Shown: one piece after another, positions 1 through 64,000 of the stretch
Layout: each line of letters begins with the position of its first letter
Numbering within the stretch: the first letter of the stretch is position 1
NCBI GenBank assembly: GCA_013414765.1
Contig: CP058708.1
Coordinates: 1,917,553 to 1,981,552 of the forward strand
Reading direction: 5' to 3'
DNA: 64,000 nucleotides
Origin: Candidatus Accumulibacter cognatus
GTDB lineage: Bacteria; Pseudomonadota; Gammaproteobacteria; Burkholderiales; Rhodocyclaceae
The notes under the pieces: generated by a model
Database searches by the model: none
The model's input: only the letters and a program-made list of their open reading frames with translations
What the model was told of the DNA's origin: nothing
Translations under genes and position numbers: made by a program

Positions 1-605
1 CGTAAACGGAAACCGAGGTCCAGATCCTCCAGGTAGCAAAAAAAATCCTCATCAAAGCCACCTGCCTCAACCAATGCACTTCGCCTATACAGCGCCGCCG
101 CTGCACAGGGTGAGAACGCTTCCCGCTCCTGCTCCGAAACTGATGTGACAGGCGCCCCATGCCCTCGCCGCCAGACCAGTCCGCTGACGTGATAGGCATC
201 ACCGGCTCCATCCAATATGGCCGGATCGGCAGCAGCAACCAGTTTGCTACCGAATATTTCAAAAGCCGGATAGTCGCGCGTTGCCAATAGTAATGCTTCC
301 AGCCAGCGCGGCTCGACGAATGCATCCGGATTGAGCAAGGCGATCCATTCAGATTCGGCTGTTGCCTCTTCGATTGCCAGATTGTTGCCGCGCGCAAATC
401 CGAGGTTTCGGTCCTGTGCCAGCAAACGTACCGCAGGGAATCTCCGCACAAGGTCCAGTGAGCCGTCGGAACTCGCGTTGTCTACAAGCAGAATCTCATG
501 CGGTACTACCGTCTGAGCCAGCAGCGCTGAAATACATCGGTCAAGGAATCGTTCGCCATTCCAGTTGACAATGATCACGGTTACCTTGGGCCATATCACA
601 TTCAT
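1..605 (-). CDS. Glycosyltransferase family 2, partial at window edge
   Basis: Translation from the ATG at 605 (reading leftward) gives an open frame that runs off the left edge, about 201 codons visible. It begins MNVIWPKVTVIIVNWNGE, followed by VDNASSDGS and LNPDAF, the nucleotide-sugar binding signatures of GT2 enzymes of the rhamnosyltransferase (WcaE/RfbF-like) type. Further in are an acceptor-region segment with GGFDEDFF and YLEDLDLGFRLR, which matches the ED-type catalytic base region. It probably transfers a sugar onto a surface polysaccharide or lipid carrier at the cytoplasmic face of the membrane. The start is fixed by an out-of-frame stop after the alternative ATG at 601. The acceptor and sugar cannot be named. 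Confidence 0.85.
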   Translation of the reverse strand, partial: MNVIWPKVTVIIVNWNGERFLDRCISALLAQTVVPHEILLVDNASSDGSLDLVRRFPAVRLLAQDRNLGFARGNNLAIEEATAESEWIALLNPDAFVEPRWLEALLLATRDYPAFEIFGSKLVAAADPAILDGAGDAYHVSGLVWRRGHGAPVTSVSEQEREAFSPCAAAALYRRSALVEAGGFDEDFFCYLEDLDLGFRL

Positions 606-914
606 CTGATCATTCAATGTGATCCTTACAAAGATCCAAAAATTCAAAATGGTGCGTCTTTATCAACCAGTCCTTGGGAGGAACACACTGCTGGATTTAG
701 GGAACCGCTGATTAATTCACTTTCCCATCTGGTCGAGTAGTGCAAGTCATTGATTGTATGGAGGCTAGAGTTTCGTGATCCGATTAAATCAGCGCCTCCT
801 TAGAGAGGCTGGTCACGGCAGCGAAAAGACGCACATCACGTAATAGACTTGACTGGAAAGAATCGGGCTTGACGGCCATGACATTACCCAGCCAGAGCAT
901 GGAAATCATGGCCG
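606..914. other. Intergenic stretch with a MITE-like inverted-repeat remnant
   Basis: No coding frame here resembles a protein. It holds an imperfect inverted repeat described separately at 700-799. The rest, about 100 bp on each side, shows nothing recognisable. Confidence 0.5.
700..799. repeat. Imperfect terminal inverted repeat, possible MITE or IS remnant
   Basis: The left arm GGAACCGCTGATTAAT (701-716) is matched in inverse orientation by ATTAAATCAGCGCCTCC (783-799), about 14 of 17 positions pairing with one insertion. The arms enclose about 66 bp without an open frame. Arms of this kind resemble the ends of IS elements, and a non-coding core of this size fits a MITE or an internally deleted IS. 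No target duplication was identified. Confidence 0.4.
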
Positions 915-2291
915 TCAGTCACCAGCCACCTTCATTTCCTCTATGAGCAAAGAGCCCACCTGCTTCGAGCCGCGCACCAGGACGTCGTTGCCGACAGCCG
1001 CAAGATTCCTGAATATGTCGCGCAGATTGCCGGCAATGGTGATTCCTTCCACCGGGTATACGATCTTGCCGCCTTCAATCCAGTAACCGGCTGCGCCGCG
1101 CGAATAATCGCCGGTCACATAGTTGACGCCTTGGCCGAGCAACTCAGTGACCAGCAATCCACGCCCCATCTTCCTGAGCAGACCCTGCAGATCGCGTTTC
1201 CCCGGTCGTACGATCAGGTTGTGGCAGCCACCAGCATTGCCCGTGCTCTGCATCCCCAGCTTGCGTGCGCTGTAGGCGCTCAGGAAGTAGCCCTGCAGCC
1301 TGCCGTCGACCAGCACTTCACGGTCATGCGTCGCGACCCCGTCACTATCGAAATAGCCACTCGCCAGGCCACCTGGCAAATGTGGCCGTTCGCTGATCTG
1401 TACCTTCTTCGAAAAGACGCGCTTGCCTAGACTGTCGACCAGGAAGGACGTCTTCCGGTACAGGCTGCCACCGCTGACCGCATGCACGAAGTTGCCGATC
1501 AGCGAGGAGGCGAGTGGCGCCTCGAAGACGACCGGTACCCGACAGGTCTTGATCTTGCGCGCGGCGAGTCGCGATACGGCCCGCCGCGCGGCGATCTCGC
1601 CAATCGATTCGGGAGAGCCGATCGCCGAAGGATTGCGAGCGGTCGAATACCAGTCGTCACGCTGCATGTTTTCGTTCCTGCCGGCGATCACCGAGCACGA
1701 AAGATAATGCCGCGAGCTCGGGTAGCCGCCCATGAAACCCAGGCTGTTGGCTGAAATGAACTGCCCTTCCTGGATCGACACCGTCGCCCCTTCCGAGTTG
1801 CTGATCTTCGGGCTGACGGCAAATGCCGCCTGCTCGCAACGCTGGGCAAGCTCGACGGCCGCCTCGACCGAGAGCAGCCAAGGGTGGTAGAGATCGAGAT
1901 CCGGTAGGCTGCCGGTGTCGATGGCCAGCAACTCCAGGTCGGGCAGGCCGGCACAAGGGTCGGCGGCAGTAAAGCGAGCAATGTTCAACGCTGCGTCGAC
2001 GGTCTCGCGCCAGGCCGTCGAAGAAAAGTCGGAGGTGCTTGCTTGCCCCTTCCGCTGACCCAGATAGACCGAGACCGAAATTCCCTTGTCACGGTTGTAT
2101 TCAATGGTTTCGGCCTCACCGCAGCGCACCGTCACGGACTGACCAAAGCCCACCGAGACGTCGACCTCGCAGGCGCTTGCACCCTGCTTTCCGGCATACG
2201 CCATGACCTCCTGTGCCAGTTGCTGAAGAACTTCGAGACGATGGCTGAAGCGTGATTCGCTAACGGCCATGGGGGCGGATGAACGGGGCAT
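915..2291 (-). CDS. pmbA: Metalloprotease subunit PmbA (TldE)
   Basis: 458 residues, the usual length for PmbA/TldE, the non-metal partner of the TldD/TldE heterodimeric peptidase. In enterobacteria the complex processes microcin B17 and degrades the CcdA antitoxin. The middle region with VPVVFEAPLASSLIGNF and the C-terminal GAAGYWIEGGKI and PVEGITIAGN stretches are characteristic of the family. As expected for TldE there is no HExxxH zinc motif; that motif is in the TldD encoded at 36100-37548 in this window. The gene is transcribed divergently from yjgA across 117 bp, a neighbourhood common in betaproteobacteria. Confidence 0.93.
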   Translation of the reverse strand: MPRSSAPMAVSESRFSHRLEVLQQLAQEVMAYAGKQGASACEVDVSVGFGQSVTVRCGEAETIEYNRDKGISVSVYLGQRKGQASTSDFSSTAWRETVDAALNIARFTAADPCAGLPDLELLAIDTGSLPDLDLYHPWLLSVEAAVELAQRCEQAAFAVSPKISNSEGATVSIQEGQFISANSLGFMGGYPSSRHYLSCSVIAGRNENMQRDDWYSTARNPSAIGSPESIGEIAARRAVSRLAARKIKTCRVPVVFEAPLASSLIGNFVHAVSGGSLYRKTSFLVDSLGKRVFSKKVQISERPHLPGGLASGYFDSDGVATHDREVLVDGRLQGYFLSAYSARKLGMQSTGNAGGCHNLIVRPGKRDLQGLLRKMGRGLLVTELLGQGVNYVTGDYSRGAAGYWIEGGKIVYPVEGITIAGNLRDIFRNLAAVGNDVLVRGSKQVGSLLIEEMKVAGD

Positions 2292-2408
2292 GAGAGCGGT
2301 CGCCAGAGGAAAAAAACGTTATCATAGCAGTTCCCCGAAAGGCGCCGCTTGCCGCATTGCAGGCCTTTCCAGTTTCACCCGCCCTAACGAAAGACACGTC
2401 GTAAGCCG

Positions 2409-2945
2409 ATGAGCACCCCCGAAGAAGCGCTCGCACCCCCATCGAAAACACAACGCAAGCGGGCCATCGAAGAACTCCAAGCGCTCGGCGAGGAACTCGT
2501 GGAACTGGCCACCGATCGGCTCAACAAGATTGCACTTCCGGATGATCTACTCGCTGCCGTCCGTGAAACCCGGCGCATGTCCCGGCACGACGATGCGCGG
2601 CGGCGCCAGCTACAGTATATCGGCCGCCTGATGCGCGATGTTGATCCGGCACCAATCCGCCATGCTCTGGCGGCGGTGCGCGGCGAATCAGCCGAAGAAA
2701 CCGGCAAACTGCACCGCCTCGAACGACTGCGCGCCGAACTGATGACGGATGAGAAGGTCCTCTTCCGAATCGCCAGTGCGTCCCCGTCGATCGACCTGCA
2801 GCAACTGCGCTCGCTGCGCCGGGCCGCCCTGCTTGAGCAGGCACAGGGCAAGCCACCACGCAGTTTTCGCGCCATCTTTCGGTTCCTCAAGGAACTCGAG
2901 CAGGGCGCCCCCCCACCAGACAGCCACGATGAACACGAACTCTGA
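2409..2945 (+). CDS. yjgA: Ribosome-associated protein YjgA / DarP (DUF615)
   Basis: 178-residue, highly charged, helical protein of the YjgA (DarP) family, which binds the large ribosomal subunit late in its assembly. The family features seen are the N-terminal SKTQRKRAIEELQALGEELV-type start, RETRRMSRHDDARRRQLQYI and the central IGRLMRDVD block. Start is the ATG at 2409, 117 bp from the divergent pmbA start. Its 3' end overlaps the start of mog by 17 bp, so the two are probably one transcript. Confidence 0.93.
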   Translation: MSTPEEALAPPSKTQRKRAIEELQALGEELVELATDRLNKIALPDDLLAAVRETRRMSRHDDARRRQLQYIGRLMRDVDPAPIRHALAAVRGESAEETGKLHRLERLRAELMTDEKVLFRIASASPSIDLQQLRSLRRAALLEQAQGKPPRSFRAIFRFLKELEQGAPPPDSHDEHEL

Positions 2946-3612
2946 TGAAGAATTGCTGATCGGCCTGGTGTCGATCAGCGACCGCGCCTCGCAAGGCCTC
3001 TATGAGGACCAAGGCATCCCGGCGCTACGCGAATGGTTTGCCAGCGCCTTGTGCAGCCCCTGGCGAATGGAAACCCGTCTGATTTCTGACGACCAGGCGA
3101 CGATCGAAGCGACGTTGACCGAATTGGTCGATGCTGTCGGCTGCCACCTGGTGCTGACCACCGGTGGCACCGGCCCAGCCGCGCGCGACGTCACGCCAGA
3201 AGCCACGCTGGCGGTCGCCGACAAGGTGATGCCGGGCTTCGGTGAAGAAATGCGGCGCATCAGCCTCCACTTCGTTCCGACCGCCATTCTCTCGCGTCAG
3301 GTCGGGGTGATTCGCCGGCAGGCCCTGATCCTCAATCTGCCGGGGCAACCGAAGTCGATCCGGGAAACCCTGGAAGGGGTCAAGGCTGCCGATGGTGTGG
3401 TGCTGGCGAATGGCATCTTCGCAGCGGTCCCTTACTGCATCGACCTGATCGGCGGTCCGTACATCGAAACGGTCGACGCAGTGATCCAGGCCTTCCGGCC
3501 AAAATCCGCGCGCCGGCCTGCCCCGAAGGAGCCACCCCGGACGCCGGACCTGGGCGAGCAGGCGAGTACCGCGGACGCAACCGCGGCACGGCGATCCGGC
3601 GTGGACGCGTGA
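2929..3612 (+). CDS. mog: Molybdopterin adenylyltransferase (Mog/MoaB family)
   Basis: 227 residues from the ATG at 2929. The frame is open further upstream, but that part overlaps yjgA and is not protein-like. Family motifs are GLVSISDRASQG at the N-terminus and LTTGGTGPAARDVTPEAT, the molybdopterin-binding TTGGTG/RDVTPEAT signature. LNLPGQPKSIRETLEGV (the NLPG-P motif) and a PYCIDLIGG block follow. The enzyme adenylates molybdopterin before molybdenum insertion, so it supports the molybdoenzyme NasA encoded just downstream. The last 35 residues, rich in Pro, Ala and Arg, extend beyond the usual fold. Confidence 0.93.
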   Translation: MNTNSDEELLIGLVSISDRASQGLYEDQGIPALREWFASALCSPWRMETRLISDDQATIEATLTELVDAVGCHLVLTTGGTGPAARDVTPEATLAVADKVMPGFGEEMRRISLHFVPTAILSRQVGVIRRQALILNLPGQPKSIRETLEGVKAADGVVLANGIFAAVPYCIDLIGGPYIETVDAVIQAFRPKSARRPAPKEPPRTPDLGEQASTADATAARRSGVDA

Positions 3613-3636
3613 TTCGAAGCTGACGCGACGCTCGCA

Positions 3637-3831
3637 TCAAGCGGAGGTATCGACCCGATTACCCAGATGCAACGGGTTGTTGGGAACTTTTTGCGCAGCC
3701 GCTTCCACCAATTGCAGTGCGCCTTGCGCCTGTACGTCGAGCGCTTTTTTCAGTACCGCCATCTGGACCGCATCGGCCGTTCTGGCCTGGCTCATTTCAG
3801 TCGCCGCAGCGGCGATTCCGGTGACGTTCAT
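3637..3831 (-). CDS. YjfB-family putative motility protein
   Basis: 64 residues starting MNVTGIAAAATEMSQ, with AVQMAVLKKALDVQAQGALQL, matching the small YjfB family (Pfam YjfB_motility). Members lie among or are co-regulated with flagellar genes; the biochemical role is unknown. The start at 3831 was chosen over an upstream ATG at 3882 because the sequence begins at the conserved family N-terminus and is preceded by a GGAG-type ribosome binding site. It is convergent with mog, 24 bp away. No flagellar gene lies near it in the window. Confidence 0.8.
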   Translation of the reverse strand: MNVTGIAAAATEMSQARTADAVQMAVLKKALDVQAQGALQLVEAAAQKVPNNPLHLGNRVDTSA

Positions 3832-4135
3832 GATCTCTACTCCAATGAATTGATGACCCTTGAGATTGTCTCTACGGCACATCCGGCCGACTCTTGAGGC
3901 CGAGCCATACCTCTTTTGCTCACCGGCACGACAGTTCGCTGACTGTCCTGCGCCTGCAGCGCTTACAGGATAGTCCGTCGGCCCGTGTGGTCAGGAACGC
4001 CCCGCATTGAGGCAGCCGCGAGACGCGGCGCACCATGACGAGGCGCCATTGCCGGGAAACCCCCACGAAACATGCCATCCCCATGATATATCATGGTGGC
4101 ACGTCTATTGCTCTGCACAATCAGGAGCAATCATC
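3832..4135. other. Divergent intergenic region upstream of nasA
   Basis: About 300 bp between the divergent yjfB-like gene and nasA, with no gene seen. It carries a perfect 16-bp palindrome at 4081-4096 (listed separately) and a ribosome binding site AGGAG just before the nasA ATG. Confidence 0.6.
4081..4096. promoter_or_regulatory. Perfect 16-bp palindrome upstream of nasA, putative operator
   Basis: CCATGATATATCATGG is its own reverse complement. It is centred 47 bp upstream of the nasA start codon, a position where a dimeric regulator could act. The TGAT and ATCA half-sites are separated by 2 bp rather than the 4 bp of an FNR/NnrR box, so it is not a standard FNR site. The regulator is unknown. 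Confidence 0.45.
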
Positions 4136-6871
4136 ATGAACCAGCAAATCAAATCCACCTGTTGTTACTGCGGCGTCGGTTGCGGGTTGCTGATCGAAAC
4201 CGAAGACGGACAGATCGTTGGCGTACGCGGCGACCCCGACCACCCCGCCAATCTCGGCCGGCTGTGCAGCAAGGGCGCGACGCTGCACCTGACGGCGAAG
4301 CCAGACAATCGTCTGCTGCATCCGCAACTGCGCCTGGACCGCAATCTGCCGCGCCAGCGCGTCGGCTGGGACACGGCGCTCGATCATGCGGCCGACCGTT
4401 TTGCCCAGATCATCCGCACGCATGGGCCGGACAGCGTCGCCTTCTACGTCTCGGGGCAGTTGCTCACCGAGGATTATTATGTCTTCAACAAGCTCGCCAA
4501 GGGGCTGATCGGCACCAACAACATCGACACCAACTCGCGCCTGTGCATGTCGTCGGCGGTGGCCGGTTACAAGCAGACGCTCGGCGCCGATGCCCCACCT
4601 TGTTGTTACGAGGACATCCCCCTGGCCAACTGCCTGCTGATTGCCGGCGCCAACCCGGCGATCGCGCATCCCATCGTCTTTCGCCGCATCGAGGACGCAC
4701 GCGCAGCCAATCCGGAATTGCGGATCATCGTCATCGACCCACGCCGCAGCGAAACCGCAGCGCTGGCTGACCTGCACCTGGCGCTCAGGCCTGGCACCGA
4801 CATTGCACTTTACAACGGTCTGCTCAACGTCCTGCTCGGCGAGCAACTCGTCGATCGCGACTATATCGCTCGGCATACCGAGGGCTTCGACGAACTCGAA
4901 GCAATCGTTGCTGCCTACCCACCAGCGGCGGTAGCCGGGATCTGCGGCCTTGCTGAAACCGACATCATCAAGGCGGCACGCTGGTTCGGTACTGCCGGTG
5001 CGGCGCTGTCCCTGTACTGCCAGGGACTCAACCAGTCATCGCACGGCACGCACAACAACGCGGCGCTGATCCACCTGCATCTGGCAACCGGCCAGATCGG
5101 CCGCCCCGGCGCTGGCCCCTTCTCGCTGACCGGACAACCAAACGCCATGGGCGGCCGTGAAGTTGGCGGCCTGGCCAACCTGCTTTCAGCGCATCGCGAC
5201 CTCGCCAACCCCAAACACCGGGACGAAGTGGCACAGCTGTGGGGCGTTCCGTCGGTCCCGGCAGCGCCCGGAAGGACCGCAGTCGAACTGTTTGCGGCAC
5301 TCAAGCGCGGGGGGGTCAAGGCAGTCTGGATCGCCTGCACCAATCCTGCGCAATCGTTGCCCGACCAGGCCGAAGTACGCGCCGCACTGCAGGCTGCCGA
5401 TTTCGTCGTATTGCAGGAAGCCTACGCCAGCACCGACACCGCCACCTATGCTGATCTTATGTTGCCGGCGACCACCTGGGGCGAAAAGGAGGGAACGGTC
5501 ACCAACTCCGAGCGCTGCATCACCCACCTGACCCCGGCGGTCGCCCCGCCCGGCGAGGCACGCCACGACTGGCAGATCGCGGTCGATTTCGCGCGTCGTC
5601 TTGGCACCCGCCTCGAACAAGCGCTGACCACGAAGCTGTTCCCCTATGCCGACGCCGAAGCGATTTTCATCGAACATCGCGAAAGCACGCGCGGTCGTGA
5701 CCTCGACATCACCGGCCTGAGCTATGCGCTGCTCGATACGGCTGGCCCACAGCAGTGGCCCTTTCCCGAGGGTAGCAGCCAAGGACGCCAGCGCCTGTAC
5801 GAAGACGGCGTCTTTGCGACGCCCAGCGGACGCGCCCGTTTCGTCCAGGTCGAACACCAGCCGACTGCCGAAAGTACCGGCGACAAGCGCCCGATCAGCC
5901 TGCTTTCCGGACGTCTGCGCGACCAGTGGCACGGCATGAGCCGTACCGGCAACGTCGCGCGGCTGTTCAACCTGGATGACGAGCCGCTGCTGTCGATGCA
6001 CCCGGACGACCTGCGGCAGCACGGCCTCATCGCTGGCGACCTGGCTGAGGTGGACAGCGCACGAGGCGACATCGTTGTGCGCGTCAAGCCGGATGTCGGG
6101 TTGGCGCGTGGGTGTGCCTGGCTACCCATGCACTGGGGCAGTCAGTTCATGAACAGCGCCGGCGTCAATACGCTGACTACCTCGGCTCGCGACCCTTACT
6201 CGCAACAACCCGAACTGAAGCACGCCGCAGTCGCGGTCAACAAGGCCGACCTGCCGTGGCAACTGGTGATCCTGCGCAAGACCGGTTTGGGCGAACTGTC
6301 CGCACTTACCCTGCTCGCCAAGGCAAGGACCCTGCTCGGCGAGTTCGCATTCGCCAGTGTTGGACTCTACGGCCGCGCCGAGCCGCTGGTGATCTTTCGC
6401 GCCGCTCACCCGCAGGCACTGCCGGAAAGTCGCCTGCAGGAAATTGACACCCTGTTCGGCCTCGGCGACAACGCGGCAGTGATCGTCTATGCCGACCCAC
6501 GCCGCCAGATCAGCAAGCGCGCGCTGGCACCGGACGGCAAGCTGACCGGTGTTCGCCTTGCTGGCGAGACGCAGGCAGAAGTGTGGCTCAAAGAGGTAAT
6601 GGCCGACGACACGCTCGATGCCGAGCTGATTCGCTGGGCCGTCGCTCCGATCGGCCAGCGCCCCGGCAAGCTGCCGCCACGCAGCCATGTGGTCTGCAAA
6701 TGCGCCGATGTCACTGCCGCGCAGATCACAGGCGATCTCGCCGCTGGGGCGACGCTGGCCGTGCTGCAGAAGCAGCGGAAATGCGGTACCTTCTGTGGCT
6801 CATGTCTGCCGGAACTTCGGCAGATGATTTCTGGCCAGGCGTTGCGCGCCAGTAACGCCGCAGTGCTGTGA
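4136..6871 (+). CDS. nasA: Assimilatory nitrate reductase catalytic subunit NasA
   Basis: 911 residues, cytoplasmic, no signal peptide. The N-terminus has the [4Fe-4S] motif C9-x2-C12-x3-C16 plus the later GRLCSKG cysteine, then the molybdopterin oxidoreductase domain (NSRLCMSSAV, ANPAIAHPI, NQSSHGTHNN, GQPNAMGGREVGG) and a molybdopterin dinucleotide-binding domain near residues 580-690 (LLSGRLRDQWHGMSRTG). The C-terminal 60 residues carry CKCADVT and CGTFCGSC, a BFD-like [2Fe-2S] domain as in Klebsiella-type NasA. It reduces nitrate to nitrite for assimilation. Start at 4136 follows an AGGAG site; upstream codons in frame are not protein-like. No nitrite reductase or nitrate transporter lies nearby, so partners must be elsewhere. 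Confidence 0.95.
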   Translation: MNQQIKSTCCYCGVGCGLLIETEDGQIVGVRGDPDHPANLGRLCSKGATLHLTAKPDNRLLHPQLRLDRNLPRQRVGWDTALDHAADRFAQIIRTHGPDSVAFYVSGQLLTEDYYVFNKLAKGLIGTNNIDTNSRLCMSSAVAGYKQTLGADAPPCCYEDIPLANCLLIAGANPAIAHPIVFRRIEDARAANPELRIIVIDPRRSETAALADLHLALRPGTDIALYNGLLNVLLGEQLVDRDYIARHTEGFDELEAIVAAYPPAAVAGICGLAETDIIKAARWFGTAGAALSLYCQGLNQSSHGTHNNAALIHLHLATGQIGRPGAGPFSLTGQPNAMGGREVGGLANLLSAHRDLANPKHRDEVAQLWGVPSVPAAPGRTAVELFAALKRGGVKAVWIACTNPAQSLPDQAEVRAALQAADFVVLQEAYASTDTATYADLMLPATTWGEKEGTVTNSERCITHLTPAVAPPGEARHDWQIAVDFARRLGTRLEQALTTKLFPYADAEAIFIEHRESTRGRDLDITGLSYALLDTAGPQQWPFPEGSSQGRQRLYEDGVFATPSGRARFVQVEHQPTAESTGDKRPISLLSGRLRDQWHGMSRTGNVARLFNLDDEPLLSMHPDDLRQHGLIAGDLAEVDSARGDIVVRVKPDVGLARGCAWLPMHWGSQFMNSAGVNTLTTSARDPYSQQPELKHAAVAVNKADLPWQLVILRKTGLGELSALTLLAKARTLLGEFAFASVGLYGRAEPLVIFRAAHPQALPESRLQEIDTLFGLGDNAAVIVYADPRRQISKRALAPDGKLTGVRLAGETQAEVWLKEVMADDTLDAELIRWAVAPIGQRPGKLPPRSHVVCKCADVTAAQITGDLAAGATLAVLQKQRKCGTFCGSCLPELRQMISGQALRASNAAVL

Positions 6872-6888
6872 GCATACCAGGAGAGGGC

Positions 6889-7875
6889 ATGGATTTCTCG
6901 TTGATCATCGGATCAGTCGGACGTGGCGCGACAGGCGCTCGCGACCTGTCTCGCAGCGACGCCCAGCAACTCTACGGTGCGATGCTCGATGGCGAGGTTC
7001 CGGATCTCGAACTCGGGGCGATTGCCATCGCGTTGCGCATGAAGACCGAAACGGTCGATGAAATGGGCGGTTTTCTCGCCGCCGCGAACGCGCGCCTGCC
7101 GACCCTGCGACGTCCACCTTGTGGAAAGATCCGGCCGGTGGTCATCCCGACCTATAACGGGGCACGCCGCAATGCCAATCTGACGCCGCTGCTGGCGCTG
7201 TTGTTACAACGCTTCGATGTTCCGGTGCTGCTGCATGGCTTGAGCGACGATTACGGGCGGGTCACCAGTGAGCAGATCCTGTGCGAGTACGGCCTGCGGG
7301 CGTGCGGCAGTGTGCAGGAGGCACAGCATTTGATCGATCAACGCCGTATTGCCTACCTGCCGCTGCCGTTGCTTTCTCCTGGCCTCGACCACCTGCTCGC
7401 CCTGCGCAGTCGCCTCGGCCTGCGCAACAGCGCGCACAGCCTGGTCAAGATGATCGACCCTTTCGCGGGTGACTCTCTGCTGGTCACCGCCGCGACACAC
7501 CCGGATTACCTCACCAGCATGCGCGCGCTGCTCACCGGTACCGGTGCCAATGCGCTTCTGTTGCGCGGCACCGAGGGCGAACCCTTTGCCAATCCCAAGC
7601 GCCGCCCGCTGATCGAACACATCCACGGCGGTGTCAACGATATCCTCTTCGAAGCCGAGCACGACAGTCTCAGAAACCTGCCGCAACTCCCCGAGAACTG
7701 TGACGCCAAAGCTACCGTCGCCTGGATGCACCGCGTTCTCGTCGGCGAAGTCTCGCTGCCGCTACCGATCGCCAACCAGCTTGCCTGCTGTCTTTATGCC
7801 TGCGGTCGGGCAAGCAGCTTTTATCAGGCAAAGGCGCTGGTAGCGGTGGAAGGGAAGGGGGTGGCAATGGTTTAG
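6889..7875 (+). CDS. ybiB: YbiB / TrpD2 family protein
   Basis: 328 residues with the anthranilate phosphoribosyltransferase-like fold: N-terminal helical domain (DLSRSDAQQLYGAML), then VVIPTYNGARR, and KMIDPFAGDSLLVT with the HPDYL block typical of YbiB/TrpD2. Members lack several catalytic residues of true TrpD, and E. coli YbiB binds nucleic acid rather than making tryptophan. The ATG at 6889 follows GGAGAGG, 17 bp after nasA ends; a conserved nasA-ybiB order is common in betaproteobacteria. The genuine TrpD is at 55368-56393. Confidence 0.85.
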   Translation: MDFSLIIGSVGRGATGARDLSRSDAQQLYGAMLDGEVPDLELGAIAIALRMKTETVDEMGGFLAAANARLPTLRRPPCGKIRPVVIPTYNGARRNANLTPLLALLLQRFDVPVLLHGLSDDYGRVTSEQILCEYGLRACGSVQEAQHLIDQRRIAYLPLPLLSPGLDHLLALRSRLGLRNSAHSLVKMIDPFAGDSLLVTAATHPDYLTSMRALLTGTGANALLLRGTEGEPFANPKRRPLIEHIHGGVNDILFEAEHDSLRNLPQLPENCDAKATVAWMHRVLVGEVSLPLPIANQLACCLYACGRASSFYQAKALVAVEGKGVAMV

Positions 7876-8029
7876 AATGACGAAGTCATCGACCGTGCTG
7901 CGCCCCGCTTCTGACCACGACCCCATCCCTGTTCCCCGACGAACCAGCGTGTTGGAACAGGCTTCATTCCCCGAGAACCTCTTGCGCCCGAACAATTTCA
8001 GTAGTTTCGCCGGTCGGTCTTACAAACCG

Positions 8030-8548
8030 CTACCATGGCGTCCACTCTGTCTGCACCGGCAATTCGAGCCACTTGCCAATCGTGTCGGCAATCTCCTCGA
8101 TCTCCGCTTTTGAATAGCCAAAGAGCAAATCCATTGCGCGCCCCGTTTCGTTAAGTCGGGCATAGTACAAATAAGAGCCCCCATTTCTGCTTTCGGCATC
8201 CTGAAACTCCCGGTATCGTAAGGAGATTACTCCCGCCCCAGAAGCCCGGCAGAAACGAGCCGCAAGCTGCCATACGCGACCAAAAACGCGATGGGCAGAA
8301 CTGATCCTACGTGAAGAACGGTCTATGTGCAGTATTTGCTCTCCTGTCAACAGGTAGAGCCCAAAGACAAGAACACCGACAATGCTTAAGACATGCACGA
8401 GGACGGGAATATCCCCAGATCCGGTCACCATACCGACCGCACCGAACAAGCCCGAGAAAAGGATGAGGACCTTGCCCGCATGGCGTGCAAGGATTGGAAA
8501 TGGTTTTCGGATCTCCAGAAGGTTTTTCGAAGGGTAGAATAGTTCCAT
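8030..8548 (-). CDS. Small membrane protein of unknown function
   Basis: 172 residues from the ATG at 8548 (AAAGG ribosome binding site 6 bp before it); an upstream in-frame ATG at 8587 lies in IS-derived DNA. Two hydrophobic segments at about residues 26-42 and 48-66 suggest a membrane hairpin. The C-terminal half is soluble, with RVFGRVWQLAARFCRASGAG and YSKAEIEEIADTIGKWL. I do not recognise the family. It lies alone between ybiB and an IS1182 remnant, whose 3' end runs into its upstream region. Confidence 0.55.
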   Translation of the reverse strand: MELFYPSKNLLEIRKPFPILARHAGKVLILFSGLFGAVGMVTGSGDIPVLVHVLSIVGVLVFGLYLLTGEQILHIDRSSRRISSAHRVFGRVWQLAARFCRASGAGVISLRYREFQDAESRNGGSYLYYARLNETGRAMDLLFGYSKAEIEEIADTIGKWLELPVQTEWTPW

Positions 8549-8587
8549 ATGGACCTTTCTCTGCAACTCTCTCTGCAATTTCTGCAT

Positions 8588-8911
8588 TGGGATGCCGGGT
8601 TTTTGGAGGGTTTCCCCCTCATTTTACCTACTGCGGACGGAATACGGCCATGCGCTTCAAGTTCCACGCGAGGCAAACCGGCGTCCACTCGTCGGTGACC
8701 TTCTATCAAGCTGATCGACCACCTCCACGATGAATCTGAATCACGCCAGGTGATCCGGGTTCAGCCAGTCGTCCAGCGACGGCGGCGGCAGATAGGCGGT
8801 CTTGCGGTCGGTGACGATGAAATGGGGCATGGCAGGCCCCGGCGGTTTGAACCTCCATGATTTTGGCATGGCCAGCCCCGGACAACTGAAAAGTCCGACA
8901 GGCTGCTAGAC
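8588..8911 (-). mobile_element. Internally deleted IS1182-family element
   Basis: On the minus strand, an ATG at 8830 starts MPHFIVTDRKTAYLPPPSLD, almost the N-terminus of the intact IS1182 transposase at 27367. After about 40 codons a TGA and a deletion join it to the transposase C-terminus, TDEWTPVCLAWNLKRMAV followed by RPQ and stop (about 8620-8710). The outer end AAGTCCGACAGGCTGCTAG (8891-8909) is identical to the intact element's terminal repeat. Over 1 kb of the middle is missing. The other terminal repeat is not visible near 8588, so that boundary is approximate. Confidence 0.85.
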
Positions 8912-8988
8912 TGGAAGGCCGTGTTCACTGAACGCGCAGTCGTGGGCACGGCGGGTGCAAGGTCATGCGATTATCGAAAGGTGCGATC

Positions 8989-11900
8989 ATGCGGCGACGT
9001 GCGGGGTGGTGGGCAAGGATTGTACAGGTCATTATGCTGCTGGCGGTGGCGCTGGTGGTAGGTGCGGCAGGTACGCCGCAGGTGGAGCGTTTTACTCCGC
9101 AGGGTCAGGCGAAGGGCGTGCGCCAAGTGGCCGTGCGCTTTTCCGAGTCTATGGTTGCTTTCGGCGACCCGCGGCTGGCCGATCCCTTCAGCGTGAAGTG
9201 CGAAGGCGATCCCGAGCGCACCCAGGGGCGTGGCCGCTGGGCCGACCAGAGGAACTGGATCTATGACTTCGCTGCCGACCTGCCGGCAGGTCAGCGCTGC
9301 CGCTTCACACTGAACGCGGGTGTCAAGTCTGCAGCCGGGACTGCATTGGCGGGCAAGCGGGAGTTCACGTTCGACACCGGTGGCCCGGCGGCAATGTCTT
9401 CGCTCCCCGGCGAGGGAGAAGAAGACATCGATGAAGAGCAGATCTTCCTGCTTGCTTTCGATGCACCGCTCGACCCGGCGAGCTTTGCCGGTGCCTGGTG
9501 CGAAGCGGACGGGATCAACGAACAGATTCCGCTCAAGCTGCTGCCGGAAAAGGAAACCCGTGAATTGCTCACGGCCAACCGGGACAATGCGTTCAACCTG
9601 TTCAGGCTATATTTCCCGGATGGCCATGATTTCTCCATCGGCAAGCTGAAGGTCGAGGACAAACGCTTCCGCGATCTGCCGGTGGCCGGCGCGAAATGCG
9701 CGCGGCGGCTGCCGGCCGGTGCGCAGGTGTCCATCGTGATCGGCCCCGAGGTGAAATCGAAGACCGGTCTTGCGCGCGGGGCGCCGCAGCGTCTCAAGTT
9801 CCGGGTGCGGCCCGATTTCGTGGTCGACCTGACTTGCCAGCGCGTCAAAAAGGATGCGGCCTGTCTGCCGATCACACCAATCATGCTGGCATTCAACGCG
9901 CCGGTGCCGCGCGCAGCGGCGGCGGGCATCCGGTTGAAAAGCGAACCCGGGCAGACCTTCGAACCGGTGTTGGAGCCGCACGTCAAGACCGTTGACAGCG
10001 TCGAGTTCCGCGGCCCGTTCCCGGAAAAGACCCGGTTCACCGTCGAACTGCCGCGCGGCTTCAAGGATGATGCCGGCCGCGAACCGAAGAACAAGGCATC
10101 CTTCCCGCTGCCCACGGCCACCGACGAGCACCCGCCGCTCGTCAAGTTTCCGGGCCGCTTCGGTATCCTCGAACTGAAGGCCGAGCCGGTGTTGCCGGTG
10201 ACGGTACGCAATGTGGAGCCCACGCTGGCCGGGCAGACGATCGCGTTGCCGGCGACCGCTGCTGTTCCCGGCCGCTCGCTGCGCCTCGCCAACGACGAGA
10301 CGCAGATCATGCAGCGACTGCAGCGCTTCCTGAACAAGGAATCGGAGTACTTCGACCGGCTGCGCGGTGAGAACCGCCCCTATCCGCGCGAGGGCGAAAT
10401 CTCGGCCATCCGGGAGGGCGACCAGGCGACCGCCTTCGAGCTGCCGCGCGCTGGCGGCGACAAGCCGATGGATGTGATCGGCATTCCGCTGCCGAAGCCG
10501 GGGTTTTACATCGTGGAGCTGGCAAGCCCACGCCTCGGGCGCGCACTGCACGATGCGGAGAAGCCTTATTACGTGTCGACCAGCGTGCTCGTCACGAACC
10601 TTGCCGTGCACCTCAAACATGGCCGTGAAGGGTCGCTGGTCTGGGTAACCGCGCTCGACAACGGCAGACCGGTGGCCGAAGCAAAGGTCAGCGTGCGCGA
10701 CTGCACGGGCCGGGCCTGGTTCACGGGCACCACCGATGCGAACGGCATTGCCCGGGCAGGCGACCAGCTGCCTTTCGCGCAGGACGTTGCGAGGTGCGGC
10801 GACTACCGGCGCGCGCTGGTGGCGTTCGCGCGCGTGGGCGAAGACCTGTCGTTCACGTATTCGGACTGGAACGAGGGCATCCAGCCGTGGAATTTCAACC
10901 TGCGCCACAACGCCGACCGCAGGACGCCGCTGTCCATCCACACGGTGTTCGACCGCACGCTGTTCCGCGCCGGCGAGACGGTCAGCATGAAGCATGTCGC
11001 GCGCGTGCCGGTCAGTGCCGGTTTCCGCGTTCCAAGCAATGCCGAATTGCCGTCCGCGATCGAGATCGAACATCTTGGCAGTGGCCAGAAATACAAGCTC
11101 ACCACGCACTTCGACGACCAGGGCGTGGCCGACGGTACCTGGAAGATTCCGCCCGAGGCAAAGCTCGGCAGCTACCGGCTCAACTGGCCAGGGCGTGCCA
11201 TCCAGGGACAGGCCGAGTTCCGCGTGGAAGCGTTCCGCGTGCCGCTGATGCGTGCTGCACTCGCCGCACCGAAAGAGCCGTTGATCCGCCCATCGGCGGC
11301 CAAGCTCGACGCGGCGGTGAATTACCTTTCTGGCGGTCCTGCCTCCGGCCTGCCGGTGAAGGTGCGCCATCGGATCGAGAACCGCGGGGTGTCGTTCGCG
11401 AGTTACCCCGGGTTCCGTTTCGATAGCGAACCCCTGCAGGAAGGAATCGTCATCGGCTCGTCCACCGACGCCTTCGGTACCTACGATCCTGACGAGGACG
11501 GCGGTGCTCCCGGCAACCAAAGCGCGGGCCCCACGGCCGCACGCACATTGACGCTCGATGGCGCCGGCACAGCGGCGATTTCGATTGACCAGCTCGCACC
11601 GGTCGTTCGGCCTGCCAGTCTGTTCGTCGAGATGGAATATAACGATCCGAATGGCGAACGCCTGGCCGTCGCAACCCGCGTCGCCTTGCATCCGGCAGCG
11701 CTTTACCTCGGCCTCAAGCCAGACGGCTGGGTGGCCAACAAGAACGGCGTGCGGGTGCAGGTGGTGGCGCTCGATCCGGCCGGCAAACCGCTCGCCAGCC
11801 AAGCGGTGCGGGTCGATCTCTACGAGCGCAAGAGCTTTTCCAGCCGGCGGCGTTTGATCGGCGGCTTCTACGCTTACGAATCGACGACCGAAACGAAAAA

Positions 11901-14844
11901 ACTCGGCGGCGGCTGCTCGGGCACGACCGACGAGCGCGGCTTCCTGTTCTGCACGGTCAAACCCGGTCTGTCCGGCGAGCTGATCCTGCTGGCGCGCGCG
12001 CAGGACAAGCAGGGTCACGAGACGCAGGCAAGCACCAGCGTCTGGGTCCGCGGTGTCGACGAATGGTGGTTCGAACCCTCGGACAGCGACCGCATCGACC
12101 TGATTCCGGAGAAAAAGCGCTACGAGCCAGGCGAGACGGCGAAGTTCCAGGTGCGCATGCCGTTCCGTGCGGCAACCGTGCTGGTGACGGTCGAGCGCGA
12201 AGGCGTGCTGGAGCAGAAGGTGGTAGCGCTCGATGGCCAGTCGCCGGTCATCGAAGTACCGATCATCGGCAGCTATGGTCCCAACGTCTTCGTGTCGGCT
12301 CTCGCCGTGCGCGGGCGCGTCGACCCCGAGGTACCGGGTCCGTACGCGTGGCTTAAGCGCGCGTTCTACCGTCTGGGCTACTGGCTCGGCCTGGTGGACG
12401 AAATCCCGGTCGAGCGCGACACCCGCCCGACAGCGCTGGTGGACCTGTCCAAGCCCGCTTACAAGCTCGGCATGGCCGAGATCAAGGTTGGGCACCGTGC
12501 TTACACGCTCGCGGTGAAGGTCACCGCCGACCGCGACGTTTTCCGGGTTCGTGAAACGGCGCGAGTCAATGTACAGGTCACGGATAGCGACGGCAAACCC
12601 GCTGCCCACGGTGAGATCGCACTCGCCGCGGTGGACGAAGGGCTGCTGGAACTGTCGGACAACCCCTCGTGGAATCTGCTCGATGCCCTGCTGGGTGAGC
12701 GTCCCGTGGAAGTGAGCACCGCGACGGCGCAGGGACAGGTGATCGGCAAACGGCACTTCGGCAAGAAGGCGGCGGCGCCCGGCGGCGGTGGCGGACAGGG
12801 TGGCGCGCGTGAATTGTTCGATACGCTGCTGCTGTGGAAGGCTCGCGTCCCGCTCGACGCGCAGGGTCACGCCGTGCTGGACGTGCCGCTCAACGATGTG
12901 CTGTCCGCCTTCCGCATCGTGGCCGTCGCGCAGGCCGGTGCCGACCGGTTCGGCACCGGCCGCACCAATATCCGCACCACGCAGGACCTGATGCTGCTCT
13001 CCGGCCTGCCGCCATTGGTGCGCGAAGAGGACGAATTCACCGGCATGTTCACGCTGCGCAACACCACCGGCCAGGCGCTGGCGGCACGTTTCGAGTGGTT
13101 GCTACGCGACCTGCCAGCGGATGATCCCAACGGCCACGTGATCGCCCACGGCAATGCTGCGGTGGCGCTCGCGGCCAATGAAGCGAAGCTCGTCCCCGTG
13201 CCGGTCAAGGTGCCGGTCAACATCACCGGCCTGTACTGGGAAGTGACCGCGACCGCCAAGGAGAGCACGCGCGACCGGCTGCGCGTGGCGCAGAAGGTCA
13301 TCGAAGTGCATCCGGTGCGGGTTCATCAGGCGACGCTTGCTCAGCTCGACAAACGTCTGGAATTCCTGGCAGAGCGTCCAGCCGGCGCGGTGCCGGGGCG
13401 CGGCGGCATCCGCGTGGAAGTGATGGGGACCCTGGCCGGCGAAATGTCCGGCGTGCGCGAGTATTTTCAGCGCTACCCCTACACCTGCATCGAACAGCGC
13501 ACCTCACGGGCCATCGGCCTGGGTGATGACGCCTTGTGGAAGAGCGTCGCAGGCAGCCTGCCGAATTATCTGGATTACGACGGGCTGGTCCGTTACTTCC
13601 CGGTGGACGCGGCTCAGGGCAGCGATGCGCTGACGGCATACCTGGTACAGATCGCGAACGCCAGCGGCCGGGAATGGCCGGAACAGGCGCTGGATCGTAT
13701 GCTGAGGGGACTGGAAGCATTCGCGACGGGCCGCATCGTACGCGGCAGTGCGTTGCCGACGGCGGATCTGACGGTACGCAAGCTCGCCGCCATCGAAGCC
13801 CTTGCACGGCACGGCCGCGCGAAACCGGAGATGCTGGAGTCCATCAGCATCGACCCGGCGCTGTGGCCGACCTCGGCCTTGCTCGACTGGATCGGCATCC
13901 TGCAGCGGGTGGACAAGTTGCAGCGCCGCACCGAGCGGCTGCAGGAAGCGCTGGCGCTGCTGCGCGGACGCCTGAACTTCCAGGGCACGGTGATGACCTT
14001 CTCCACCGAGCGCACGGATGCACTGTGGTGGCTCATGGTGTCGGCGGACGTGAACGCCAACCGTGCGCTGCTGGCGGTGTTGAACGAAGCCGACTGGCGT
14101 GAGGACATGGGACGCCTCGTGCGCGGATCGCTGGCGCGGCAGAAGCGCGGGCACTGGGGCACCACGGTTGCGAATGCCTGGGGCACGGTCGCGATCGCGC
14201 GCTTCGCTCAGGCCTTCGAGCAGGTGCCGGCAAGCGGCAGCGCGGTCGCCACGCTCGGCGGCTCGACGCTCAACCTCCCGGTGAGTAACGTAAAGCAGAC
14301 GCGCGACTTCGAATGGCCCCCGGCGCGCGAAATGTTCTCGCTGACGCATACCGGCCAGGGTGCACCGTGGGCGATCGTGCAGGCGCGTGCGGCGCTGCCG
14401 CTGAAGGCGCCCTTGTTCACCGGCTACCGCATCCAGCGCACGCTGACGCCGGTGGAGCAGAAGGACAAGGCGGTCTGGTCGCGTGGCGACGTCTACCGCG
14501 TGACGCTGGAAATCGACGCGCAAAACGACATGACCTGGGTGGTGGTCGATGATCCGATCCCCAGCGGCGCAGCGATCCTGGGCAGCGGTCTTGGCCGCGA
14601 TGCCGCTGTCCTGACGGCGGGCGAGATGAACACTGGCACGGCAGGGCCGATGTTCATCGAGCGCAGCTTCGAGGCTTACCGGGCTTACTACGAGTTCGTT
14701 CCCAAGGGCCATTTCAAGCTTGAATACACGGTGCGCGTGAACAATCCTGGCCGCTTCGACCTTCCGGCCACACGGGTGGAGGCGATGTACGCCCCGGAAA
14801 TGTTCGGCGAGGTGCCGAACTCGGTGCTGGCCGTGGCGCCGTGA
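8989..14844 (+). CDS. Bacterial alpha-2-macroglobulin (YfhM-like) with thioester motif
   Basis: 1951 residues from the ATG at 8989 (GAAAGG site 8 bp upstream; an in-frame ATG at 8965 is possible). A signal peptide with a hydrophobic core IVQVIMLLAVALVV opens it; there is no lipobox cysteine. Repeated beta-sandwich (MG) domains follow, with LSIHTVFDRTLFRAGETV and YEPGETAKFQVRMPF as typical MG starts, then the thioester domain with YPYTCIEQ (nucleotides 13477-13500), the reactive Cys-x-Glu-Gln. Bacterial A2Ms trap proteases that reach the periplasm. It overlaps pbpC by 4 bp (GTGA); this A2M-PBP1C pairing is a known conserved arrangement, thought to link protease trapping with wall repair. Confidence 0.95.
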   Translation: MRRRAGWWARIVQVIMLLAVALVVGAAGTPQVERFTPQGQAKGVRQVAVRFSESMVAFGDPRLADPFSVKCEGDPERTQGRGRWADQRNWIYDFAADLPAGQRCRFTLNAGVKSAAGTALAGKREFTFDTGGPAAMSSLPGEGEEDIDEEQIFLLAFDAPLDPASFAGAWCEADGINEQIPLKLLPEKETRELLTANRDNAFNLFRLYFPDGHDFSIGKLKVEDKRFRDLPVAGAKCARRLPAGAQVSIVIGPEVKSKTGLARGAPQRLKFRVRPDFVVDLTCQRVKKDAACLPITPIMLAFNAPVPRAAAAGIRLKSEPGQTFEPVLEPHVKTVDSVEFRGPFPEKTRFTVELPRGFKDDAGREPKNKASFPLPTATDEHPPLVKFPGRFGILELKAEPVLPVTVRNVEPTLAGQTIALPATAAVPGRSLRLANDETQIMQRLQRFLNKESEYFDRLRGENRPYPREGEISAIREGDQATAFELPRAGGDKPMDVIGIPLPKPGFYIVELASPRLGRALHDAEKPYYVSTSVLVTNLAVHLKHGREGSLVWVTALDNGRPVAEAKVSVRDCTGRAWFTGTTDANGIARAGDQLPFAQDVARCGDYRRALVAFARVGEDLSFTYSDWNEGIQPWNFNLRHNADRRTPLSIHTVFDRTLFRAGETVSMKHVARVPVSAGFRVPSNAELPSAIEIEHLGSGQKYKLTTHFDDQGVADGTWKIPPEAKLGSYRLNWPGRAIQGQAEFRVEAFRVPLMRAALAAPKEPLIRPSAAKLDAAVNYLSGGPASGLPVKVRHRIENRGVSFASYPGFRFDSEPLQEGIVIGSSTDAFGTYDPDEDGGAPGNQSAGPTAARTLTLDGAGTAAISIDQLAPVVRPASLFVEMEYNDPNGERLAVATRVALHPAALYLGLKPDGWVANKNGVRVQVVALDPAGKPLASQAVRVDLYERKSFSSRRRLIGGFYAYESTTETKKLGGGCSGTTDERGFLFCTVKPGLSGELILLARAQDKQGHETQASTSVWVRGVDEWWFEPSDSDRIDLIPEKKRYEPGETAKFQVRMPFRAATVLVTVEREGVLEQKVVALDGQSPVIEVPIIGSYGPNVFVSALAVRGRVDPEVPGPYAWLKRAFYRLGYWLGLVDEIPVERDTRPTALVDLSKPAYKLGMAEIKVGHRAYTLAVKVTADRDVFRVRETARVNVQVTDSDGKPAAHGEIALAAVDEGLLELSDNPSWNLLDALLGERPVEVSTATAQGQVIGKRHFGKKAAAPGGGGGQGGARELFDTLLLWKARVPLDAQGHAVLDVPLNDVLSAFRIVAVAQAGADRFGTGRTNIRTTQDLMLLSGLPPLVREEDEFTGMFTLRNTTGQALAARFEWLLRDLPADDPNGHVIAHGNAAVALAANEAKLVPVPVKVPVNITGLYWEVTATAKESTRDRLRVAQKVIEVHPVRVHQATLAQLDKRLEFLAERPAGAVPGRGGIRVEVMGTLAGEMSGVREYFQRYPYTCIEQRTSRAIGLGDDALWKSVAGSLPNYLDYDGLVRYFPVDAAQGSDALTAYLVQIANASGREWPEQALDRMLRGLEAFATGRIVRGSALPTADLTVRKLAAIEALARHGRAKPEMLESISIDPALWPTSALLDWIGILQRVDKLQRRTERLQEALALLRGRLNFQGTVMTFSTERTDALWWLMVSADVNANRALLAVLNEADWREDMGRLVRGSLARQKRGHWGTTVANAWGTVAIARFAQAFEQVPASGSAVATLGGSTLNLPVSNVKQTRDFEWPPAREMFSLTHTGQGAPWAIVQARAALPLKAPLFTGYRIQRTLTPVEQKDKAVWSRGDVYRVTLEIDAQNDMTWVVVDDPIPSGAAILGSGLGRDAAVLTAGEMNTGTAGPMFIERSFEAYRAYYEFVPKGHFKLEYTVRVNNPGRFDLPATRVEAMYAPEMFGEVPNSVLAVAP

Positions 14845-17021
14845 AACGCCGCATCCTCCTTGCGCTTGCCGGTGGCACGCTCGTCACCGCAGGCGCATTG
14901 ACCCTGTCGATGTTCATCGCGCCGTATCCGGTCGTTCCGCTCGACTCGGTGCGCGCGGCCTGGCGCGCCTCCGATGCCTGGTTGCTCGATCGTCATGGCG
15001 AGCCGCTGTCGCGCGTGCGCGTGGACCACCAGCGCCGCCGCGGCGACTGGATTACGCCGGCCGAGGTGTCGCCCGCATTCGTGGCGGCGGTGCTGGCCGC
15101 CGAGGATCGCCGCTTCCACGCACACGCCGGGGTGGACTGGCCCGGCATGATCGGCGCATTCTGGCAGACCTTGACCGGGGGGCGGCGCGGCGGCAGCACG
15201 CTGACCATGCAGGTGGCGGCGGCTGTGCACCCGAAACTCGCCAGGAGCGGCGCGCGCGACGTGCTGCAGAAATGGCGGCAGATGCGACAGGCGCTCGCGA
15301 TCGAGCGCTCATGGCGCAAGGACGAAGTGCTGGAAGCGTGGCTCAACCTCACGCCTTTCCGCGGAGAACTCGAAGGCACCGACGCGGCCGCGCGCGCGCT
15401 GTTTGGAAAACGGGCGGCAGGGCTGGACCGCAGCGAGAGCGCCCTGCTGGCGTCGCTGGTGCGCGCGCCGAATGCCCGCCTGGTGCAGGTTGCGCGCCGG
15501 GCCTGCGCGCTGCTGGCGCTTGGCGTGGACTCGGAAGAATGCCTGCTGATCCAGTCGATGGCGGCGCAAGGACTGCGGCACGGGCCAGCGCGGCATGCCA
15601 TCGGCGGCGATGCTCCGCATCTCGCGCGCCGGCTGCTCTCCGCGCCGGGACAAAGGCTGGTGAGTACGCTGGACGCACGTGTGCAACGCTTTGCCGTCGA
15701 AACGCTGACGCGGCACCTGCATGAACTGAACGGGCGCCAGGTCGAGGACGGAGCGCTGCTCGTGCTCGACAACCCCACCGGCGAGATCATCGCCTGGGTA
15801 GGTTCCAGCGGCGGCCTGTCGAACGCCGGAGAGGTGGACGGCGTCACGGCGCGGCGGCAGGCGGGCAGCACACTCAAGCCCTTTCTTTACGCGCTGGCGA
15901 TCGAGAAGCAACTGCTGACCGCAGCGTCGATTCTGGATGACTCGCCGTTGGCGGTCACGACACCGGCAGGGCTATATGTACCGCAAAACTACGACCACAG
16001 TTTCCGAGGCAGCGTGTCGCTGCGGCAGTCGCTGGCCTCTTCGCTGAATGTGCCTGCAGTACGCACGGTCACGCTGGTGGGGCACGAGGCATTCTATCGG
16101 CAATTGAAGGGGTTGGGCTTCGATACGCTCGACCGTGATGCCCACCACTACAGCTACGCACTGGCGCTGGGGGGGGCAGACGTGACGCTGCTGCAGCTGA
16201 CGAATGCCTATCGCACGCTCGCCAATGGCGGTTGGTCAGGGGCTGTGGTCACCACGCCGACTGCGCAGACGCGGGACGATGAAGGAGAGCAGGTCATGAC
16301 GGCGCAGGCGGCATTCATCGTCGGCGACATCCTTGCCGACCCGGCTGCGCGTGCGCTGACCTTTGGTCTCGCCAGTCCGCTGGCCACGCGCTACGCGGCA
16401 AGCGTAAAAACCGGCACCAGCAAGGACATGCGCGACAACTGGGCGGTAGGCTACAGCGACCGCTACACGGTGGGAGTGTGGGTTGGCAACTTCTCGGGCA
16501 AGCCCATGCATGATGTCTCCGGCGTCACCGGCGCCGCGCCGGTTTGGCGCGAGGTGATGGACTTTCTGCAGCAAGGCGTCGAGCCTGCCCAGCGGGAGCC
16601 GCCGGAGGGCCTGGTCCGCCAGCGCGTCGTCTATGCGGATGGCAGCGAGCCGGCGCGCGAGGAATGGTTCGTAGCGGGAACCGAAACGGCGACGGTCACC
16701 CCGGTAGGTTCCATGGCCGGCCGTCCGCGTATCGAGTCGCCGGCCAACGGTGCGATTTACGCCGTCGATCCGGACATTCCCCGCGACCGCCAGCGCTTGA
16801 CGCTGAGGGCACGCGCCGCAGCGCGTACCGCAGCGCGCGGCCACTGGTTCGAGTTTGACGACGGTACGCGTCTGCGCGCGGATGCGCCGCAGCTCTGGCC
16901 GCCGACACCGGGCCGTCACGAGATGGCCCTGGTGGACGCGCAGGGCACGGAAATCGACCGGGTACGGTTTGAGGTGAGAGGATTGCGAAGGCCCGGATCG
17001 GGGCTTGCATCCTCGCGCTGA
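14841..17021 (+). CDS. pbpC: Penicillin-binding protein 1C
   Basis: 726 residues with a GTG start overlapping the A2M stop. One N-terminal membrane anchor is followed by a GT51 glycosyltransferase domain, with catalytic Glu88 in AAEDRRFHAHAGVD and then GGSTLTMQ. The transpeptidase domain has S343-T-L-K346 in AGSTLKPF, S401-L-N403 and K523-T-G. A C-terminal BiPBP_C domain (RIESPANGAIYAVDPDIP) marks it as PBP1C rather than PBP1A/1B. It polymerises and crosslinks peptidoglycan at the outer face of the inner membrane. All catalytic motifs are present. Confidence 0.96.
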   Translation: MKRRILLALAGGTLVTAGALTLSMFIAPYPVVPLDSVRAAWRASDAWLLDRHGEPLSRVRVDHQRRRGDWITPAEVSPAFVAAVLAAEDRRFHAHAGVDWPGMIGAFWQTLTGGRRGGSTLTMQVAAAVHPKLARSGARDVLQKWRQMRQALAIERSWRKDEVLEAWLNLTPFRGELEGTDAAARALFGKRAAGLDRSESALLASLVRAPNARLVQVARRACALLALGVDSEECLLIQSMAAQGLRHGPARHAIGGDAPHLARRLLSAPGQRLVSTLDARVQRFAVETLTRHLHELNGRQVEDGALLVLDNPTGEIIAWVGSSGGLSNAGEVDGVTARRQAGSTLKPFLYALAIEKQLLTAASILDDSPLAVTTPAGLYVPQNYDHSFRGSVSLRQSLASSLNVPAVRTVTLVGHEAFYRQLKGLGFDTLDRDAHHYSYALALGGADVTLLQLTNAYRTLANGGWSGAVVTTPTAQTRDDEGEQVMTAQAAFIVGDILADPAARALTFGLASPLATRYAASVKTGTSKDMRDNWAVGYSDRYTVGVWVGNFSGKPMHDVSGVTGAAPVWREVMDFLQQGVEPAQREPPEGLVRQRVVYADGSEPAREEWFVAGTETATVTPVGSMAGRPRIESPANGAIYAVDPDIPRDRQRLTLRARAAARTAARGHWFEFDDGTRLRADAPQLWPPTPGRHEMALVDAQGTEIDRVRFEVRGLRRPGSGLASSR

Positions 17022-17175
17022 ACATCCGTCGCGCACGCCTTGGCGCGCATTGGTGCACTCCTGCTGGAGATCGCAGCCGTGGCTGATGGGGGAATGGCTG
17101 CAATCCGTGACCTTTGATCCTGCTGAAATCGCTACCGTGTCCGACGATGCAACACTCGTTGCCGGAAGCCCGGTG

Positions 17176-18282
17176 CTACAGTCGGTCGGCAGGAATCGGC
17201 CGGCCGGTGAGGTGGCCCTGGATCAGATGGAAACCCATGTCGCGGCAGATTTGCGCTTCCTCTTCGAGCTCGATGCCTTCGGCCAGCGGCACTGAGCCCA
17301 GGTTCAACACGAGCTTGACCAGATCGCTGATCACTTGGCGTTTGCGTTCGCTTGCCAGATGGATGTCATGCAGCAGGCCCATGTCGAATTTCACGAAGTG
17401 CGCCGGCGCTTCGCCAAGTTCATTCAGCCGCGCCTGTCCTGCCCCAAAATCGTCGTAGGCAAAACGCACACCGATGTCGCGCAGGAAAGCGCTTAATTCA
17501 CGTAAGCGCAGCAGGTCGGTGACCGCAGATTCATGGATCTCGACGACCAGTTGTATTTCCGGTGTCTGCCGGCGCAAGGCCGTCAGCGATGCGAAAAACG
17601 GCTTGCTGAAAGTCTCCTTGGGGTGAGTGTTGATAAACAAGGGAAATTTGTGCAAGCGTGGAGCCATCGAGGTGATCGCGAATTTCCGGAAAGCGACGCT
17701 GAGGTCGATTTCGCGGTTCAGCGCCGTCGCCATTCGGAACAGGCGGATCGGGCTGCCGGACAGTTGCGGATGATTCGCTCGCCCGAGCAACTCGTAGGCG
17801 AAGATACGGCCATTGTGCGCATCGACGATGGGCTGTGCAGCACCGGAAATCCCCTGCCCGTTGAGCAGGTCGAGAAACTCGCCCTCATTCGCGACGAAGA
17901 GTTCGGACAGGTTCGCGCCCATCGGCATCAGCATGGTTCGCGAGTCGTTCGAGGGGATGAAACGCGTCTGATCAGGATGGTGCCGGCGGAGGCGAAACTC
18001 CGCCGTAAAGAAATGGATGATGTCGTTTTCCTGCAGCAGGCAGGAGCCTTCGATACGCTTGCGGTTCACGAAGGTGCCGTTGGTACTGTTCAGATCGGTC
18101 AGGCGAAGTTGCGCGCTGATGTCATCGTAGAGCATGGCATGCTTTCGGCTGAGGCCGGGCGTCGCCAGAACCAGATCGTTTTCCTGACCACGACCGATCC
18201 GGAAAGGCAGGTCGTCGATGTCGTAGTTCAAATGAGAACCATCGGCAGCAATGGATTCCAGAAACCAATGACTACTCTCCAC
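17176..18282 (-). CDS. FHA-EAL domain signalling protein
   Basis: 368 residues, no membrane segment. The N-terminal FHA domain (about 20-100) has IGRGQENDLVL, LSRKHAML and DLNSTNGTFVN, the phosphothreonine-binding loops. The C-terminal EAL domain (about 130-368) has AYELLGR in place of EAL(L), INTHPKE, VVEIHES, YDDFGAGQ, VKFDM, LAEGIE and QGHLTGRP. These keep the metal ligands and the catalytic Glu, so c-di-GMP phosphodiesterase activity is plausible. FHA fused to EAL suggests that a Ser/Thr-phosphorylated partner steers c-di-GMP breakdown. It is transcribed with or downstream of glnE after a 249-bp gap. No kinase is seen nearby. Confidence 0.9.
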   Translation of the reverse strand: MESSHWFLESIAADGSHLNYDIDDLPFRIGRGQENDLVLATPGLSRKHAMLYDDISAQLRLTDLNSTNGTFVNRKRIEGSCLLQENDIIHFFTAEFRLRRHHPDQTRFIPSNDSRTMLMPMGANLSELFVANEGEFLDLLNGQGISGAAQPIVDAHNGRIFAYELLGRANHPQLSGSPIRLFRMATALNREIDLSVAFRKFAITSMAPRLHKFPLFINTHPKETFSKPFFASLTALRRQTPEIQLVVEIHESAVTDLLRLRELSAFLRDIGVRFAYDDFGAGQARLNELGEAPAHFVKFDMGLLHDIHLASERKRQVISDLVKLVLNLGSVPLAEGIELEEEAQICRDMGFHLIQGHLTGRPIPADRL

Positions 18283-18531
18283 AGGACACTCCAGAGACTA
18301 TCCGCTGACAGGCCACGGCCCTTCGCGATGGGATGTGGTCGGGACGCCGAACTTCACCCACTCTGCCCCGACGGGTCGTGCGCAAGTCACGGTGCCTATC
18401 GCCTGTCGGCGTGACCCCCGCATGGCACGCGCATGAGTATGCCCAGCCCTCTCGGTTACTGTCAATCCTGTTGAGTGCGAAATGGGCAGGCATGCCCGCT
18501 GCGCTGGCTGAAGCCGGGGTAAAGGCGCAGT

Positions 18532-21279
18532 TCAAGGTGTGGCAAATACCCACTCCCAGAGTGCGCGAACGGCTGCGATGCGGCGGCTGACCGAGCCGCG
18601 TTCGACGCGTGCCCGACGCTTGGCGTTGAGCCGCAGAACGTGTTGCAGGCGGCGAAACTCACGGTAGGCACTCTGCACAGGTTCGGCCAGCTCGACCGGA
18701 ATCAGGCCGATTTCGACGGCAATCCCGAGCAGCGCGATGTTGCCGAGGTTGCCGCAAAGCCGGTCATGGCGATGCGCATGCCCGAGAACCAGATACTGAA
18801 CGATGAACTCCACATCGATCAGGCCGCCACGATCGTGCTTGATGTCGAAGTCTTCTTCGCTGCGCGAAGCGTGCTGGTCAAGCATGCGCTGGCGCATGGC
18901 CAGGACTTCGTCCCGCAGCGTGGCGAGATTGCGCGGCTGGCGCAGAATCTCGATCCGGATGGCCTCGAACTGTGCCCCGACGGCCGGGTCACCGGCGCAG
19001 AAGCGGGCACGCGTCAGCGCCTGGTGCTCCCAGGGCCAGGCGTGTTGCAACTGGTAGTCGCGAAAGGCTGTGATCGGACAGACGAGCATTCCCGAATCAC
19101 CGTTGGGGCGCAGGCGCAGATCGACTTCGAAGAGCATCCCGGCCGGCGTCTGGGACGACATCCAGGTACTCATGCGCTGCCCGAGACGCGCATAGAGTCC
19201 TCCGATGTCGGGTTCCGGATCATCGTGCACATAGACCAGGTCGAGATCCGAGGCGAAGCCGAGTTCCTTGCCGCCGAGCTTGCCATAGGCGATGACCGCG
19301 AAGCGCGGCGGCCGCTCGGGATGCGGATGTCGCTGCCGCAGCTTTTGCCAGCAGAGGTCCAGCGTCGTCTGCACCATGATGTCGGCGAGCTCGCTGAGCC
19401 GGTCGGCGAGGTGTTCGACACTGTGCAGGCCAACGATGTCCTGCGCCAGGAAGTGGAAGACCTGCGCGTGGTGGGTTTCGCGCAGGATGTCCATTTCGCG
19501 CTCGACATCGCCGACATGCTGCGCCAAGCGCATCTGCAGCTCCTGCTGGAAGTGCTGCCAGTTGGTGCGGACGTCGAAGATGCGCGAATCGAGCAGTTCG
19601 TCGAGCAGGATCGGATGACGGGTCAGGTAGTCGGCGGCCCACGCCGAACTGCCGATCAGTTCGCAGAGTTTCATCAAGGCCTGTGGATACTGCTGCAGAA
19701 GGGCCAGGTAGGCGCCGCGACGGCTGATCGTATCGAGAAAATCGAGTCCACGCTGCCAGGTGGCGTCGGGCGTTGCCGTCGCCGCAGCAGCATCGATCAG
19801 GCGCGGGCCGAGCGCGTCGAGACGCTCGCGATTGCTCGCTGGCAGTTGCAGGTAGCGACCGCTCTGACGAAAGCTCTGCAGACGCTGCAGCAGCGCCTGC
19901 GGAGTACGGAAACCCAGATTGGCCAGTCGATCGAGCGAATCGTCAGCCGCAGCTTCCTCCCAGATGCCGGCCAGCGGGTGCCGGCCTTCCTCGGGTTCCG
20001 AAAATACCTGCTCGAAGTGCCGGCCAACAGTCGCGCGGTGTGCGTCGAGCACCGCCATGAAGGCTGGCCAGTCGGCAAACCCCATCGATTCGGCAATCTG
20101 CAGTCGATCGGCGTCGCCAGTCGGCAGTTTGTGCGTCTGGGCGTCACGCACATACTGTAGACGGTGTTCGAGGCGGCGCAGAAATACGTAGGCGGCCGTC
20201 AGTTCTCGCTCACTTTCGGCCGGCAACCACTGACGCTCGGCAAGCAGCGCCAGGACCTGCAAGGTCGGCCGGATCTGCAGGGCCGGCTCGCGGCCGCCGC
20301 GGATCAGCTGGAAGACCTGCGCCATGAATTCGATCTCGCGAATGCCGCCAGGTCCCAGTTTGATGTGCTCGGCCATGTCCTTCCTGGCCACTTCGCGACG
20401 AATCTGAGCATGCAGATCGCGCATCGCGTTGATGGCGCCAAAGTCGAGGTATTTGCGGAAGACGAAGGGGCGTACGCTGTCGTACAGTGCCTGATGCCAT
20501 TCCGGTTGCAGATTGACTCCCTCATTCATGACCCTGGCCTTGATCCAGGCGTAACGTTCCCATTCGCGGCCTTGCGTGATGAAATAGTTTTCGAGCGAGC
20601 CGAGCGAACCCACCAGTGGCCCGGAGTCGCCGTTGGGTCGCAGGCGCATGTCGACGCGAAAGACCTGTCCGTCGGCGGTACAGTCGCCGAGCGCAGCGAT
20701 CAGGCGCTTGCCAAGGCGCAGGAAGAAATCGTAGTTGTCGATGTGTCGGCGACCGCCTGCCGTCTGCCCCTCCTCGGGATAGACGAAGATGTAATCGACG
20801 TCGGATGAGACATTCAGCTCGCGTCCACCCAGCTTGCCCATGCCGATGATCAGCAGCCGCTGGGCCTGACCACGGCTGTCGAGCGGTTCGCCGAACTGCT
20901 CGCACAATTGCCGATGCAGGAAGTCGAGCGCGAAATTGGTGGCGACATCAGCGAACTGGGTCATGCCTTCGACGACTTCGCTCAACGGCGCCGCGCCACC
21001 GAGGTCACGAACGATCAGCGTGGCCATCACGCGCTGGCGCAACTGGCGCAGGACGCGCTGCAGGCCCTCCTCGCTGCTCGGCACGGCGGCGGCAAGAAAG
21101 TCGCCCATCTGTCGGGCGGTGAGTGGCGACGAGGCGTGTTCCATGAGCCAGGAGGCGATCTCCGGGCGGGCAGCGAGCAGATCGCGCAGATAGCGGCTGT
21201 GCCTCTGTGCGGCCGGCCAAAGGGTTGCCGCTGTGTTGGCGCAGAGGGGATTGAGGGTGGTGTCCAATTCGTCTCTCAC
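18532..21279 (-). CDS. glnE: Bifunctional glutamine synthetase adenylyltransferase/deadenylase GlnE
   Basis: 915 residues, GTG start at 21279. It has two nucleotidyltransferase domains with GMGKLGGRELNVSSDVDYIF in the N-terminal half and AYGKLGGKELGFASDLDLVY in the C-terminal half, each followed by a DxRLRPNGDSG motif (VDMRLRPNGDSG, VDLRLRPNGDSG). GlnE adds AMP to, or removes it from, glutamine synthetase in response to PII and glutamine, so it sets nitrogen assimilation. Length and domain order are normal. Its upstream side originally faced yhdP; that intergenic DNA is now split by the 9.8-kb island. Confidence 0.97.
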   Translation of the reverse strand: MRDELDTTLNPLCANTAATLWPAAQRHSRYLRDLLAARPEIASWLMEHASSPLTARQMGDFLAAAVPSSEEGLQRVLRQLRQRVMATLIVRDLGGAAPLSEVVEGMTQFADVATNFALDFLHRQLCEQFGEPLDSRGQAQRLLIIGMGKLGGRELNVSSDVDYIFVYPEEGQTAGGRRHIDNYDFFLRLGKRLIAALGDCTADGQVFRVDMRLRPNGDSGPLVGSLGSLENYFITQGREWERYAWIKARVMNEGVNLQPEWHQALYDSVRPFVFRKYLDFGAINAMRDLHAQIRREVARKDMAEHIKLGPGGIREIEFMAQVFQLIRGGREPALQIRPTLQVLALLAERQWLPAESERELTAAYVFLRRLEHRLQYVRDAQTHKLPTGDADRLQIAESMGFADWPAFMAVLDAHRATVGRHFEQVFSEPEEGRHPLAGIWEEAAADDSLDRLANLGFRTPQALLQRLQSFRQSGRYLQLPASNRERLDALGPRLIDAAAATATPDATWQRGLDFLDTISRRGAYLALLQQYPQALMKLCELIGSSAWAADYLTRHPILLDELLDSRIFDVRTNWQHFQQELQMRLAQHVGDVEREMDILRETHHAQVFHFLAQDIVGLHSVEHLADRLSELADIMVQTTLDLCWQKLRQRHPHPERPPRFAVIAYGKLGGKELGFASDLDLVYVHDDPEPDIGGLYARLGQRMSTWMSSQTPAGMLFEVDLRLRPNGDSGMLVCPITAFRDYQLQHAWPWEHQALTRARFCAGDPAVGAQFEAIRIEILRQPRNLATLRDEVLAMRQRMLDQHASRSEEDFDIKHDRGGLIDVEFIVQYLVLGHAHRHDRLCGNLGNIALLGIAVEIGLIPVELAEPVQSAYREFRRLQHVLRLNAKRRARVERGSVSRRIAAVRALWEWVFATP

Positions 21280-21298
21280 AGAAGGGTTTTCCGGAACG

Positions 21299-21413
21299 GA
21301 TCAGGGGCCGGCAAAGCCGCTACAATCAGGGGGTGGGTCTGACCAGATACTCCGACATTCTAGTCATGCCTACCGACTGTTGGCAAAAGTCTCCCTGCGC
21401 TGGCCACCTCTGA
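21299..21413 (+). repeat. Left boundary repeat of island (copy of glnE-yhdP intergenic DNA)
   Basis: About 115 bp, roughly 90 % identical to 31090-31202. It begins GATCAGGGGCCGGCAAAGCC and ends GGCCACCTCTGA. It starts 20 bp upstream of glnE. The right copy ends at the yhdP start codon. It contains TACAAT (21321-21326), equivalent to a possible yhdP -10 box in the right copy. Confidence 0.85.
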
Positions 21414-21430
21414 AAAAGCCGTGCCGCCTC

Positions 21431-21463
21431 TTGACGGTGACCACTTTGAAGACTATGGTCACC
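21431..21463 (+). promoter_or_regulatory. Promoter with overlapping inverted-repeat operator for the TA operon
   Basis: TTGACG (21431-21436) and TATGGT (21454-21459) form a sigma-70 promoter with 17-bp spacing. The inverted repeat GGTGACC (21436-21442) / GGTCACC (21457-21463) overlaps both boxes. Such a site is expected for autorepression by an antitoxin dimer. Confidence 0.65.
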
Positions 21464-21490
21464 AATATGGTTAATCGATTGGACTGTACC

Positions 21491-21721
21491 ATGCCGACAA
21501 TTCAAGCTTCCGAATTCAAAGCCAAGTGCCTTGCCTTGATGGACGAGGTCGCCAGCAAGGGCGAAATCTGGGTCGTGACAAAGAACGGCCGCCCGATCGC
21601 CGAGTTGCATCCGTACCGCGGTGGACGTTCCACCTCACCCTTCGGCTTGCACCCCAAACTCGAAATATCCGGCGACATTGTCGAACCGCTCGATGAGGTC
21701 GAATGGAAGGCGCTGGCGTGA
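21491..21721 (+). CDS. Type II antitoxin, Phd/YefM family
   Basis: 76 residues starting MPTIQASEFKAKCLALMDEV, the typical Phd/YefM fold, in which an N-terminal DNA-binding sheet/helix begins with an xxxxASEFKAxCL motif. TKNGRPIAELHP follows, then a C-terminal toxin-binding tail with DEVEW. It should neutralise the PIN toxin encoded next and repress the operon at the operator just upstream. The start is at 21491; ATGs further upstream lie in the promoter. Its stop overlaps the toxin GTG by 4 bp, giving translational coupling. Confidence 0.88.
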   Translation: MPTIQASEFKAKCLALMDEVASKGEIWVVTKNGRPIAELHPYRGGRSTSPFGLHPKLEISGDIVEPLDEVEWKALA

Positions 21722-22119
21722 TCGTTCTCGACACCCACGCCCTGCTCTGGATGGATCGGGATGACCCGGCTCTCGGCCCGTTCGCGCGGTGCCTGATCGA
21801 AGATGTCTGGCGCGCAGGTCAAGTCGCCGTGAGTGCCATCAGCTTTTGGGAGGCGGCCATGCTCGCGCAGCGCGGGCGTATCGTGCTGCCCCTTCCAGCG
21901 ACAGAATGGCGTTCCGAGCTGCTACAGGCCGGCCTTCGGGAATTCGCGCTGGATGGCCGCATCGGCATCCTCGCCACCCAACTGGAAAACATGCACCGTG
22001 ACCCCGCCGACCGTTTCATCGTGGCTACTTCGTTGCAACACCAGGCAACGCTGATCACAGCCGACGTGAGCATACTGGCGTGGGCATCGCATTTGCCGCG
22101 ACAGGATGCGCGCTTGTGA
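21718..22119 (+). CDS. Type II toxin, PIN-domain VapC-like ribonuclease
   Basis: 133 residues from the GTG at 21718. VIVLDTHALLW carries the first PIN acidic residue (Asp5), SAISFWEAAML the conserved Glu, and DPADRFIVATS with LITAD the remaining acidic cluster. VapC toxins cleave RNA, often tRNA or rRNA, in a Mg-dependent way. Paired by a GTGA overlap with the Phd-like antitoxin. All catalytic acids appear present, so the pair is probably functional. It sits just inside the left edge of the island. Confidence 0.9.
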   Translation: MIVLDTHALLWMDRDDPALGPFARCLIEDVWRAGQVAVSAISFWEAAMLAQRGRIVLPLPATEWRSELLQAGLREFALDGRIGILATQLENMHRDPADRFIVATSLQHQATLITADVSILAWASHLPRQDARL

Positions 22120-22212
22120 CGACCGGAGCACATCCTTCTCGCAGCGACCGCTGTGCCAAGCCGGTCGTCTCAGGGGATGGAGGGAAGCACCGGAGGAAGC
22201 GATCCACCATTG

Positions 22213-22724
22213 AGCCGCATGCAACGTCTGGGCGCTGCTGCTCGTGCCGATCGATGAGTTTTTTCCGCTCGTCTGTCCACACTACGGCGGCGAGATGCGA
22301 ATCATCGCCTTCATCACCGACGCCGGTGCCGTCCGCGAGATCCTGAGCCATCTGGGCGAACCGACCTCGCCGCCACGTCTGATGAAAGCCCCTGCGCCCC
22401 CGCTCTGGGAGAGGCAGGGCGCCACTCTGGGCGAGGACGAATCGCAGCCCCAATCGGCGCCGAAGTACGAATTCGACCGGCGCATTGCCGGGTAGGTGCC
22501 AATGCGCAAGGGTCCAGACTGAAGCAAGACGAGTGGTCATCGCTCGTGCTGGGAGGACTCATGCCTGTGGCCATCCGCCCGGCCGGGCGGATGGCCACAG
22601 GCACTGAGCGGGGCCGGATTCGCATGACTTTTCAGAGGCTTCCGGGTCCAAATGCGAGGTTGACGCTGCTTGATGAAGGCTCATATACTTTCAATCTGTC
22701 GGTGTCGTTGGATTTCCTATCCTT
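22213..22724 (+). mobile_element. IS91-family 3' end, left copy (transposase C-terminus plus terminal region)
   Basis: An open frame without a proper start, 22213-22495, reads ACNVWALLLVPIDEFFPLVC then MRIIAFITDAG, LSHLGEPTSPPR and PPLWE, ending YEFDRRIAG and stop. This is the C-terminal tail of IS91-type (HUH/Y2) transposases; the catalytic HUH and Tyr parts are absent. The 3' non-coding part carries a 42-bp perfect palindrome. Positions 22300-22724 are repeated almost exactly at 30668-31087, in the same orientation. Confidence 0.8.
22562..22603. repeat. 42-bp perfect palindrome in IS91-type end, left copy
   Basis: Two 21-bp arms with no spacer: TGCCTGTGGCCATCCGCCCG plus G, followed directly by the exact reverse complement. 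It lies 67 bp after the transposase-tail stop. Hairpins near the ends are a feature of IS91-type rolling-circle elements. Confidence 0.9.
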
Positions 22725-22839
22725 GCTTTGACGACGTCGCCGCGGAGACGACTGGAAGCTCTACGGAAGAGACGGAACAGGCTTCACCGGCCGATAGCCA
22801 GCTGCCATAGATCTTGCCGTTCGGGGAGGAATCATTTCT

Positions 22840-24840
22840 TTGTTAAAGATCAGCGGGGTGCTTGTCGTCTGCTGGTTGATGTTGGCCGGCTGCATGCCGC
22901 AGCGCGCCCAGGTCACGATGCTGCAAGCGCCTGAGATTGCGGCGGCAGCCGCCTACAAGTCGATTTCGGTGGCCCGTTTTTCCGGGCAGTATGGCGATAG
23001 CGTGGCGCTGGCCATGGAAAGCGAGATGATCAACGCGCGTGTTCAGGACAAGCCCGTTTACCGCTCGGTGAGCCGCGCACCCGAGGGGCGCTCGCTCGCT
23101 GGCGACAACCGCTCTTTAGCCAGTACAGCGCGTTCCCAGGGAAGCGAAGCGATTCTTGTCGGTGAGGTGATTCTGGCTAACGTCCAGGATCGACGCAGCA
23201 GCACGACGCAGTTCATCTGCGATCAAGCGGCCAACCCGAAGAAACTTGTCAGCAAGTGCGTTTCTGGTCGCAACGTCACCGTTCCTTGTCTTTCCCGTAG
23301 CGCCAGCATGCAGGTTCAAGTCCGGCTGATCGATGCGAAAACCGGCAACACCGTTTTCAGTCAGGCGATTGCCAAAGACGCCAGCAGCGAGGCCTGCGGT
23401 AACGACTCGCCGGCGGATGGCGGCGTGCTGCTAGGCAAAGCGCAGGCGGCGGTTGTCGACGAAGTCATGCGCAAAATTGTTCCCCACGAGCGCCGCATGG
23501 CGATTTCGCTGATGGACCCCGATGACCAGATTCGCTCGCCGGCCAACAAGGAGCGCTTTGCCGGCGCGATCAAGTTCGCCACTGGCGGACGCATGGACCG
23601 TGCCTGCGAGATGCTGCGTGAAGTTTATGAGCAAGAGAGAGAATCGGTAGCGCTCAACTATGACCTTGGCGTTTGCGAGGAGGCGGCGGGGGCTTTCTGG
23701 AAGGCGAACGAGCACTACCGGATCGCCGACCGCCTGACCAATGCGCCAAACACCCTGATTACCGCCGCGTTGGCGCGCAACGAGCAGAACATCAAGAAAG
23801 CGGGGGCGATGGCCAACGTGCGCTCGGACCTCTTGAAAACCGACCGCATTGAGGCCGGCGCTGCGCCGCAAACGATCAACCAGCCCGGCTCTCGGCCATT
23901 TGTTCAGCAGCCTCCGCCGAGGCCGCCGACGAACATCAGTCCCGATGATCTTTTTATCGGCCAGCGCAGCGCCTTGGTGATTGGCAACGCGAAGTACCGG
24001 CGCGGCGCGCTGCAAAACCCCGTCAACGACGCGCGCGCCATGACTGCCGAGTTGCGGAAAGCGGGCTTCCAGGTCATCGCCGTCGAAGACGCCGGGCTCG
24101 ACCGCCTCCAGGCGGCGATCGACGAGTTCGGCAGAGCGATCAAACCTGGCGGCGCGGCTCTAGTTTTTTACGCCGGACACGGCATGCAGGTCGGCGGTGA
24201 AAACTACCTGATCCCCGTGGACGCCGACCTCAAGCGAGAGACCGACGTGCAGGCGAAGACACTCAATTTGGCGGCGATTCTCAGAAAACTCGAAGACTCG
24301 CAATCGCGGGTCAATGTTGTCATCCTGGACGCCTGCCGTGATAACCCATTTGCGCGATCGTGGCGTTCAGCGGGCAGAGGGGGTCTTGCCTCGATCGACG
24401 CGCCGACCGGGACAGTCATCGCTTTCGCCACGGCGCCAGGCAAGACAGCCGAGGACGGCGCTGGCAGCAACGGCCTATTCACGACGCATCTGTTGCGACA
24501 AATCAGAATCCCCAATCAGAAGATCGAGGACGTCCTCAAGAACACTCGCAAGGGCGTCGCCGCAGATTCCCGCAACGAGCAGATTCCATGGGATTCTTCG
24601 TCGCTGACCGGCGACTTCTATTTCAAGGTCAGCAACTCTGCCATGAGCCCCAAGCCTGCTATTGTGGCAGCGGAAGAAGCTCCCGCAGAAGCCGCGACGC
24701 TGGCTAGGAGAAACCTGACCGTCAATGATCAACAAGCCGTGACTCACGACAATCCGCCAGCACAAGCCGCTTCTTCTGACGGGGGTTCGCTCGGTGGCTT
24801 GTTCAACTCGCTCAAGGGGCTTTTTCGGCCGATCGATTGA
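22840..24840 (+). CDS. Caspase-like lipoprotein with CsgG/LpoB-like N-terminal region
   Basis: 666 residues. TTG start with strong GGGGAGGA site 9 bp upstream. A lipoprotein signal ends LMLAGC (Cys18). Residues about 38-180 (YKSISVARFSG, SEAILVGEV, VRLIDAKTGNTVFSQ) resemble the CsgG/LpoB fold; about 240-310 is TPR-like (MLREVYEQE, VALNYDLGVCEEAAG). A Pro-rich linker leads to a C14 caspase p20 domain (376-590) with ALVIGNAKY, catalytic His447 in FYAGHGMQ and Cys499 in VILDACRDNPF. It should be exported and lipid-anchored; substrates are unknown. A lipoprotein gene at 26237 was probably its operon partner before the ISAzo13 insertion. Confidence 0.88.
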   Translation: MLKISGVLVVCWLMLAGCMPQRAQVTMLQAPEIAAAAAYKSISVARFSGQYGDSVALAMESEMINARVQDKPVYRSVSRAPEGRSLAGDNRSLASTARSQGSEAILVGEVILANVQDRRSSTTQFICDQAANPKKLVSKCVSGRNVTVPCLSRSASMQVQVRLIDAKTGNTVFSQAIAKDASSEACGNDSPADGGVLLGKAQAAVVDEVMRKIVPHERRMAISLMDPDDQIRSPANKERFAGAIKFATGGRMDRACEMLREVYEQERESVALNYDLGVCEEAAGAFWKANEHYRIADRLTNAPNTLITAALARNEQNIKKAGAMANVRSDLLKTDRIEAGAAPQTINQPGSRPFVQQPPPRPPTNISPDDLFIGQRSALVIGNAKYRRGALQNPVNDARAMTAELRKAGFQVIAVEDAGLDRLQAAIDEFGRAIKPGGAALVFYAGHGMQVGGENYLIPVDADLKRETDVQAKTLNLAAILRKLEDSQSRVNVVILDACRDNPFARSWRSAGRGGLASIDAPTGTVIAFATAPGKTAEDGAGSNGLFTTHLLRQIRIPNQKIEDVLKNTRKGVAADSRNEQIPWDSSSLTGDFYFKVSNSAMSPKPAIVAAEEAPAEAATLARRNLTVNDQQAVTHDNPPAQAASSDGGSLGGLFNSLKGLFRPID

Positions 24841-24937
24841 TCCTCCCCTCGGGCGATTCAACTTAGGTGATTTCCTCATTTTTCTATACCTTTGTGTGCG
24901 ATACTTAGAGTAGATTCTGAGTGGAGGGATGTTAGGG

Positions 24938-25516
24938 ATGAAGCTCGGTACTGATGAAGGAAGTCACGTTCGTCTCGAGGCCAGTCACCTGGAAGATATC
25001 CAACTTGCTTCGAGCAAGATGACGGGTGCGGACCGCCGGGCGTTTCAGGCGGAGATGGCGTTGAAGTACTGTGGCGGCAATCCTCGACGCGCGGAGGACG
25101 TCTTCGGATGGAGCCGGAAGGCGGCGCAGCTTGGCTTGCACGAGAAGCGTAGCGGGATGGTTTGTTTGGGGCATCACCAGTTCTGCTGCGGAGCCAAATT
25201 GTGGGAAGAGAAGCACCCGGAGGTGGCACAGGCCCTCTGGGCAGTGGCACGCAGCCATTCCCAACAGGATCCGACCTTTCGCCCGACGCTGTCGTTCACC
25301 CGCTTGACGGCCGAGGAAGCGATCAAGCAGTTGCGGGCGCAAGGATTTGCCGAGGACGTGCTGCCCTCCAGGAGCTGCATGTCGGAAGTGTTGAACCGTA
25401 ATGGGTACCGGCTGCGTCCGGTGATCAAGGCCAAACCCCAAAAAAAGTCCCCGAAACCGACGCCATCTTTACCAACATCCAGCGACAGGACCGGGCTTGC
25501 GAAGGCAAAGCCGTGA
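24938..25516 (+). CDS. ISAzo13-family transposase, upstream frame
   Basis: Encodes the N-terminal DNA-binding part: MKLGTDEGSHVRLEASHLED, MTGADRRAFQAEMALKYCGG, a helix-turn-helix around NPRRAEDVFGWSRKAAQLGL, and NRNGYRLRPVIKAKPQKK. The ATG at 24938 is preceded by GGAGGG at a good distance; an ATG at 24929 touches that site. At 25441-25447 the slippery heptamer A AAA AAG lies in the correct phase for -1 slippage, after which the frame stays open to 26169. The fused product would be about 410 residues, a normal length for the family. Codons after 25447 in this frame are not protein-like. Confidence 0.85.
   Translation: MKLGTDEGSHVRLEASHLEDIQLASSKMTGADRRAFQAEMALKYCGGNPRRAEDVFGWSRKAAQLGLHEKRSGMVCLGHHQFCCGAKLWEEKHPEVAQALWAVARSHSQQDPTFRPTLSFTRLTAEEAIKQLRAQGFAEDVLPSRSCMSEVLNRNGYRLRPVIKAKPQKKSPKPTPSLPTSSDRTGLAKAKP
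25441..25447 (+). promoter_or_regulatory. Programmed -1 frameshift site A AAA AAG
   Basis: Seven-base slippery heptamer in the X XXY YYZ phase relative to the upstream frame (codons CAA AAA AAG). Slippage by -1 continues as GTC CCC GAA ACC, which reads VPETDAIFTNIQ, the family-like continuation. Confidence 0.75.
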
Positions 25517-26169
25517 TGCGCTTGAGCATCGACTGCAAGGCGACGGTGAAGATTGGCGAGTACTCGCGAGGCGGCCAGACGCGGGGCGACCCTAAAGCGG
25601 CCGACCACGATATGGGATGCGAGGAAAAACACCCCCCGTTTGGCGTGGTCAACGAAGACAGCGGACAACTGCACCTGTCCTTCGGAAGCTCGGCCAAGAC
25701 CAGCGATTTCCTCGTCGACAGCCTCTACGCCTGGTGGAAGTGTCAATCGCCAAAGGAGCAGGCTCGTGTCACGGACCTGCAGATCAAGACCGATAACGGG
25801 CCGGAGAGCAGCGGCCGACGCACCCAAGTCCTCAAGCGAATGGTCGAGTTTGCCGATCACACCGGCAAGTCCATCCACCTTCTGTACTATCCGCCCTACC
25901 ACAGCAAATACAATCCCGTCGAGCGTTGCTGGGGAATCCTCGAAAAGCACTGGAACGGCGCCAAACTGACCGATACGCAAACGATGCTCGAGTGGGCCAA
26001 GAGCATGACCTGGAAAGGGCTTCATCCCATCGTCGAGTTGAGCCGCACAGCCTATCAGAAAGGAGTTTCCCTCGGCAAAGACGCCATGCAAGCTGTCGAA
26101 TCCAGACTGGAACGAAACCCGCTTCTACCCAAGTGGGACATCTTGATCCGACCGGCTTGCTTGGTATAA
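25513..26169 (+). CDS. ISAzo13-family transposase, downstream (catalytic) frame
   Basis: The catalytic DDE domain: LSIDCKATVKIGEYSRGG (first Asp), LQIKTDNGPESSGRRTQ (second Asp) and YPPYHSKYNPVERCWGILEK (Glu), all three present. The frame is open from the slippery site at 25447, so this is the C-terminal half of a fusion transposase. An ATG at 25513 could also allow separate translation. With both halves and ends present the element may still be active. Confidence 0.88.
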   Translation: MMRLSIDCKATVKIGEYSRGGQTRGDPKAADHDMGCEEKHPPFGVVNEDSGQLHLSFGSSAKTSDFLVDSLYAWWKCQSPKEQARVTDLQIKTDNGPESSGRRTQVLKRMVEFADHTGKSIHLLYYPPYHSKYNPVERCWGILEKHWNGAKLTDTQTMLEWAKSMTWKGLHPIVELSRTAYQKGVSLGKDAMQAVESRLERNPLLPKWDILIRPACLV

Positions 26170-26236
26170 GGATTTGCGGAGATCACCTTAACTCTGGACC
26201 GCCATTTTTTGGCGGGTAGTCGAGAAAGGTCTCGTT

Positions 26237-27160
26237 GTGATCAGGAAGAGTTTGCGTCTGACCGCCTTGCTGTCGATGTTGTTGGCAGTGGTCGCGTGCG
26301 CACCGGCGCTAACGTTTAACTTGGGCACCCGCGACGAGATCATCGATACGCTGCAAAGTGGCAGCATCCGGCTCGAATGCACACTCCCTTGCGCATGGAC
26401 TTGGGGCAACGAGCGGGCACGTCTGCGCACGCTTGACGCCAGCGGCAACTGGGAAAGCCTGGCCATCGAAGTCGCGCAAATCGGGTACCAGAAGGACCTC
26501 GCGTATTACTACCTGGGTCGTGCCGCCGAAGGGCTCGGCCATCGCGACGCCGCTCGGCGCTATTACTACGAAAGTTACGCGCTGGCCACTGGCAGCCAAT
26601 CTGGCCCAAAATGTCGTAGCGTTGCTGACGACTGCAACGGTGTCGACTTACTGGCGATTTTGCCGATGAAGCTCAACCCGCCGGGAGCGGCAAATTCATC
26701 AGCACTGAAACCCGGCGTGCCGACAACAGTCGTTACCACGACAAAAAACGAGAATATGGCAATATCAAAATACATTTCCAGAAAAGCTTCTGCGACTGGC
26801 TCAACAGAGTACGAGGAAGCTCGCACTGTTGTTACCGGCGCGAGAGATGACGAAGGTGCATTTGGACTGGCGGTGACGTACACGCTTGAAAGAGGAAATT
26901 CGTCTGACTTTTACCTCGCCGCTTTCGTTAGTAGGAAAGGGAAGTTGGAACTTCTCGGGGACGCACAAGTGGGCAACAGATGTAGCAGATTCGTTACTCT
27001 GAGAAAAATTGAGGGTTCAACGATTAGTCTTGATTTTGAAGAACATTCACAACAAGACGCTTGTTGTTGCCCGAGTCGGAAAGGGACGACACAATTCATA
27101 CTTTCTGGGAATGGCGAGAAAAAAGCCTTGAGGGAAGTACGCAAAACCTATTTCAAGTAG
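26237..27160 (+). CDS. Putative lipoprotein of unknown function
   Basis: 307 residues, GTG start after AGAAAGG. Signal peptide with lipobox AVVAC (Cys21). About residues 48-120 contain TPR-like helices (DLAYYYLGRAAEGLGHRDAA followed by RRYYYESYALA). The second half (about 160-307) is Ser/Thr-rich and beta-like, with a CCC cluster near residue 276. The second half and the following 80 bp are visibly poorer in GC than the first. I do not recognise the family. Removing the ISAzo13 insertion would place it about 67 bp after the caspase lipoprotein gene, so the two probably formed one operon. Confidence 0.75.
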   Translation: MIRKSLRLTALLSMLLAVVACAPALTFNLGTRDEIIDTLQSGSIRLECTLPCAWTWGNERARLRTLDASGNWESLAIEVAQIGYQKDLAYYYLGRAAEGLGHRDAARRYYYESYALATGSQSGPKCRSVADDCNGVDLLAILPMKLNPPGAANSSALKPGVPTTVVTTTKNENMAISKYISRKASATGSTEYEEARTVVTGARDDEGAFGLAVTYTLERGNSSDFYLAAFVSRKGKLELLGDAQVGNRCSRFVTLRKIEGSTISLDFEEHSQQDACCCPSRKGTTQFILSGNGEKKALREVRKTYFK

Positions 27161-27366
27161 TTTGGTTGGGCGTTTTTTAGTATATTGGCATACTCTCGGA
27201 AATTCTATCCCACAGGCTGATATTCCTGGTGATTGGCGAGCACTCCCTCATTTCCCACCCTTCCTCATGCCGCAGGCGCAATTTGCCCTAGCAGCCTGTC
27301 GGACTTTACCCTTGCCGCCCGCTGAATATGCTACAATCATAGCCGTTCCAGGAACGGAGGTCCGGC

Positions 27367-28725
27367 ATGTCCCATTTCATCGTCACCGATCGCAAGACCG
27401 ACTACCTGCTGCCGCCGTCACTCGACGATTGGTTGAACGAGGATCATTTGGCGCGATTCATTGTGGAGGTGATCGACTCGCTTGATTTGTCGAAGCTGAC
27501 GCGGCAGTACGCTGGACGGGGATCGAAGGCGTACCATCCGGCGACGCTGCTGGCCATTCTGGTCTATGGCTACGCGACGGGTATTTTCTCCAGCCGCAGG
27601 CTGGAGCAGGCGACCTACGATTCGGTCGCCTTTCGCTACATTGCCGCCGGCAGCCATCCCGATCACGACAGCCTGGCGACGTTCCGCCGGCGTTTTCTGG
27701 AGGAACTGAGCGACTTGTTCGTGCAGGTTCTGGAGATGGCCCGGGAGATGAAGCTGCTGAAACTGGGCAATGTCTGTCTTGACGGCACGAAGATTCAGGC
27801 CAACGCCTCCCGCCACCGTGCGCTTTCGCACGGCCACATCGAAAAGCTGGAAGCGCAACTCAAGGCGGAGGTGCAGGAACTGTTCGCGCTGGCCGAACAG
27901 GCGGATCAGGCGGAGGTTCCGGACGGCGTCAGCCTGCCGGAAGAAATCAAGCGCCGCGAAGATCGGCTGGTGGCGATGGCGGCGGCCAAGGCGAAGATTG
28001 CGGCGCGGGCCGAGGAGCGCTATCAGCGAGAGAAGGCGCAGTACGACGAGAAGATGGCGCGGCGCAAGGCGAAAGAAGAAGAGACCGGCAGGAAGTGGGG
28101 GGGCAGAGTGCCCAAAGCCCCCGAGCCCGGCGTACGGGACAGTGACCAGATCAATCTGACCGACGAAGAATCGCGCATCATGCCGGTGGCCGGTGGCGGC
28201 TTCGAGCAGGCGTACAACGCCCAGGCGGCGGTTGATCCCGCGACCCTGCTGGTGGTGGCGGTCGGCGTGACGCAAGCCCCCAACGACAAGGAGCAGGTCG
28301 AGCCGATGCTGGCGACGCTCCAGGCGCAGGCCGATGGGCTGGGTTCCGTGCACGGGATGATCGCCGACACGGGCTTCTACAGCGAGAAGAACATCAAGGC
28401 GTGCGAGGCGGCCGGCATCGTCCCCTTGATCGCGGTGGCGCGCGACGAGCACCATCCTGACTGGCGGGAGCGGCATAGCGAACCGGCCGCGCTACCGGAG
28501 AATGCGACACCCGTGCAGGCCATGTCGCATCGTTTGAAGACCAGAGCGGGGCGAGCGCTCTATGCGTTGCGCAAGCAGACCGTCGAGCCGGTCTTCGGCA
28601 TCATCAAGTCGGTCATGGGCTTTCGCCAGTTTTCCTTGCGGGGTTGGCAGAAGGTCACCGGGGAATGGATGCTGGTCTGCCTGGCGTGGAATTTGAAGCG
28701 CATGGCCAAGTTGCGCCCGCAGTAG
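27367..28725 (+). CDS. IS1182-family transposase
   Basis: 452 residues starting MSHFIVTDRKTDYLLPPSLD. N-terminal DUF772-type domain (YHPATLLAILVYGYATGIFSS), then the DDE domain with CLDGTKIQA (Asp), MIADTGFYSE (Asp) and QTVEPVFGIIKSVMG (Glu). A long charged coiled-coil insertion lies between the first and second Asp (about 160-250). Start ATG after GGAGGTCCGGC. All catalytic residues are present and both ends are perfect, so it is likely active. Confidence 0.95.
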   Translation: MSHFIVTDRKTDYLLPPSLDDWLNEDHLARFIVEVIDSLDLSKLTRQYAGRGSKAYHPATLLAILVYGYATGIFSSRRLEQATYDSVAFRYIAAGSHPDHDSLATFRRRFLEELSDLFVQVLEMAREMKLLKLGNVCLDGTKIQANASRHRALSHGHIEKLEAQLKAEVQELFALAEQADQAEVPDGVSLPEEIKRREDRLVAMAAAKAKIAARAEERYQREKAQYDEKMARRKAKEEETGRKWGGRVPKAPEPGVRDSDQINLTDEESRIMPVAGGGFEQAYNAQAAVDPATLLVVAVGVTQAPNDKEQVEPMLATLQAQADGLGSVHGMIADTGFYSEKNIKACEAAGIVPLIAVARDEHHPDWRERHSEPAALPENATPVQAMSHRLKTRAGRALYALRKQTVEPVFGIIKSVMGFRQFSLRGWQKVTGEWMLVCLAWNLKRMAKLRPQ

Positions 28726-28747
28726 AGAAAAACGAGGAAAAAACCTC

Positions 28748-28783
28748 AAAAAGGCCGGAAAATCGACAAATTCCGGCCTTTTT
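28748..28783. terminator. Bidirectional terminator inside IS1182
   Basis: AAAAAGGCCGGAA (28748-28760) and TTCCGGCCTTTTT (28771-28783) form a perfect 13-bp stem with a 10-base loop. The T-run on each strand fits rho-independent termination both ways, 23 bp after the transposase stop. Confidence 0.85.
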
Positions 28784-29015
28784 CATGCCGAAAAGTAAAA
28801 TTTGTCGGTTTCCCGGGCTCCAAGTCCGACAGGCTGCTAGGGACAGGAACGTCCGCCGTACCGCAAACGGCAGGATAATCCGGGGAAAAGCGCGCAAAAA
28901 GGGTAGATCCAGGCCGAACCGCTAGTCAAGACATGCATTCAGCATACTTCGCCCCAGGCTGGCGCCGGCGTCCGGTCGCGCCGATTGTGGCGCAGAAGTA
29001 AATAGATCACAGCCT

Positions 29016-30335
29016 CTGAGCCGGCTCCAGCAGGGCTGGCTGAGTTTCTGCCTGACTGGGCTGTTGCTGACGGGGAGCCTGAACTGGTCGGCCTTCGAAC
29101 GTATGGGCCTGGGCCGCTACCGTATTAGCGCTCTGTCGTGGATGTTTGGCTGTGGCCAATGGCTGTGATTGAAACTGCTCCAGACCAGTGTCTCTCTTCT
29201 TCTGCGCCGGTTCCACCTCAAGCGCGGCGTCTTGGTGGACGATGACACGGACCACCGCCGGGCGAAGAAGCCCCTCCGGATCTACGGCGCCTATAAGATA
29301 TTCGACAAGAAGACCGGCGGCTATTTCAACGGGCAATGCGTGATGTTTCTCCTGCTGGTGACCGATCTGATCACCTTACCGGTGGGCGGGTGTTTTTACC
29401 GGCCGGACCCGCGGCAACAGGCGTGGAAAAAAGAGAAGGCGCGGCTGATCAAGGCCGGCGTCAAGACTGCTGACCGGCCGAAACCGCCGCATGCCGACCC
29501 CGACTATCCGGACAAGGTGAGCCTTGCTCTTTCGCTGATCGACACCTTTTGCCAGAGCCATCCTGATTTCACTGTCCAGGCGGTGCTGGCCGATGCCGCC
29601 TTTGGCCACCAGGCCTTCATGGACGCCGCCTGTGCCAGGGCCGGATGTCGTCAGACCATCAGCCAGTTGCATGCTGATCAACTCGTGCTGTTCAGAAACA
29701 GGGAGAGGCCGGTCCAGGACTATTTCGCCAGGCATCAGGGCACGCTGCAAACGCTTGCGCTGCGAGGTGGGGAGTCCGTCCAATTGTGGATCAACAGTGC
29801 CCGCCTGAAGGTCAAGGCGCATGGCACGAAGCGTTTCGTGATGGCGGTCAAGCGCGTTGATGAAGCGCAATACCGCTATTGGGTGGCGACTGACCTGTCC
29901 TGGCGAACACTTGATCTCGTGGGTTGCTATACGTTCAGGTGGCGGGTGGAAGTTTTCCTGGAGGACTGGAAGCTTTATGAAGGATGGGCAGGCTTGGCCA
30001 AACAGCCGGACGAAGACGGGTCAGTCCGAGGGTTGATCCTGAGCCTGCTGCTAGACCATGCTTTGCTCATCCACCCCGAGCAACGTGCCCGCCTGGAAAA
30101 CAGGGGACCCGCGTGCACCGTGGGCAGCCTGAAGCAAGCCGCCTGTGCCGAAGCCATCATGCAGTTTGTCCGGAAAATTCTCGCCGCCGCAGAACCTGCA
30201 CGAATGCTTGATGAACTGGCTGAAAAACTCAGGACGCTGTTCCCCTTGGCGCCTTCGGGAAAACACATGAGCGGGCGGGATCTCGGCCGACTGGAACCTT
30301 CGGCCTCACTCCGCTATCGTGCCGCTGCTCCATAA
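29016..30335 (+). pseudogene. IS4-like transposase, interrupted by an in-frame stop
   Basis: The frame upstream of 29166 reads LSRLQQGWLSFCLTGLLLTG then RYRISALSWMFGCGQWL, followed by a TGA at 29166-29168, then continues in the same frame to 30335 (LKLLQTSVSLLLRRFHLKRG, VLVDDDTDHRRAKK). The DDE residues are in LVDDDTDHR, VLADAAFGHQ and YTFRWRVEVFLEDWK (the IS4-type R-x-E). Only the remainder downstream of the stop could be made, from a TTG at 29169 (388 residues). No true N-terminal start is evident, so it is probably inactive. Confidence 0.8.
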
Positions 30336-30336
30336 C

Positions 30337-30476
30337 TTCGACAATGCCAGCATGAAAACTTGAATATCGAGTCAGCCGCGTCTGGAGGGCGATCTCCGAG
30401 TACCGCCCAGGGGAGCCGCGCCCCTCCGGGGGGGCGGAGGGGTCAGTGGTCCTGAAGGCTTTCTTTCATTGTCGAA
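30337..30476. repeat. 140-bp element with 10-bp inverted ends and a central hairpin
   Basis: TTCGACAATG (30337-30346) is matched by CATTGTCGAA (30467-30476). Between them lies a second stem, CCCCTCCG (30421-30428) with CGGAGGGG (30435-30442). No open frame. It starts 2 bp after the transposase pseudogene stop, so it may be that element's end or a separate MITE-like insertion. Confidence 0.5.
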
Positions 30477-30667
30477 CCAGATCGTCAAATTGCCGCGGTT
30501 GACCAGCGCTCGGTCGTACTCCGATCAGTTCGTCACCCGATACCGCTGCTTCTGCCCCACCTCGCCTGTCTCCGGCTTCACCCGTATGACCATCTCGCAC
30601 CTCCTCTTGCCGCCAAACCCCGCACTCCGAGTGCTCATGTCAATATACTACATACTACACCAACGCC

Positions 30668-31087
30668 AATCATCACCTTCATCACCGACGCCGGTGCCGT
30701 CCGCGAGATCCTGACCCATCTGGGCGAACCGACCTCGCCGCCACGTCTGATGAAAGCCCCTGCGCCCCCGCTCTGGGAGAGGCAGGGCGCCACTCTGGGC
30801 GAGGACGAATCGCAGCCCCAATCGGCGCCGAAGTACGAATTCGACCGGCGCATTGCCGGGTAGATGCCAATGCGCAAGGGTCCAGACTGAAGCAAGACGA
30901 GTGGTCATCGCTCGTGCTGGGAGGACTCGTGCCTGTGGCCATCCGCCCGGCCGGGCGGATGGCCACAGGCACTGAGCGGGGCCGGATTCGCATGACTTTT
31001 CAGAGGCTTCCAGGTCCAAATGCGAGGTTGACGCTGCTTGATGAAGGCTCATATTCTCTCGTTGATACCGTTGGATTTCCTATCCTT
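30668..31087 (+). mobile_element. IS91-family 3' end, right copy
   Basis: Near-identical to 22300-22724 in the same orientation. It encodes only the last part of the transposase tail (IITFITDAG to YEFDRRIAG, stop at 30861-30863) and the 3' terminal region with a 44-bp palindrome. The two copies differ by scattered substitutions and a 5-bp length difference near the end. It ends 3 bp before the right boundary repeat. Confidence 0.8.
30929..30972. repeat. 44-bp perfect palindrome in IS91-type end, right copy
   Basis: Two 22-bp arms with no spacer, starting GTGCCTGTGGCCATCCGCCC and ending with the reverse complement. One base pair longer than the left copy, where the outer pair is mismatched (A/C). 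Confidence 0.9.
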
Positions 31088-31089
31088 CT

Positions 31090-31202
31090 GATCAGGGGCC
31101 GGCAAAGCCGTTACAATCATGGGTTGTCTGACCAGATACTCCGATATTCTAGTGACGCCTACCGACTGTTGGCCAAAGTCTCCCTGCGCCGGCCACCTCT
31201 GA
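31090..31202 (+). repeat. Right boundary repeat of island, with yhdP upstream DNA
   Basis: Partner of 21299-21413. It runs from GATCAGGGGCCGGCAAAGCC to the yhdP ATG at 31202 and includes TACAAT at 31112-31117, a possible yhdP -10 box without a clear -35. It is probably the ancestral glnE-yhdP spacer. Confidence 0.85.
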
Positions 31203-34200
31203 TGCGGCAGGACGAGCTGCGCCCGGCGGTCTACCATCGCCTGCATCATCTGCTGCCCGTGATTTCGCATCCGGCAGCGCGGTGGCTCGGGCGTATCGCG
31301 GTGCGTGCCTTCTGGCTGCTCTATTTTGCTTTCGTGCTGCTGGTGCTGGCGCTGCGCTATCTGATCCTGCCGAACATCGAGAGTTATCGGCCGGAAATCG
31401 AACGCCAGGTCAGCCAGGTGCTTGGCCTGTCGGTCGGCATCGGACGCATTGAAGCTCGCTGGCAAGGGATCAATCCCGACCTGATCCTCTCCGATGTGCG
31501 CATTGCCGACGCGCAGGGACAGCCGGCGCTGACCTTTACACGCGTCGAGAGCATCCTCTCGTGGTCGTCGCTGCCACGTTGGCAGTTGCGGCTGCGCCTG
31601 TTGCGGATCACCGAACCGACGCTGCATCTGCGGCGCGACCGCGACGGGAATTTGTTTGTTGCCGGCATCGCCGTCGGCAAACCGGACAACGACAGCGGTA
31701 TCGCAGACTGGGTGCTGGTCCAGAAGCGCATTCGCATCAACGGCGCAACGGTGGTCTGGGAGGACGCGCAGCGCAATGCGCCGCCACTGATTCTCGAAGA
31801 TGTGAACCTGGCGCTCGACAACGACGGGCGGCGGCACCGCTTCGGACTGACCGCGTTGCCAACAGCGGAACTGGCGTCAAGAATCGATCTGCGAGGGGAT
31901 TTTCACGGTAGGGACAGTACGCGCATGGCCTCCTGGAAAGGTCAGCTCTTTGCTCAGATCGACTATGCCGATCTGGCGGTCTGGCGCACCTGGATCGATT
32001 ACCCGCTGGCCTTGCCTTATGGCCGCGGCGCCGTGCGCGCCTGGGCCGGCTTTGCCGACGGAAGCCTGCAGGAACTGACTGCGGACCTTTCGCTCAACAA
32101 GGTCAATCTGCGCCTGGGAAAAGATCTCCCGGCGCTCGAACTCGAACACATGTCCGGCCGCCTCGGTGCGCGCTTTTCAGCAACCGGAGCAAGCGTTGAT
32201 GGGCGGCGCATCGAACTGGTGACGCGTGCTGTCGAAGGCGACGCACCGGTGCCCGCCATTTCTATCGAGCCGACCGATTTTCACGTCGACTGGCAGCGTC
32301 CAGCCACGGCCGGCAGCGTACCGCGTGGTCACGCTACGGCCAGCACGCTGGAACTCGACGCGCTCGCAGCACTGGCGGCCTATCTGCCGCTCGGCGCCGG
32401 GTCACGGCAGTTGCTGAATGACTTTGCACCACGCGGACGCATCAGCGAACTGCGTGCCGGTTGGCAGGGCGACGCCGAGAACCTGCAGGCTTATTCGCTG
32501 ACAGGCCGTTTCGATGGCCTGGCGCTCAAGCCTGGTGGTCGTTTCCCAGGCGTCACGGGCTTGTCCGGCTCGCTCGAGGCCAGCGAACAGGGAGGGACCG
32601 TGCAGCTGCGTTCGCAGCAGGTAAACATCGCACTGCCCGACATATTTCCCGAATCATCGATCGCGCTCGACACCCTGAATGCACAAGCCCGATGGAAAAT
32701 CGGCAAGGGCCAGGTCGAGGTCGAATTGGCGCGCGCCGAGTTTGCCGGACCCGATGCGGCCGGTATTGCGCAGGGCAGCTACTTCAACTCCGGCGAAGGA
32801 CCGGGCAGCATCGACCTGACGGCAACACTCAGCCGCGCCGACGCGCGCGCGGTCTGGCGCTACCTGCCGGCAGCGATCAACGTCGACGCGCGTCACTGGC
32901 TGCGTGACGCCCTCAAGGCTGGGGCGGCGAGCGAAGCCAAGCTCATCCTGAAAGGCGATCTGGCGAAGTTCCCGTTTCTCGACCGCAAACAGGGACAGTT
33001 TCTGGTCACCGTCAAGGCGCAGGGAGTGACCCTGGATTACGGAACCGGCTGGCCGTTGATCAGCGGTATCGATGCCGATCTTCGCTTTGAAGGGACCGGC
33101 ATGGTGGTGATGGCGCGGCGTGGCACGATTCTTGGCGCCCGATTGACCGAGACGCACGCCGAGATTCCCGACTTTGATGCACCGGTGTCCACCCTCAGAG
33201 TGAGGGGGCGTGCCGACGGAGAAACGTCGGAATTTCTGAAGTTCATCAAGCTCAGCCCGGTCGCGGGCCAGATCGACCACTTCACCGACCAGATGAGTGC
33301 CATCGGCAAGGGTCATCTGGATATTGCGCTGGAGATTCCGTTGGCCGAGGCACGGCTCGGCGAATCCAGGATTGCCGGCACCTATACCCTACTGGCCAAC
33401 GAAGTGAACGTCGACCCCGCGCTGCCCCCCCTGCAGCAGGTCAAGGGAAGCCTGCAGTTCTCCGAAACCAGCCTGCGCGTACCGGAGATCAACGCCCAAC
33501 TGTTCGGTGGCCAGGTCAGGATTAGCGGTGGGTTACAGGACGGCAAGGTGCTGGTGATGGCCGAAGGCACGCTGGCCGTGAACGACTTGCGTCGGCGCGC
33601 GGAATGGCCGCTGCTCGACAAGCTATCCGGAAGCACCGCTTATCGTGCCGAGTTAAGGGTCCGCAAGCGCGATATCGAGCTGATGCTGGACTCTAATCTG
33701 GTCGGCGTCGCGTCGACCCTGCCGGCACCCCTCGGCAAGAGCGCTGGCGACGCACTGGCCCTGCATTTCGAGATGGCGCCGCAGCCGGCGACCAATATGC
33801 GTGCCGCAGAGCCGATTCGCCGCGAGCAGTTGCGCGCAACCATCGGCAATGTGTTCAACATGCAGTTGATCCGCCGCAAGCAGGGCGACGAGACTTTTCC
33901 GGAACGGGCGGCGATCATGGTGGGGCGGCCATTGGCAGTGTTGCCGGAACGCGGATTCAACATTGGGATCAGCGTCCCGTCACTGGATGTCGGCTATTGG
34001 CAAGCACTGCTGCAGCGCGGCGGCGATGAAGAGGGTACCGGTTCCGGCCTTCCGGTCTCGGTCGATCTCAAGGCGGACGAAGTCATCCTGCTTGGCTCCT
34101 CCTACACCCGGGTCAGCATGGGGGTGTCGGGGGCGACTTCACAATGGCGGGGGGCAGTGCAATCGGATCAGGCGGTCGGCAACTTTGTCTGGGATGGATC

Positions 34201-35149
34201 GGGCAGCGGCAAGCTGAAGGCGCAGTTCAAGAAATGGCGCCGTCCCGAGAAGGTGAGCAAGGACGCAGAACCCGGAGAGGCGCTCAAGAAGCTGCCGGCC
34301 CTCGACATCGTGGTCGATGACTTCACGGTCGGCAAGCATCGCTTTGGGCGTCTGGATATGCAGGCGCACAACGATGGCGGGATTTGGCGGCTCGACAAGA
34401 TCGAATTGCTCAACCCCCATGCAAGGCTGTCTGGCAGCGGGCAGTGGCAGATCAGCGCGGCCAACCGCACGCAACTCGATTTCACACTGGAGAGCAGCGA
34501 TGTCGGCAAGTTGCTCGACCGGCTGGGATACGCCGGAGCGGTACGTGCCGGCAACGCGACGATGAAGGGGAAAATCGGCTGGAACGGGGAACCGGATCGG
34601 CTCGACTACGCGACGCTGAGTGGTGACATGGAACTCGATGCCAGCAAGGGACAGTTCCTGAAGCTCGACCCAGGGGCTGGCAAGCTGCTCGGCCTGATCA
34701 GCCTGCAAGGCCTGCCGCGTCGCCTGAGCTTCGATTTCGGTGATGTCTTCAGCGAAGGTTTCGCTTTCGACAGCATTCACGGCAAAATGACGGTCAGCAG
34801 CGGGCTGATGCACACCCAGCGCCTGCAAATCGATGGCCCGGCGGCGCACGTGGTGATGCGTGGCGACGCCGACCTGAAAAATGAAACACAGCATCTCAGG
34901 GTGACCGTGCAGCCCGAACTCGGCAGCAGCGCGGCTCTGGGAGTCGCCGTGATCAATCCGCTGGCCGGCATCGCCACCCTGCTGGCGGATAAAATTTTGC
35001 AGGGTCCGCTCAACAAGGTATTTGCTTTCGAGTATCTGGTTACCGGCAAATGGGACGACCCCAAAGTGGAGAGAATTTCCCGCTCGGGGGCCCCGACGCC
35101 GCCCGCTGACTTGCCAATCCCCGCCAACCCCGACCGGAGTCCGCAATGA
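31202..35149 (+). CDS. yhdP: YhdP family (AsmA-like, TIGR02099) envelope protein
   Basis: 1315 residues from the ATG at 31202. The frame is open for another 96 codons upstream, but that stretch is translated IS91-end and promoter DNA. One N-terminal membrane segment (RAFWLLYFAFVLLVLALRYL) is followed by a very long beta-rich periplasmic part with the DUF3971 and AsmA-like C-terminal signatures (YATLSGDMELDASKGQFLKL, GLPRRLSFDFGDVFSEGFAF, NKVFAFEYLVTGKWDDP). YhdP proteins span the periplasm and carry phospholipids toward the outer membrane. The weak start context follows from the island junction. It overlaps the nitrilase gene by 4 bp (ATGA). Confidence 0.92.
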   Translation: MRQDELRPAVYHRLHHLLPVISHPAARWLGRIAVRAFWLLYFAFVLLVLALRYLILPNIESYRPEIERQVSQVLGLSVGIGRIEARWQGINPDLILSDVRIADAQGQPALTFTRVESILSWSSLPRWQLRLRLLRITEPTLHLRRDRDGNLFVAGIAVGKPDNDSGIADWVLVQKRIRINGATVVWEDAQRNAPPLILEDVNLALDNDGRRHRFGLTALPTAELASRIDLRGDFHGRDSTRMASWKGQLFAQIDYADLAVWRTWIDYPLALPYGRGAVRAWAGFADGSLQELTADLSLNKVNLRLGKDLPALELEHMSGRLGARFSATGASVDGRRIELVTRAVEGDAPVPAISIEPTDFHVDWQRPATAGSVPRGHATASTLELDALAALAAYLPLGAGSRQLLNDFAPRGRISELRAGWQGDAENLQAYSLTGRFDGLALKPGGRFPGVTGLSGSLEASEQGGTVQLRSQQVNIALPDIFPESSIALDTLNAQARWKIGKGQVEVELARAEFAGPDAAGIAQGSYFNSGEGPGSIDLTATLSRADARAVWRYLPAAINVDARHWLRDALKAGAASEAKLILKGDLAKFPFLDRKQGQFLVTVKAQGVTLDYGTGWPLISGIDADLRFEGTGMVVMARRGTILGARLTETHAEIPDFDAPVSTLRVRGRADGETSEFLKFIKLSPVAGQIDHFTDQMSAIGKGHLDIALEIPLAEARLGESRIAGTYTLLANEVNVDPALPPLQQVKGSLQFSETSLRVPEINAQLFGGQVRISGGLQDGKVLVMAEGTLAVNDLRRRAEWPLLDKLSGSTAYRAELRVRKRDIELMLDSNLVGVASTLPAPLGKSAGDALALHFEMAPQPATNMRAAEPIRREQLRATIGNVFNMQLIRRKQGDETFPERAAIMVGRPLAVLPERGFNIGISVPSLDVGYWQALLQRGGDEEGTGSGLPVSVDLKADEVILLGSSYTRVSMGVSGATSQWRGAVQSDQAVGNFVWDGSGSGKLKAQFKKWRRPEKVSKDAEPGEALKKLPALDIVVDDFTVGKHRFGRLDMQAHNDGGIWRLDKIELLNPHARLSGSGQWQISAANRTQLDFTLESSDVGKLLDRLGYAGAVRAGNATMKGKIGWNGEPDRLDYATLSGDMELDASKGQFLKLDPGAGKLLGLISLQGLPRRLSFDFGDVFSEGFAFDSIHGKMTVSSGLMHTQRLQIDGPAAHVVMRGDADLKNETQHLRVTVQPELGSSAALGVAVINPLAGIATLLADKILQGPLNKVFAFEYLVTGKWDDPKVERISRSGAPTPPADLPIPANPDRSPQ

Positions 35150-35991
35150 ACCCCCACCTCAGTGATCTGCCAGGCGACCCGCCCGCTGTCCCGACACTGC
35201 GGGTCGCTGCGCTGCAAATGGTTTCGACACCGCGCGTCGAGGAGAACCTGCGCGCCGCTGCCCGCCTGATCGACGAAGCGGTCCTGCAGGGCGCCGAACT
35301 GCTCGCGCTGCCCGAGTATTTCGCGATCATGGGGATGCGTGACGACGACAAGGTCAAGCTGCGGGAAATCGATGGGCATGGACCCATCCAGGACTTCCTG
35401 GCAGCGAGTGCCCGCGCACACGGCATCTGGTTGATCGGCGGCTCGCTGCCGCTGTGCAGCGAGCATCCCGACAAGGTCCTCAATTCGAGTCTGGTCTACG
35501 ATCCGCAGGGGCAGCGAGTCGCGCGTTACGACAAGATCCACCTGTTCGGCTTCCGGCAGGGTATCGAGTCCTACGATGAGCGGGCGACGATCGAAGCCGG
35601 TCGTCAGCCGGCCGCCTTCAGCACGCCTTTTGGCCGGGTTGGCTTGTCGATCTGTTACGATCTCAGATTTCCGGAGCTTTATCGTTCGCTAGGCGTTACC
35701 GAGTTGCTGGTCATTCCGGCAGCCTTTACCGAAACCACCGGGCGGGCACATTGGGAGATTCTGTTGCGGGCGCGGGCAATCGAGAATCAGTGCTATGTGC
35801 TGGCCGTGGCGCAGGGCGGCCGCCACCAGAACGGGCGCGAGACGCATGGCAACAGCATGCTCGTCGATCCCTGGGGAACTATCCTTGATCGCAAGCTCAA
35901 AGGACCAGGAATCGTCATCGCCGACCTCGAACGAGCCCGCCTCGACGAAGTCCGAGCCAGCCTTCCTGCACTCGGGCACCGTGTCATGTAA
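35146..35991 (+). CDS. Carbon-nitrogen hydrolase (nitrilase superfamily, Nit1-like)
   Basis: 281 residues with the nitrilase catalytic triad in order: Glu in LLALPEYF, Lys in YDKIHLF and Cys in GLSICYDLRFPE. TGRAHWEILLRARAIENQ and HGNSMLVDPWG are typical of Nit1/deaminated glutathione amidase-like members. The likely reaction is hydrolysis of a deaminated glutathione-type amide (metabolite repair), but the substrate is inferred from family only. Coupled to yhdP by an ATGA overlap; the yhdP-nitrilase-tldD order is conserved in betaproteobacteria. Confidence 0.9.
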   Translation: MNPHLSDLPGDPPAVPTLRVAALQMVSTPRVEENLRAAARLIDEAVLQGAELLALPEYFAIMGMRDDDKVKLREIDGHGPIQDFLAASARAHGIWLIGGSLPLCSEHPDKVLNSSLVYDPQGQRVARYDKIHLFGFRQGIESYDERATIEAGRQPAAFSTPFGRVGLSICYDLRFPELYRSLGVTELLVIPAAFTETTGRAHWEILLRARAIENQCYVLAVAQGGRHQNGRETHGNSMLVDPWGTILDRKLKGPGIVIADLERARLDEVRASLPALGHRVM

Positions 35992-36004
35992 GCGACGGTG
36001 CGAT

Positions 36005-36071
36005 CCCTCACCTCCGGCCCTCTCCCGCATGCGGACAAGGGGAGATTCACGAGTCGCTGACGCGACTTGCA
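36005..36071. repeat. Dispersed repeat, copy A
   Basis: CCCTCACCTCCGG, CCCTCTCCCGC, ACAAGGGGAGATTCACG and AGTCGCTGACGCGACTTGCA occur in this order. The same modules appear inverted at 46024-46092. A REP-like intergenic element between the nitrilase gene and tldD. Confidence 0.55.
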
Positions 36072-36099
36072 CGGAAACGGCAGCAACCATGGAAATTCA

Positions 36100-37548
36100 A
36101 TGACCACAAACGCTCAAACCCTTCTCGCACAGGCCAAAAAAACCCTGCTCACGCCCTACGGCCTGGATGTTGCAGACCTGACACGGGTATTCGGCAAGAT
36201 CATGGCGCACCAGGTCGATTATGCCGACCTCTATTTCCAATACAGCCGTTCCGAGGCCTGGAGCCTCGAGGAGGGAATCGTCAAGGCTGGCAGTTTCAAC
36301 ATCGACGAGGGGGTCGGCGTACGCGCCCTGTCGGGGGAAAAAACGGCTTTTGCCTACTCCGACGATATCAGCGTCCAGGCCCTCGGCGATGCCGCCGCGG
36401 CAGTGCGGGCGATTGCCGCGGCCGGGCAGGAGCGGCGCGTGCCGACGCTGAAGAGACGCAGCGGGCATCGCCTGTATGTGCCACAGGACCCGCTCGCTTC
36501 GCTCGACGCAGCCAGCAAGGTCAGACTGCTCGAACGTCTGGAGACGCTGGCACGCGCCGAGGATCCTCGGGTGACGCAGGTGATGGCACATCTCGCCGGC
36601 GAATATGAGGTGATTCTGGTGGCCGGCAGCGACGGCCGGCTGGCGGCCGACATTCGGCCGTTGGTACGGGTCTCGCTGACGGTCATCGTCGAAGCAGCCG
36701 GCCAGCGCGAACAGGGCTCGGCGGGCGGCGGTGGCCGTACCGATTACGACTGTTTCAACGATGCCGTGCTGCAGGGCTATGCACGCGAAGCCGTGCATCA
36801 GGCGCTGACCAATCTCGTCGCGCGTCCGGCGCCGGCGGGTACGATGACGGTTGTCCTGGGTTCTGGCTGGCCGGGCATCCTCCTGCACGAGGCCGTCGGG
36901 CATGGACTGGAAGGCGATTTCAACCGCAAGGGCAGTTCGACCTTTGCCGGCCGCATCGGCAGCCGCGTCGCCTCACCGGGAGTCACCATCATCGACGATG
37001 GCACGATGGCCGAACGGCGTGGTTCGCTGAACATCGATGACGAAGGCCATCCGACGCAGCGAACGGTCTTGATCGAAGACGGCATCCTCAAAGGCTACAT
37101 GCAGGACAGTCTCAACGCCAGGCTGATGGGTGTTTCCCCGACCGGCAATGGTCGCCGCGAGTCGTTTGCGCACCTGCCGCTGCCCCGCATGACCAACACC
37201 ACGATGGCAAACGGCGACAAGAGCGTCGAAGAGATCATCAAATCGGTCAAGAGGGGCATCTATGCGGTCAATTTTGGTGGCGGGCAGGTAGACATCACCA
37301 ACGGCAAGTTCGTCTTCTCGATGTCCGAGGCGTACCTGATCGAAGACGGCAAGGTGGGCTCACCGGTCAAGGGAGCGACCCTGATCGGTAGCGGACCGGA
37401 GGCCATGCAACAGGTGTCGATGATCGGCAACGACATGCGTCTAGACCCCGGCGTCGGTACCTGCGGGAAGGATGGCCAGAGCGTGCCGGTGGGCGTTGGC
37501 CAGCCGACCCTGCGCATTGAAGGTTTGACAGTTGGCGGGACGGCCTAG
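36100..37548 (+). CDS. tldD: Metalloprotease TldD
   Basis: 482 residues from the ATG at 36100. The zinc motif HExxxH is in [16 protein letters not shown]. Other family blocks are [45 protein letters not shown] and [19 protein letters not shown]. TldD pairs with TldE/PmbA (915-2291 here) in a heterodimer that digests unfolded peptides. The preceding 108 bp contain a dispersed repeat, so transcription with the nitrilase gene is uncertain. The MscS gene begins 2 bp after its stop. Confidence 0.96.
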
Positions 37549-37550
37549 TC

Positions 37551-39185
37551 ATGTGGGCGATCCCGCTCCTGTCGAAGTTATCCGCGACGCTGTCATGGCT
37601 GCTGTGCTGTCTTTTCCTGGCAAGTACGGGGGCGCCGGTCATCGCCGCCGAATCGGCCCATCTGCAGGAAGCGACCCTCCACTATCATTTCCGGCCGATC
37701 GTCACCTTCCGAACGACCCTGATGGGCATGACCCCCGAGACGCGTGTCCGCAGGGCGCTGGCTCGCCTCGATACCCTGGCTGCGAACCAGATGGGGGAGC
37801 CGGTCGAAGTGACGCCATTCACGGTTGACGGCAAGCGTGGAATCAATTTGCGGATTGGGCAACTGGTTCTCTTCAACGTCCTGGAGGGGGACCTGGACCC
37901 CGAAGAGAAGCTCTCGCTCGACGAAGCGGGGCGGCGTGCGGCCAGTGAGATGCAAGCAGCGCTGCAGGCGGCAAGCGAGCAAAATCGTCCGATGGTGCTG
38001 CTGAAGGGGGCCGGACTATCGATACTGGCCACCGCCATTGCGCTGCTGCTGCTGTGGCTGATTCGTCGCGCGACGACGCTGATGGTACGCCATTTACAGG
38101 TAGTCATCGAAGCCGAGAATGCCTCCAGCCGGCTTCGCTGGGCACGTCACGGCTGGTTGTTGGTGAAGCGACTCGCGCAATTGCTGATGGGCTTTCTGTG
38201 GTTGAACGTCGCCTATCTCTGGCTGACCTACGTGCTGGCACGCTTTCCGCTCACCGAGCCGCTCGGTGACCGCCTGACCGACTTTCTGTTCGGGTTGCTC
38301 GAAACACTCGGTGCCGGCCTGCTCGGCGCCATGCCGGCGCTGACCACGGCACTGGTGATTCTATTCCTGACCAAGGCCTTCAACGATGCGCTCGGCAACT
38401 TCTTCAAGGCCGCCAAGGAAGGCCGGGTGCAGGTACCTGGACTACACCCGGAGACGGTCACCGCAACCCACCGGCTCGTCAACATCCTCGTCTGGGGCTT
38501 GGGAATCGCCATTGCCTACCCGTTCATTCCGATGTCTGACAGCGACGCTTTCAAGGGCTTGTCGGTAATGTTCGGCTTCATGTTGACGCTCGGCTCGGCG
38601 GGGATCGTCAACCAGTTGATGAGTGGTCTGGTGCTGGTCTATTCGCGTGCTCTGTCGGTCGGTGATTTTGTCGACATTGGTGAACATGTCGGTGTGGTCA
38701 GCGAGGTCGGCGCGCTGTCGACCAAGATGATCAACATGCGCAACGAGGAGGTGACCATTCCCAACGCGGTTCTGGTCGGCAATCCGATCCGGAACTACTC
38801 GCGTCTGGCCGGCGCGCGTGGCACGCTGGTGTCGACCAAGGTGACCATCGGCTACGATACGCCGTGGCGGCAGGTGCATGCGATGCTGATTGCCGCCGCC
38901 GAGCAGACACCGGGTTTGCGGGCGCTCCCCAAACCGTTCGTCTATCAGCGTAGTCTCGCCGACTGGTATGTCGAATATGAACTGTTCGCGCACATGGACA
39001 AGCCGCTCGAGCGGGTGCCGGTATTATCGGCGCTGCATGCCAACATCCAGGACCAGTTCAACACCTACGGGGTGCAGATCATGTCGCCGCACTTCGTCAG
39101 CCAGCCCCGCAACAATGTAGTCGTTCCTCCTGAGGGGTGGCATGCGCCGCCGGCAGCGCCGGACGCCCCGCCACCGCAGCCCTGA
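37551..39185 (+). CDS. MscS-family mechanosensitive ion channel
   Basis: 544 residues. Signal-like first segment (SWLLCCLFLASTGAPVIAAE), an extracytoplasmic region of about 110 residues, then about five membrane segments (ILATAIALLLLWLI, LAQLLMGFLWLNVAYLWL, AMPALTTALVILFL, RLVNILVWGLGIAIAYPF, VMFGFMLTLGSAGIVNQLMS). The MscS pore/beta domain is ALSVGDFVDIGEHVGVVSEV, KMINMRNEEVTIPNAVLVGN. It releases solutes under osmotic downshock at the inner membrane. It starts 2 bp after tldD and ends 28 bp before the next start. Confidence 0.92.
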   Translation: MWAIPLLSKLSATLSWLLCCLFLASTGAPVIAAESAHLQEATLHYHFRPIVTFRTTLMGMTPETRVRRALARLDTLAANQMGEPVEVTPFTVDGKRGINLRIGQLVLFNVLEGDLDPEEKLSLDEAGRRAASEMQAALQAASEQNRPMVLLKGAGLSILATAIALLLLWLIRRATTLMVRHLQVVIEAENASSRLRWARHGWLLVKRLAQLLMGFLWLNVAYLWLTYVLARFPLTEPLGDRLTDFLFGLLETLGAGLLGAMPALTTALVILFLTKAFNDALGNFFKAAKEGRVQVPGLHPETVTATHRLVNILVWGLGIAIAYPFIPMSDSDAFKGLSVMFGFMLTLGSAGIVNQLMSGLVLVYSRALSVGDFVDIGEHVGVVSEVGALSTKMINMRNEEVTIPNAVLVGNPIRNYSRLAGARGTLVSTKVTIGYDTPWRQVHAMLIAAAEQTPGLRALPKPFVYQRSLADWYVEYELFAHMDKPLERVPVLSALHANIQDQFNTYGVQIMSPHFVSQPRNNVVVPPEGWHAPPAAPDAPPPQP

Positions 39186-39213
39186 CCGCAGCGCGCAAGC
39201 CTCGAAAGTCTCG

Positions 39214-41223
39214 ATGATCAGCTTCGCCACCACCGTATTCCTCTCGGCCTTTCTGCTGTTCCAGATTCAGCCGATCATCGCCAAGATGATCCTGCCGTGG
39301 TTCGGCGGTTCGTCGTCGGTGTGGAGTACCTGCCTGGTCTTTTTCCAGGCCGAACTGCTGCTTGGCTACCTGTACGTACACCTTCTCCACGAGTGGCTTT
39401 CTCCTCGCCGCCAGAATGTCGTGCATGCCGTCCTGTTGCTCCTGAGCCTGGCGACCCTGCCGGTGATTGCCGATCCGGCGTGGAAGGAAGCGGCGTTTGC
39501 CCATCCGACCTGGAACGTACTCGTCGTTCTTGCCTCGGCGGTCGGCATGCCCTATTTGCTGCTGTCAACCACCGGGCCGCTGATGCAGGCCTGGTACGCA
39601 CGATCATTCACGAGCCTGATGCCCTACCGGCTGTACGCACTCTCAAATTTGGCATCGATGCTCGCACTGCTGAGCTACCCGGTACTCGTTGAACCATACT
39701 TTCCGGTTTTCGAGCAAGCCTGGGCCTGGTCGGTGGCATACGCCCTCTTCGTCCTGGCGTGTCTGGGCAGTGCCTGGCAGTCGTGGAAAGGGGTAGCCAG
39801 CGAAGTCGAAAGGCCACATGCCGATGCGGCACCTCGCCCGGCATGGAGCGAGTGTCTGTTGTGGGTTGGTCTGGCGATGACCGCCTCGATCCTGTTGCTG
39901 GCGATGACCCGCCATCTGACGCAGGACGTCGCGCCGATTCCTTTCCTGTGGGTCTTGCCGCTAAGCCTCTATCTGCTGAGTTTCATCCTCTGCTTTGATG
40001 CCCCAAGGTACTATTACCGGCCCGGATTCCTCGTGGCGCTGCCGATCGCCTTGCTGGCTCTTGACCGGGTTCTCGACGGCGGCAGCCTGCCGGTACCGAT
40101 CCTCATTGCCGCGATGTCGCTGTCCCTGTTCATCTTCTGCATGGTCTGTCACGGCGAGCTGGTCAGGCGCCGGCCAGCGGTTCGCCATCTGACCCTGTTC
40201 TACCTGATGCTCTCGATTGGCGGCGCGCTCGGCGGGAGCTTTGTCGGGTTGCTGGCGCCGGCCGTGTTCGAGGCCTACTTCGAACTGCCGATCGGCCTGT
40301 TCCTCTGCGCTCTGCTGGTGGTCATCGTTCTCTGGCACGATCTCAAACCGGCGTGGCGCTGGCTGCTGGCGGTCGTGCTGCTTGCCTACGGCTGTCGTCT
40401 GGTCGGGATCTCGGTCGACTACGTCCAAGACTACCGACATGTGCTGCGCAACTTCTACGGCCAGTTGCGTGTGCTCGACAAAAACGACGAAGCGCTGGGT
40501 CTGAAGCGCACGATGTTGCACGGGGAAATTTACCACGGAGAACAGTTCATCTCCCCCGCCTACAACCGGCGACCCACGGCCTACTATTGCGAGAAGTCGG
40601 GGATTGGCCAGGCGCTACTCAATCTCGCCATCGACCGGCCACGGAAGATCGGGGTTCTTGGTTTGGGCGCCGGGACACTCGCCAGCTACGGCCGGCCGGG
40701 GGACGAAATGCGCATGTACGAAATCAACGAACAGGTACTCGACCTGGCTCGCAGGGACTTCAGCTACCTTGCGGATAGCGCAGCGCAGATTGTTCCGGTG
40801 CTCGGGGATGGTCGCCTGATGCTTGAAAGCGAAGCGGTCCAGCACTTCGATCTGCTGGCGATCGATGCTTTCTCCGGCGACTCGATCCCGACGCATCTGC
40901 TGACCATCGAGGCCATCCGGGCCTATCTGCGCCACATCAAGAACGAGGGTGTGCTGGCCATGCATATCACCAACCGCTATCTCGATTTGCGACCGGTCGT
41001 TGCTGCCGCCGCCCGGCAGCTCGACATGCACGCCCTGATCGTCACACTCGATGCGGATGCGGACGATGCCTTCTGCCGCGATTCGGTCTGGGTGATGATG
41101 GCCCGACCCGAAGCTGCGCTGGGCCTGCAGGAAAAGATCCGGGGGGCAGCGCCGCTTGTCCCGCGACCGGGCTTCGCGGTGTGGACCGATGGTTTTTCCA
41201 ACTTGCTGAAAATTCTGAAATGA
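39214..41223 (+). CDS. Membrane-bound spermidine synthase-like protein (fused MFS/spermidine synthase)
   Basis: 669 residues from the ATG at 39214; the codons before it overlap the MscS gene. The N-terminal 400 residues hold about ten membrane segments (FATTVFLSAFLLFQIQPIIA, then MTASILLLAMT, FLWVLPLSLYLLSFILC). The C-terminal 250 are an aminopropyltransferase/methyltransferase fold with GVLGLGAGTLASYG, the acidic MYEINEQV, PVLGDGRLML and LLAIDAFSGDSIPTHLL. The membrane part is the hallmark of fused MFS/spermidine synthase proteins; real spermidine synthase activity is not established for this type. Confidence 0.85.
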   Translation: MISFATTVFLSAFLLFQIQPIIAKMILPWFGGSSSVWSTCLVFFQAELLLGYLYVHLLHEWLSPRRQNVVHAVLLLLSLATLPVIADPAWKEAAFAHPTWNVLVVLASAVGMPYLLLSTTGPLMQAWYARSFTSLMPYRLYALSNLASMLALLSYPVLVEPYFPVFEQAWAWSVAYALFVLACLGSAWQSWKGVASEVERPHADAAPRPAWSECLLWVGLAMTASILLLAMTRHLTQDVAPIPFLWVLPLSLYLLSFILCFDAPRYYYRPGFLVALPIALLALDRVLDGGSLPVPILIAAMSLSLFIFCMVCHGELVRRRPAVRHLTLFYLMLSIGGALGGSFVGLLAPAVFEAYFELPIGLFLCALLVVIVLWHDLKPAWRWLLAVVLLAYGCRLVGISVDYVQDYRHVLRNFYGQLRVLDKNDEALGLKRTMLHGEIYHGEQFISPAYNRRPTAYYCEKSGIGQALLNLAIDRPRKIGVLGLGAGTLASYGRPGDEMRMYEINEQVLDLARRDFSYLADSAAQIVPVLGDGRLMLESEAVQHFDLLAIDAFSGDSIPTHLLTIEAIRAYLRHIKNEGVLAMHITNRYLDLRPVVAAAARQLDMHALIVTLDADADDAFCRDSVWVMMARPEAALGLQEKIRGAAPLVPRPGFAVWTDGFSNLLKILK

Positions 41224-41267
41224 GTGCCGGGTATGGAGCCATGGCGTAGTGAATTGGGAGATGGCAC

Positions 41268-41939
41268 ATGGACGAGCAAGGCATCACTTCCAGAGCCAAA
41301 CTGACACCAGTCACGGTACTGGTGGTCGACGACCACCCGGCCCTGCGTGCCGGCCTGCGCAGCCTGATCGATTCCGATCCTGCCCTGCGTGTACTGGCGG
41401 AAGTGGAGAGCGGCGAGGCGGCCTACGCCGCCTACCGCACGCACTGTCCGGACACCGTGGTCATGGACCTCAGCATGGAAGGCTTCGGTGGCATCGAAGC
41501 CATCCGACGCATTCGCAAGCTTGATCCACAGGCCGCCGTCCTGGTCTACAGCGTGCACGATTCGCAGGTGTTGCTCGAACGAGCGCTCGAGGCCGGAGCC
41601 ATGGGTTTCGTCACCAAGGGCAGCAACGTTGAAACACTGTTGCTGGGGCTCAAGAAAGTGGCGAAGGGCGAATCCTTCGTCAGCGCCGACCTGTTGCCGG
41701 CACTGCTCGACCGCCACCGTCCGTCGGGTGCCGCGCAGTTCAACCGCCTGACGCAGCGTGAATTTCAGGTTTTCAGGCTGCTCAGCGAGGGGCACTCGCT
41801 GTCCGAGTGCGCGAGTATTCTCAATTTGAGCAGCAAGACGGTCAGCAACCATTTCACCCAGATCCGGGCCAAGCTCGGTGTTTCCAGTCTTGCAGAAATG
41901 GCACATATGGCCATTCGTCAGGGTCTGATCGAACCCTGA
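41268..41939 (+). CDS. NarL/FixJ-type response regulator
   Basis: 223 residues. Receiver domain (about 14-130) with acidic pair VVDDH, phosphoacceptor Asp67 in VVMDLSM, YSVHD and Lys in GFVTKGS. LuxR-type helix-turn-helix (about 155-215): FNRLTQREFQVFRLLSEGHS, LSECASILNLSSKTVSNHFT, QIRAKLGVSS. It should bind DNA when phosphorylated. The opposite-strand kinase at 41918-43771 is the obvious partner; their 3' ends overlap by 22 bp. Confidence 0.94.
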   Translation: MDEQGITSRAKLTPVTVLVVDDHPALRAGLRSLIDSDPALRVLAEVESGEAAYAAYRTHCPDTVVMDLSMEGFGGIEAIRRIRKLDPQAAVLVYSVHDSQVLLERALEAGAMGFVTKGSNVETLLLGLKKVAKGESFVSADLLPALLDRHRPSGAAQFNRLTQREFQVFRLLSEGHSLSECASILNLSSKTVSNHFTQIRAKLGVSSLAEMAHMAIRQGLIEP

Positions 41940-43771
41940 CGCGACCCGACCGCCATTTCTGCAGGGGGCCCCACGCTCGGCAGGAGCACCCGCACGCGCG
42001 TGCCAGCGCCGTGCCAACTGCGGATCTGCAGCGAGCCGCCGAGACTGAGGACGCGTTCGCGCATGCCGGCCAGACCGAAGCCCGCATGCGGTGCGCCCAC
42101 GTCCATGCCGACGCCATCGTCCCGGATGAGCAGCCGAAGGGAGTCTCCGTGCTGCCGTCTGGCGAGGACCAACCGCAGCCGCTTGGCGTGCGCATGTTGC
42201 GTGACATTGTTCAGGCACTCCTGGACGATGCGATAGATGGCCACCCGCACTGGCGCTGTCGGGCAAACCAGCTCGTGATCCAGTGAGGCCCGCCACTTGA
42301 TTTCAGGATGCTGTTGTCCCCAGACCTCGAGTAGGCTGGCAAGCGCTTCGACGATGCCAGCAGCATCGAGAATGTTGGGGCGCAGACCTTCCATCAGGCG
42401 GTGCGACACCTGGTAGATGGCGCGTGCGGAATCCTCGATCGCCTGCGCTGCGGCCTTGATCCATTCGCGATCGTGTCCGCCATTATGTTGAATGGCCCCG
42501 GCAAAGGCGCGAATCGCCGTCACGTGCTGGGAAAGTTCATCGTGCAGTTCGCGGGCCAGCTCCGCTCGCTCATGTTCCTGCACCGAGATCAGTTGGCGCA
42601 CCAGGCGAGTGTTCTCGTCAAGCAGGAGCTTCGTCGCCTCCTCGGCCAGCTTGCGCTCGGTGATGTCCTGGACGGTGCCGACCATGCGCAGGGCTTCTCC
42701 ATTGGCGGCGCATTCGACCTGACCGAGGCCGTGCATCCAGCGCAGCGTGCCGTCGCTGGGCCGAATGATCCGGTACTGACGATCGAATACTCCCCGCTCG
42801 GCAACGACCTGGTGGAAATAATCGAGCGTTGCTTGCCGATCCGCTGCATGGAGCAATTCGCCCCAGCCGCTGACGGTATGTTCACACGTCGGGCAGATGC
42901 CGAATATCCGTTCCAGCATCGGACTGCCGATCCAGGATTCCGAGGGCAGTTCGATCAGGAAACTGCCGAGCCGGCCAAGCTCCTGGGCGCGCTGCAGGGC
43001 CTGCTCGCTGCGCTTGATCGGGGTCACGTCCACGACCTCGACGAAGAACCCCTGTACCTCCCCGTTAATGATGTCGGGGATATAACGGGCCAGTGCATGG
43101 TTCACCGAATGGCCATCGGGTGACGGGATGGCGCGCTCGAACTGCTGTGCTGCTCCCCCCAGTACGGCTTCGATATAGGGCAGGTTGAGACGGTAGCGTT
43201 CCTCGCCGATCACCTCCCGGATATGCTTGCCAGGGATCGTCGCCGGCTCGATGCCGAACCAGTCGCGATAAGCGTGATTGGCGAATCGGTTGCGTAGATT
43301 GCGATCCCAGTAGCCGATCATCGACGAGACGCTGTTCAGCAGCGCGTTCAGGTCGCGCTCGCTCTGGCGCTGCCCGAAGCGATGCTCCTTGGGCACACTT
43401 TCGGCCAGCTTGTGGGCGCTGATATCACGATGACCGACGACCATTCCCTTGATGGCACCCAGCAAGGGAGTGGCGTAACATTCGAACCAGCGTTCGCGAT
43501 CTGGGGAATGGCAGGGGTACTCAAGCGAGAACAGCGTCTGCCGTCCCGCCAGAACCTCTTCACAGCCGCGCAGGGCAGCCGCTGCCAGCGAATCGATAGC
43601 GGCCGCCCTGCGCAATGCCGCCAGATAATCGATGCCGACCCCGGCCGCCAGTGCCGCACTGCCGCCGTAGCTTTCGGCAAAGGTGCGCCACACTTGGTTG
43701 ATGCTGATGATCACGCCGTGTTCGTCGAGCACGGCGATTGAATCGTACTGTGAGTCGATCAGAGAGTGCAT
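41918..43771 (-). CDS. Cytoplasmic PAS-domain sensor histidine kinase (HisKA_3)
   Basis: 617 residues, no membrane segment. Three PAS domains: about 10-120 (IAVLDEHGVIISINQVW), 140-255 (SMIGYWDRNLRNRFANHAYR) and 265-375 (LGSFLIELPSESWIGSPMLE, with TVQDITERKLAEE). Then the HisKA_3 dimerisation domain with His410 in ARELHDELSQ, and an HATPase domain with CLNNVTQHAHA, LLIRDDGVGMD and GFGLAGMRERV. It should sense a soluble or redox signal and phosphorylate the NarL-type regulator encoded convergently. The start at 43771 follows an AGGAGGC site. Confidence 0.93.
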   Translation of the reverse strand: MHSLIDSQYDSIAVLDEHGVIISINQVWRTFAESYGGSAALAAGVGIDYLAALRRAAAIDSLAAAALRGCEEVLAGRQTLFSLEYPCHSPDRERWFECYATPLLGAIKGMVVGHRDISAHKLAESVPKEHRFGQRQSERDLNALLNSVSSMIGYWDRNLRNRFANHAYRDWFGIEPATIPGKHIREVIGEERYRLNLPYIEAVLGGAAQQFERAIPSPDGHSVNHALARYIPDIINGEVQGFFVEVVDVTPIKRSEQALQRAQELGRLGSFLIELPSESWIGSPMLERIFGICPTCEHTVSGWGELLHAADRQATLDYFHQVVAERGVFDRQYRIIRPSDGTLRWMHGLGQVECAANGEALRMVGTVQDITERKLAEEATKLLLDENTRLVRQLISVQEHERAELARELHDELSQHVTAIRAFAGAIQHNGGHDREWIKAAAQAIEDSARAIYQVSHRLMEGLRPNILDAAGIVEALASLLEVWGQQHPEIKWRASLDHELVCPTAPVRVAIYRIVQECLNNVTQHAHAKRLRLVLARRQHGDSLRLLIRDDGVGMDVGAPHAGFGLAGMRERVLSLGGSLQIRSWHGAGTRVRVLLPSVGPPAEMAVGSRQGSIRP

Positions 43772-44366
43772 GCGGCCTCCTGGCGAATCCGTATTGGCAA
43801 CTGCCGCCTTGGTACGTTCCTTAAGCAGCTGCGCAGGGTCGGGTCGCCTGGCAGCCGACTGGTCGAACTAGGTGACGACCGCGCCAAGGGCTATCGCCGC
43901 CGCCCGCCCTGCTGCAGGCAGAGATGTGATGAGCTGGCAGTGCCTTCTCAGTCTGACGGGTGGGCGATGTGGTCACCCGCTGATTATCACTCAAACGCGC
44001 ACCAACAGCGACTTGTAGTACCACCTAATGAATGTGCAAGGCTGAGCAAGACGGGCATGCCCATTTGCCAAGTGCCCGAAGACAATCAGGATCAGTGGAA
44101 CCGGCCTCCCGCCGCTGATGTGCTTCCTGCACGTCACCGGGAAATATTCCTGATAGCAACAGGAGTATTACCACTGGTTGAGTTGTTAAGTGAGCGAGAG
44201 AATCAATACTGGAGTTCCATTGGTGGAGCCGGGTATGTCTTGTTATTTTGCCGGTCCTTTAATTCCTTCCATCCATCCACATCCGTCTTCGGACTTGTCG
44301 GCTGTTACAGTGGGCCAGCGAATTAATGGGCCTCACTTAAAAGTGAAAAAAGTAAAGGAGTTACGC
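43772..44366. other. 595-bp intergenic region between divergent kinase and ankyrin genes
   Basis: It must hold the promoters of both flanking genes. An open frame crosses into the ankyrin gene but is not protein-like. A small dyad CACTTAAAAGTG lies just before the ankyrin ribosome binding site. Nothing else recognised. Confidence 0.5.
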
Positions 44367-45053
44367 ATGAACGACATGACACAGCCAGAAACTGATCACG
44401 AGAATTGTGTTGAGGCCTTCATAGCAAGTGCGTGTGCGGGAAAGATCGGTGCGATCCGTCCCCAGGTGGCCGCGGGTTTTGACCTGAATGGCACGGATCG
44501 CTTCGGCGATACGATACTTGAACGAGTGATCGGTGACCTGGAGTTTTGCCCCCAAACGCCCAAGTACATGGTGGTCAAGGAATTGTTACGCCTGGGTGCT
44601 GATCCCAATGCACGCAGCCGGGATGGTTCCAGCCCACTGATCGTGGCGGTTCTGCACATGGACACCGAGATGTTGCGCCTCCTGCTTGACGCTGGTGCCG
44701 ATCCCAACGCCGTGCCAATGCACGCCAGCGACGAGTTGCTGTACGACTGGGCGGTCTTCGTTTACCGCTACGAGGTCTGGAATGTCAAACTGCCCGAAAC
44801 AGCCAAGGTGGCAGACCAGGTCGATCCGGACGCTTGGCTTCGTTACTTGGATCGTCTGGCAGTAAAATACGGCAAGCGGCGCCCCGATTATCTGCGGCTG
44901 TTGCGCAATCGCGGCGCGCTTTCCATTACCGAATTGCGGCAGGGCAGGGTCTCCGGAGGAAGGTACACGCCAGGTCAACAAACGCGCAGGCATGTTGCCC
45001 CCCGTGTTTGCGAGCCAGTACCCGCTGAGTCCCTGGCCAAACAGGTGCACTGA
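44367..45053 (+). CDS. Ankyrin-repeat protein
   Basis: 228 residues from the ATG at 44367, preceded by AAAGGAG. Ankyrin-type repeats are visible in the first 120 residues: GDTILERVIGDLEFCPQTPK, KELLRLGADPNARSRDGSSP, LLLDAGADPNAVPMHASDEL. The remainder (WAVFVYRYEVWNVKLPETA, PDYLRLLRNRGAL) is helical and may continue the stack. No signal peptide, so a cytoplasmic protein-binding role is likely; partner unknown. Convergent with the dehydrogenase gene, 1 bp apart. Confidence 0.8.
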   Translation: MNDMTQPETDHENCVEAFIASACAGKIGAIRPQVAAGFDLNGTDRFGDTILERVIGDLEFCPQTPKYMVVKELLRLGADPNARSRDGSSPLIVAVLHMDTEMLRLLLDAGADPNAVPMHASDELLYDWAVFVYRYEVWNVKLPETAKVADQVDPDAWLRYLDRLAVKYGKRRPDYLRLLRNRGALSITELRQGRVSGGRYTPGQQTRRHVAPRVCEPVPAESLAKQVH

Positions 45054-45054
45054 A

Positions 45055-46011
45055 TCAGACAACCTGGTTCTGCGGTTCACCGCGGTTGAAGGCTTCGAGA
45101 TTTGCCGTCAATTGGTCGGCTAGCGCCTGCATCGCTGGTCGACTGGCCCAGGCTACATGCGGGGTCAGCAGGAAATTGGGTAGCGCGAGCAGTTGCGGCG
45201 CCAGCAGAACATTGCCGGTGCTCGGCGGCTCGACGCTCAGCACATCGAAACCGGCACCGGCGATCCAGCCCTGCTGCAGCGCTCGGGCTAGCGCCGCTTC
45301 ATCGACCAGGCCACCGCGCGCCGTGTTGATCAGCAGTGCTGAAGGCCGCATGGCCCGCAATTCGGGTTCACCCAGCAGGTTCTTCGTCTCGGGGGTCAGC
45401 GGGCAATGCAGCGAGACCACGTCGGCTTCGTGCAAGGCCTGGTCGAAAGGGGTATAGCCGGGGCGCACGCTTGGCGCGCCCTTGCGCTCGCAGCGCAGCA
45501 CGCGCATGCCGAACGCCTCGGCGAGCCTGATGACGCCTCCGCCAAGATTGCCGCTGCCAATGACCGCCAGTTTGGCACCGTGCAGGTCGCGAATCGGATA
45601 ATCGATGAAACAGAACTGCCTGGAACGTTGCCAATTGCCGGCGGCCACCGCTTGTCGATAGGCAACGACATTGCGCGACAACGCCAGCAATAGCGCGAAG
45701 ACATGCTCGGGTACGGTATGCACGGCGTAGCCGCGGATGTTCGAAACGACGACGCCGTGGGCGCGGCAAGCATCAAGGTCGATGTTGTTGGTGCCGGTCG
45801 CCGCGACCGCGACCATTTGCAACGCGGGCAGTACCGCAATCAGTTCAGCCCTGATCGACAGCTTGTTGACGATTGCAATCGTCGCCCCGGCGAGCCGCTC
45901 TGCGACCTGCAGTTGCAGTGTGGTCGCATGTTCGACCCAGTGATGGGGAAAATCCGGCCGGCGCAGGTCGGCGATGATCGACTCTCCTTCGAGATGGACA
46001 ATTCGGTGCAT
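45055..46011 (-). CDS. D-2-hydroxyacid dehydrogenase (glycerate/hydroxypyruvate reductase type)
   Basis: 318 residues. Nucleotide-binding motif LAVIGSGNLGGGV (GxGxxG), substrate Arg in INTARGGLVDE, Glu in FDVLSVEPP and catalytic His in LTPHVAW; the N-terminal substrate domain has AATGTNNIDLDACRAHG. This is the 2-hydroxyacid dehydrogenase family, closest by pattern to HprA glycerate dehydrogenase, which interconverts D-glycerate and hydroxypyruvate with NAD(P)H. The substrate is inferred. Confidence 0.9.
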   Translation of the reverse strand: MHRIVHLEGESIIADLRRPDFPHHWVEHATTLQLQVAERLAGATIAIVNKLSIRAELIAVLPALQMVAVAATGTNNIDLDACRAHGVVVSNIRGYAVHTVPEHVFALLLALSRNVVAYRQAVAAGNWQRSRQFCFIDYPIRDLHGAKLAVIGSGNLGGGVIRLAEAFGMRVLRCERKGAPSVRPGYTPFDQALHEADVVSLHCPLTPETKNLLGEPELRAMRPSALLINTARGGLVDEAALARALQQGWIAGAGFDVLSVEPPSTGNVLLAPQLLALPNFLLTPHVAWASRPAMQALADQLTANLEAFNRGEPQNQVV

Positions 46012-46023
46012 GGTTCAATATGG

Positions 46024-46092
46024 AAGTTGCGTCAGCGACTCACTATTTTCCTCTCTCCCCTGGCGAGGGAAGGGTCGGGGGAGGGGGAAAGT
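46024..46092. repeat. Dispersed repeat, copy B (inverted relative to copy A)
   Basis: AAGTTGCGTCAGCGACTCAC, CTCTCTCCCCTGGCGAGGG and GTCGGGGGAGGGGG mirror the modules of 36005-36071 on the other strand. It lies between the dehydrogenase gene and the short aldehyde dehydrogenase gene. Confidence 0.55.
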
Positions 46093-46134
46093 GGTCGTGA
46101 CTGTAAAGATCGGGGGCTGGAAAAGTCGTGACCG

Positions 46135-46839
46135 TTAGTCCACAAAGGGCTTGCCGTGGCGACTGGCGATGGCCGCCACCTTGCTGCCCAGGGCGGGATC
46201 ACCGGTAAACAGCAGCAGGCCCACCGCGGAGGCGGTACACAGGCCCTCGATCGCCGCCAGGTCACCGTGCAGGATGTTCACCACACCGCCAGGAAATCCG
46301 TTGCGCGCCGTCAGTTCGGCCAGCGCAAACGCCGCTGATGGGGCCTTCGGACTGGGTTTGACGACCACTGTCGCCCCCGCCAGCAACGCTTGAACAGCAA
46401 GCCGCAGGGGTCCGAGCAAGGGCGCCTGGTCATCGCAGACCACCGCCACGACGCCGCTCCCTCCAGTCGCTACGCTGCCGGTGCCCGCCGCCTTCAGCAC
46501 GCGTAGCGCTTGTTCGACCTCGGCCGACGCCGACGCGGCGTTTTTGCCGGTTTCCTCTGCGATCAAGTTGGCGAAGTGTTCTGCGTATGCTGCCAGCGCC
46601 GCCGCCAGCGCTGCCAGTAGCGTTGCCCGTGCCGCGATCGTCAGCGCCGCCCAGGCGGGCAATGCGGCCTGGGCCGAGGCAACGGCGGTCAGCGCCTGAT
46701 CCGTGCCGCACAGCGGAGTACGGCGCTTGATCTGGCCGGTGCACCGATCACGGACATCGAAAAAGGTCGGCGTCATCGTCAGATAGGCGTGGCCGTTGAT
46801 CCACAGCGGTATGGCCAGAATTTCGTCATTTTCGGTCAT
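46135..46839 (-). CDS. Half-length aldehyde dehydrogenase-family protein, lacks catalytic domain
   Basis: 234 residues from the ATG at 46839, against about 480 for a full ALDH. It carries the N-terminal coenzyme-binding half: ARATLLAALAAALAAYAEHF, LIAEETGK, PLRLAVQALLAGATVVVKPS, NGFPGGVVNILHGD and LLLFTGDPALGSKVA, then stops at HGKPFVD. The half with the nucleophilic Cys is missing, and no ALDH continuation is seen in the 120 bp after it. Either a truncated pseudogene or a repurposed half domain; the frame itself is clean. Confidence 0.75.
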   Translation of the reverse strand: MTENDEILAIPLWINGHAYLTMTPTFFDVRDRCTGQIKRRTPLCGTDQALTAVASAQAALPAWAALTIAARATLLAALAAALAAYAEHFANLIAEETGKNAASASAEVEQALRVLKAAGTGSVATGGSGVVAVVCDDQAPLLGPLRLAVQALLAGATVVVKPSPKAPSAAFALAELTARNGFPGGVVNILHGDLAAIEGLCTASAVGLLLFTGDPALGSKVAAIASRHGKPFVD

Positions 46840-47246
46840 GGGGTGCCTTGGTATTGCGGAAAGATTAAGAAAACGGTCACAAGTGACCTGCCAGGGGCGA
46901 TCATAACTGGTCACGAGCGGTAGCGCGTCAAACGCGTGTCAGGCGCAACCGCCCAGCGGCTGTCGCAGGCGATCGCTTGTCGATGGCGATGCGGCGTATC
47001 AGACGGGTATCCAGGCTTCCGGAGAGCTCACTTGCCCTCAGTTTTCGGGTTAACCTCATATCTAGAGCCATCACTCCTCTGGTTTAGTCGATCAACGTTT
47101 CGACAGCGTCGTCGTACCGAAGCGAAGCTGTAGCGATCGCTACTCGTATTTACAGCAGTTTACTGATTTGAACTTTATTTCGCGGATCAATGCTTTCGCT
47201 ATAATCGACGGGCAGTTCGTTTACAAAAACCTATAGGAGACAAATT
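46840..47246. other. 407-bp intergenic region upstream of the TRAP binding-protein gene
   Basis: No gene seen. It ends with a perfect TATAAT (47200-47205) and a strong ribosome binding site before dctP. Confidence 0.5.
47178..47205 (+). promoter_or_regulatory. Putative promoter of the TRAP binding-protein gene
   Basis: Consensus -10 TATAAT at 47200-47205, 41 bp before the GTG start. The best -35 at 16-bp spacing is a poor TTTCGC (47178-47183), so an activator may be needed. Confidence 0.4.
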
Positions 47247-48326
47247 GTGGAAAGACGTTCCTTTTTGAAGAATGCGGGTGCTGGCCTTGCGGTCGGTACG
47301 ATGGCCATGCCGGCGATTGCCCAGAACGCTCCGACGATCAAGTGGCGCCTGGCTTCGAGTTTCCCGAAGAGCCTCGACACCATCTACGGAGGCGCCGAGC
47401 ACATGGCCAAACGAGTTGCCGAAGCGACTGGCGGCAAGTTCCAGATTCAGGTTTTTGCCGGCGGCGAAATCGTTCCCGGGCCGGCGGTGTTCGATGCCGT
47501 CAAGGACGGTACCGTTGAAATGGGGCATACGGTCTCCTACTATTTTTATGGCAAGGATCCCACCTACGCGCTCGAGACGGCCGTTCCCTTCGGAATGACC
47601 AATCGCCAGATGGACGCCTGGATGCGTTACGGCAATGGCAGCAAATTGCTCGGCGAAGTGTTTGCCAAGTCGAACATCATGACCATTCCTTGTGGCAACA
47701 CCACGACCCAGATGGGTGGCTGGTATCGCAAGGAAATCAAGACGGCGGCAGACCTCAAGGGGCTGAAGATCCGCATCGGTGGCTTCGCCGGTGCCGTGCT
47801 CAGCAAGCTGGGCGCCGTGCCACAGCAGATCCCCGGTGGTGACATCTATCCGGCACTCGAGAAGGGAACCATCGACGCGGCCGAATGGATCGGCCCTTAC
47901 GATGACCAAAAGCTTGGATTCAACAAAGTGGCCAAGTTCTATTACTACCCCGGCTGGTGGGAGGGCGGCCCGCAGGTGTCGGCTTATGTCAGCCTCAAGA
48001 AGTGGGCTGAACTGCCTAAGGAATACCAGGCGATTCTGCAAATCGCCTGTGCCGACGCGCACGTTGACATGGTCGCCAAGTACGACTCGAAGAACCCGAC
48101 GGCGCTCAAGCAACTCGTCGGCTCGGGAACACAGTTGAAGCAGTTCCCGAAAGAAGTCATGGACGCCTGCTACAAGGCGGCGATGGATCTGTACGCTGAA
48201 ACCTCGGCATCGAATGCCCAGTTCAAGAAGGTCTACGACGACTACAAAAAGTTCATGGACGACCAGAACCTCTGGCACCGCATCGCCGAAGGCTCGTACG
48301 CCAGCTACATGTACAGCAAGCGCTAG
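47247..48326 (+). CDS. TRAP transporter substrate-binding protein (DctP family, TakP-like)
   Basis: 359 residues, GTG start after ATAGGAGA. A twin-arginine-type signal, ERRSFLKN with cleavage near MPAIAQN, sends it to the periplasm. Mature features are RLASSFPKSLDTIYGGAEHM, IPCGNTTTQMGGWY, LKIRIGGFAGAV and EWIGPYDDQKLG, with the YYYPGWWEGG loop that marks the TakP-like group binding 2-oxo or hydroxy acids. The ligand is inferred. Its permease genes lie convergently downstream, separated by a terminator. Confidence 0.92.
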   Translation: MERRSFLKNAGAGLAVGTMAMPAIAQNAPTIKWRLASSFPKSLDTIYGGAEHMAKRVAEATGGKFQIQVFAGGEIVPGPAVFDAVKDGTVEMGHTVSYYFYGKDPTYALETAVPFGMTNRQMDAWMRYGNGSKLLGEVFAKSNIMTIPCGNTTTQMGGWYRKEIKTAADLKGLKIRIGGFAGAVLSKLGAVPQQIPGGDIYPALEKGTIDAAEWIGPYDDQKLGFNKVAKFYYYPGWWEGGPQVSAYVSLKKWAELPKEYQAILQIACADAHVDMVAKYDSKNPTALKQLVGSGTQLKQFPKEVMDACYKAAMDLYAETSASNAQFKKVYDDYKKFMDDQNLWHRIAEGSYASYMYSKR

Positions 48327-48350
48327 GCAGGCGTATCGAGTGAAGCTGGC

Positions 48351-48428
48351 TGGCGGCAAGGCAGTCACTGCCGCCATCCGCTAGACTGCGCAAGAAAAGG
48401 AACGAAGACCAAGGCCTCCGTTCCTTTT
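48351..48428 (+). terminator. Two hairpins ending dctP transcription
   Basis: First stem TGGCGGCA (48351-48358) with TGCCGCCA (48369-48376). Second stem AAAAGGAACG (48395-48404) with CGTTCCTTTT (48419-48428), followed by more T. The second fits a rho-independent terminator on the + strand and can also serve the convergent dctM. Confidence 0.8.
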
Positions 48429-48499
48429 TTCATGGCCATCAGCCATGAGGTTGCCCGACGATCTCCGACCGTCGGGCAGTCACCGAGAGGCGGCAGGGG

Positions 48500-50008
48500 T
48501 TACTTCGCCTGATCCTGCTTCATCGCATCGAGCACGGCCTTGCTGGCCGCATCTTCCGGAGCCGCAGGGGAAGAAGCCTCTTTCGGGCTCTCGAAACCCT
48601 GGGGGGTGGAGGGGGCGCCGTAATCGGAAGTCGGCATCTCGATCTGTACCGAATCGAGATCGACTTTGGCGTCCTGGTCGAGGCCGAAGGTCACGAGTTG
48701 CGGAAAGATAATGAGGACCCCGACCATGATGATCTGGAGACAGACGAAGGGGATTGCTCCCCAGTAGATGTCGGTGGTCTTGACCGACGCCGGTGCCACC
48801 GAGCGCAGGTAGAAGAGCGCAAAACCGAAAGGCGGGTGCATGAACGAAGTCTGCATGTTGACCGCCAGCAGAACGCCAAACCAGATCAGGTCGATGCCGA
48901 GCGCCTGCGCAACCGGGCCCAGCAGCGGCACGACGATGAACGACAACTCGAAGAAGTCGAGGAAGAAGGCAAGCAGGAATACCAGGACATTGACGACGAT
49001 CAGGAAACCGATTTCGCCACCCGGCAGGCCAGTGAGCAGGTGCTCGACCCATTTGTGGCCATCGACTCCATAGAAAGTCAGCGAGAAGACGCGTGCGCCC
49101 ACCAGGATGAAGACCACGAAGGTGGTCAGCTTGGCGGTCGTGTCCATCGCCTGCCTGAGCAACTTCCACGACAGGCGCCGGCGTGCCAGCGCCATGATCA
49201 GGGCACCGGTTGCACCCATCGCACCGCCTTCGGTCGGCGTCGCGATGCCGAGAAAGATCGTGCCGAGTACCAGGAAGATCAGCAGCAGCGGCGGGACCAG
49301 TGTCGTCAGTACGCGCAGCAGCAGCTTGCCGCCGCGCAAGGTCCGCGCTTCGAGCGGCAGCGCCGGCGCCCAGCGCGGTCTGAAGATCGCCACCAGTACG
49401 ACATAGCCGACATAGAAGGCGGTCAGGGTCATGCCCGGTAGAAAAGCGCCCTTGTACATGTCGCCTACCGACTTGCCCAGCTGGTCGGCCATGATGATCA
49501 GCACCAGCGAGGGGGGAATGATCTGCGCCAGTGTTCCGGAAGCGGCAATGACGCCGGATGCGAGTCTCTTGTCATAGCCGTAGCGCAGCATGATCGGCAG
49601 CGAGATCAGACCCATCGAAATCACCGAGGCCGCGACGACGCCGGTCGTTGCGGCGAGCAGCGCGCCGACGAAGATCACCGCGAGGGCCAGGCCGCCACGC
49701 AGCGGTCCAAAAAGCTGGCCGATGGTGTCGAGCAGGTCTTCGGCCATGCCTGATCTCTCCAGGATCAGTCCCATGAAGGTGAAGAACGGGATCGCCAGCA
49801 AGGTATCGTTGTTCATGATGCCGAAGATGCGATCCGGCAGCGCCTGGAATAGTTGTGGGCCGAGCAGACCGAGTTCGATGCCGACAAAGCCGAAGAAAAT
49901 ACCGTTTGCCGCCAGGGCAAAGGACACCGGAAAACCGATGAGCAGGAACAGGACCATCGAAGCGAAGATGATCGGCGCCATGTTGGCGATCAGGAATTCG
50001 GTCATCAC
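48500..50008 (-). CDS. dctM: TRAP transporter large permease DctM
   Basis: 502 residues with about twelve hydrophobic segments, starting with APIIFASMVLFLLIGFPVSF; LAVIFVGALLAATTGVVAAS and LASGVIAASGTLAQIIPPSL are DctM hallmarks. It is the ion-coupled channel subunit in the inner membrane. The last 65 residues after QLVTFGLDQDAK form an unusual soluble Pro/Ala/Ser-rich tail. It overlaps dctQ by 4 bp. Confidence 0.95.
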   Translation of the reverse strand: MMTEFLIANMAPIIFASMVLFLLIGFPVSFALAANGIFFGFVGIELGLLGPQLFQALPDRIFGIMNNDTLLAIPFFTFMGLILERSGMAEDLLDTIGQLFGPLRGGLALAVIFVGALLAATTGVVAASVISMGLISLPIMLRYGYDKRLASGVIAASGTLAQIIPPSLVLIIMADQLGKSVGDMYKGAFLPGMTLTAFYVGYVVLVAIFRPRWAPALPLEARTLRGGKLLLRVLTTLVPPLLLIFLVLGTIFLGIATPTEGGAMGATGALIMALARRRLSWKLLRQAMDTTAKLTTFVVFILVGARVFSLTFYGVDGHKWVEHLLTGLPGGEIGFLIVVNVLVFLLAFFLDFFELSFIVVPLLGPVAQALGIDLIWFGVLLAVNMQTSFMHPPFGFALFYLRSVAPASVKTTDIYWGAIPFVCLQIIMVGVLIIFPQLVTFGLDQDAKVDLDSVQIEMPTSDYGAPSTPQGFESPKEASSPAAPEDAASKAVLDAMKQDQAK

Positions 50009-50613
50009 AGTTCTCCCTTCTGGGCCTTGATAGCGAGCGCCAGTTCTTCTTCAGGAGTCGGTTGGTGCGACTTTGCGCTCGGGTCAGGGCACCTGCCCTG
50101 CAGGAAACCGATGCGTTTGATCAACTCGGAGATGCTCTGGATGACCAGCAGGAAGAAGCCGATCGGTACCAGCAGGCGCACTGGCCAGACTACCAGGCCG
50201 CCAGCGTTGCTCGACTGCTCGTTGTTGTGCAGCGCGAGCAGGAAGATCGGCCATGACAGGTACATCACGGCGATTGCCATCGGCAACAGGAAAAAGATGA
50301 TGCCGAAAATGTCGATCCACGTCTGGCCTCTTTTCGACAGGCGGCCGGCAATCAGGTCAATGCGCACATGCTCGTTGCGCTTCAGTGTGTAGCCCGCGCC
50401 AAAGAGAAAAATCGCCGAAAACAGGTACCACTGGATCTCGAGAAAGGCGTTCGAACTGTAGTTGATAGTGTAACGCATGACCGCATTGCCGGCGGCGATC
50501 AGTGTAACGACCAGGACCAGCCAGATGATGGTCTTGCCGATGAGTTCGGTGAGCCCATCGATCAGGCTGGAAAGCTTGAGTAAACTGTTCACGGGATATT
50601 CCTCCTTTGACAA
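50005..50613 (-). CDS. dctQ: TRAP transporter small permease DctQ
   Basis: 202 residues with four membrane segments (TIIWLVLVVTLIAAGNAVM, NAFLEIQWYLFSAIFLFGAG, IFGIIFFLLPMAIAVMYLSW, LLVPIGFFLLVIQSISEL). KRNEHVRIDLIAGRL is the conserved DctQ loop. The C-terminal 40 residues are soluble. It works with DctM and the periplasmic binding protein to import an acid. GGAGGAA precedes the start. Confidence 0.93.
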   Translation of the reverse strand: MSKEEYPVNSLLKLSSLIDGLTELIGKTIIWLVLVVTLIAAGNAVMRYTINYSSNAFLEIQWYLFSAIFLFGAGYTLKRNEHVRIDLIAGRLSKRGQTWIDIFGIIFFLLPMAIAVMYLSWPIFLLALHNNEQSSNAGGLVVWPVRLLVPIGFFLLVIQSISELIKRIGFLQGRCPDPSAKSHQPTPEEELALAIKAQKGEL

Positions 50614-51119
50614 GCAAAATATTCACTCCTCCTGGGCCCGATCGCTTGCGCTTTGCCTCATTGCCGGGCAATTCATCAGGCCATTTTGCAGGATGCGAAC
50701 TTGCGTCCGCTCTATCAAAGCTGCAAAGGCGGTGATTATGGCACATCTTTGATTCAACTATGCGAGATCGATTGCGTACTGTGAAAATTTGTTTGACATG
50801 TAAAAAGTATATTTCAATCAGACAGATGACAGCCTAAAATAGGGTTCATTCGTACGCTGATGGTTACGGCGGGTGTGCGCAACGCATCCGCCACCGCACG
50901 ATCATGGTGGGCGTATGGGCGCGCCATCGCGGGATTCGCAGAGCCGAAGGAGGTCGTCAGTCTCGCGATCAGCGGCTCGCCAACCCGCTGCACGGCGCAG
51001 GCCTTCCGGGTTGGGCAAAGACCTCCAGGTACATCTTGTCGTCGAGTTGGGGCCGCGCAGGCATTCGAGCGGAACCTCCCGAAGTGGCGTTGGAACTCTT
51101 TTCCTTCATTCGACAATGC
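50614..51119. other. 506-bp intergenic region, content unrecognised
   Basis: The part near 50614-50830 is AT-rich and probably holds the dctQM promoter. The part at 50850-51119 is GC-rich with open frames on both strands, none recognisable as a protein; possible remnant of a lost gene. Confidence 0.4.
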
Positions 51120-52301
51120 CTACCTACCGCATTCCACCACCCGGAATTCCACCCTGCGGTCGATGGCGTCCTGGGCATCGTCGCTACCGGTGCCGATGAT
51201 ATTTTCCCGGAAACCCTTGCCGTAGGCCTTGGTCTTTTGCATGACCTGGGGGAAATCCTTTTGCATCAGCTTCTGAACCGCCAGGGCACGTTGCTGAGAG
51301 AGCTGATCGTTGTAGCGCTCATTGCCCGAGCGACTGCTGTGACCCACGATGTTCAGGCAGACTCCAGCTGTCGCCACCCGGCGGGCAATCTGGCGCAGCC
51401 ATAGGGCATACTGGCTGCGCAGCGAAGAATCTGCGACGAAATCCGTGGTTTTGACGGTGAATAGGAAGCGGGTACTCAGATTGTTATTGACCAGGCCCAC
51501 ATCCACCAGATTGGCGAAGGCTTTTTCCGCCTCCTGGTTCTGGCCCAGCTTGCGATAGCTCTGGTACAGGGCAGAATAGGTCTTCATCGTCTTGCCGTCG
51601 GCCCGACTCTCGGCCAGTTGGTAGAGATCGAGAGCGTTGGCGAAATCGCCGGCATCGAAACGGACGTCGGCTTCCGATAGCACCGCGGCTGTGGGCAGGG
51701 TATCGAAATAGGACTTGTCCGCCAACTCCCCGGTGTTCGACAAGGTGGTGGCGATATAGCCCTCAACCCGCTTGTCCTTCAGGTACATGGGGCTTTCCTT
51801 ATAGGAGGCAATGGGTTCGAAATTGAGTTTTTCCTTGGTCAGCCAGACTTCGGAATTGGCGATAATCATGCCGGTCTTCAAATCCACCACCGAGGACGAC
51901 ACCCTGTAATAGCCGGAACCGGAGGCCTTATCCAGACGGATGGTGCCATTGACCACGTATTGCGAAGTCCCCAAGTTTTTGACCGACATGTGTTCGATGG
52001 GGAATTCTGGGAAGGCGGACCGCACCTCACGCATCAACACCTGTTCGATCTGGCGACTGGTTTCATTGACTTCGGCCGTGTAGGCATCAATGAAAGGATC
52101 CACCACGAACGCCTTCTTGCCCATGCGGCCGACGAAATTCTGGCTGGCCCGTACCTGACCGAAGATGTCGGCGGCCAGGGCCTTGACGGCTGGCTCCAGC
52201 TCCATCGGGGTTTTGACTGTCGGCGACAGGGGCGCCGCGCAACCGGCCAGGAAGCCGAGTGAGGCCAGCAGACAGAGAACCCAGAAGCTCAGCGTGGGCA
52301 A
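51120..52301 (-). CDS. OmpA-family lipoprotein with CsgG/LpoB-like region, partner of caspase
   Basis: 393 residues. Lipoprotein signal ending FLAGC (Cys21). Residues about 30-190 (IFGQVRASQNFVGRMGKKAF, FPIEHMSVKNLG, SSVVDLKTGMIIANSEVWL) resemble an LpoB/CsgG-like fold. About 205-270 is TPR-like (FDAGDFANALDLYQLAESRA, YRKLGQNQEAEKAFANL). The C-terminal OmpA domain (about 290-393) has LNIVGHSSRSGNERYND, LSQQRALAVQKLM and DAIDRRVEFRVVE, binding peptidoglycan. It should link the outer membrane to the wall. It lies 28 bp after the caspase gene in the same orientation. Confidence 0.87.
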   Translation of the reverse strand: MPTLSFWVLCLLASLGFLAGCAAPLSPTVKTPMELEPAVKALAADIFGQVRASQNFVGRMGKKAFVVDPFIDAYTAEVNETSRQIEQVLMREVRSAFPEFPIEHMSVKNLGTSQYVVNGTIRLDKASGSGYYRVSSSVVDLKTGMIIANSEVWLTKEKLNFEPIASYKESPMYLKDKRVEGYIATTLSNTGELADKSYFDTLPTAAVLSEADVRFDAGDFANALDLYQLAESRADGKTMKTYSALYQSYRKLGQNQEAEKAFANLVDVGLVNNNLSTRFLFTVKTTDFVADSSLRSQYALWLRQIARRVATAGVCLNIVGHSSRSGNERYNDQLSQQRALAVQKLMQKDFPQVMQKTKAYGKGFRENIIGTGSDDAQDAIDRRVEFRVVECGR

Positions 52302-52329
52302 GGTGCGTCTCCCTCATGAATGGCTACGT

Positions 52330-53505
52330 TCATCGGCAGTTCTGACGATAATGGCTCATTTGTACATCGGTCAGGGGTTCCACGCCCATCGACAAGCGGG
52401 CCTGAAGGTCGCTGCACGTGCAACCGGGACAAACACCACCACTGGGTCGTGGGCCAGCAGCGATGGGCGTTGGTAGGAGGGCGGCCGTGGCGGGCGGGCG
52501 TGACGGCGGCTGATAGGTATTGACGGCAACCGGCGCAGGCGTTGTCGGGGGCGTTGATTCGGGCTTGGATAAATCCTTGAGCCGCGCCTTGGCCAGGGCA
52601 GCGAAGCGGCCCTTGGGATATTGGATGAGGTAGGCCTGGTAGTCCGACGCGGAGCGGCTGTTCCTGACATTGTCCCAAAAGGTCAGTTCTATCGCCGCCG
52701 GGTCCGCCGCGCTGGTGCCTACTGGAATGGGCGTGGCGCTACAGCCGCCGAAACAGAAATCACCCTCGATGGCCCCCTCCATCCAGGGTTCCTGCTCCCC
52801 TGCGGAGTCGGACTTGACGCCCCCGATGACCCGTTTCAGGGCCTGCTCGATGGCCACGCCGGGTTTGTCCATCTGGTTCAGCAGATGTAGGGTATAGAGG
52901 CCGTTGCGTCCATTGCCATCGGAGGCCACGCTGCCAGGACGGGTAGCGAAGGAAAGCAGGGTACCCGAGGGGACATTCACCTTGGCCAGACCGCCGGCGG
53001 CGGAACGGAAACGCCGGGCGAAGGGATTGTTGCGGCAGGCATCGAGAAACATCAAATTGAGCCGGGTCTTGGCCTCTTCCATGGTCTCCAGCACCAGGCT
53101 GACAGACATGCTTTGGCTTGGCACGTCTTCCTCACCCGCGATATCTGCATCCACCACCGGCAGGTAATTCACGCCCTTTACCTGAAGACCGTGTCCGGCG
53201 TAAAAAAACAGGGCCACGGCACCGGGGGTGAGTTTGGATTTGAATTCCCGCAGAGTCGGGCCGATCTCCTTTGTGGTCAGGTTTTCCCGCTTGATGACGG
53301 TGAACCCCAGGCCGAGCAACTTGGCCGCCATGTCCCGGGCGTCGTTGACAGGATTGGTTAGGGGAGATTTTTTGTAGTTGCTGTTGCCGATGACCAGGGC
53401 CACCTGTACCATGCCATCCTCAGACGCCAAAGCGATCCGCGGTGCCAGAGGCAGTCCCAGTGACAACAAGGACGCGAGGTAGATAAGAAAAGCCGGGCTC
53501 CGCAT
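52330..53505 (-). CDS. Exported caspase-like (C14) protein
   Basis: 391 residues from the ATG at 53505; upstream in-frame codons cross the promoter. Signal peptide FLIYLASLLSLGLPLAPRIA with cleavage near ALASED. Caspase p20 domain (about 33-270): VALVIGNSNYKKSPLTNPVN, catalytic His105 in FYAGHGLQ and Cys157 in FLDACRNNPFARRF. A helical segment follows (YQAYLIQYPKGRFAALAKAR) and then a Pro-rich region and a Cys-rich end (CPGCTCSDLQ). Activity in the periplasm is expected; substrates unknown. Same catalytic signatures as the island caspase at 22840. Confidence 0.92.
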   Translation of the reverse strand: MRSPAFLIYLASLLSLGLPLAPRIALASEDGMVQVALVIGNSNYKKSPLTNPVNDARDMAAKLLGLGFTVIKRENLTTKEIGPTLREFKSKLTPGAVALFFYAGHGLQVKGVNYLPVVDADIAGEEDVPSQSMSVSLVLETMEEAKTRLNLMFLDACRNNPFARRFRSAAGGLAKVNVPSGTLLSFATRPGSVASDGNGRNGLYTLHLLNQMDKPGVAIEQALKRVIGGVKSDSAGEQEPWMEGAIEGDFCFGGCSATPIPVGTSAADPAAIELTFWDNVRNSRSASDYQAYLIQYPKGRFAALAKARLKDLSKPESTPPTTPAPVAVNTYQPPSRPPATAALLPTPIAAGPRPSGGVCPGCTCSDLQARLSMGVEPLTDVQMSHYRQNCR

Positions 53506-54053
53506 TGCTCGAATGTCGAAGAGGCCACGGGCGGGGGCCGGGCCCAGAGAATATACGAAAGAAATGGGCTTGTTGCAAACCCCCCCCCCCGATGCGGCTG
53601 TGATTGCTTGGCGCCAGCGCTTGGGAAGCGAGGTGGCAGACGGCCCTTTCTGGCATGATCGAGTGTCGAAAACCTGATCACGTCTGCCATGACGAACGAT
53701 AGCACAACTTTCCGGAACTTGGCTCGCCGGGAGGTGGTGCAACACAAATTGATCCCGGAATTGGGGGATACCTCAGGGGGATACCTCAGGGTCAGCACGC
53801 GATTCCCTGACGAAATGCATTCTGCACCCGTTACATGGCTACATACCCGCGCAAGAAAATGACCGTAGCCCGCATGAATGCTGGGTTACGGCCGGATCAG
53901 AGGGGCAGGGCAGGGTTCGGGCTTAGCGCTCAACCCGTGCAGGCGGAGATGCAGTAGGTATCGCTTCCGCGGGTTGTCGTGTCGTGATGGGGAAGTGAGT
54001 AGATGCGCGGCGTCAGCCGCAACGTTGCGATTCATGATGAAAGGAGGTTGCAC
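53506..54053. other. 548-bp divergent region between caspase and lipoprotein genes
   Basis: Holds a caspase promoter next to an 11-base C tract, and a 13-bp tandem duplication GGGGGATACCTCA at 53763-53788. The AT- and GC-mixed stretch 53800-54000 shows no gene. Confidence 0.55.
53550..53590 (-). promoter_or_regulatory. Caspase promoter abutting an 11-base homopolymer
   Basis: On the minus strand, -35 TTGCAA (53573-53578) and -10 TATATT (53550-53555) are 17 bp apart, about 45 bp upstream of the start. A run of 11 C on the + strand (53580-53590) lies directly upstream of the -35. Confidence 0.55.
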
Positions 54054-54665
54054 GTGCAAGCAAGCAAGAAAAGTGTCCAGGTCTCCGCGATGCTGGCGGC
54101 GGTTGCGCTGGCGGGTTGTCAGACCGGCGGGTCGGACACCTCCGAATCCAAAAGCGCGGCGCCGCTACTCTCCGGTTATACCTGCTGCAACATACGCCAC
54201 GAGGCGGGCAGCGACTGGATCAACGAGTTGAACTATGTCGGCTGGCCGATGATTCCCCTGGGCACCCAAGCGTCGATAACTTCGTACGGACGCCAACGGG
54301 CTGCTGTCACCATCGGCGGCAAGCCCATGCGCATCGGTCAAGACTACACACGCGAACAACTGTCGCTAGAGCAGTACATGGCGCGCTGGATCGTCCCGCG
54401 AGATCCCAATATCAAACTGGCGACCTTCCCTGCCAACATCCAGGCCTCCATCAAGGCCGGCAAGGTAATGAAAGGAATGACGCGCGAGCAGGTGATCATG
54501 TCGGTCGGTTATCCGCTCACGCAGGAAAATCCCGTACTTGACGCACCGATGTGGCGCATGTGGATGTCGAGTTTCGGCGAGTATCAGTTGATGTGGGGCA
54601 GCGATGGTAAGGTAAAGGACATCATCGGCGATCCGCTTACCAAGAACATGATTGTGCAGCAGTGA
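54054..54665 (+). CDS. Lipoprotein with BamE/SmpA-like C-terminal region
   Basis: 203 residues. GTG start at 54054 after a strong AAAGGAGGT. Lipobox VALAGC (Cys19 from this start). The middle part ([18 protein letters not shown]) has no known match for me. The C-terminal 65 residues, [45 protein letters not shown], resemble the small BamE/SmpA fold. Likely an outer-membrane lipoprotein. Divergent from the caspase locus and 133 bp before trpG. Confidence 0.75.
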
Positions 54666-54798
54666 TTACGGTAGCTTGCCTGCATTCGGTACCGGTCCGT
54701 CGGCGCGGGGATGGCAACACAAATCGCAGGTATCTGAGCCGGTATCAAGGCCGGTTATCTGGAACCATAGCCACATAGAACACAAGGATAGTCGCGAT

Positions 54799-55371
54799 AT
54801 GCTGCTGATGATCGATAACTATGACTCATTCACCTATAACCTTGTCCAGTATTTTGGCGAGCTAGGGCAGCATGTCAGAGTCTTCCGTAACGATGCCATC
54901 TCGATTGCCGAGATCACGCGCCTCAATCCGGCCTTTCTGGTGATCTCCCCTGGCCCGTGCATGCCCGCGCAGGCCGGAATCTCTCTGGAGGTGATTCGTG
55001 AGTTTGCGGGCAAGATTCCCCTGCTCGGCGTATGCCTTGGCCATCAGGCGATCGGCGAGTCTTTCGGTGGCCGTGTCGTGCACGCCCGCAAGTTGATGCA
55101 TGGCAAGGTGTCGCCGGTCCAGCACAGCGACCAGGGTGTCTTTCGTGGTCTGCCCAGTCCGCTGACCTGCACGCGCTATCATTCGCTGGCCGTTGAACGC
55201 GATACTTTGCCGGCCTGCCTGGAGATCACCGCCTGGACCGACGACGGCGAGATCATGGGCCTGCGCCACAAAACGCTGGCCGTCGAGGGGGTCCAGTTCC
55301 ATCCCGAATCGATCCTGACCGAGCGCGGCCATGATCTCTTGAAGAACTTCCTTGAGGAGTACGCCAAATGA
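54799..55371 (+). CDS. trpG: Anthranilate synthase component II (glutamine amidotransferase)
   Basis: 190 residues from the ATG at 54799, with AAGGA upstream. Class I amidotransferase: [14 protein letters not shown], nucleophile Cys in [17 protein letters not shown], and the His/Glu pair in [11 protein letters not shown]. It delivers ammonia from glutamine to TrpE for anthranilate formation and may also serve folate synthesis (PabA role). trpE is not next to it; a lipoprotein gene is. Overlaps trpD by 4 bp (ATGA). Confidence 0.95.
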
Positions 55372-56393
55372 AGCCCCAGGATGCACTGACGCGGGTCATT
55401 GAACACCGCGAAATCTTCCACGACGAAATGGTTTCGCTGATGCGACAGATCATGAGTGGTGAAGTCACCCCGGTGATGATTGCGGCGATTATCACTGGCC
55501 TGCGCGTCAAGAAGGAAACGATCGGTGAAATCTCGGCGGCGGCGCAGGTGATGCGCGAGCTGTCGACCAAGGTGCAAGTCAGTGATCGCAGCCGCCTGGT
55601 CGATACCTGCGGGACTGGTGGCGATGGCGCCCAGACCTTCAACATCTCCACCGCCGCAATGTTCGTTGCGGCAGCGGCCGGCGCGCGTGTTGCCAAACAT
55701 GGCGGGCGCTCGGTCTCGTCGCAGTCGGGCAGTGCCGATGTTCTCGAAGCCCTCGGAGTCAATATCAACCTCACGCCGGCACAGGTCGGACAGAGCGTCG
55801 ACGAGGTCGGCATCGGCTTCATGTTTGCTCCCAACCACCACAGCGCCATGAAATACGCGGCACCGGTCCGACGTGAACTTGGTGTGCGCACGCTGTTCAA
55901 CATCCTCGGCCCACTGACCAACCCGGCCAACGCAGCCAATCAGGTGCTGGGCGTCTTTCATCCCGACCTGGTCGGTATCCAGGCACGTGTCCTGCAGCGC
56001 CTCGGCAGTTCGCACGCGCTTGTCGTTTTCGGTCGCGAGGGTCTCGACGAAATCTCGATTTCCGGTGAAACCCTGGTCGGCGAACTGCAGAACGGCCGTG
56101 TTGATGAATATACGCTTCATCCCGAGCAGTTCAACCTGCCTGTGCACGACCCGAGGGCTCTGCGCGTGGCCAACGTTGAGGAGTCAAAGGGCATGTTGCT
56201 GGCCGCGCTTGAGGGGAACGCTGGCGCCGCGCGTGACATTGTCGCCCTCAATGCCGGCGCCAGCATCTACGTCAGCGGTCTCGCCGGTACGCTTGCCGAT
56301 GGCGTCGACCAAGCCTTCGAAGCCATTGCTTCAGGTGCTGCACGCGCCAAGCTCGACGACTTCGTGGCCTGCACGCAACGCTTTTCGACCTGA
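55368..56393 (+). CDS. trpD: Anthranilate phosphoribosyltransferase
   Basis: 341 residues, normal length. [20 protein letters not shown] is the PRPP-binding loop, [20 protein letters not shown] the anthranilate site, and [14 protein letters not shown] the metal/phosphate region; all conserved, unlike the ybiB-type paralogue at 6889. It transfers phosphoribose to anthranilate, the second step of tryptophan synthesis. Translationally coupled to trpG. Confidence 0.97.
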
Positions 56394-56484
56394 TCGCCTG
56401 CGTGTCGGCGAGGAACAACATGATACTGCCCGAGATAGAGGAACGGTTCGAAGTCGGTTGCGAAGACGACAAGGCGATTTTGCC

Positions 56485-57273
56485 ATGAGCGATATTCTCA
56501 AGCGGATTCTGGCCGTTAAACAGGACGAAGTGGCCGCCTCCAGGGCTGACACATCGTTCGAGGTCATGCGTGCCACGGCTGAAATGCAACCCGCCACGCG
56601 CGATTTCTTCGGTGCCATCCGGGACCGCATTGCCACTGGCAAGCCGGCAGTCATCGCCGAGATCAAGAAGGCCAGCCCATCCAGAGGTGTCCTGCGTGCC
56701 GATTTTCATCCCGCCCGGATCGCCGTCAGTTATCAGCAGCATGGTGCGGCATGTCTGTCGGTACTGACTGATCGTCAGTTTTTCCAGGGGGCTCCCGCAT
56801 ACTTGCAGGCGGCGCGCGCAGCCTGTGGATTGCCGGTTTTACGCAAGGATTTTCTGGTGGATGCCTATCAGGTTTACGAAGCAAGGACAATGGGCGCCGA
56901 TGCGATCCTGCTCATTGCCGCGGCGCTTGATCTGCCGGCGATGCGCGAACTTGAAGCCATCGCCGACAGTCTCGGTATGGCGGTGCTCGTTGAAGTGCAC
57001 AATGGCCAGGAACTGGATCTTGCCCTGCAGCTTCGCACCTTGCTGATCGGCATTAACAACCGCAACCTGCACAGCTTCGAAGTCAGCCTGCAAACCACCC
57101 TCGGTCTCCTGCCCTACCTCCCGGCCAACCGCCTCGTCGTTACCGAAAGCGGCATTCTCTCCCCTCGCGACGTGCAGCGGATGCGTGACCATGGCGTCAA
57201 CGCCTTTCTCGTTGGCGAAGCCTGCATGCGTGCTGTCGAGCCTGGCGAAGCGCTGGCCGAGTTGTTTGCCTGA
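56485..57273 (+). CDS. trpC: Indole-3-glycerol phosphate synthase
   Basis: 262 residues from the ATG at 56485. TIM barrel with catalytic Lys in [47 protein letters not shown] and [12 protein letters not shown]. It closes the indole ring in tryptophan synthesis. A 91-bp gap follows trpD; codons before the ATG in this frame overlap trpD and are not protein-like. Confidence 0.96.
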
Positions 57274-57373
57274 TGATCGCCAATGTACAGGACGACCATG
57301 GACGAAGTGTGCGCCGCTCGTCCGATCCTCCGATACGCCAGGCATCTTTCAAGCCTGGGATACTAGCCAACCC

Positions 57374-59698
57374 ATGAGTTCTGTCGTTTCGCCATCGCCC
57401 CTTGAGGCTCGTGCTCTGGCCACAGGCTCGCCAACGGCGTTGCCCGCTGCCTGGGCAACGCCGCTCCAGACACAGCTTGCTGACGGTGAGCGCGTCCTGA
57501 CCTGGCTTGAAATCGACCTCGACACCCGCTTGCGTTTCGCGCGCGGGCTGGTGGTAGTGACCAGCGAGCGCCTGCTGGTGATGCCGCCGGGAGACTCCCG
57601 GTGGCAAAGCTGGACCTACCGGGCGGGACTGTCGCTGTCTCGGCGCGATCATTCCGGGGTGGGTACCCTCGAACTCTGCGACGAAAATTCGCTGTTGGCG
57701 CACTGGCGCTACACGCTCGGCGCCGACATCACCGCCGGTCGGCTGATCGAGCACTTCACGCGTCAGCTCAGCTTCCGGGTCACCGGAATCATGCCGCCTC
57801 CCTCGTCCGTAGCGCTCTGTCCGAAGTGCGAAACCCCGCTGCTTGAAGGACAGGAAGAGTGCCCGGCGTGCAGCAAGGAAATCCATGAACCGCCTTCGAC
57901 CTGGACACTGTTGCGCTTGGCGCGTTTCGCCAGGCCCTACCGGGGACAACTGCTGACCGCCTTCGTGCTGTCCCTGCTGACTACCGCGGCAACGCTGGTG
58001 GCACCGTACCTGACGATGCCCCTGATGGACAAGGTGCTGATCCCCTACCAGAACGGCCAGCCGATCGACTCCGCGCTGGTTGCATTCTATCTCTCGGGTC
58101 TGCTCGGGTCGTCACTGCTCGCCTGGGTGCTCGGCTGGGGGCGTACCTATATCCTGGCGCTGGTTTCGGAACGGATCGGTGCCGACCTGCGCACCACCAC
58201 CTACGAGCATCTGCTGAAACTCTCGCAGGAATACTTCGGCGGCAAGCGCACCGGCGACCTGATGGCGCGCATCGGTTCGGAAACCGACCGGATCAACATC
58301 TTCATTTCGCTGCACCTTCTGGATTTCGCCACCGACGTGCTGATGATCGCCATGACCACGGTCATTCTGGTATCGATCGATCCCTGGCTGGCGGCGGTGA
58401 CGCTGTTGCCACTGCCGATCATCGGCTGGCTGATCCATGTCGTCCGCGAGAAACTGCGCACCGGCTTCGAGCGCGTCGACCGTATCTGGGCGGAAGTCAC
58501 CAACGTGCTTGCCGACACCATTCCCGGCATCCGGGTAGTCAAGGCCTTTGCACAGGAAAGCCGTGAAGCGGCGCGTTTTCAGGCAGCCAATGCGCACAAC
58601 CTGGAAGTCAATGACCGGGTCAACAAGGTGTGGTCGCTGTTTTCACCAACGGTCACCCTGCTCACTGAAATCGGCCTCCTGATCGTCTGGGCTTTCGGCA
58701 TCTGGCAGATTGCCAAGGATCAGATCACCGTCGGTGTGCTCACCGCCTTCCTTGCCTACATCAGCCGCTTCTACCTGCGCCTCGATTCGATGAGCCGCAT
58801 TGTTTCGGTGACCCAGAAGGCCGCGGCCGGTGCCAAGCGCATTTTCGACATTCTTGACCATGTCTCCAGCGTTCCCGAGCCGATGCACCCGGTGCACCTG
58901 CCACAAGTCTCTGGACGCATCGAATTGCGCAGCGTTGGCTTCCGCTACGGGACGCGTAGCGTGACTCGCGACATCAACATCGTCATCGAACCCGGCGAGA
59001 TGGTTGGCCTGGTCGGACACAGCGGTTCCGGCAAGAGCACGCTGGTCAACCTGATCTGCCGTTTTTACGACGTCAGCGAAGGCGCCATTCTGATCGACGG
59101 CGTCGACATCCGTTCGCTGCCGGTTGCCGAGTACCGCAAACACATCGGCCTGGTGTTGCAGGAACCCTTCCTGTTCTTCGGTACGATTGCCGAAAACATC
59201 TCCTATGGCAAGCCCGAGGCAACGCGCGCCGAGATCGTCGCGGCCGCCCGCGCCGCACACGCGCATGAATTCATCCTCCGCCTGCCGCACGGTTACGACT
59301 CGCTCGTCGGCGAACGCGGGCAGGCGCTTTCCGGGGGCGAAAGGCAGCGCATCTCGATCGCGCGCGCGCTGCTGATCGACCCGCGCATCCTGATCCTCGA
59401 CGAAGCCACTTCATCAGTGGATACCACCACCGAAAAGGAGATTCAGAAAGCGCTCGACAACCTCGTGCGCGGACGCACGACGATTGCCATCGCGCACCGC
59501 CTGTCCACCCTGCGCGATGCCAATCGCCTGGTCGTTCTCGATCGTGGCAGCGTCGTCGAGGTCGGCAGCCACGACCAGCTGATGGCTTGCGAAGGCCACT
59601 ACTACCGCCTCTATCAGGCGCAGGCGCGCAACGTCGACACCGAAGACGAACTGCGCAGGATGGAGATCAACGCCAGGGACGAGGAAGAACGCGAATGA
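57374..59698 (+). CDS. Cyanophycin metabolism-associated ABC transporter (fused permease-ATPase)
   Basis: 774 residues from the ATG at 57374. N-terminal 170 residues form a soluble region with a zinc-ribbon (ALCPKCETPL, ECPACSKEI), then a six-helix exporter domain (about 190-480), then an ATPase domain with Walker A VGHSGSGKST, Q-loop VLQEPFLF, signature LSGGERQR, Walker B ILILDEATSS and AHRLST. The zinc-ribbon N-terminus is unusual for exporters and marks the type found beside cphA genes in betaproteobacteria. The cargo is not known. Coupled by ATGA to the next gene. Confidence 0.9.
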   Translation: MSSVVSPSPLEARALATGSPTALPAAWATPLQTQLADGERVLTWLEIDLDTRLRFARGLVVVTSERLLVMPPGDSRWQSWTYRAGLSLSRRDHSGVGTLELCDENSLLAHWRYTLGADITAGRLIEHFTRQLSFRVTGIMPPPSSVALCPKCETPLLEGQEECPACSKEIHEPPSTWTLLRLARFARPYRGQLLTAFVLSLLTTAATLVAPYLTMPLMDKVLIPYQNGQPIDSALVAFYLSGLLGSSLLAWVLGWGRTYILALVSERIGADLRTTTYEHLLKLSQEYFGGKRTGDLMARIGSETDRINIFISLHLLDFATDVLMIAMTTVILVSIDPWLAAVTLLPLPIIGWLIHVVREKLRTGFERVDRIWAEVTNVLADTIPGIRVVKAFAQESREAARFQAANAHNLEVNDRVNKVWSLFSPTVTLLTEIGLLIVWAFGIWQIAKDQITVGVLTAFLAYISRFYLRLDSMSRIVSVTQKAAAGAKRIFDILDHVSSVPEPMHPVHLPQVSGRIELRSVGFRYGTRSVTRDINIVIEPGEMVGLVGHSGSGKSTLVNLICRFYDVSEGAILIDGVDIRSLPVAEYRKHIGLVLQEPFLFFGTIAENISYGKPEATRAEIVAAARAAHAHEFILRLPHGYDSLVGERGQALSGGERQRISIARALLIDPRILILDEATSSVDTTTEKEIQKALDNLVRGRTTIAIAHRLSTLRDANRLVVLDRGSVVEVGSHDQLMACEGHYYRLYQAQARNVDTEDELRRMEINARDEEERE

Positions 59699-60168
59699 CT
59701 GGAACGCATGACTATCAGTTACGCCGTAACTGCTTCGGCAAGCTTGAATTCATTGCTCCAGACGGCGAAATCCATGCCGGGGTGGTGCCGGTGCGCGCCT
59801 TTCCGATCAGCGCCCCCGCTGACGGCATCGCCCTGGTCGACCCTTACGGCCATGAACTGGCCTGGATCAACGAACTCGGCGACCTGCCGGAAGAGCCGCG
59901 CAAGCTGGTAGAAACAGAGCTTGCCCAGCGCGAGTTCATGCCCATGATCACGCGTATCGTCAGCGTCGCGAGTTTCGCGACGCCGAGCACCTGGCAGGTC
60001 GAAACCGATCGCGGTGCGGCGACGCTGATCCTCAAGGGTGAGGAGGACATTCGCCGCCTCACCCCGCCGGCGCTGCTGATCGCCGACAGCCACGGCATTC
60101 ATTTCCTGATTCCTGACCGTTCTGCGCTCGATCAACATAGCCGGCGCATTCTCGACCGCTTCCTGTGA
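59695..60168 (+). CDS. Cyanophycin metabolism-associated DUF1854 protein
   Basis: 157 residues. DUF1854 pattern: YQLRRNCFGKLEFIAPDGE, VPVRAFPISAP, GIALVDPYGHELAWI and LADSHGIHFLIPD-like end (LIADSHGIHFLIPDRSALD). Small cytoplasmic protein of unknown activity, regularly encoded between an ABC exporter and cyanophycin synthetase genes, as here. Overlaps the transporter gene by 4 bp, so the two are translated together and may act together. Confidence 0.88.
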   Translation: MTGTHDYQLRRNCFGKLEFIAPDGEIHAGVVPVRAFPISAPADGIALVDPYGHELAWINELGDLPEEPRKLVETELAQREFMPMITRIVSVASFATPSTWQVETDRGAATLILKGEEDIRRLTPPALLIADSHGIHFLIPDRSALDQHSRRILDRFL

Positions 60169-60315
60169 GGCACGCCACGGCAATCGTTTTGCTGCGCCGT
60201 CAGCCGATTGACGAGAGCCTCGTTATTTCGACCATGATATTGACCTGGCTGTTCGCTTGCCTTGCGCCTTTCTCGCGCCGACGCGCGCTCACTTCCCCGT
60301 GCCTGGACTGACGAC

Positions 60316-62490
60316 ATGAAAACGAAAGACATCAAGTTTCTCGAGATCCGCTACCTGCGCGGCCCGAACATCTGGACCTACCGTCCGGTCATCGAGGCCG
60401 TCGTTGACATCGGCGAACTCGAAGACTTTCCGTCGAATACCATCCCGGGTTTCTACTACCGCCTGACAGCCCTCCTGCCCTCACTGATCGAGCATCGCTG
60501 CAGCTACGGCGAGCACGGCGGCTTTCTGCGGCGTGTCCGGGAAGGCACCTGGCCGGCGCACATCCTGGAGCACGTCACCCTCGAGCTGCAGAACCTGGCC
60601 GGCATGCCCGGCGGTTTCGGCAAGGCGCGCGAGACTTCGGCGCGTGGCGTGTACAAGGTGGTGGTGCGCGCCTGGCACGAAGATGTCACTCGCTCCTGCC
60701 TCTATGCAGGACGCGATCTGCTGCTGGCGGCAATCAAGGATACTCCCTTCGATGTCGCCGGAACGGTCGCACACCTGGCCGACCTGGCCGAGCGCAAGTT
60801 GCTTGGGCCGAGCACCGGTTGCATCGTCGAAGCAGCGACCGCCAAGGACCGCCGCATTCCGGCGATCCGCCTGCTGGCCACCGGCAATCTCGTGCAACTC
60901 GGTTACGGCGCCCGCAGCCGACGCATCTGGACCGCCGAAACCGACCGCACCAGCGCGATTGCCGAGGGCATCTCGCGCGACAAGGATCTCACCAAGACTC
61001 TGATCAAATCCTGCGGCGTGCCGGTTCCCGAAGGACGCCTGGTCGATAGTCCCGAGGATGCCTGCGAAGCTGCCGCAGAGATCGGTTTTCCGGTGGTCGT
61101 CAAGCCGTCGGACGGCAACCATGCGCGCGGCGTGTTCACCAATCTGATGGCACGGGAGGAAGTCGAGGCTGCGTATGCAGCCGCGGTCGTCGAGGGCAGC
61201 GGCGTCATCGTCGAACGCTACGTGCGTGGCTCGGAGCATCGCCTGCTGATCGTCGGCGGCAAACTCGCCGCCGCCGCCCGCGGCGAGGCCGCCAAGGTCA
61301 TCGGTGATGGCCGATCAACGATCAACGAACTGATCGACAGCCAGATCAACTCCGACCCGCGCCGCGGCGCCGCCGAGGAATTCGTCCTCGACGTCATCGA
61401 CCTCGCGGACAATCCGGTGGCCCGGCTCGAAGTGTCCCGCCAGGGATTTACCCCGGACGCCATCCCGCCGGCGGGTCGCGAGGTTCTGATCGTGCGTAGC
61501 GGCAACCATACCGATGACGTCACCGACCTCGTCCACCCGGAAACCGCGGCCACGGCCTCGCTCGCCGCCCGCATCGTCGGACTCGACATCGCCGGTGTGG
61601 ACCTGGTCTGCGAAGACATTGCGCAACCTCTCGATGAACAACGGGGGGCGATTGTCGAGGTCAACGCCGGCCCCGGCCTGCTGATGCATCTCAAACCGGC
61701 CATTGGTCAGCCGCGCCCGGTCGGTCGCGCCATCGTTGATGAGTTGTTCCCCAACGGCGAGGACGGTCGCATTCCGGTGGTCGGCATCACCGGCAGCTTC
61801 GGCAAGACGACTGTCGCCCGCCTGATTGCGCGCCTGCTCTGCCTGTCCGGAAAACAGACTGGTATGGCTTGCAGTGACGGTCTGTTCATCGACCGGCGCT
61901 GTATCGACCAGGGCGATAGCGCAACCTGGGGATCAGCGCACCGTATCCTGATGAATCGCTCGGTCGAAGCGGCCGTCTTCGAGAACGGTAGCGACAGCAT
62001 TCTCGGCGAGGGGCTCGCCTACGACCGCTGCCAGGTCGGTGTGATCACCAATGTCGAAGTCGCCAAACATTGTGGCCGCTACGACATCGAGACTCCCGAG
62101 CAGGTATTCACCGTCCTGCGCACGCAGGTCGATCTGGTACTGCCGGCGGGCGCCGCGGTCCTCAACGCCAGGCAGCCGATGCTGGTCGACATGGCGCCGC
62201 TCTGCGACGGTGACGTGATCTTCTTCGCCATCGACCCTGACCTGCCCAGCCTCGTCGAACACCGGGCACAAGGTAAGCGGGCGGTGTTCGTTCGTAACCG
62301 CCAGGTCATCCTGGCCAATAATGGTGAGGATGAAACCGCAATCGTCAGCCTGCAGAACATTCCGCTGACCGAGGGCGGGCGTGTCGACTTCCAGATCGAG
62401 AACGTTCTGGCCGCTAGCGGCGCCGCCTGGGCACTGGGCATCGGCTCGGAAATCATCCGTACCGGGCTGGAAACCTTCACCCTTGCCTGA
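60316..62490 (+). CDS. Cyanophycin synthetase-like protein, short form (CphA')
   Basis: 724 residues from the ATG at 60316, versus about 870-900 for CphA1. N-terminal domain FLEIRYLRGPNIWTYRPVIE, ATP-grasp domain (about 220-480, GFPVVVKPSDGNHARGVFTN, IVEVNAGPGLLMHL), and the start of a Mur-ligase domain with P-loop GITGSFGKTT and GVITNVEVAKHCG. It ends after GLETFTLA, so the last Mur domain is missing, as in the CphA' / CphA2 type. Betaproteobacteria often have such a short gene before the canonical cphA. It may polymerise or ligate Asp-Arg units in the storage polymer; exact role unproven. Confidence 0.88.
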   Translation: MKTKDIKFLEIRYLRGPNIWTYRPVIEAVVDIGELEDFPSNTIPGFYYRLTALLPSLIEHRCSYGEHGGFLRRVREGTWPAHILEHVTLELQNLAGMPGGFGKARETSARGVYKVVVRAWHEDVTRSCLYAGRDLLLAAIKDTPFDVAGTVAHLADLAERKLLGPSTGCIVEAATAKDRRIPAIRLLATGNLVQLGYGARSRRIWTAETDRTSAIAEGISRDKDLTKTLIKSCGVPVPEGRLVDSPEDACEAAAEIGFPVVVKPSDGNHARGVFTNLMAREEVEAAYAAAVVEGSGVIVERYVRGSEHRLLIVGGKLAAAARGEAAKVIGDGRSTINELIDSQINSDPRRGAAEEFVLDVIDLADNPVARLEVSRQGFTPDAIPPAGREVLIVRSGNHTDDVTDLVHPETAATASLAARIVGLDIAGVDLVCEDIAQPLDEQRGAIVEVNAGPGLLMHLKPAIGQPRPVGRAIVDELFPNGEDGRIPVVGITGSFGKTTVARLIARLLCLSGKQTGMACSDGLFIDRRCIDQGDSATWGSAHRILMNRSVEAAVFENGSDSILGEGLAYDRCQVGVITNVEVAKHCGRYDIETPEQVFTVLRTQVDLVLPAGAAVLNARQPMLVDMAPLCDGDVIFFAIDPDLPSLVEHRAQGKRAVFVRNRQVILANNGEDETAIVSLQNIPLTEGGRVDFQIENVLAASGAAWALGIGSEIIRTGLETFTLA

Positions 62491-62563
62491 GATGGAAACC
62501 ACCCGCAACCGACCGGGCATTGCCTGCCTGCCTGCAGACTGAACCAGAAAGAGGACACTGTTC

Positions 62564-64000
62564 ATGGAAGTATCGCGTATCCGCGCGCTGCGCGGTCCCA
62601 ACCTCTGGAGCCGGCACACGGCGATTGAGGCGATTGTCTACTGCGATGAAGAGGAGCGCAGTATCGACCAGATGCCGGGTTTCGAGACCCGTCTGCGTGA
62701 ACGTTTCCCCGAGCTGGCGATGCTCCGGCCGGCCGGCCATGATGAGGCGATATCGATGGCGCAGGCCCTGGAGTTCGCTGCGCTTGGCCTGCAGGCACAG
62801 GCCGGTTGTCCGGTGACCTTCAGCCGCAGCACGCAGACCCTGGAAACGGGCATCTATCAGGTCGTCGTCGAATACAGCGAGGAAGCCGTCGGCCGACTGG
62901 CCTTCGAACTCGCGCAGGATCTCTGCAAGGCAGCGGTTATGGCCACCCCTTTCGCACTCACCGAAGCGCTCGATCGCTTGCGCGAACTCGACGAGGACGT
63001 CCGCCTGGGTCCCAGTACCGGAGCGATCGTTTATGCCGCCATGGCACGCAATATCCCCTACCGTCGCCTGACCGAAGGCAGCATGGTGCAATTTGGCTGG
63101 GGTAGCCGGCAGCGACGCATTCAGGCGGCAGAAACCGACCGCACCAGCGCCGTTGCCGAATCGATCGCCCAGGACAAGGAACTCAGCAAGGAACTGCTGC
63201 ACGCGGCCGGTGTCCCGGTTCCCGTCGGCCGGCCGGTGTTGAGCGCCGAGGACGCCTGGGCGGCCGCCTGCGAGATTGGCGCTCCGGTCGTCGTCAAGCC
63301 GCAGGACGGCAACCAGGGCAAGGGCGTTGCGGTCAATCTCAACACCCGCGAACAGATTGAAGCCGCCTACGCGATTGCCTTTGAGGTCAGCGACGAAGTC
63401 CTCGTCGAGCGTTACCTGCCAGGCCACGACTACCGCTTGTTGGTCGTGGGCGACCGCTTGATCGCCGCGGCCCGACGCGATCCCCCGCTGGTCATCGGTG
63501 ACGGGCTACACAACATTCGCCAGTTGGTCGAACGGGTGAACAGTGACCCGCGCCGCGGCGAAGGGCACGCCACCTCACTGACCAAAATCCGCCTCGATGA
63601 GGTGGCGCTGGCCCGCCTGGCCGATGCAGGACTGACTCCAGAATCGGTTCCCTTCAGAGGCCAGCGCATCATCCTGCGCAACAACGCGAATCTCTCGACC
63701 GGTGGTACGGCAACCGACGTCACCGCCGATGTTCATCCCGAGTTTGCTGCGCAGGCGATTGCCGCCGCGCAGGCCATCGGTCTCGATATCGCCGGGGTCG
63801 ACGTCGTCTGTGACAGCGTCCTGCGCCCCCTCGAAGCCCAGGGCGGTGGCATCGTCGAAATCAACGCTGCGCCGGGATTGCGCATGCATCTGCAGCCTTC
63901 GTTCGGCAAGGGTCGGCCGGTCGGCGAAGCAATCATCGCCAACATGTTTGCCGCCGGCGAGGATGCGCGCATTCCTCTGGTTGCCGTTGCGGGAACAAAC
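62564..64000 (+). CDS. cphA: Cyanophycin synthetase, canonical, cut by window end
   Basis: 479 codons visible from the ATG at 62564 (AGAGGA upstream), still open at 64000. VSRIRALRGPNLWSRHTAIE, LGPSTGAIVYAAMARNIPY, ATP-grasp motifs APVVVKPQDGNQGKGVAVN and GIVEINAAPGLRMHL, then VAVAGTN, the beginning of the Mur-ligase P-loop. It makes the Asp-Arg polymer cyanophycin, using ATP. The remaining half lies beyond the window. 73 bp after the short form, same direction, probably one operon. Confidence 0.95.
   Translation, partial: MEVSRIRALRGPNLWSRHTAIEAIVYCDEEERSIDQMPGFETRLRERFPELAMLRPAGHDEAISMAQALEFAALGLQAQAGCPVTFSRSTQTLETGIYQVVVEYSEEAVGRLAFELAQDLCKAAVMATPFALTEALDRLRELDEDVRLGPSTGAIVYAAMARNIPYRRLTEGSMVQFGWGSRQRRIQAAETDRTSAVAESIAQDKELSKELLHAAGVPVPVGRPVLSAEDAWAAACEIGAPVVVKPQDGNQGKGVAVNLNTREQIEAAYAIAFEVSDEVLVERYLPGHDYRLLVVGDRLIAAARRDPPLVIGDGLHNIRQLVERVNSDPRRGEGHATSLTKIRLDEVALARLADAGLTPESVPFRGQRIILRNNANLSTGGTATDVTADVHPEFAAQAIAAAQAIGLDIAGVDVVCDSVLRPLEAQGGGIVEINAAPGLRMHLQPSFGKGRPVGEAIIANMFAAGEDARIPLVAVAGTN

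Follow-up and report, generated by a model that had tools for sequence, protein, structure and literature searches.

How did two nearly identical, truncated ends of an IS91-type element come to bracket a block of cargo genes between glnE and yhdP? The question is raised by a 64,000-nucleotide stretch of the Candidatus Accumulibacter cognatus genome (the window, to which nucleotide coordinates refer). An initial annotation had described two near-identical copies in the same orientation, each with a spacerless perfect palindrome, in an island lacking a complete IS91 transposase. The two copies, R1 and R2, and their parts are as follows.

22157-22724, forward strand: R1, a 5'-truncated IS91-type right end (repeat, BLAST and tblastn comparison)
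22244-22495, forward strand: C-terminal tail of an IS91-type transposase, 83 amino acids in frame, with a broken frame extending upstream (tblastn)
22562-22603, no strand: R1 palindrome, perfect, 42 nt, no spacer, 118 nt from the terminus (palindrome search)
22660-22689, forward strand: R1 outward sigma-70-like promoter, TTGACG-N18-TATACT, 10/12 consensus, 0.0 expected in shuffles
22713-22724, forward strand: right terminus, TTTCCTATC followed by CTT (alignment of right ends)
30665-31087, forward strand: R2, a second 5'-truncated IS91-type right end (repeat, BLAST and tblastn comparison)
30929-30972, no strand: R2 palindrome, perfect, 44 nt, no spacer, 112 nt from the terminus (palindrome search)
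31028-31057, forward strand: R2 outward promoter-like site with TATTCT as its -10, 9/12 consensus

The description of the two copies proved accurate. R1 (22297-22724) and R2 (30665-31087) are 96% identical across 428 bp in BLAST, and a repeat search recovers 22297-22596 and 30665-30964 as direct copies at 98%; the final ~35 bp diverge and the remainder is nearly identical. R1 extends ~140 bp to the left of the R2 match, reaching about 22157, and in tblastn it covers residues 158-275 of a 275-amino-acid relative, of which R2 covers residues 197-275. Each copy combines a transposase tail, a perfect 42-44-bp palindrome and the common terminus. No complete transposase frame was found in either by open reading frames and protein alignment, and the island holds only the C-terminal part of the protein. 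R1 and R2 are remnants or non-autonomous ends, rather than full members of the IS91 family. They are mutually closest in the genus (96%, versus 86% for the best other copy), and the next best tail copy in their own genome is only 84% identical to them, so their likeness is far above chance.

The assignment of these repeats to the 3' (ori) ends of an IS91-type element is borne out by a linked transposase. The R1 tail is 69.5% identical in amino acids over 118 residues (E 4e-49, tblastn) to the transposase of locus L191 in Ca. Accumulibacter contiguus, which carries the same tail. Pieces of that protein match Zn_Tnp_IS91 (PF14319) and Y2_Tnp (PF04986), both over the cut-off, and also the NCBIfam IS91 and ISCR clade Ia models, below the whole-protein cut-offs. 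ISCR_clade_Ia is the best-scoring model, with 134 and 88 bits on two partial pieces against a whole-protein cut-off of 925. The A. cognatus genome itself has Y2_Tnp matches at 13 places and, at 4164.9-4166.2 kb, a degraded full-length transposase gene upstream of the same tail, encoding a zinc finger, an HUH-like motif (HFHCLVIEGVF) and the C-terminus. No intact transposase of the R1/R2 subfamily was found there. An intact matching transposase at 1760 kb was considered and rejected: the 900 bp downstream of it contain no right end of this kind, and the CCTATCCTT motif does not occur on the transposase strand of this 6.5-kb locus.

The A. cognatus genome has 24 copies of the tail, and 24 of 27 congeners carry it too; among 73 further genomes searched, only two gave marginal matches. 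The same TTCCTATCCTT end is also found in other Betaproteobacteria, ~150-300 bp past the transposase match. The family also occurs at other sites, where the DNA flanking it on each side differs. Many copies keep only the terminal 60-130 bp, as might be expected if the palindromes belonged to an unrelated repeat family with no transposase, but that reading has almost no probability, because the same tail accompanies IS91-type transposase genes in several genomes and refutes it. The sequence comparisons thus support the view that R1 and R2 are right ends of an IS91/ISCR-like family spread through Accumulibacter. This places in the genus a mostly decayed IS91-type family whose hairpin is maintained and which carries an outward promoter.

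The anatomy of this right end is well defined. In this and other Accumulibacter genomes, 90 distinct right ends share a single end point, TTTCCTATC (the family terminus is also given as TTTCCTATCCTT). CTT follows in 67 of the 90, and the sequences diverge thereafter. Given that the empty site described below lacks CTT, these three nucleotides belong to the element; for the same reason, CTTG after TATC was ruled out as a target. The hairpin is kept in 26 right ends, 108-135 bp inside the terminus and mostly at 111-113 bp, and seven of its pair positions show compensatory double changes among 16 anchored copies. Some more distant relatives have a hairpin of unrelated sequence at a similar place and others have none. 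The promoter lies between hairpin and terminus, points outward and is conserved in the family. Promoter and terminus, searched as one pattern, give 22 matches in Accumulibacter genomes and none in the searched genomes of other genera or in the reversed control. The R end may act as an outward promoter. Exaptation of this promoter was also judged from the orientation of downstream genes and dropped, since co-directional genes follow 57 of 89 ends and 287 of 498 random positions, a difference that is not convincing.

The position of the island can be read from its borders.

21294-21297, forward strand: GAAC tetranucleotide bordering the insertion point on the left, a known IS91/IS801 target motif (GGAC in the G026 empty site)
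21299-21413, forward strand: A, left copy of duplicated native glnE-yhdP intergenic sequence, 91% identical to 31090-31202
31090-31202, forward strand: A', right copy, directly upstream of yhdP (repeat search, comparison with G026)

G026, a relative whose yhdP is 94% identical, has an empty site, with a single A between glnE and yhdP (...GGGACTGATCAGGGGCC...CATCTGATGCGG), and this makes the island junctions readable. In the window glnE is contiguous with A on the left and A' is contiguous with yhdP on the right, so the 113-bp boundary repeat duplicates native target DNA. The boundary repeats therefore lie outside the mobile DNA and are duplicated glnE-yhdP intergenic sequence. R2 adjoins the right repeat, as annotated, to within 2 nt. 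A was also considered as a dispersed repeat, which is ruled out by its having only two copies in the genome. At one site A and A' have in common a state that is absent in G026 and G019 (Ca. Accumulibacter contiguus), a faint hint that they arose by local duplication. GAAC, GGAC, CAAG and CGAC are target motifs of IS91 and IS801 (PMC3189936); among the few empty sites available, the tetranucleotide at the cut is GAAC in the window, GGAC in G026 and CAAT in the L191 case. Separately, the region upstream of yhdP (31090-31202; L090-L113) contains a block that is strongly conserved across Accumulibacter species, GGCAAAGCCGTTACAATG ... GACATTCTAGTGACGC..ACCGACTGTTGGCAAAAGTCTC.

Among the copies examined, the long duplication has one clean parallel. 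At L191 (G019:C80), a second 5'-truncated IS91 copy, its transposase cut within the zinc finger and its right end precise, has the same layout with a 315-bp target duplication (8120-8433 and 10015-10327 in reverse-complement coordinates, 90% identical), for which the empty site was recovered in part only. The 315-bp repeat is unrelated in sequence to the 113-bp repeat. Boundary repeats starting within 8 nt of the position were found at 2 of 88 right ends, compared with 1 of 1829 positions picked at random in the same DNA (p about 0.006, our own estimate), and the remaining ends among the 88 lack a long target duplication. Two further candidates were set aside, L198 as ambiguous (its repeat is 79% identical) and L222 because it sits in repetitive coding sequence. 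We know of no target duplications by IS91-family insertion, and we read the 113- and 315-bp duplications as an aberrant left-end event, unlike a normal target-site duplication.

Long direct repeats on both borders could also suggest that the genomic island is site-specific, using 113-bp attachment repeats and carrying the IS91 ends as passengers. We consider this very improbable: no integrase was seen among the island open reading frames (Pfam/NCBIfam), the repeat starts 2-5 nt from the R2 terminus and stops at the toxin-antitoxin (TA) junction, and the R copy at L191 stands in the same relation to an unrelated 315-bp repeat.

Between these borders, the island contains the following in addition to R1 and R2.

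21414-22156, forward strand: TA segment, with a Phd/YefM-type antitoxin (21491-21721) and a PIN toxin (21703-22119) (Pfam)
22729-22811, forward strand: 83-bp fragment resembling an IS66-type transposase coding region, between R1 and the caspase gene (86% to G000 1270577, within a 527-aa open reading frame; IS66 call by eye)
22840-24840, forward strand: caspase (Peptidase_C14) lipoprotein gene, cargo (Pfam E 1e-38)
24865-26190, forward strand: nested ISAzo13-family insertion sequence, frame broken (Pfam/NCBIfam; left end repeated elsewhere in the genome)
26237-27160, forward strand: predicted lipoprotein, cargo (open reading frame; no confident Pfam match)
27284-28841, forward strand: nested IS1182-family insertion sequence, transposase 27367-28725, right limit approximate (NCBIfam E 5e-111)
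29169-30335, forward strand: degenerate IS701/IS4-like transposase (NCBIfam)

The coordinates place the TA genes between the left boundary repeat and R1, as had been noted. The TA segment is 92% identical in nucleotides to sequences in two other Accumulibacter species (G015 and G013), against only 73-76% identity for yhdP, which indicates a recent transfer between species. The matches in both start exactly where A ends, and that in G015 ends where R1 starts; the TA segment was thus captured from another Accumulibacter species, with transfer probably into the A. cognatus genome. The left end of the IS1182-family element (27284-27360) occurs at 13 other sites in the genome with 97-100% identity, so this element was recently active. 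An 81% relative of the caspase gene is present in G008 and begins just past a sequence resembling the R promoter and terminus (L153, G008:C22; TTGACC-N18-TATACT...TTTTCTATCCTT); this promoter-terminus beats all 2000 shuffles, and its BLAST match is not significant.

Whether R ends tend to occur in pairs bears on how R1 and R2 came to flank this cargo. Among about 18 R-type copies in the complete genome (our own count of tail and Y2_Tnp matches), five neighbouring pairs lie less than 10 kb apart, where 0.58 pairs would be expected (P about 1e-4), and three of them are direct (P 0.002). Paired direct ends around cargo are thus more frequent than chance would give. The earlier suggestion that two direct ends would be left by repeated one-ended events or tandem circles is not established for this island, where circle recombination and one-ended mobilisation look alike in the sequence. 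The pair excess, together with the mutual closeness of R1 and R2, supports duplication or recombination at R, besides or instead of independent insertion. A separate pair of R-like ends at L219 (G013:C93, positions 1675 and 3185), 1.5 kb apart and with similar right flanks, may represent an IS91-type element duplicated in tandem.

It is unlikely that R1 (before the caspase gene) and R2 (before yhdP) were inserted independently at different times. Each does end cleanly on the right, with different DNA beyond, and the R-like promoter ahead of the G008 caspase relative points faintly the same way, but the closeness of the two copies would be unexpected when other copies in the genome reach at most 84%, and A and A' would be left unexplained. 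A possibility to be taken more seriously, if still a doubtful one, is that a small TA-R unit first settled upstream of yhdP and that a circle carrying cargo and one R end was then integrated through homologous recombination at R, to give R-cargo-R in direct orientation. In this case R1 and R2 should be mutually closest, as they are (96% versus 86% at best in the genus), R2 would lack the 5' part of R1 as expected if the left half were circle-derived, and the two copies differ in their last ~35 bp and are otherwise nearly identical. However, the donor R must then have matched the resident one almost exactly, and the caspase/lipoprotein cargo with a single R end was not found in the relatives searched.

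We think it fairly probable that the 9.8-kb TA-R1-cargo-R2 segment was inserted by a one-ended event whose displaced left joining copied 113 bp of target. The segment would have entered the native gap between glnE and yhdP at GAAC. R2 would form its precise right end, and its left end, at the TA segment, would be imprecise and would have been joined 113 bp downstream of the nick. On the assumption that R2 acted as the right end, the right border (TATCCTT/CTGATC) is precise, the left one before the TA genes (CTGA/AAAAGCC) is random, and 113 bp of target stand on both sides. The direct repeat R1-cargo-R2 may have been present in the mobilised DNA or have formed later by recombination at R, and ordinary insertion sequences would have invaded the cargo afterwards. 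For IS801, one-ended transposition that leaves truncated left ends has been documented (PMC3189936). Counting against the one-ended insertion, a long duplication is present at only 2 of 88 ends and the genome holds no intact transposase of the subfamily; the closeness of R1 and R2 is accounted for by recombination no less well than by one-ended transport. The rolling-circle step, the route of duplication and the order of events are all deduced from the arrangement of the DNA as it stands today.

Based on the two cases, we propose that one-ended events may close their left end at a displaced position. More speculatively, and more likely wrong than right, one-ended IS91 transposition might end with the free 3' end of the transferred strand annealing to target downstream of the nick and priming synthesis. 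Such an ending would leave the ori side precise, truncate the left side at random and duplicate ~100-300 bp of target, as a bacterial counterpart to 5'-truncated insertions that carry long target duplications. If long target duplication is general, it would show how the left end is closed in one-ended rolling-circle events, in gene capture driven by IS91 and ISCR elements. The event is otherwise essentially of a known type, the capture of DNA by IS91/ISCR remnants, and the long duplication is the sole unusual point of ordinary IS91 biology.

The family can be compared with known rolling-circle elements. A hairpin near the 3' end and the capture and mobilisation of host DNA are features of Helitrons (PMC4778049), and to that extent the Accumulibacter element resembles them; it differs in being bacterial, in having no helicase domain and in carrying its hairpin at the ori end, ~112 bp inside the terminus. 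With ISCR elements it shares the best-scoring model on the linked transposase and outward promoters in the ori end, which are functional in ISCR1 (POUT; PMC6218425). In contrast, the transposase reaches 134 bits against the cut-off of 925, scored on partial proteins, and no association with 3'-CS or resistance genes was seen. Unlike IS91 and IS801, the Accumulibacter right end has a hairpin with arms of up to 26 bp and an outward promoter, and two copies show the 113- and 315-bp target duplications. What it has in common with them is a zinc-finger and Y2 HUH transposase (in linked relatives), the lack of terminal inverted repeats, a conserved right end with variable 5'-truncated left ends, and, at the window site, GAAC at the target; IS801 likewise gives rise to right-end fragments through one-ended transposition (PMC3189936).

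Follow-up and report, generated by a model that had tools for sequence, protein, structure and literature searches.

Within the window, the whole 64,000-nucleotide stretch of Candidatus Accumulibacter cognatus (contig CP058708.1) that was analysed, two adjacent genes at 51120-53505 encode an exported caspase and a lipoprotein. They lie on the minus strand in that order, separated by a gap of 28 nt, in agreement with the original prediction of neighbouring caspase and lipoprotein genes at this place. A second caspase gene, in an island at 22840-24840, was compared with the pair.

51120-52301, minus strand: partner lipoprotein, 393 aa, TTG start after GGGAG (translation, Pfam, AF2 model, Foldseek)
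Lipoprotein domains in order: lipobox with C21 (LAGC); LpoB/FlgO-like region, about residues 35-160; conserved DSP..D..GYI-type segment; TPR-like helices, about 200-270; OmpA-like domain, about 285-391
52330-53505, minus strand: exported caspase, peptidase C14, 391 aa (translation; Pfam PF00656, E 3.8e-34; dN/dS 0.09)
Caspase parts in order: signal peptide, C14 domain, FW..R repeat, Pro-rich linker, C-terminal cysteine tail
52333-52434, minus strand: C-terminal tail of the caspase, about CPGCTCSDLQARLSMGVEPLTDVQMSHYRQNCR, a proposed periplasmic docking element
22840-24840, plus strand: island lipoprotein with lipobox, weak CsgG-like region, TPR-like helices and caspase domain

In translation, the N-terminus of the window caspase resembles a signal peptide ending IALA/SE, and the C14 domain carries YAGHG and DACRN, the motifs of the His-Cys dyad; on its p20 caspase domain (PF00656) the protein fits the prokaryotic metacaspases/orthocaspases. 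The start at 53505 is supported, as the DNA upstream of it holds no protein-level conservation in a sister genome. The closest match in its own genome, 55% over 305 aa, is a caspase that ends in an FGE-type domain, so that the C-terminus of the window caspase seems to have been exchanged. Membership of the EACC1-associated caspases (NCBIfam NF047832) was rejected, with 47.6 bits against a cut-off of 140 bits. Both genes of the pair are under purifying selection: against the nearest named genome, Candidatus Accumulibacter vicinus UBA5574 (97% in the lipoprotein), dN/dS is 0.12 for the lipoprotein and 0.09 for the caspase, and against a 66-67% relative it is 0.20 and 0.10, respectively.

The AF2 model of the lipoprotein, built from 45 sequences (pLDDT 91, pTM 0.87), matched many OmpA-like domains in the PDB by Foldseek, along with the C-terminal domain of LpoB (4q6l, E 9.6e-4), which upholds the LpoB/CsgG-type region that had been proposed from the sequence. 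Pfam finds the OmpA domain (PF00691, E 9.3e-8) and a weak TPR match, and detects PF13036 in 1/19 members of the lipoprotein family (E 0.0027). Matches to ZorB in an anti-phage database and to designed PPR proteins in the PDB were set aside, being confined to the OmpA-like domain and the helical-repeat region, respectively. Across the family, the lipobox cysteine is invariant, and the OmpA-like end has two invariant cysteines of its own. In A. baumannii OmpA, diaminopimelate (DAP) is bound through D271 and R286 (PMC6572160); in our alignment the Arg is kept, whilst the Asp is absent, a Ser standing in its place in 79/80 relatives. Ordinary binding of peptidoglycan by this lipoprotein is thus not assured, and it may or may not be wall-bound, as had originally been envisaged.

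A cysteine tail encoded upstream of the lipoprotein

The C-terminal tail of the caspase belongs to a family of segments of ~35 residues, with the consensus RC..LL.R.SLGE.LS..E...L...C and two invariant cysteines. Homologues of the lipoprotein were collected from the genomes of relatives and from named genomes (356 stretches encoding relatives, 80 loci kept), the latter including Burkholderiales, Rhodocyclales, Thiomargarita, Rokubacteria and others. Of the 112 lipoprotein loci, 91 have the tail (E<=1e-4) on the ORF immediately before the lipoprotein (a count that includes a few duplicates, where the same locus came from two collections), and some of the lipoproteins have no tail partner. Among 7205 ORFs there were only two further strong tail matches, both of which precede a second copy of the lipoprotein. 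Tail genes and lipoprotein genes often overlap by a few nucleotides, suggesting that their translation is coupled.

This pairing holds when the tail profile is run over 101 whole related genomes irrespective of locus: each of the 19 matches with E<1e-9 is followed, after 24-195 nt and in the same orientation, by a lipoprotein match, and the remaining four (E>2e-3) are unrelated and not paired with a lipoprotein. The genome of the window itself yields a single match, on the window caspase (E 7.5e-13), and the profile finds no tail on the other 13 caspase-domain genes of that genome. Outside the data used for the profile, an alphaproteobacterial plasmid carries a tail gene (E 1e-15) followed by the lipoprotein. 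Plasmid carriage as a trait of the module was discarded, this being the one plasmid match that we found. The plasmid is the megaplasmid of Indioceanicola profundi (NZ_CP030127.1; L264 2938-5128), where the body of the partner has no Pfam match at all. Our class- and phylum-wide surveys scored the best few candidates per genome, and so yield no figure for abundance.

Exchangeable partners of a constant lipoprotein

The bodies of the 91 tail-bearing partners are diverse: 34 are Ser/Thr kinases, 8 TIR proteins, 8 class III cyclase-like proteins, in which the domain often falls under the Pfam cut-off, and 3 caspases, whilst the reference set left 38 unclassified, among them small secreted proteins, DUF4384 proteins and multi-helix proteins. 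One or three predicted membrane helices separate the enzyme domain from the tail in 45/50 of the kinase, TIR and cyclase-like partners, and in most membrane partners a Pro/Ala-rich linker follows the helix. Together with the N-terminal signals of the caspases, these predicted helices place the tail in the periplasm, the compartment of the lipoprotein.

Along the lipoprotein tree, the class of the partner switches at least 13 times, and the Accumulibacter caspase partners form one clade adjoining cyclase-like partners. Tail identity tracks lipoprotein identity across differing partner classes, in a correlation (rho 0.57, against 0.23 for the best of 500 permutations) that is inflated by shared descent. 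The genome survey that had been proposed as a check of the pair finds it in three Accumulibacter-type genomes, at dN/dS of about 0.1-0.2, and finds caspase, tail and lipoprotein together again in two other lineages, from two other families (L266, L269, L270; L291, L295, L304). The caspase tree requires at least three gains of caspases into the module. In these two lineages the caspases bear degenerate tails (E 2e-6 to 0.03), and in one of the two families they also have lipobox-like starts. Both the tail shared by the proteins that precede the lipoprotein and these separate recruitments support a functional partnership of caspase and lipoprotein.

In Variovorax/Xenophilus (L103, L105, L108-L127, L130) the tail partner is mostly about 115-190 aa, consisting of a signal peptide, a C.TPCL-type motif, a Pro/Ala linker and the tail, with no recognised enzyme. 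Two tandem modules of tail partner and lipoprotein occur at L162 4127-10020 and L165 1027-7191. Some soil bacteria that have a version of the module can be cultured, Variovorax paradoxus among them.

A probable modular system at the cell envelope

We consider it fairly probable that the pair belongs to a modular envelope system, in which the tail docks an exchangeable partner on a constant lipoprotein. The lipoprotein, with its LpoB-like, TPR and OmpA-like parts, would be the socket, lipid-anchored in a membrane; the variable partner, encoded just upstream, bears the helix-LG-helix tail, which probably folds into a helical hairpin closed by a disulphide between its two cysteines and would dock on the lipoprotein from within the periplasm. 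In most lineages the partner would be a cytoplasmic kinase, TIR or cyclase-like domain, joined to the tail by usually one membrane helix and the Pro/Ala-rich linker, and docking could pass a signal from the envelope to the cytoplasmic enzyme. In the window lineage and two others, the partner is a caspase that appears to be wholly exported; as the enzyme is itself periplasmic, docking would place and control a protease in the periplasm. Here, we posit that the lipoprotein might read the state of the envelope or peptidoglycan, hold the presumably active caspase at the envelope and control proteolysis, the substrates of which would probably be envelope proteins. A lipoprotein that senses and controls the caspase was also envisaged in the original prediction. 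More tentatively, and at somewhat less than even likelihood, the tail could be a universal plug that wires at least seven unrelated outputs, among them kinase, TIR, nucleotide cyclase, J-protein and caspase, to one lipoprotein sensor, the output being swapped whilst the input is kept, with the periplasmic caspase as executor of the response; such an architecture of envelope signalling would be categorically new.

Perhaps the tail is instead a general periplasmic anchor or a dimerisation hairpin, and the lipoprotein a co-transcribed neighbour that acts separately. Short helical hairpins with two cysteines are indeed able to pair with themselves, and tails without an adjoining lipoprotein do occur in another family, whose genomes are partly fragmented and whose partners include DnaJ-domain proteins; there, the lipoprotein lies directly downstream in 16/30 tail genes and after an inserted gene in one more, leaving about 13/30 with none directly downstream. 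However, tail and lipoprotein have remained together over at least 13 changes of partner, the pairing is strict in the 101 genomes, and tail and lipoprotein diverge in a correlated manner across partner classes, so that we regard a general anchor as unlikely.

The tail shared by otherwise unrelated partners suggests an undescribed plug-and-socket wiring of different enzymes to the cell envelope; in the open-library literature, neither the tail nor a lipoprotein with exchangeable partners turned up in our searches. Bacterial caspases have mostly been studied intracellularly, and to our knowledge few of their triggers have been established. The conserved tail could offer a handle on such a trigger, and a single binding assay would test the whole family. 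Moreover, in Burkholderiales, Rhodocyclales and their relatives, the pairing would assign a partner to many membrane kinases and TIR proteins that are now orphans.

Each of the known systems that resembles this one does so in part. YfiB, an OmpA-like lipoprotein thought to control the inner-membrane signalling enzyme YfiN, a cyclase, via periplasmic contact, offers the same combination of OmpA-like lipoprotein and signalling enzyme, and YfiB structures are among the fold matches of our lipoprotein. However, YfiB lacks both the LpoB-like and the TPR part, the YfiN output is not exchangeable, and YfiR is a separate protein, in contrast to the shared tail of the present module. LpoB, the activator lipoprotein of the peptidoglycan synthase PBP1B, shares the lipid anchor and the fold of the first domain (4q6l), whereas the present lipoprotein extends further into TPR-like and OmpA-like parts and has signalling proteins as its partners. 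In the EACC1-caspase and EAD conflict systems, a small constant adaptor is likewise combined with exchangeable effectors, including a caspase or cyclase; EACC1 is a protein with a membrane helix, and EADs are adaptor domains common to sensors and effectors (PMC7159879), whereas the present module pairs a periplasmic-side tail with a lipoprotein. A 2012 survey of metacaspases lists 14 operons of these proteases with OmpA domains, and 46 metacaspases that may have signal peptides; the part of the survey consulted mentions no tail, exchangeable partners or LpoB-like lipoprotein (PMC3501461).

The island protein and other caspases of the genome

The partnership of caspase and lipoprotein had originally been argued from a fused gene in the island, at 22840-24840, and a split version of the same parts at 51120-53505. 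Whilst the partnership itself finds support in the shared tail and the repeated recruitment of caspases, this Rosetta-stone argument is unsupported at the sequence level. An hhalign comparison of the island N-terminus (3 island homologues) with the lipoprotein family gave a probability of 0.6%, confined to a few TPR columns, and the island protein has neither an OmpA domain nor the cysteine tail; we therefore do not take the island protein for a fused version of the pair, and that the two hold the same parts was not confirmed. Its CsgG match lies under the Pfam cut-off in all 3 homologues (E 0.003-0.011), the region also has weak similarity to GNA1162, and a single-sequence model of it reached a pLDDT of 41, too low to be informative. 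That the island protein and the pair are forms of one caspase-CsgG sensor module might still be argued from their lipid anchors, their TPR-like helices, an N-terminus of at least weak CsgG/LpoB character in each, and caspases that are about 49% identical and both retain YAGHG and DACR(N/D)NPFAR in translation, as had been predicted. Set against the undetectable homology of the N-termini, the missing OmpA domain and tail, full-length island homologues in only two of 100 relatives, and the many other domains to which exported caspases of this genome are joined, we judge a common module to be very improbable. Mere chance, with an exported caspase and an OmpA lipoprotein happening to share an operon, deserves hardly any credence: each is a common kind of gene, but the pair is kept under selection in three Accumulibacter-type genomes and recurs, with the tail, in two other lineages.

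Around the island, two small adjacent genes upstream (21606-22119) look by eye like an antitoxin and PIN-type toxin pair, and transposase-like genes lie downstream (25513-26169 and 27367-28725).

An extracytoplasmic caspase with such a partner had originally seemed little described; exported caspases as such are not a rarity here. The genome has 14 caspase-domain matches, about ten of which look exported by eye, with a signal peptide, Tat-like signal or lipobox, and the exported ones are joined to many different domains. A paralogous lipoprotein (G000 2179988-2184107; L084, L025) precedes a WD40-repeat caspase of about 1030 aa that appears to be exported, as well as a gene for a kinase whose C-terminus is DUF4384-like; this arrangement of paralogous lipoprotein and tail-less WD40-caspase is kept in nine Accumulibacter loci or relatives.

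Elsewhere, exported caspases have C-terminal FGE/SUMF1-type domains (L016 4815-7214, L021 4773-7220). This fold class is targeted by diversity-generating retroelements in multicellular bacteria, and Accumulibacter species are named as carriers of such elements (PMC10907252). At L078 4989-7454, a single 821-aa frame joins the lipoprotein to an FGE-type domain, apparently a true fusion within the lipoprotein family, and a protein related to the WD40-caspases adjoins it on the opposite strand.
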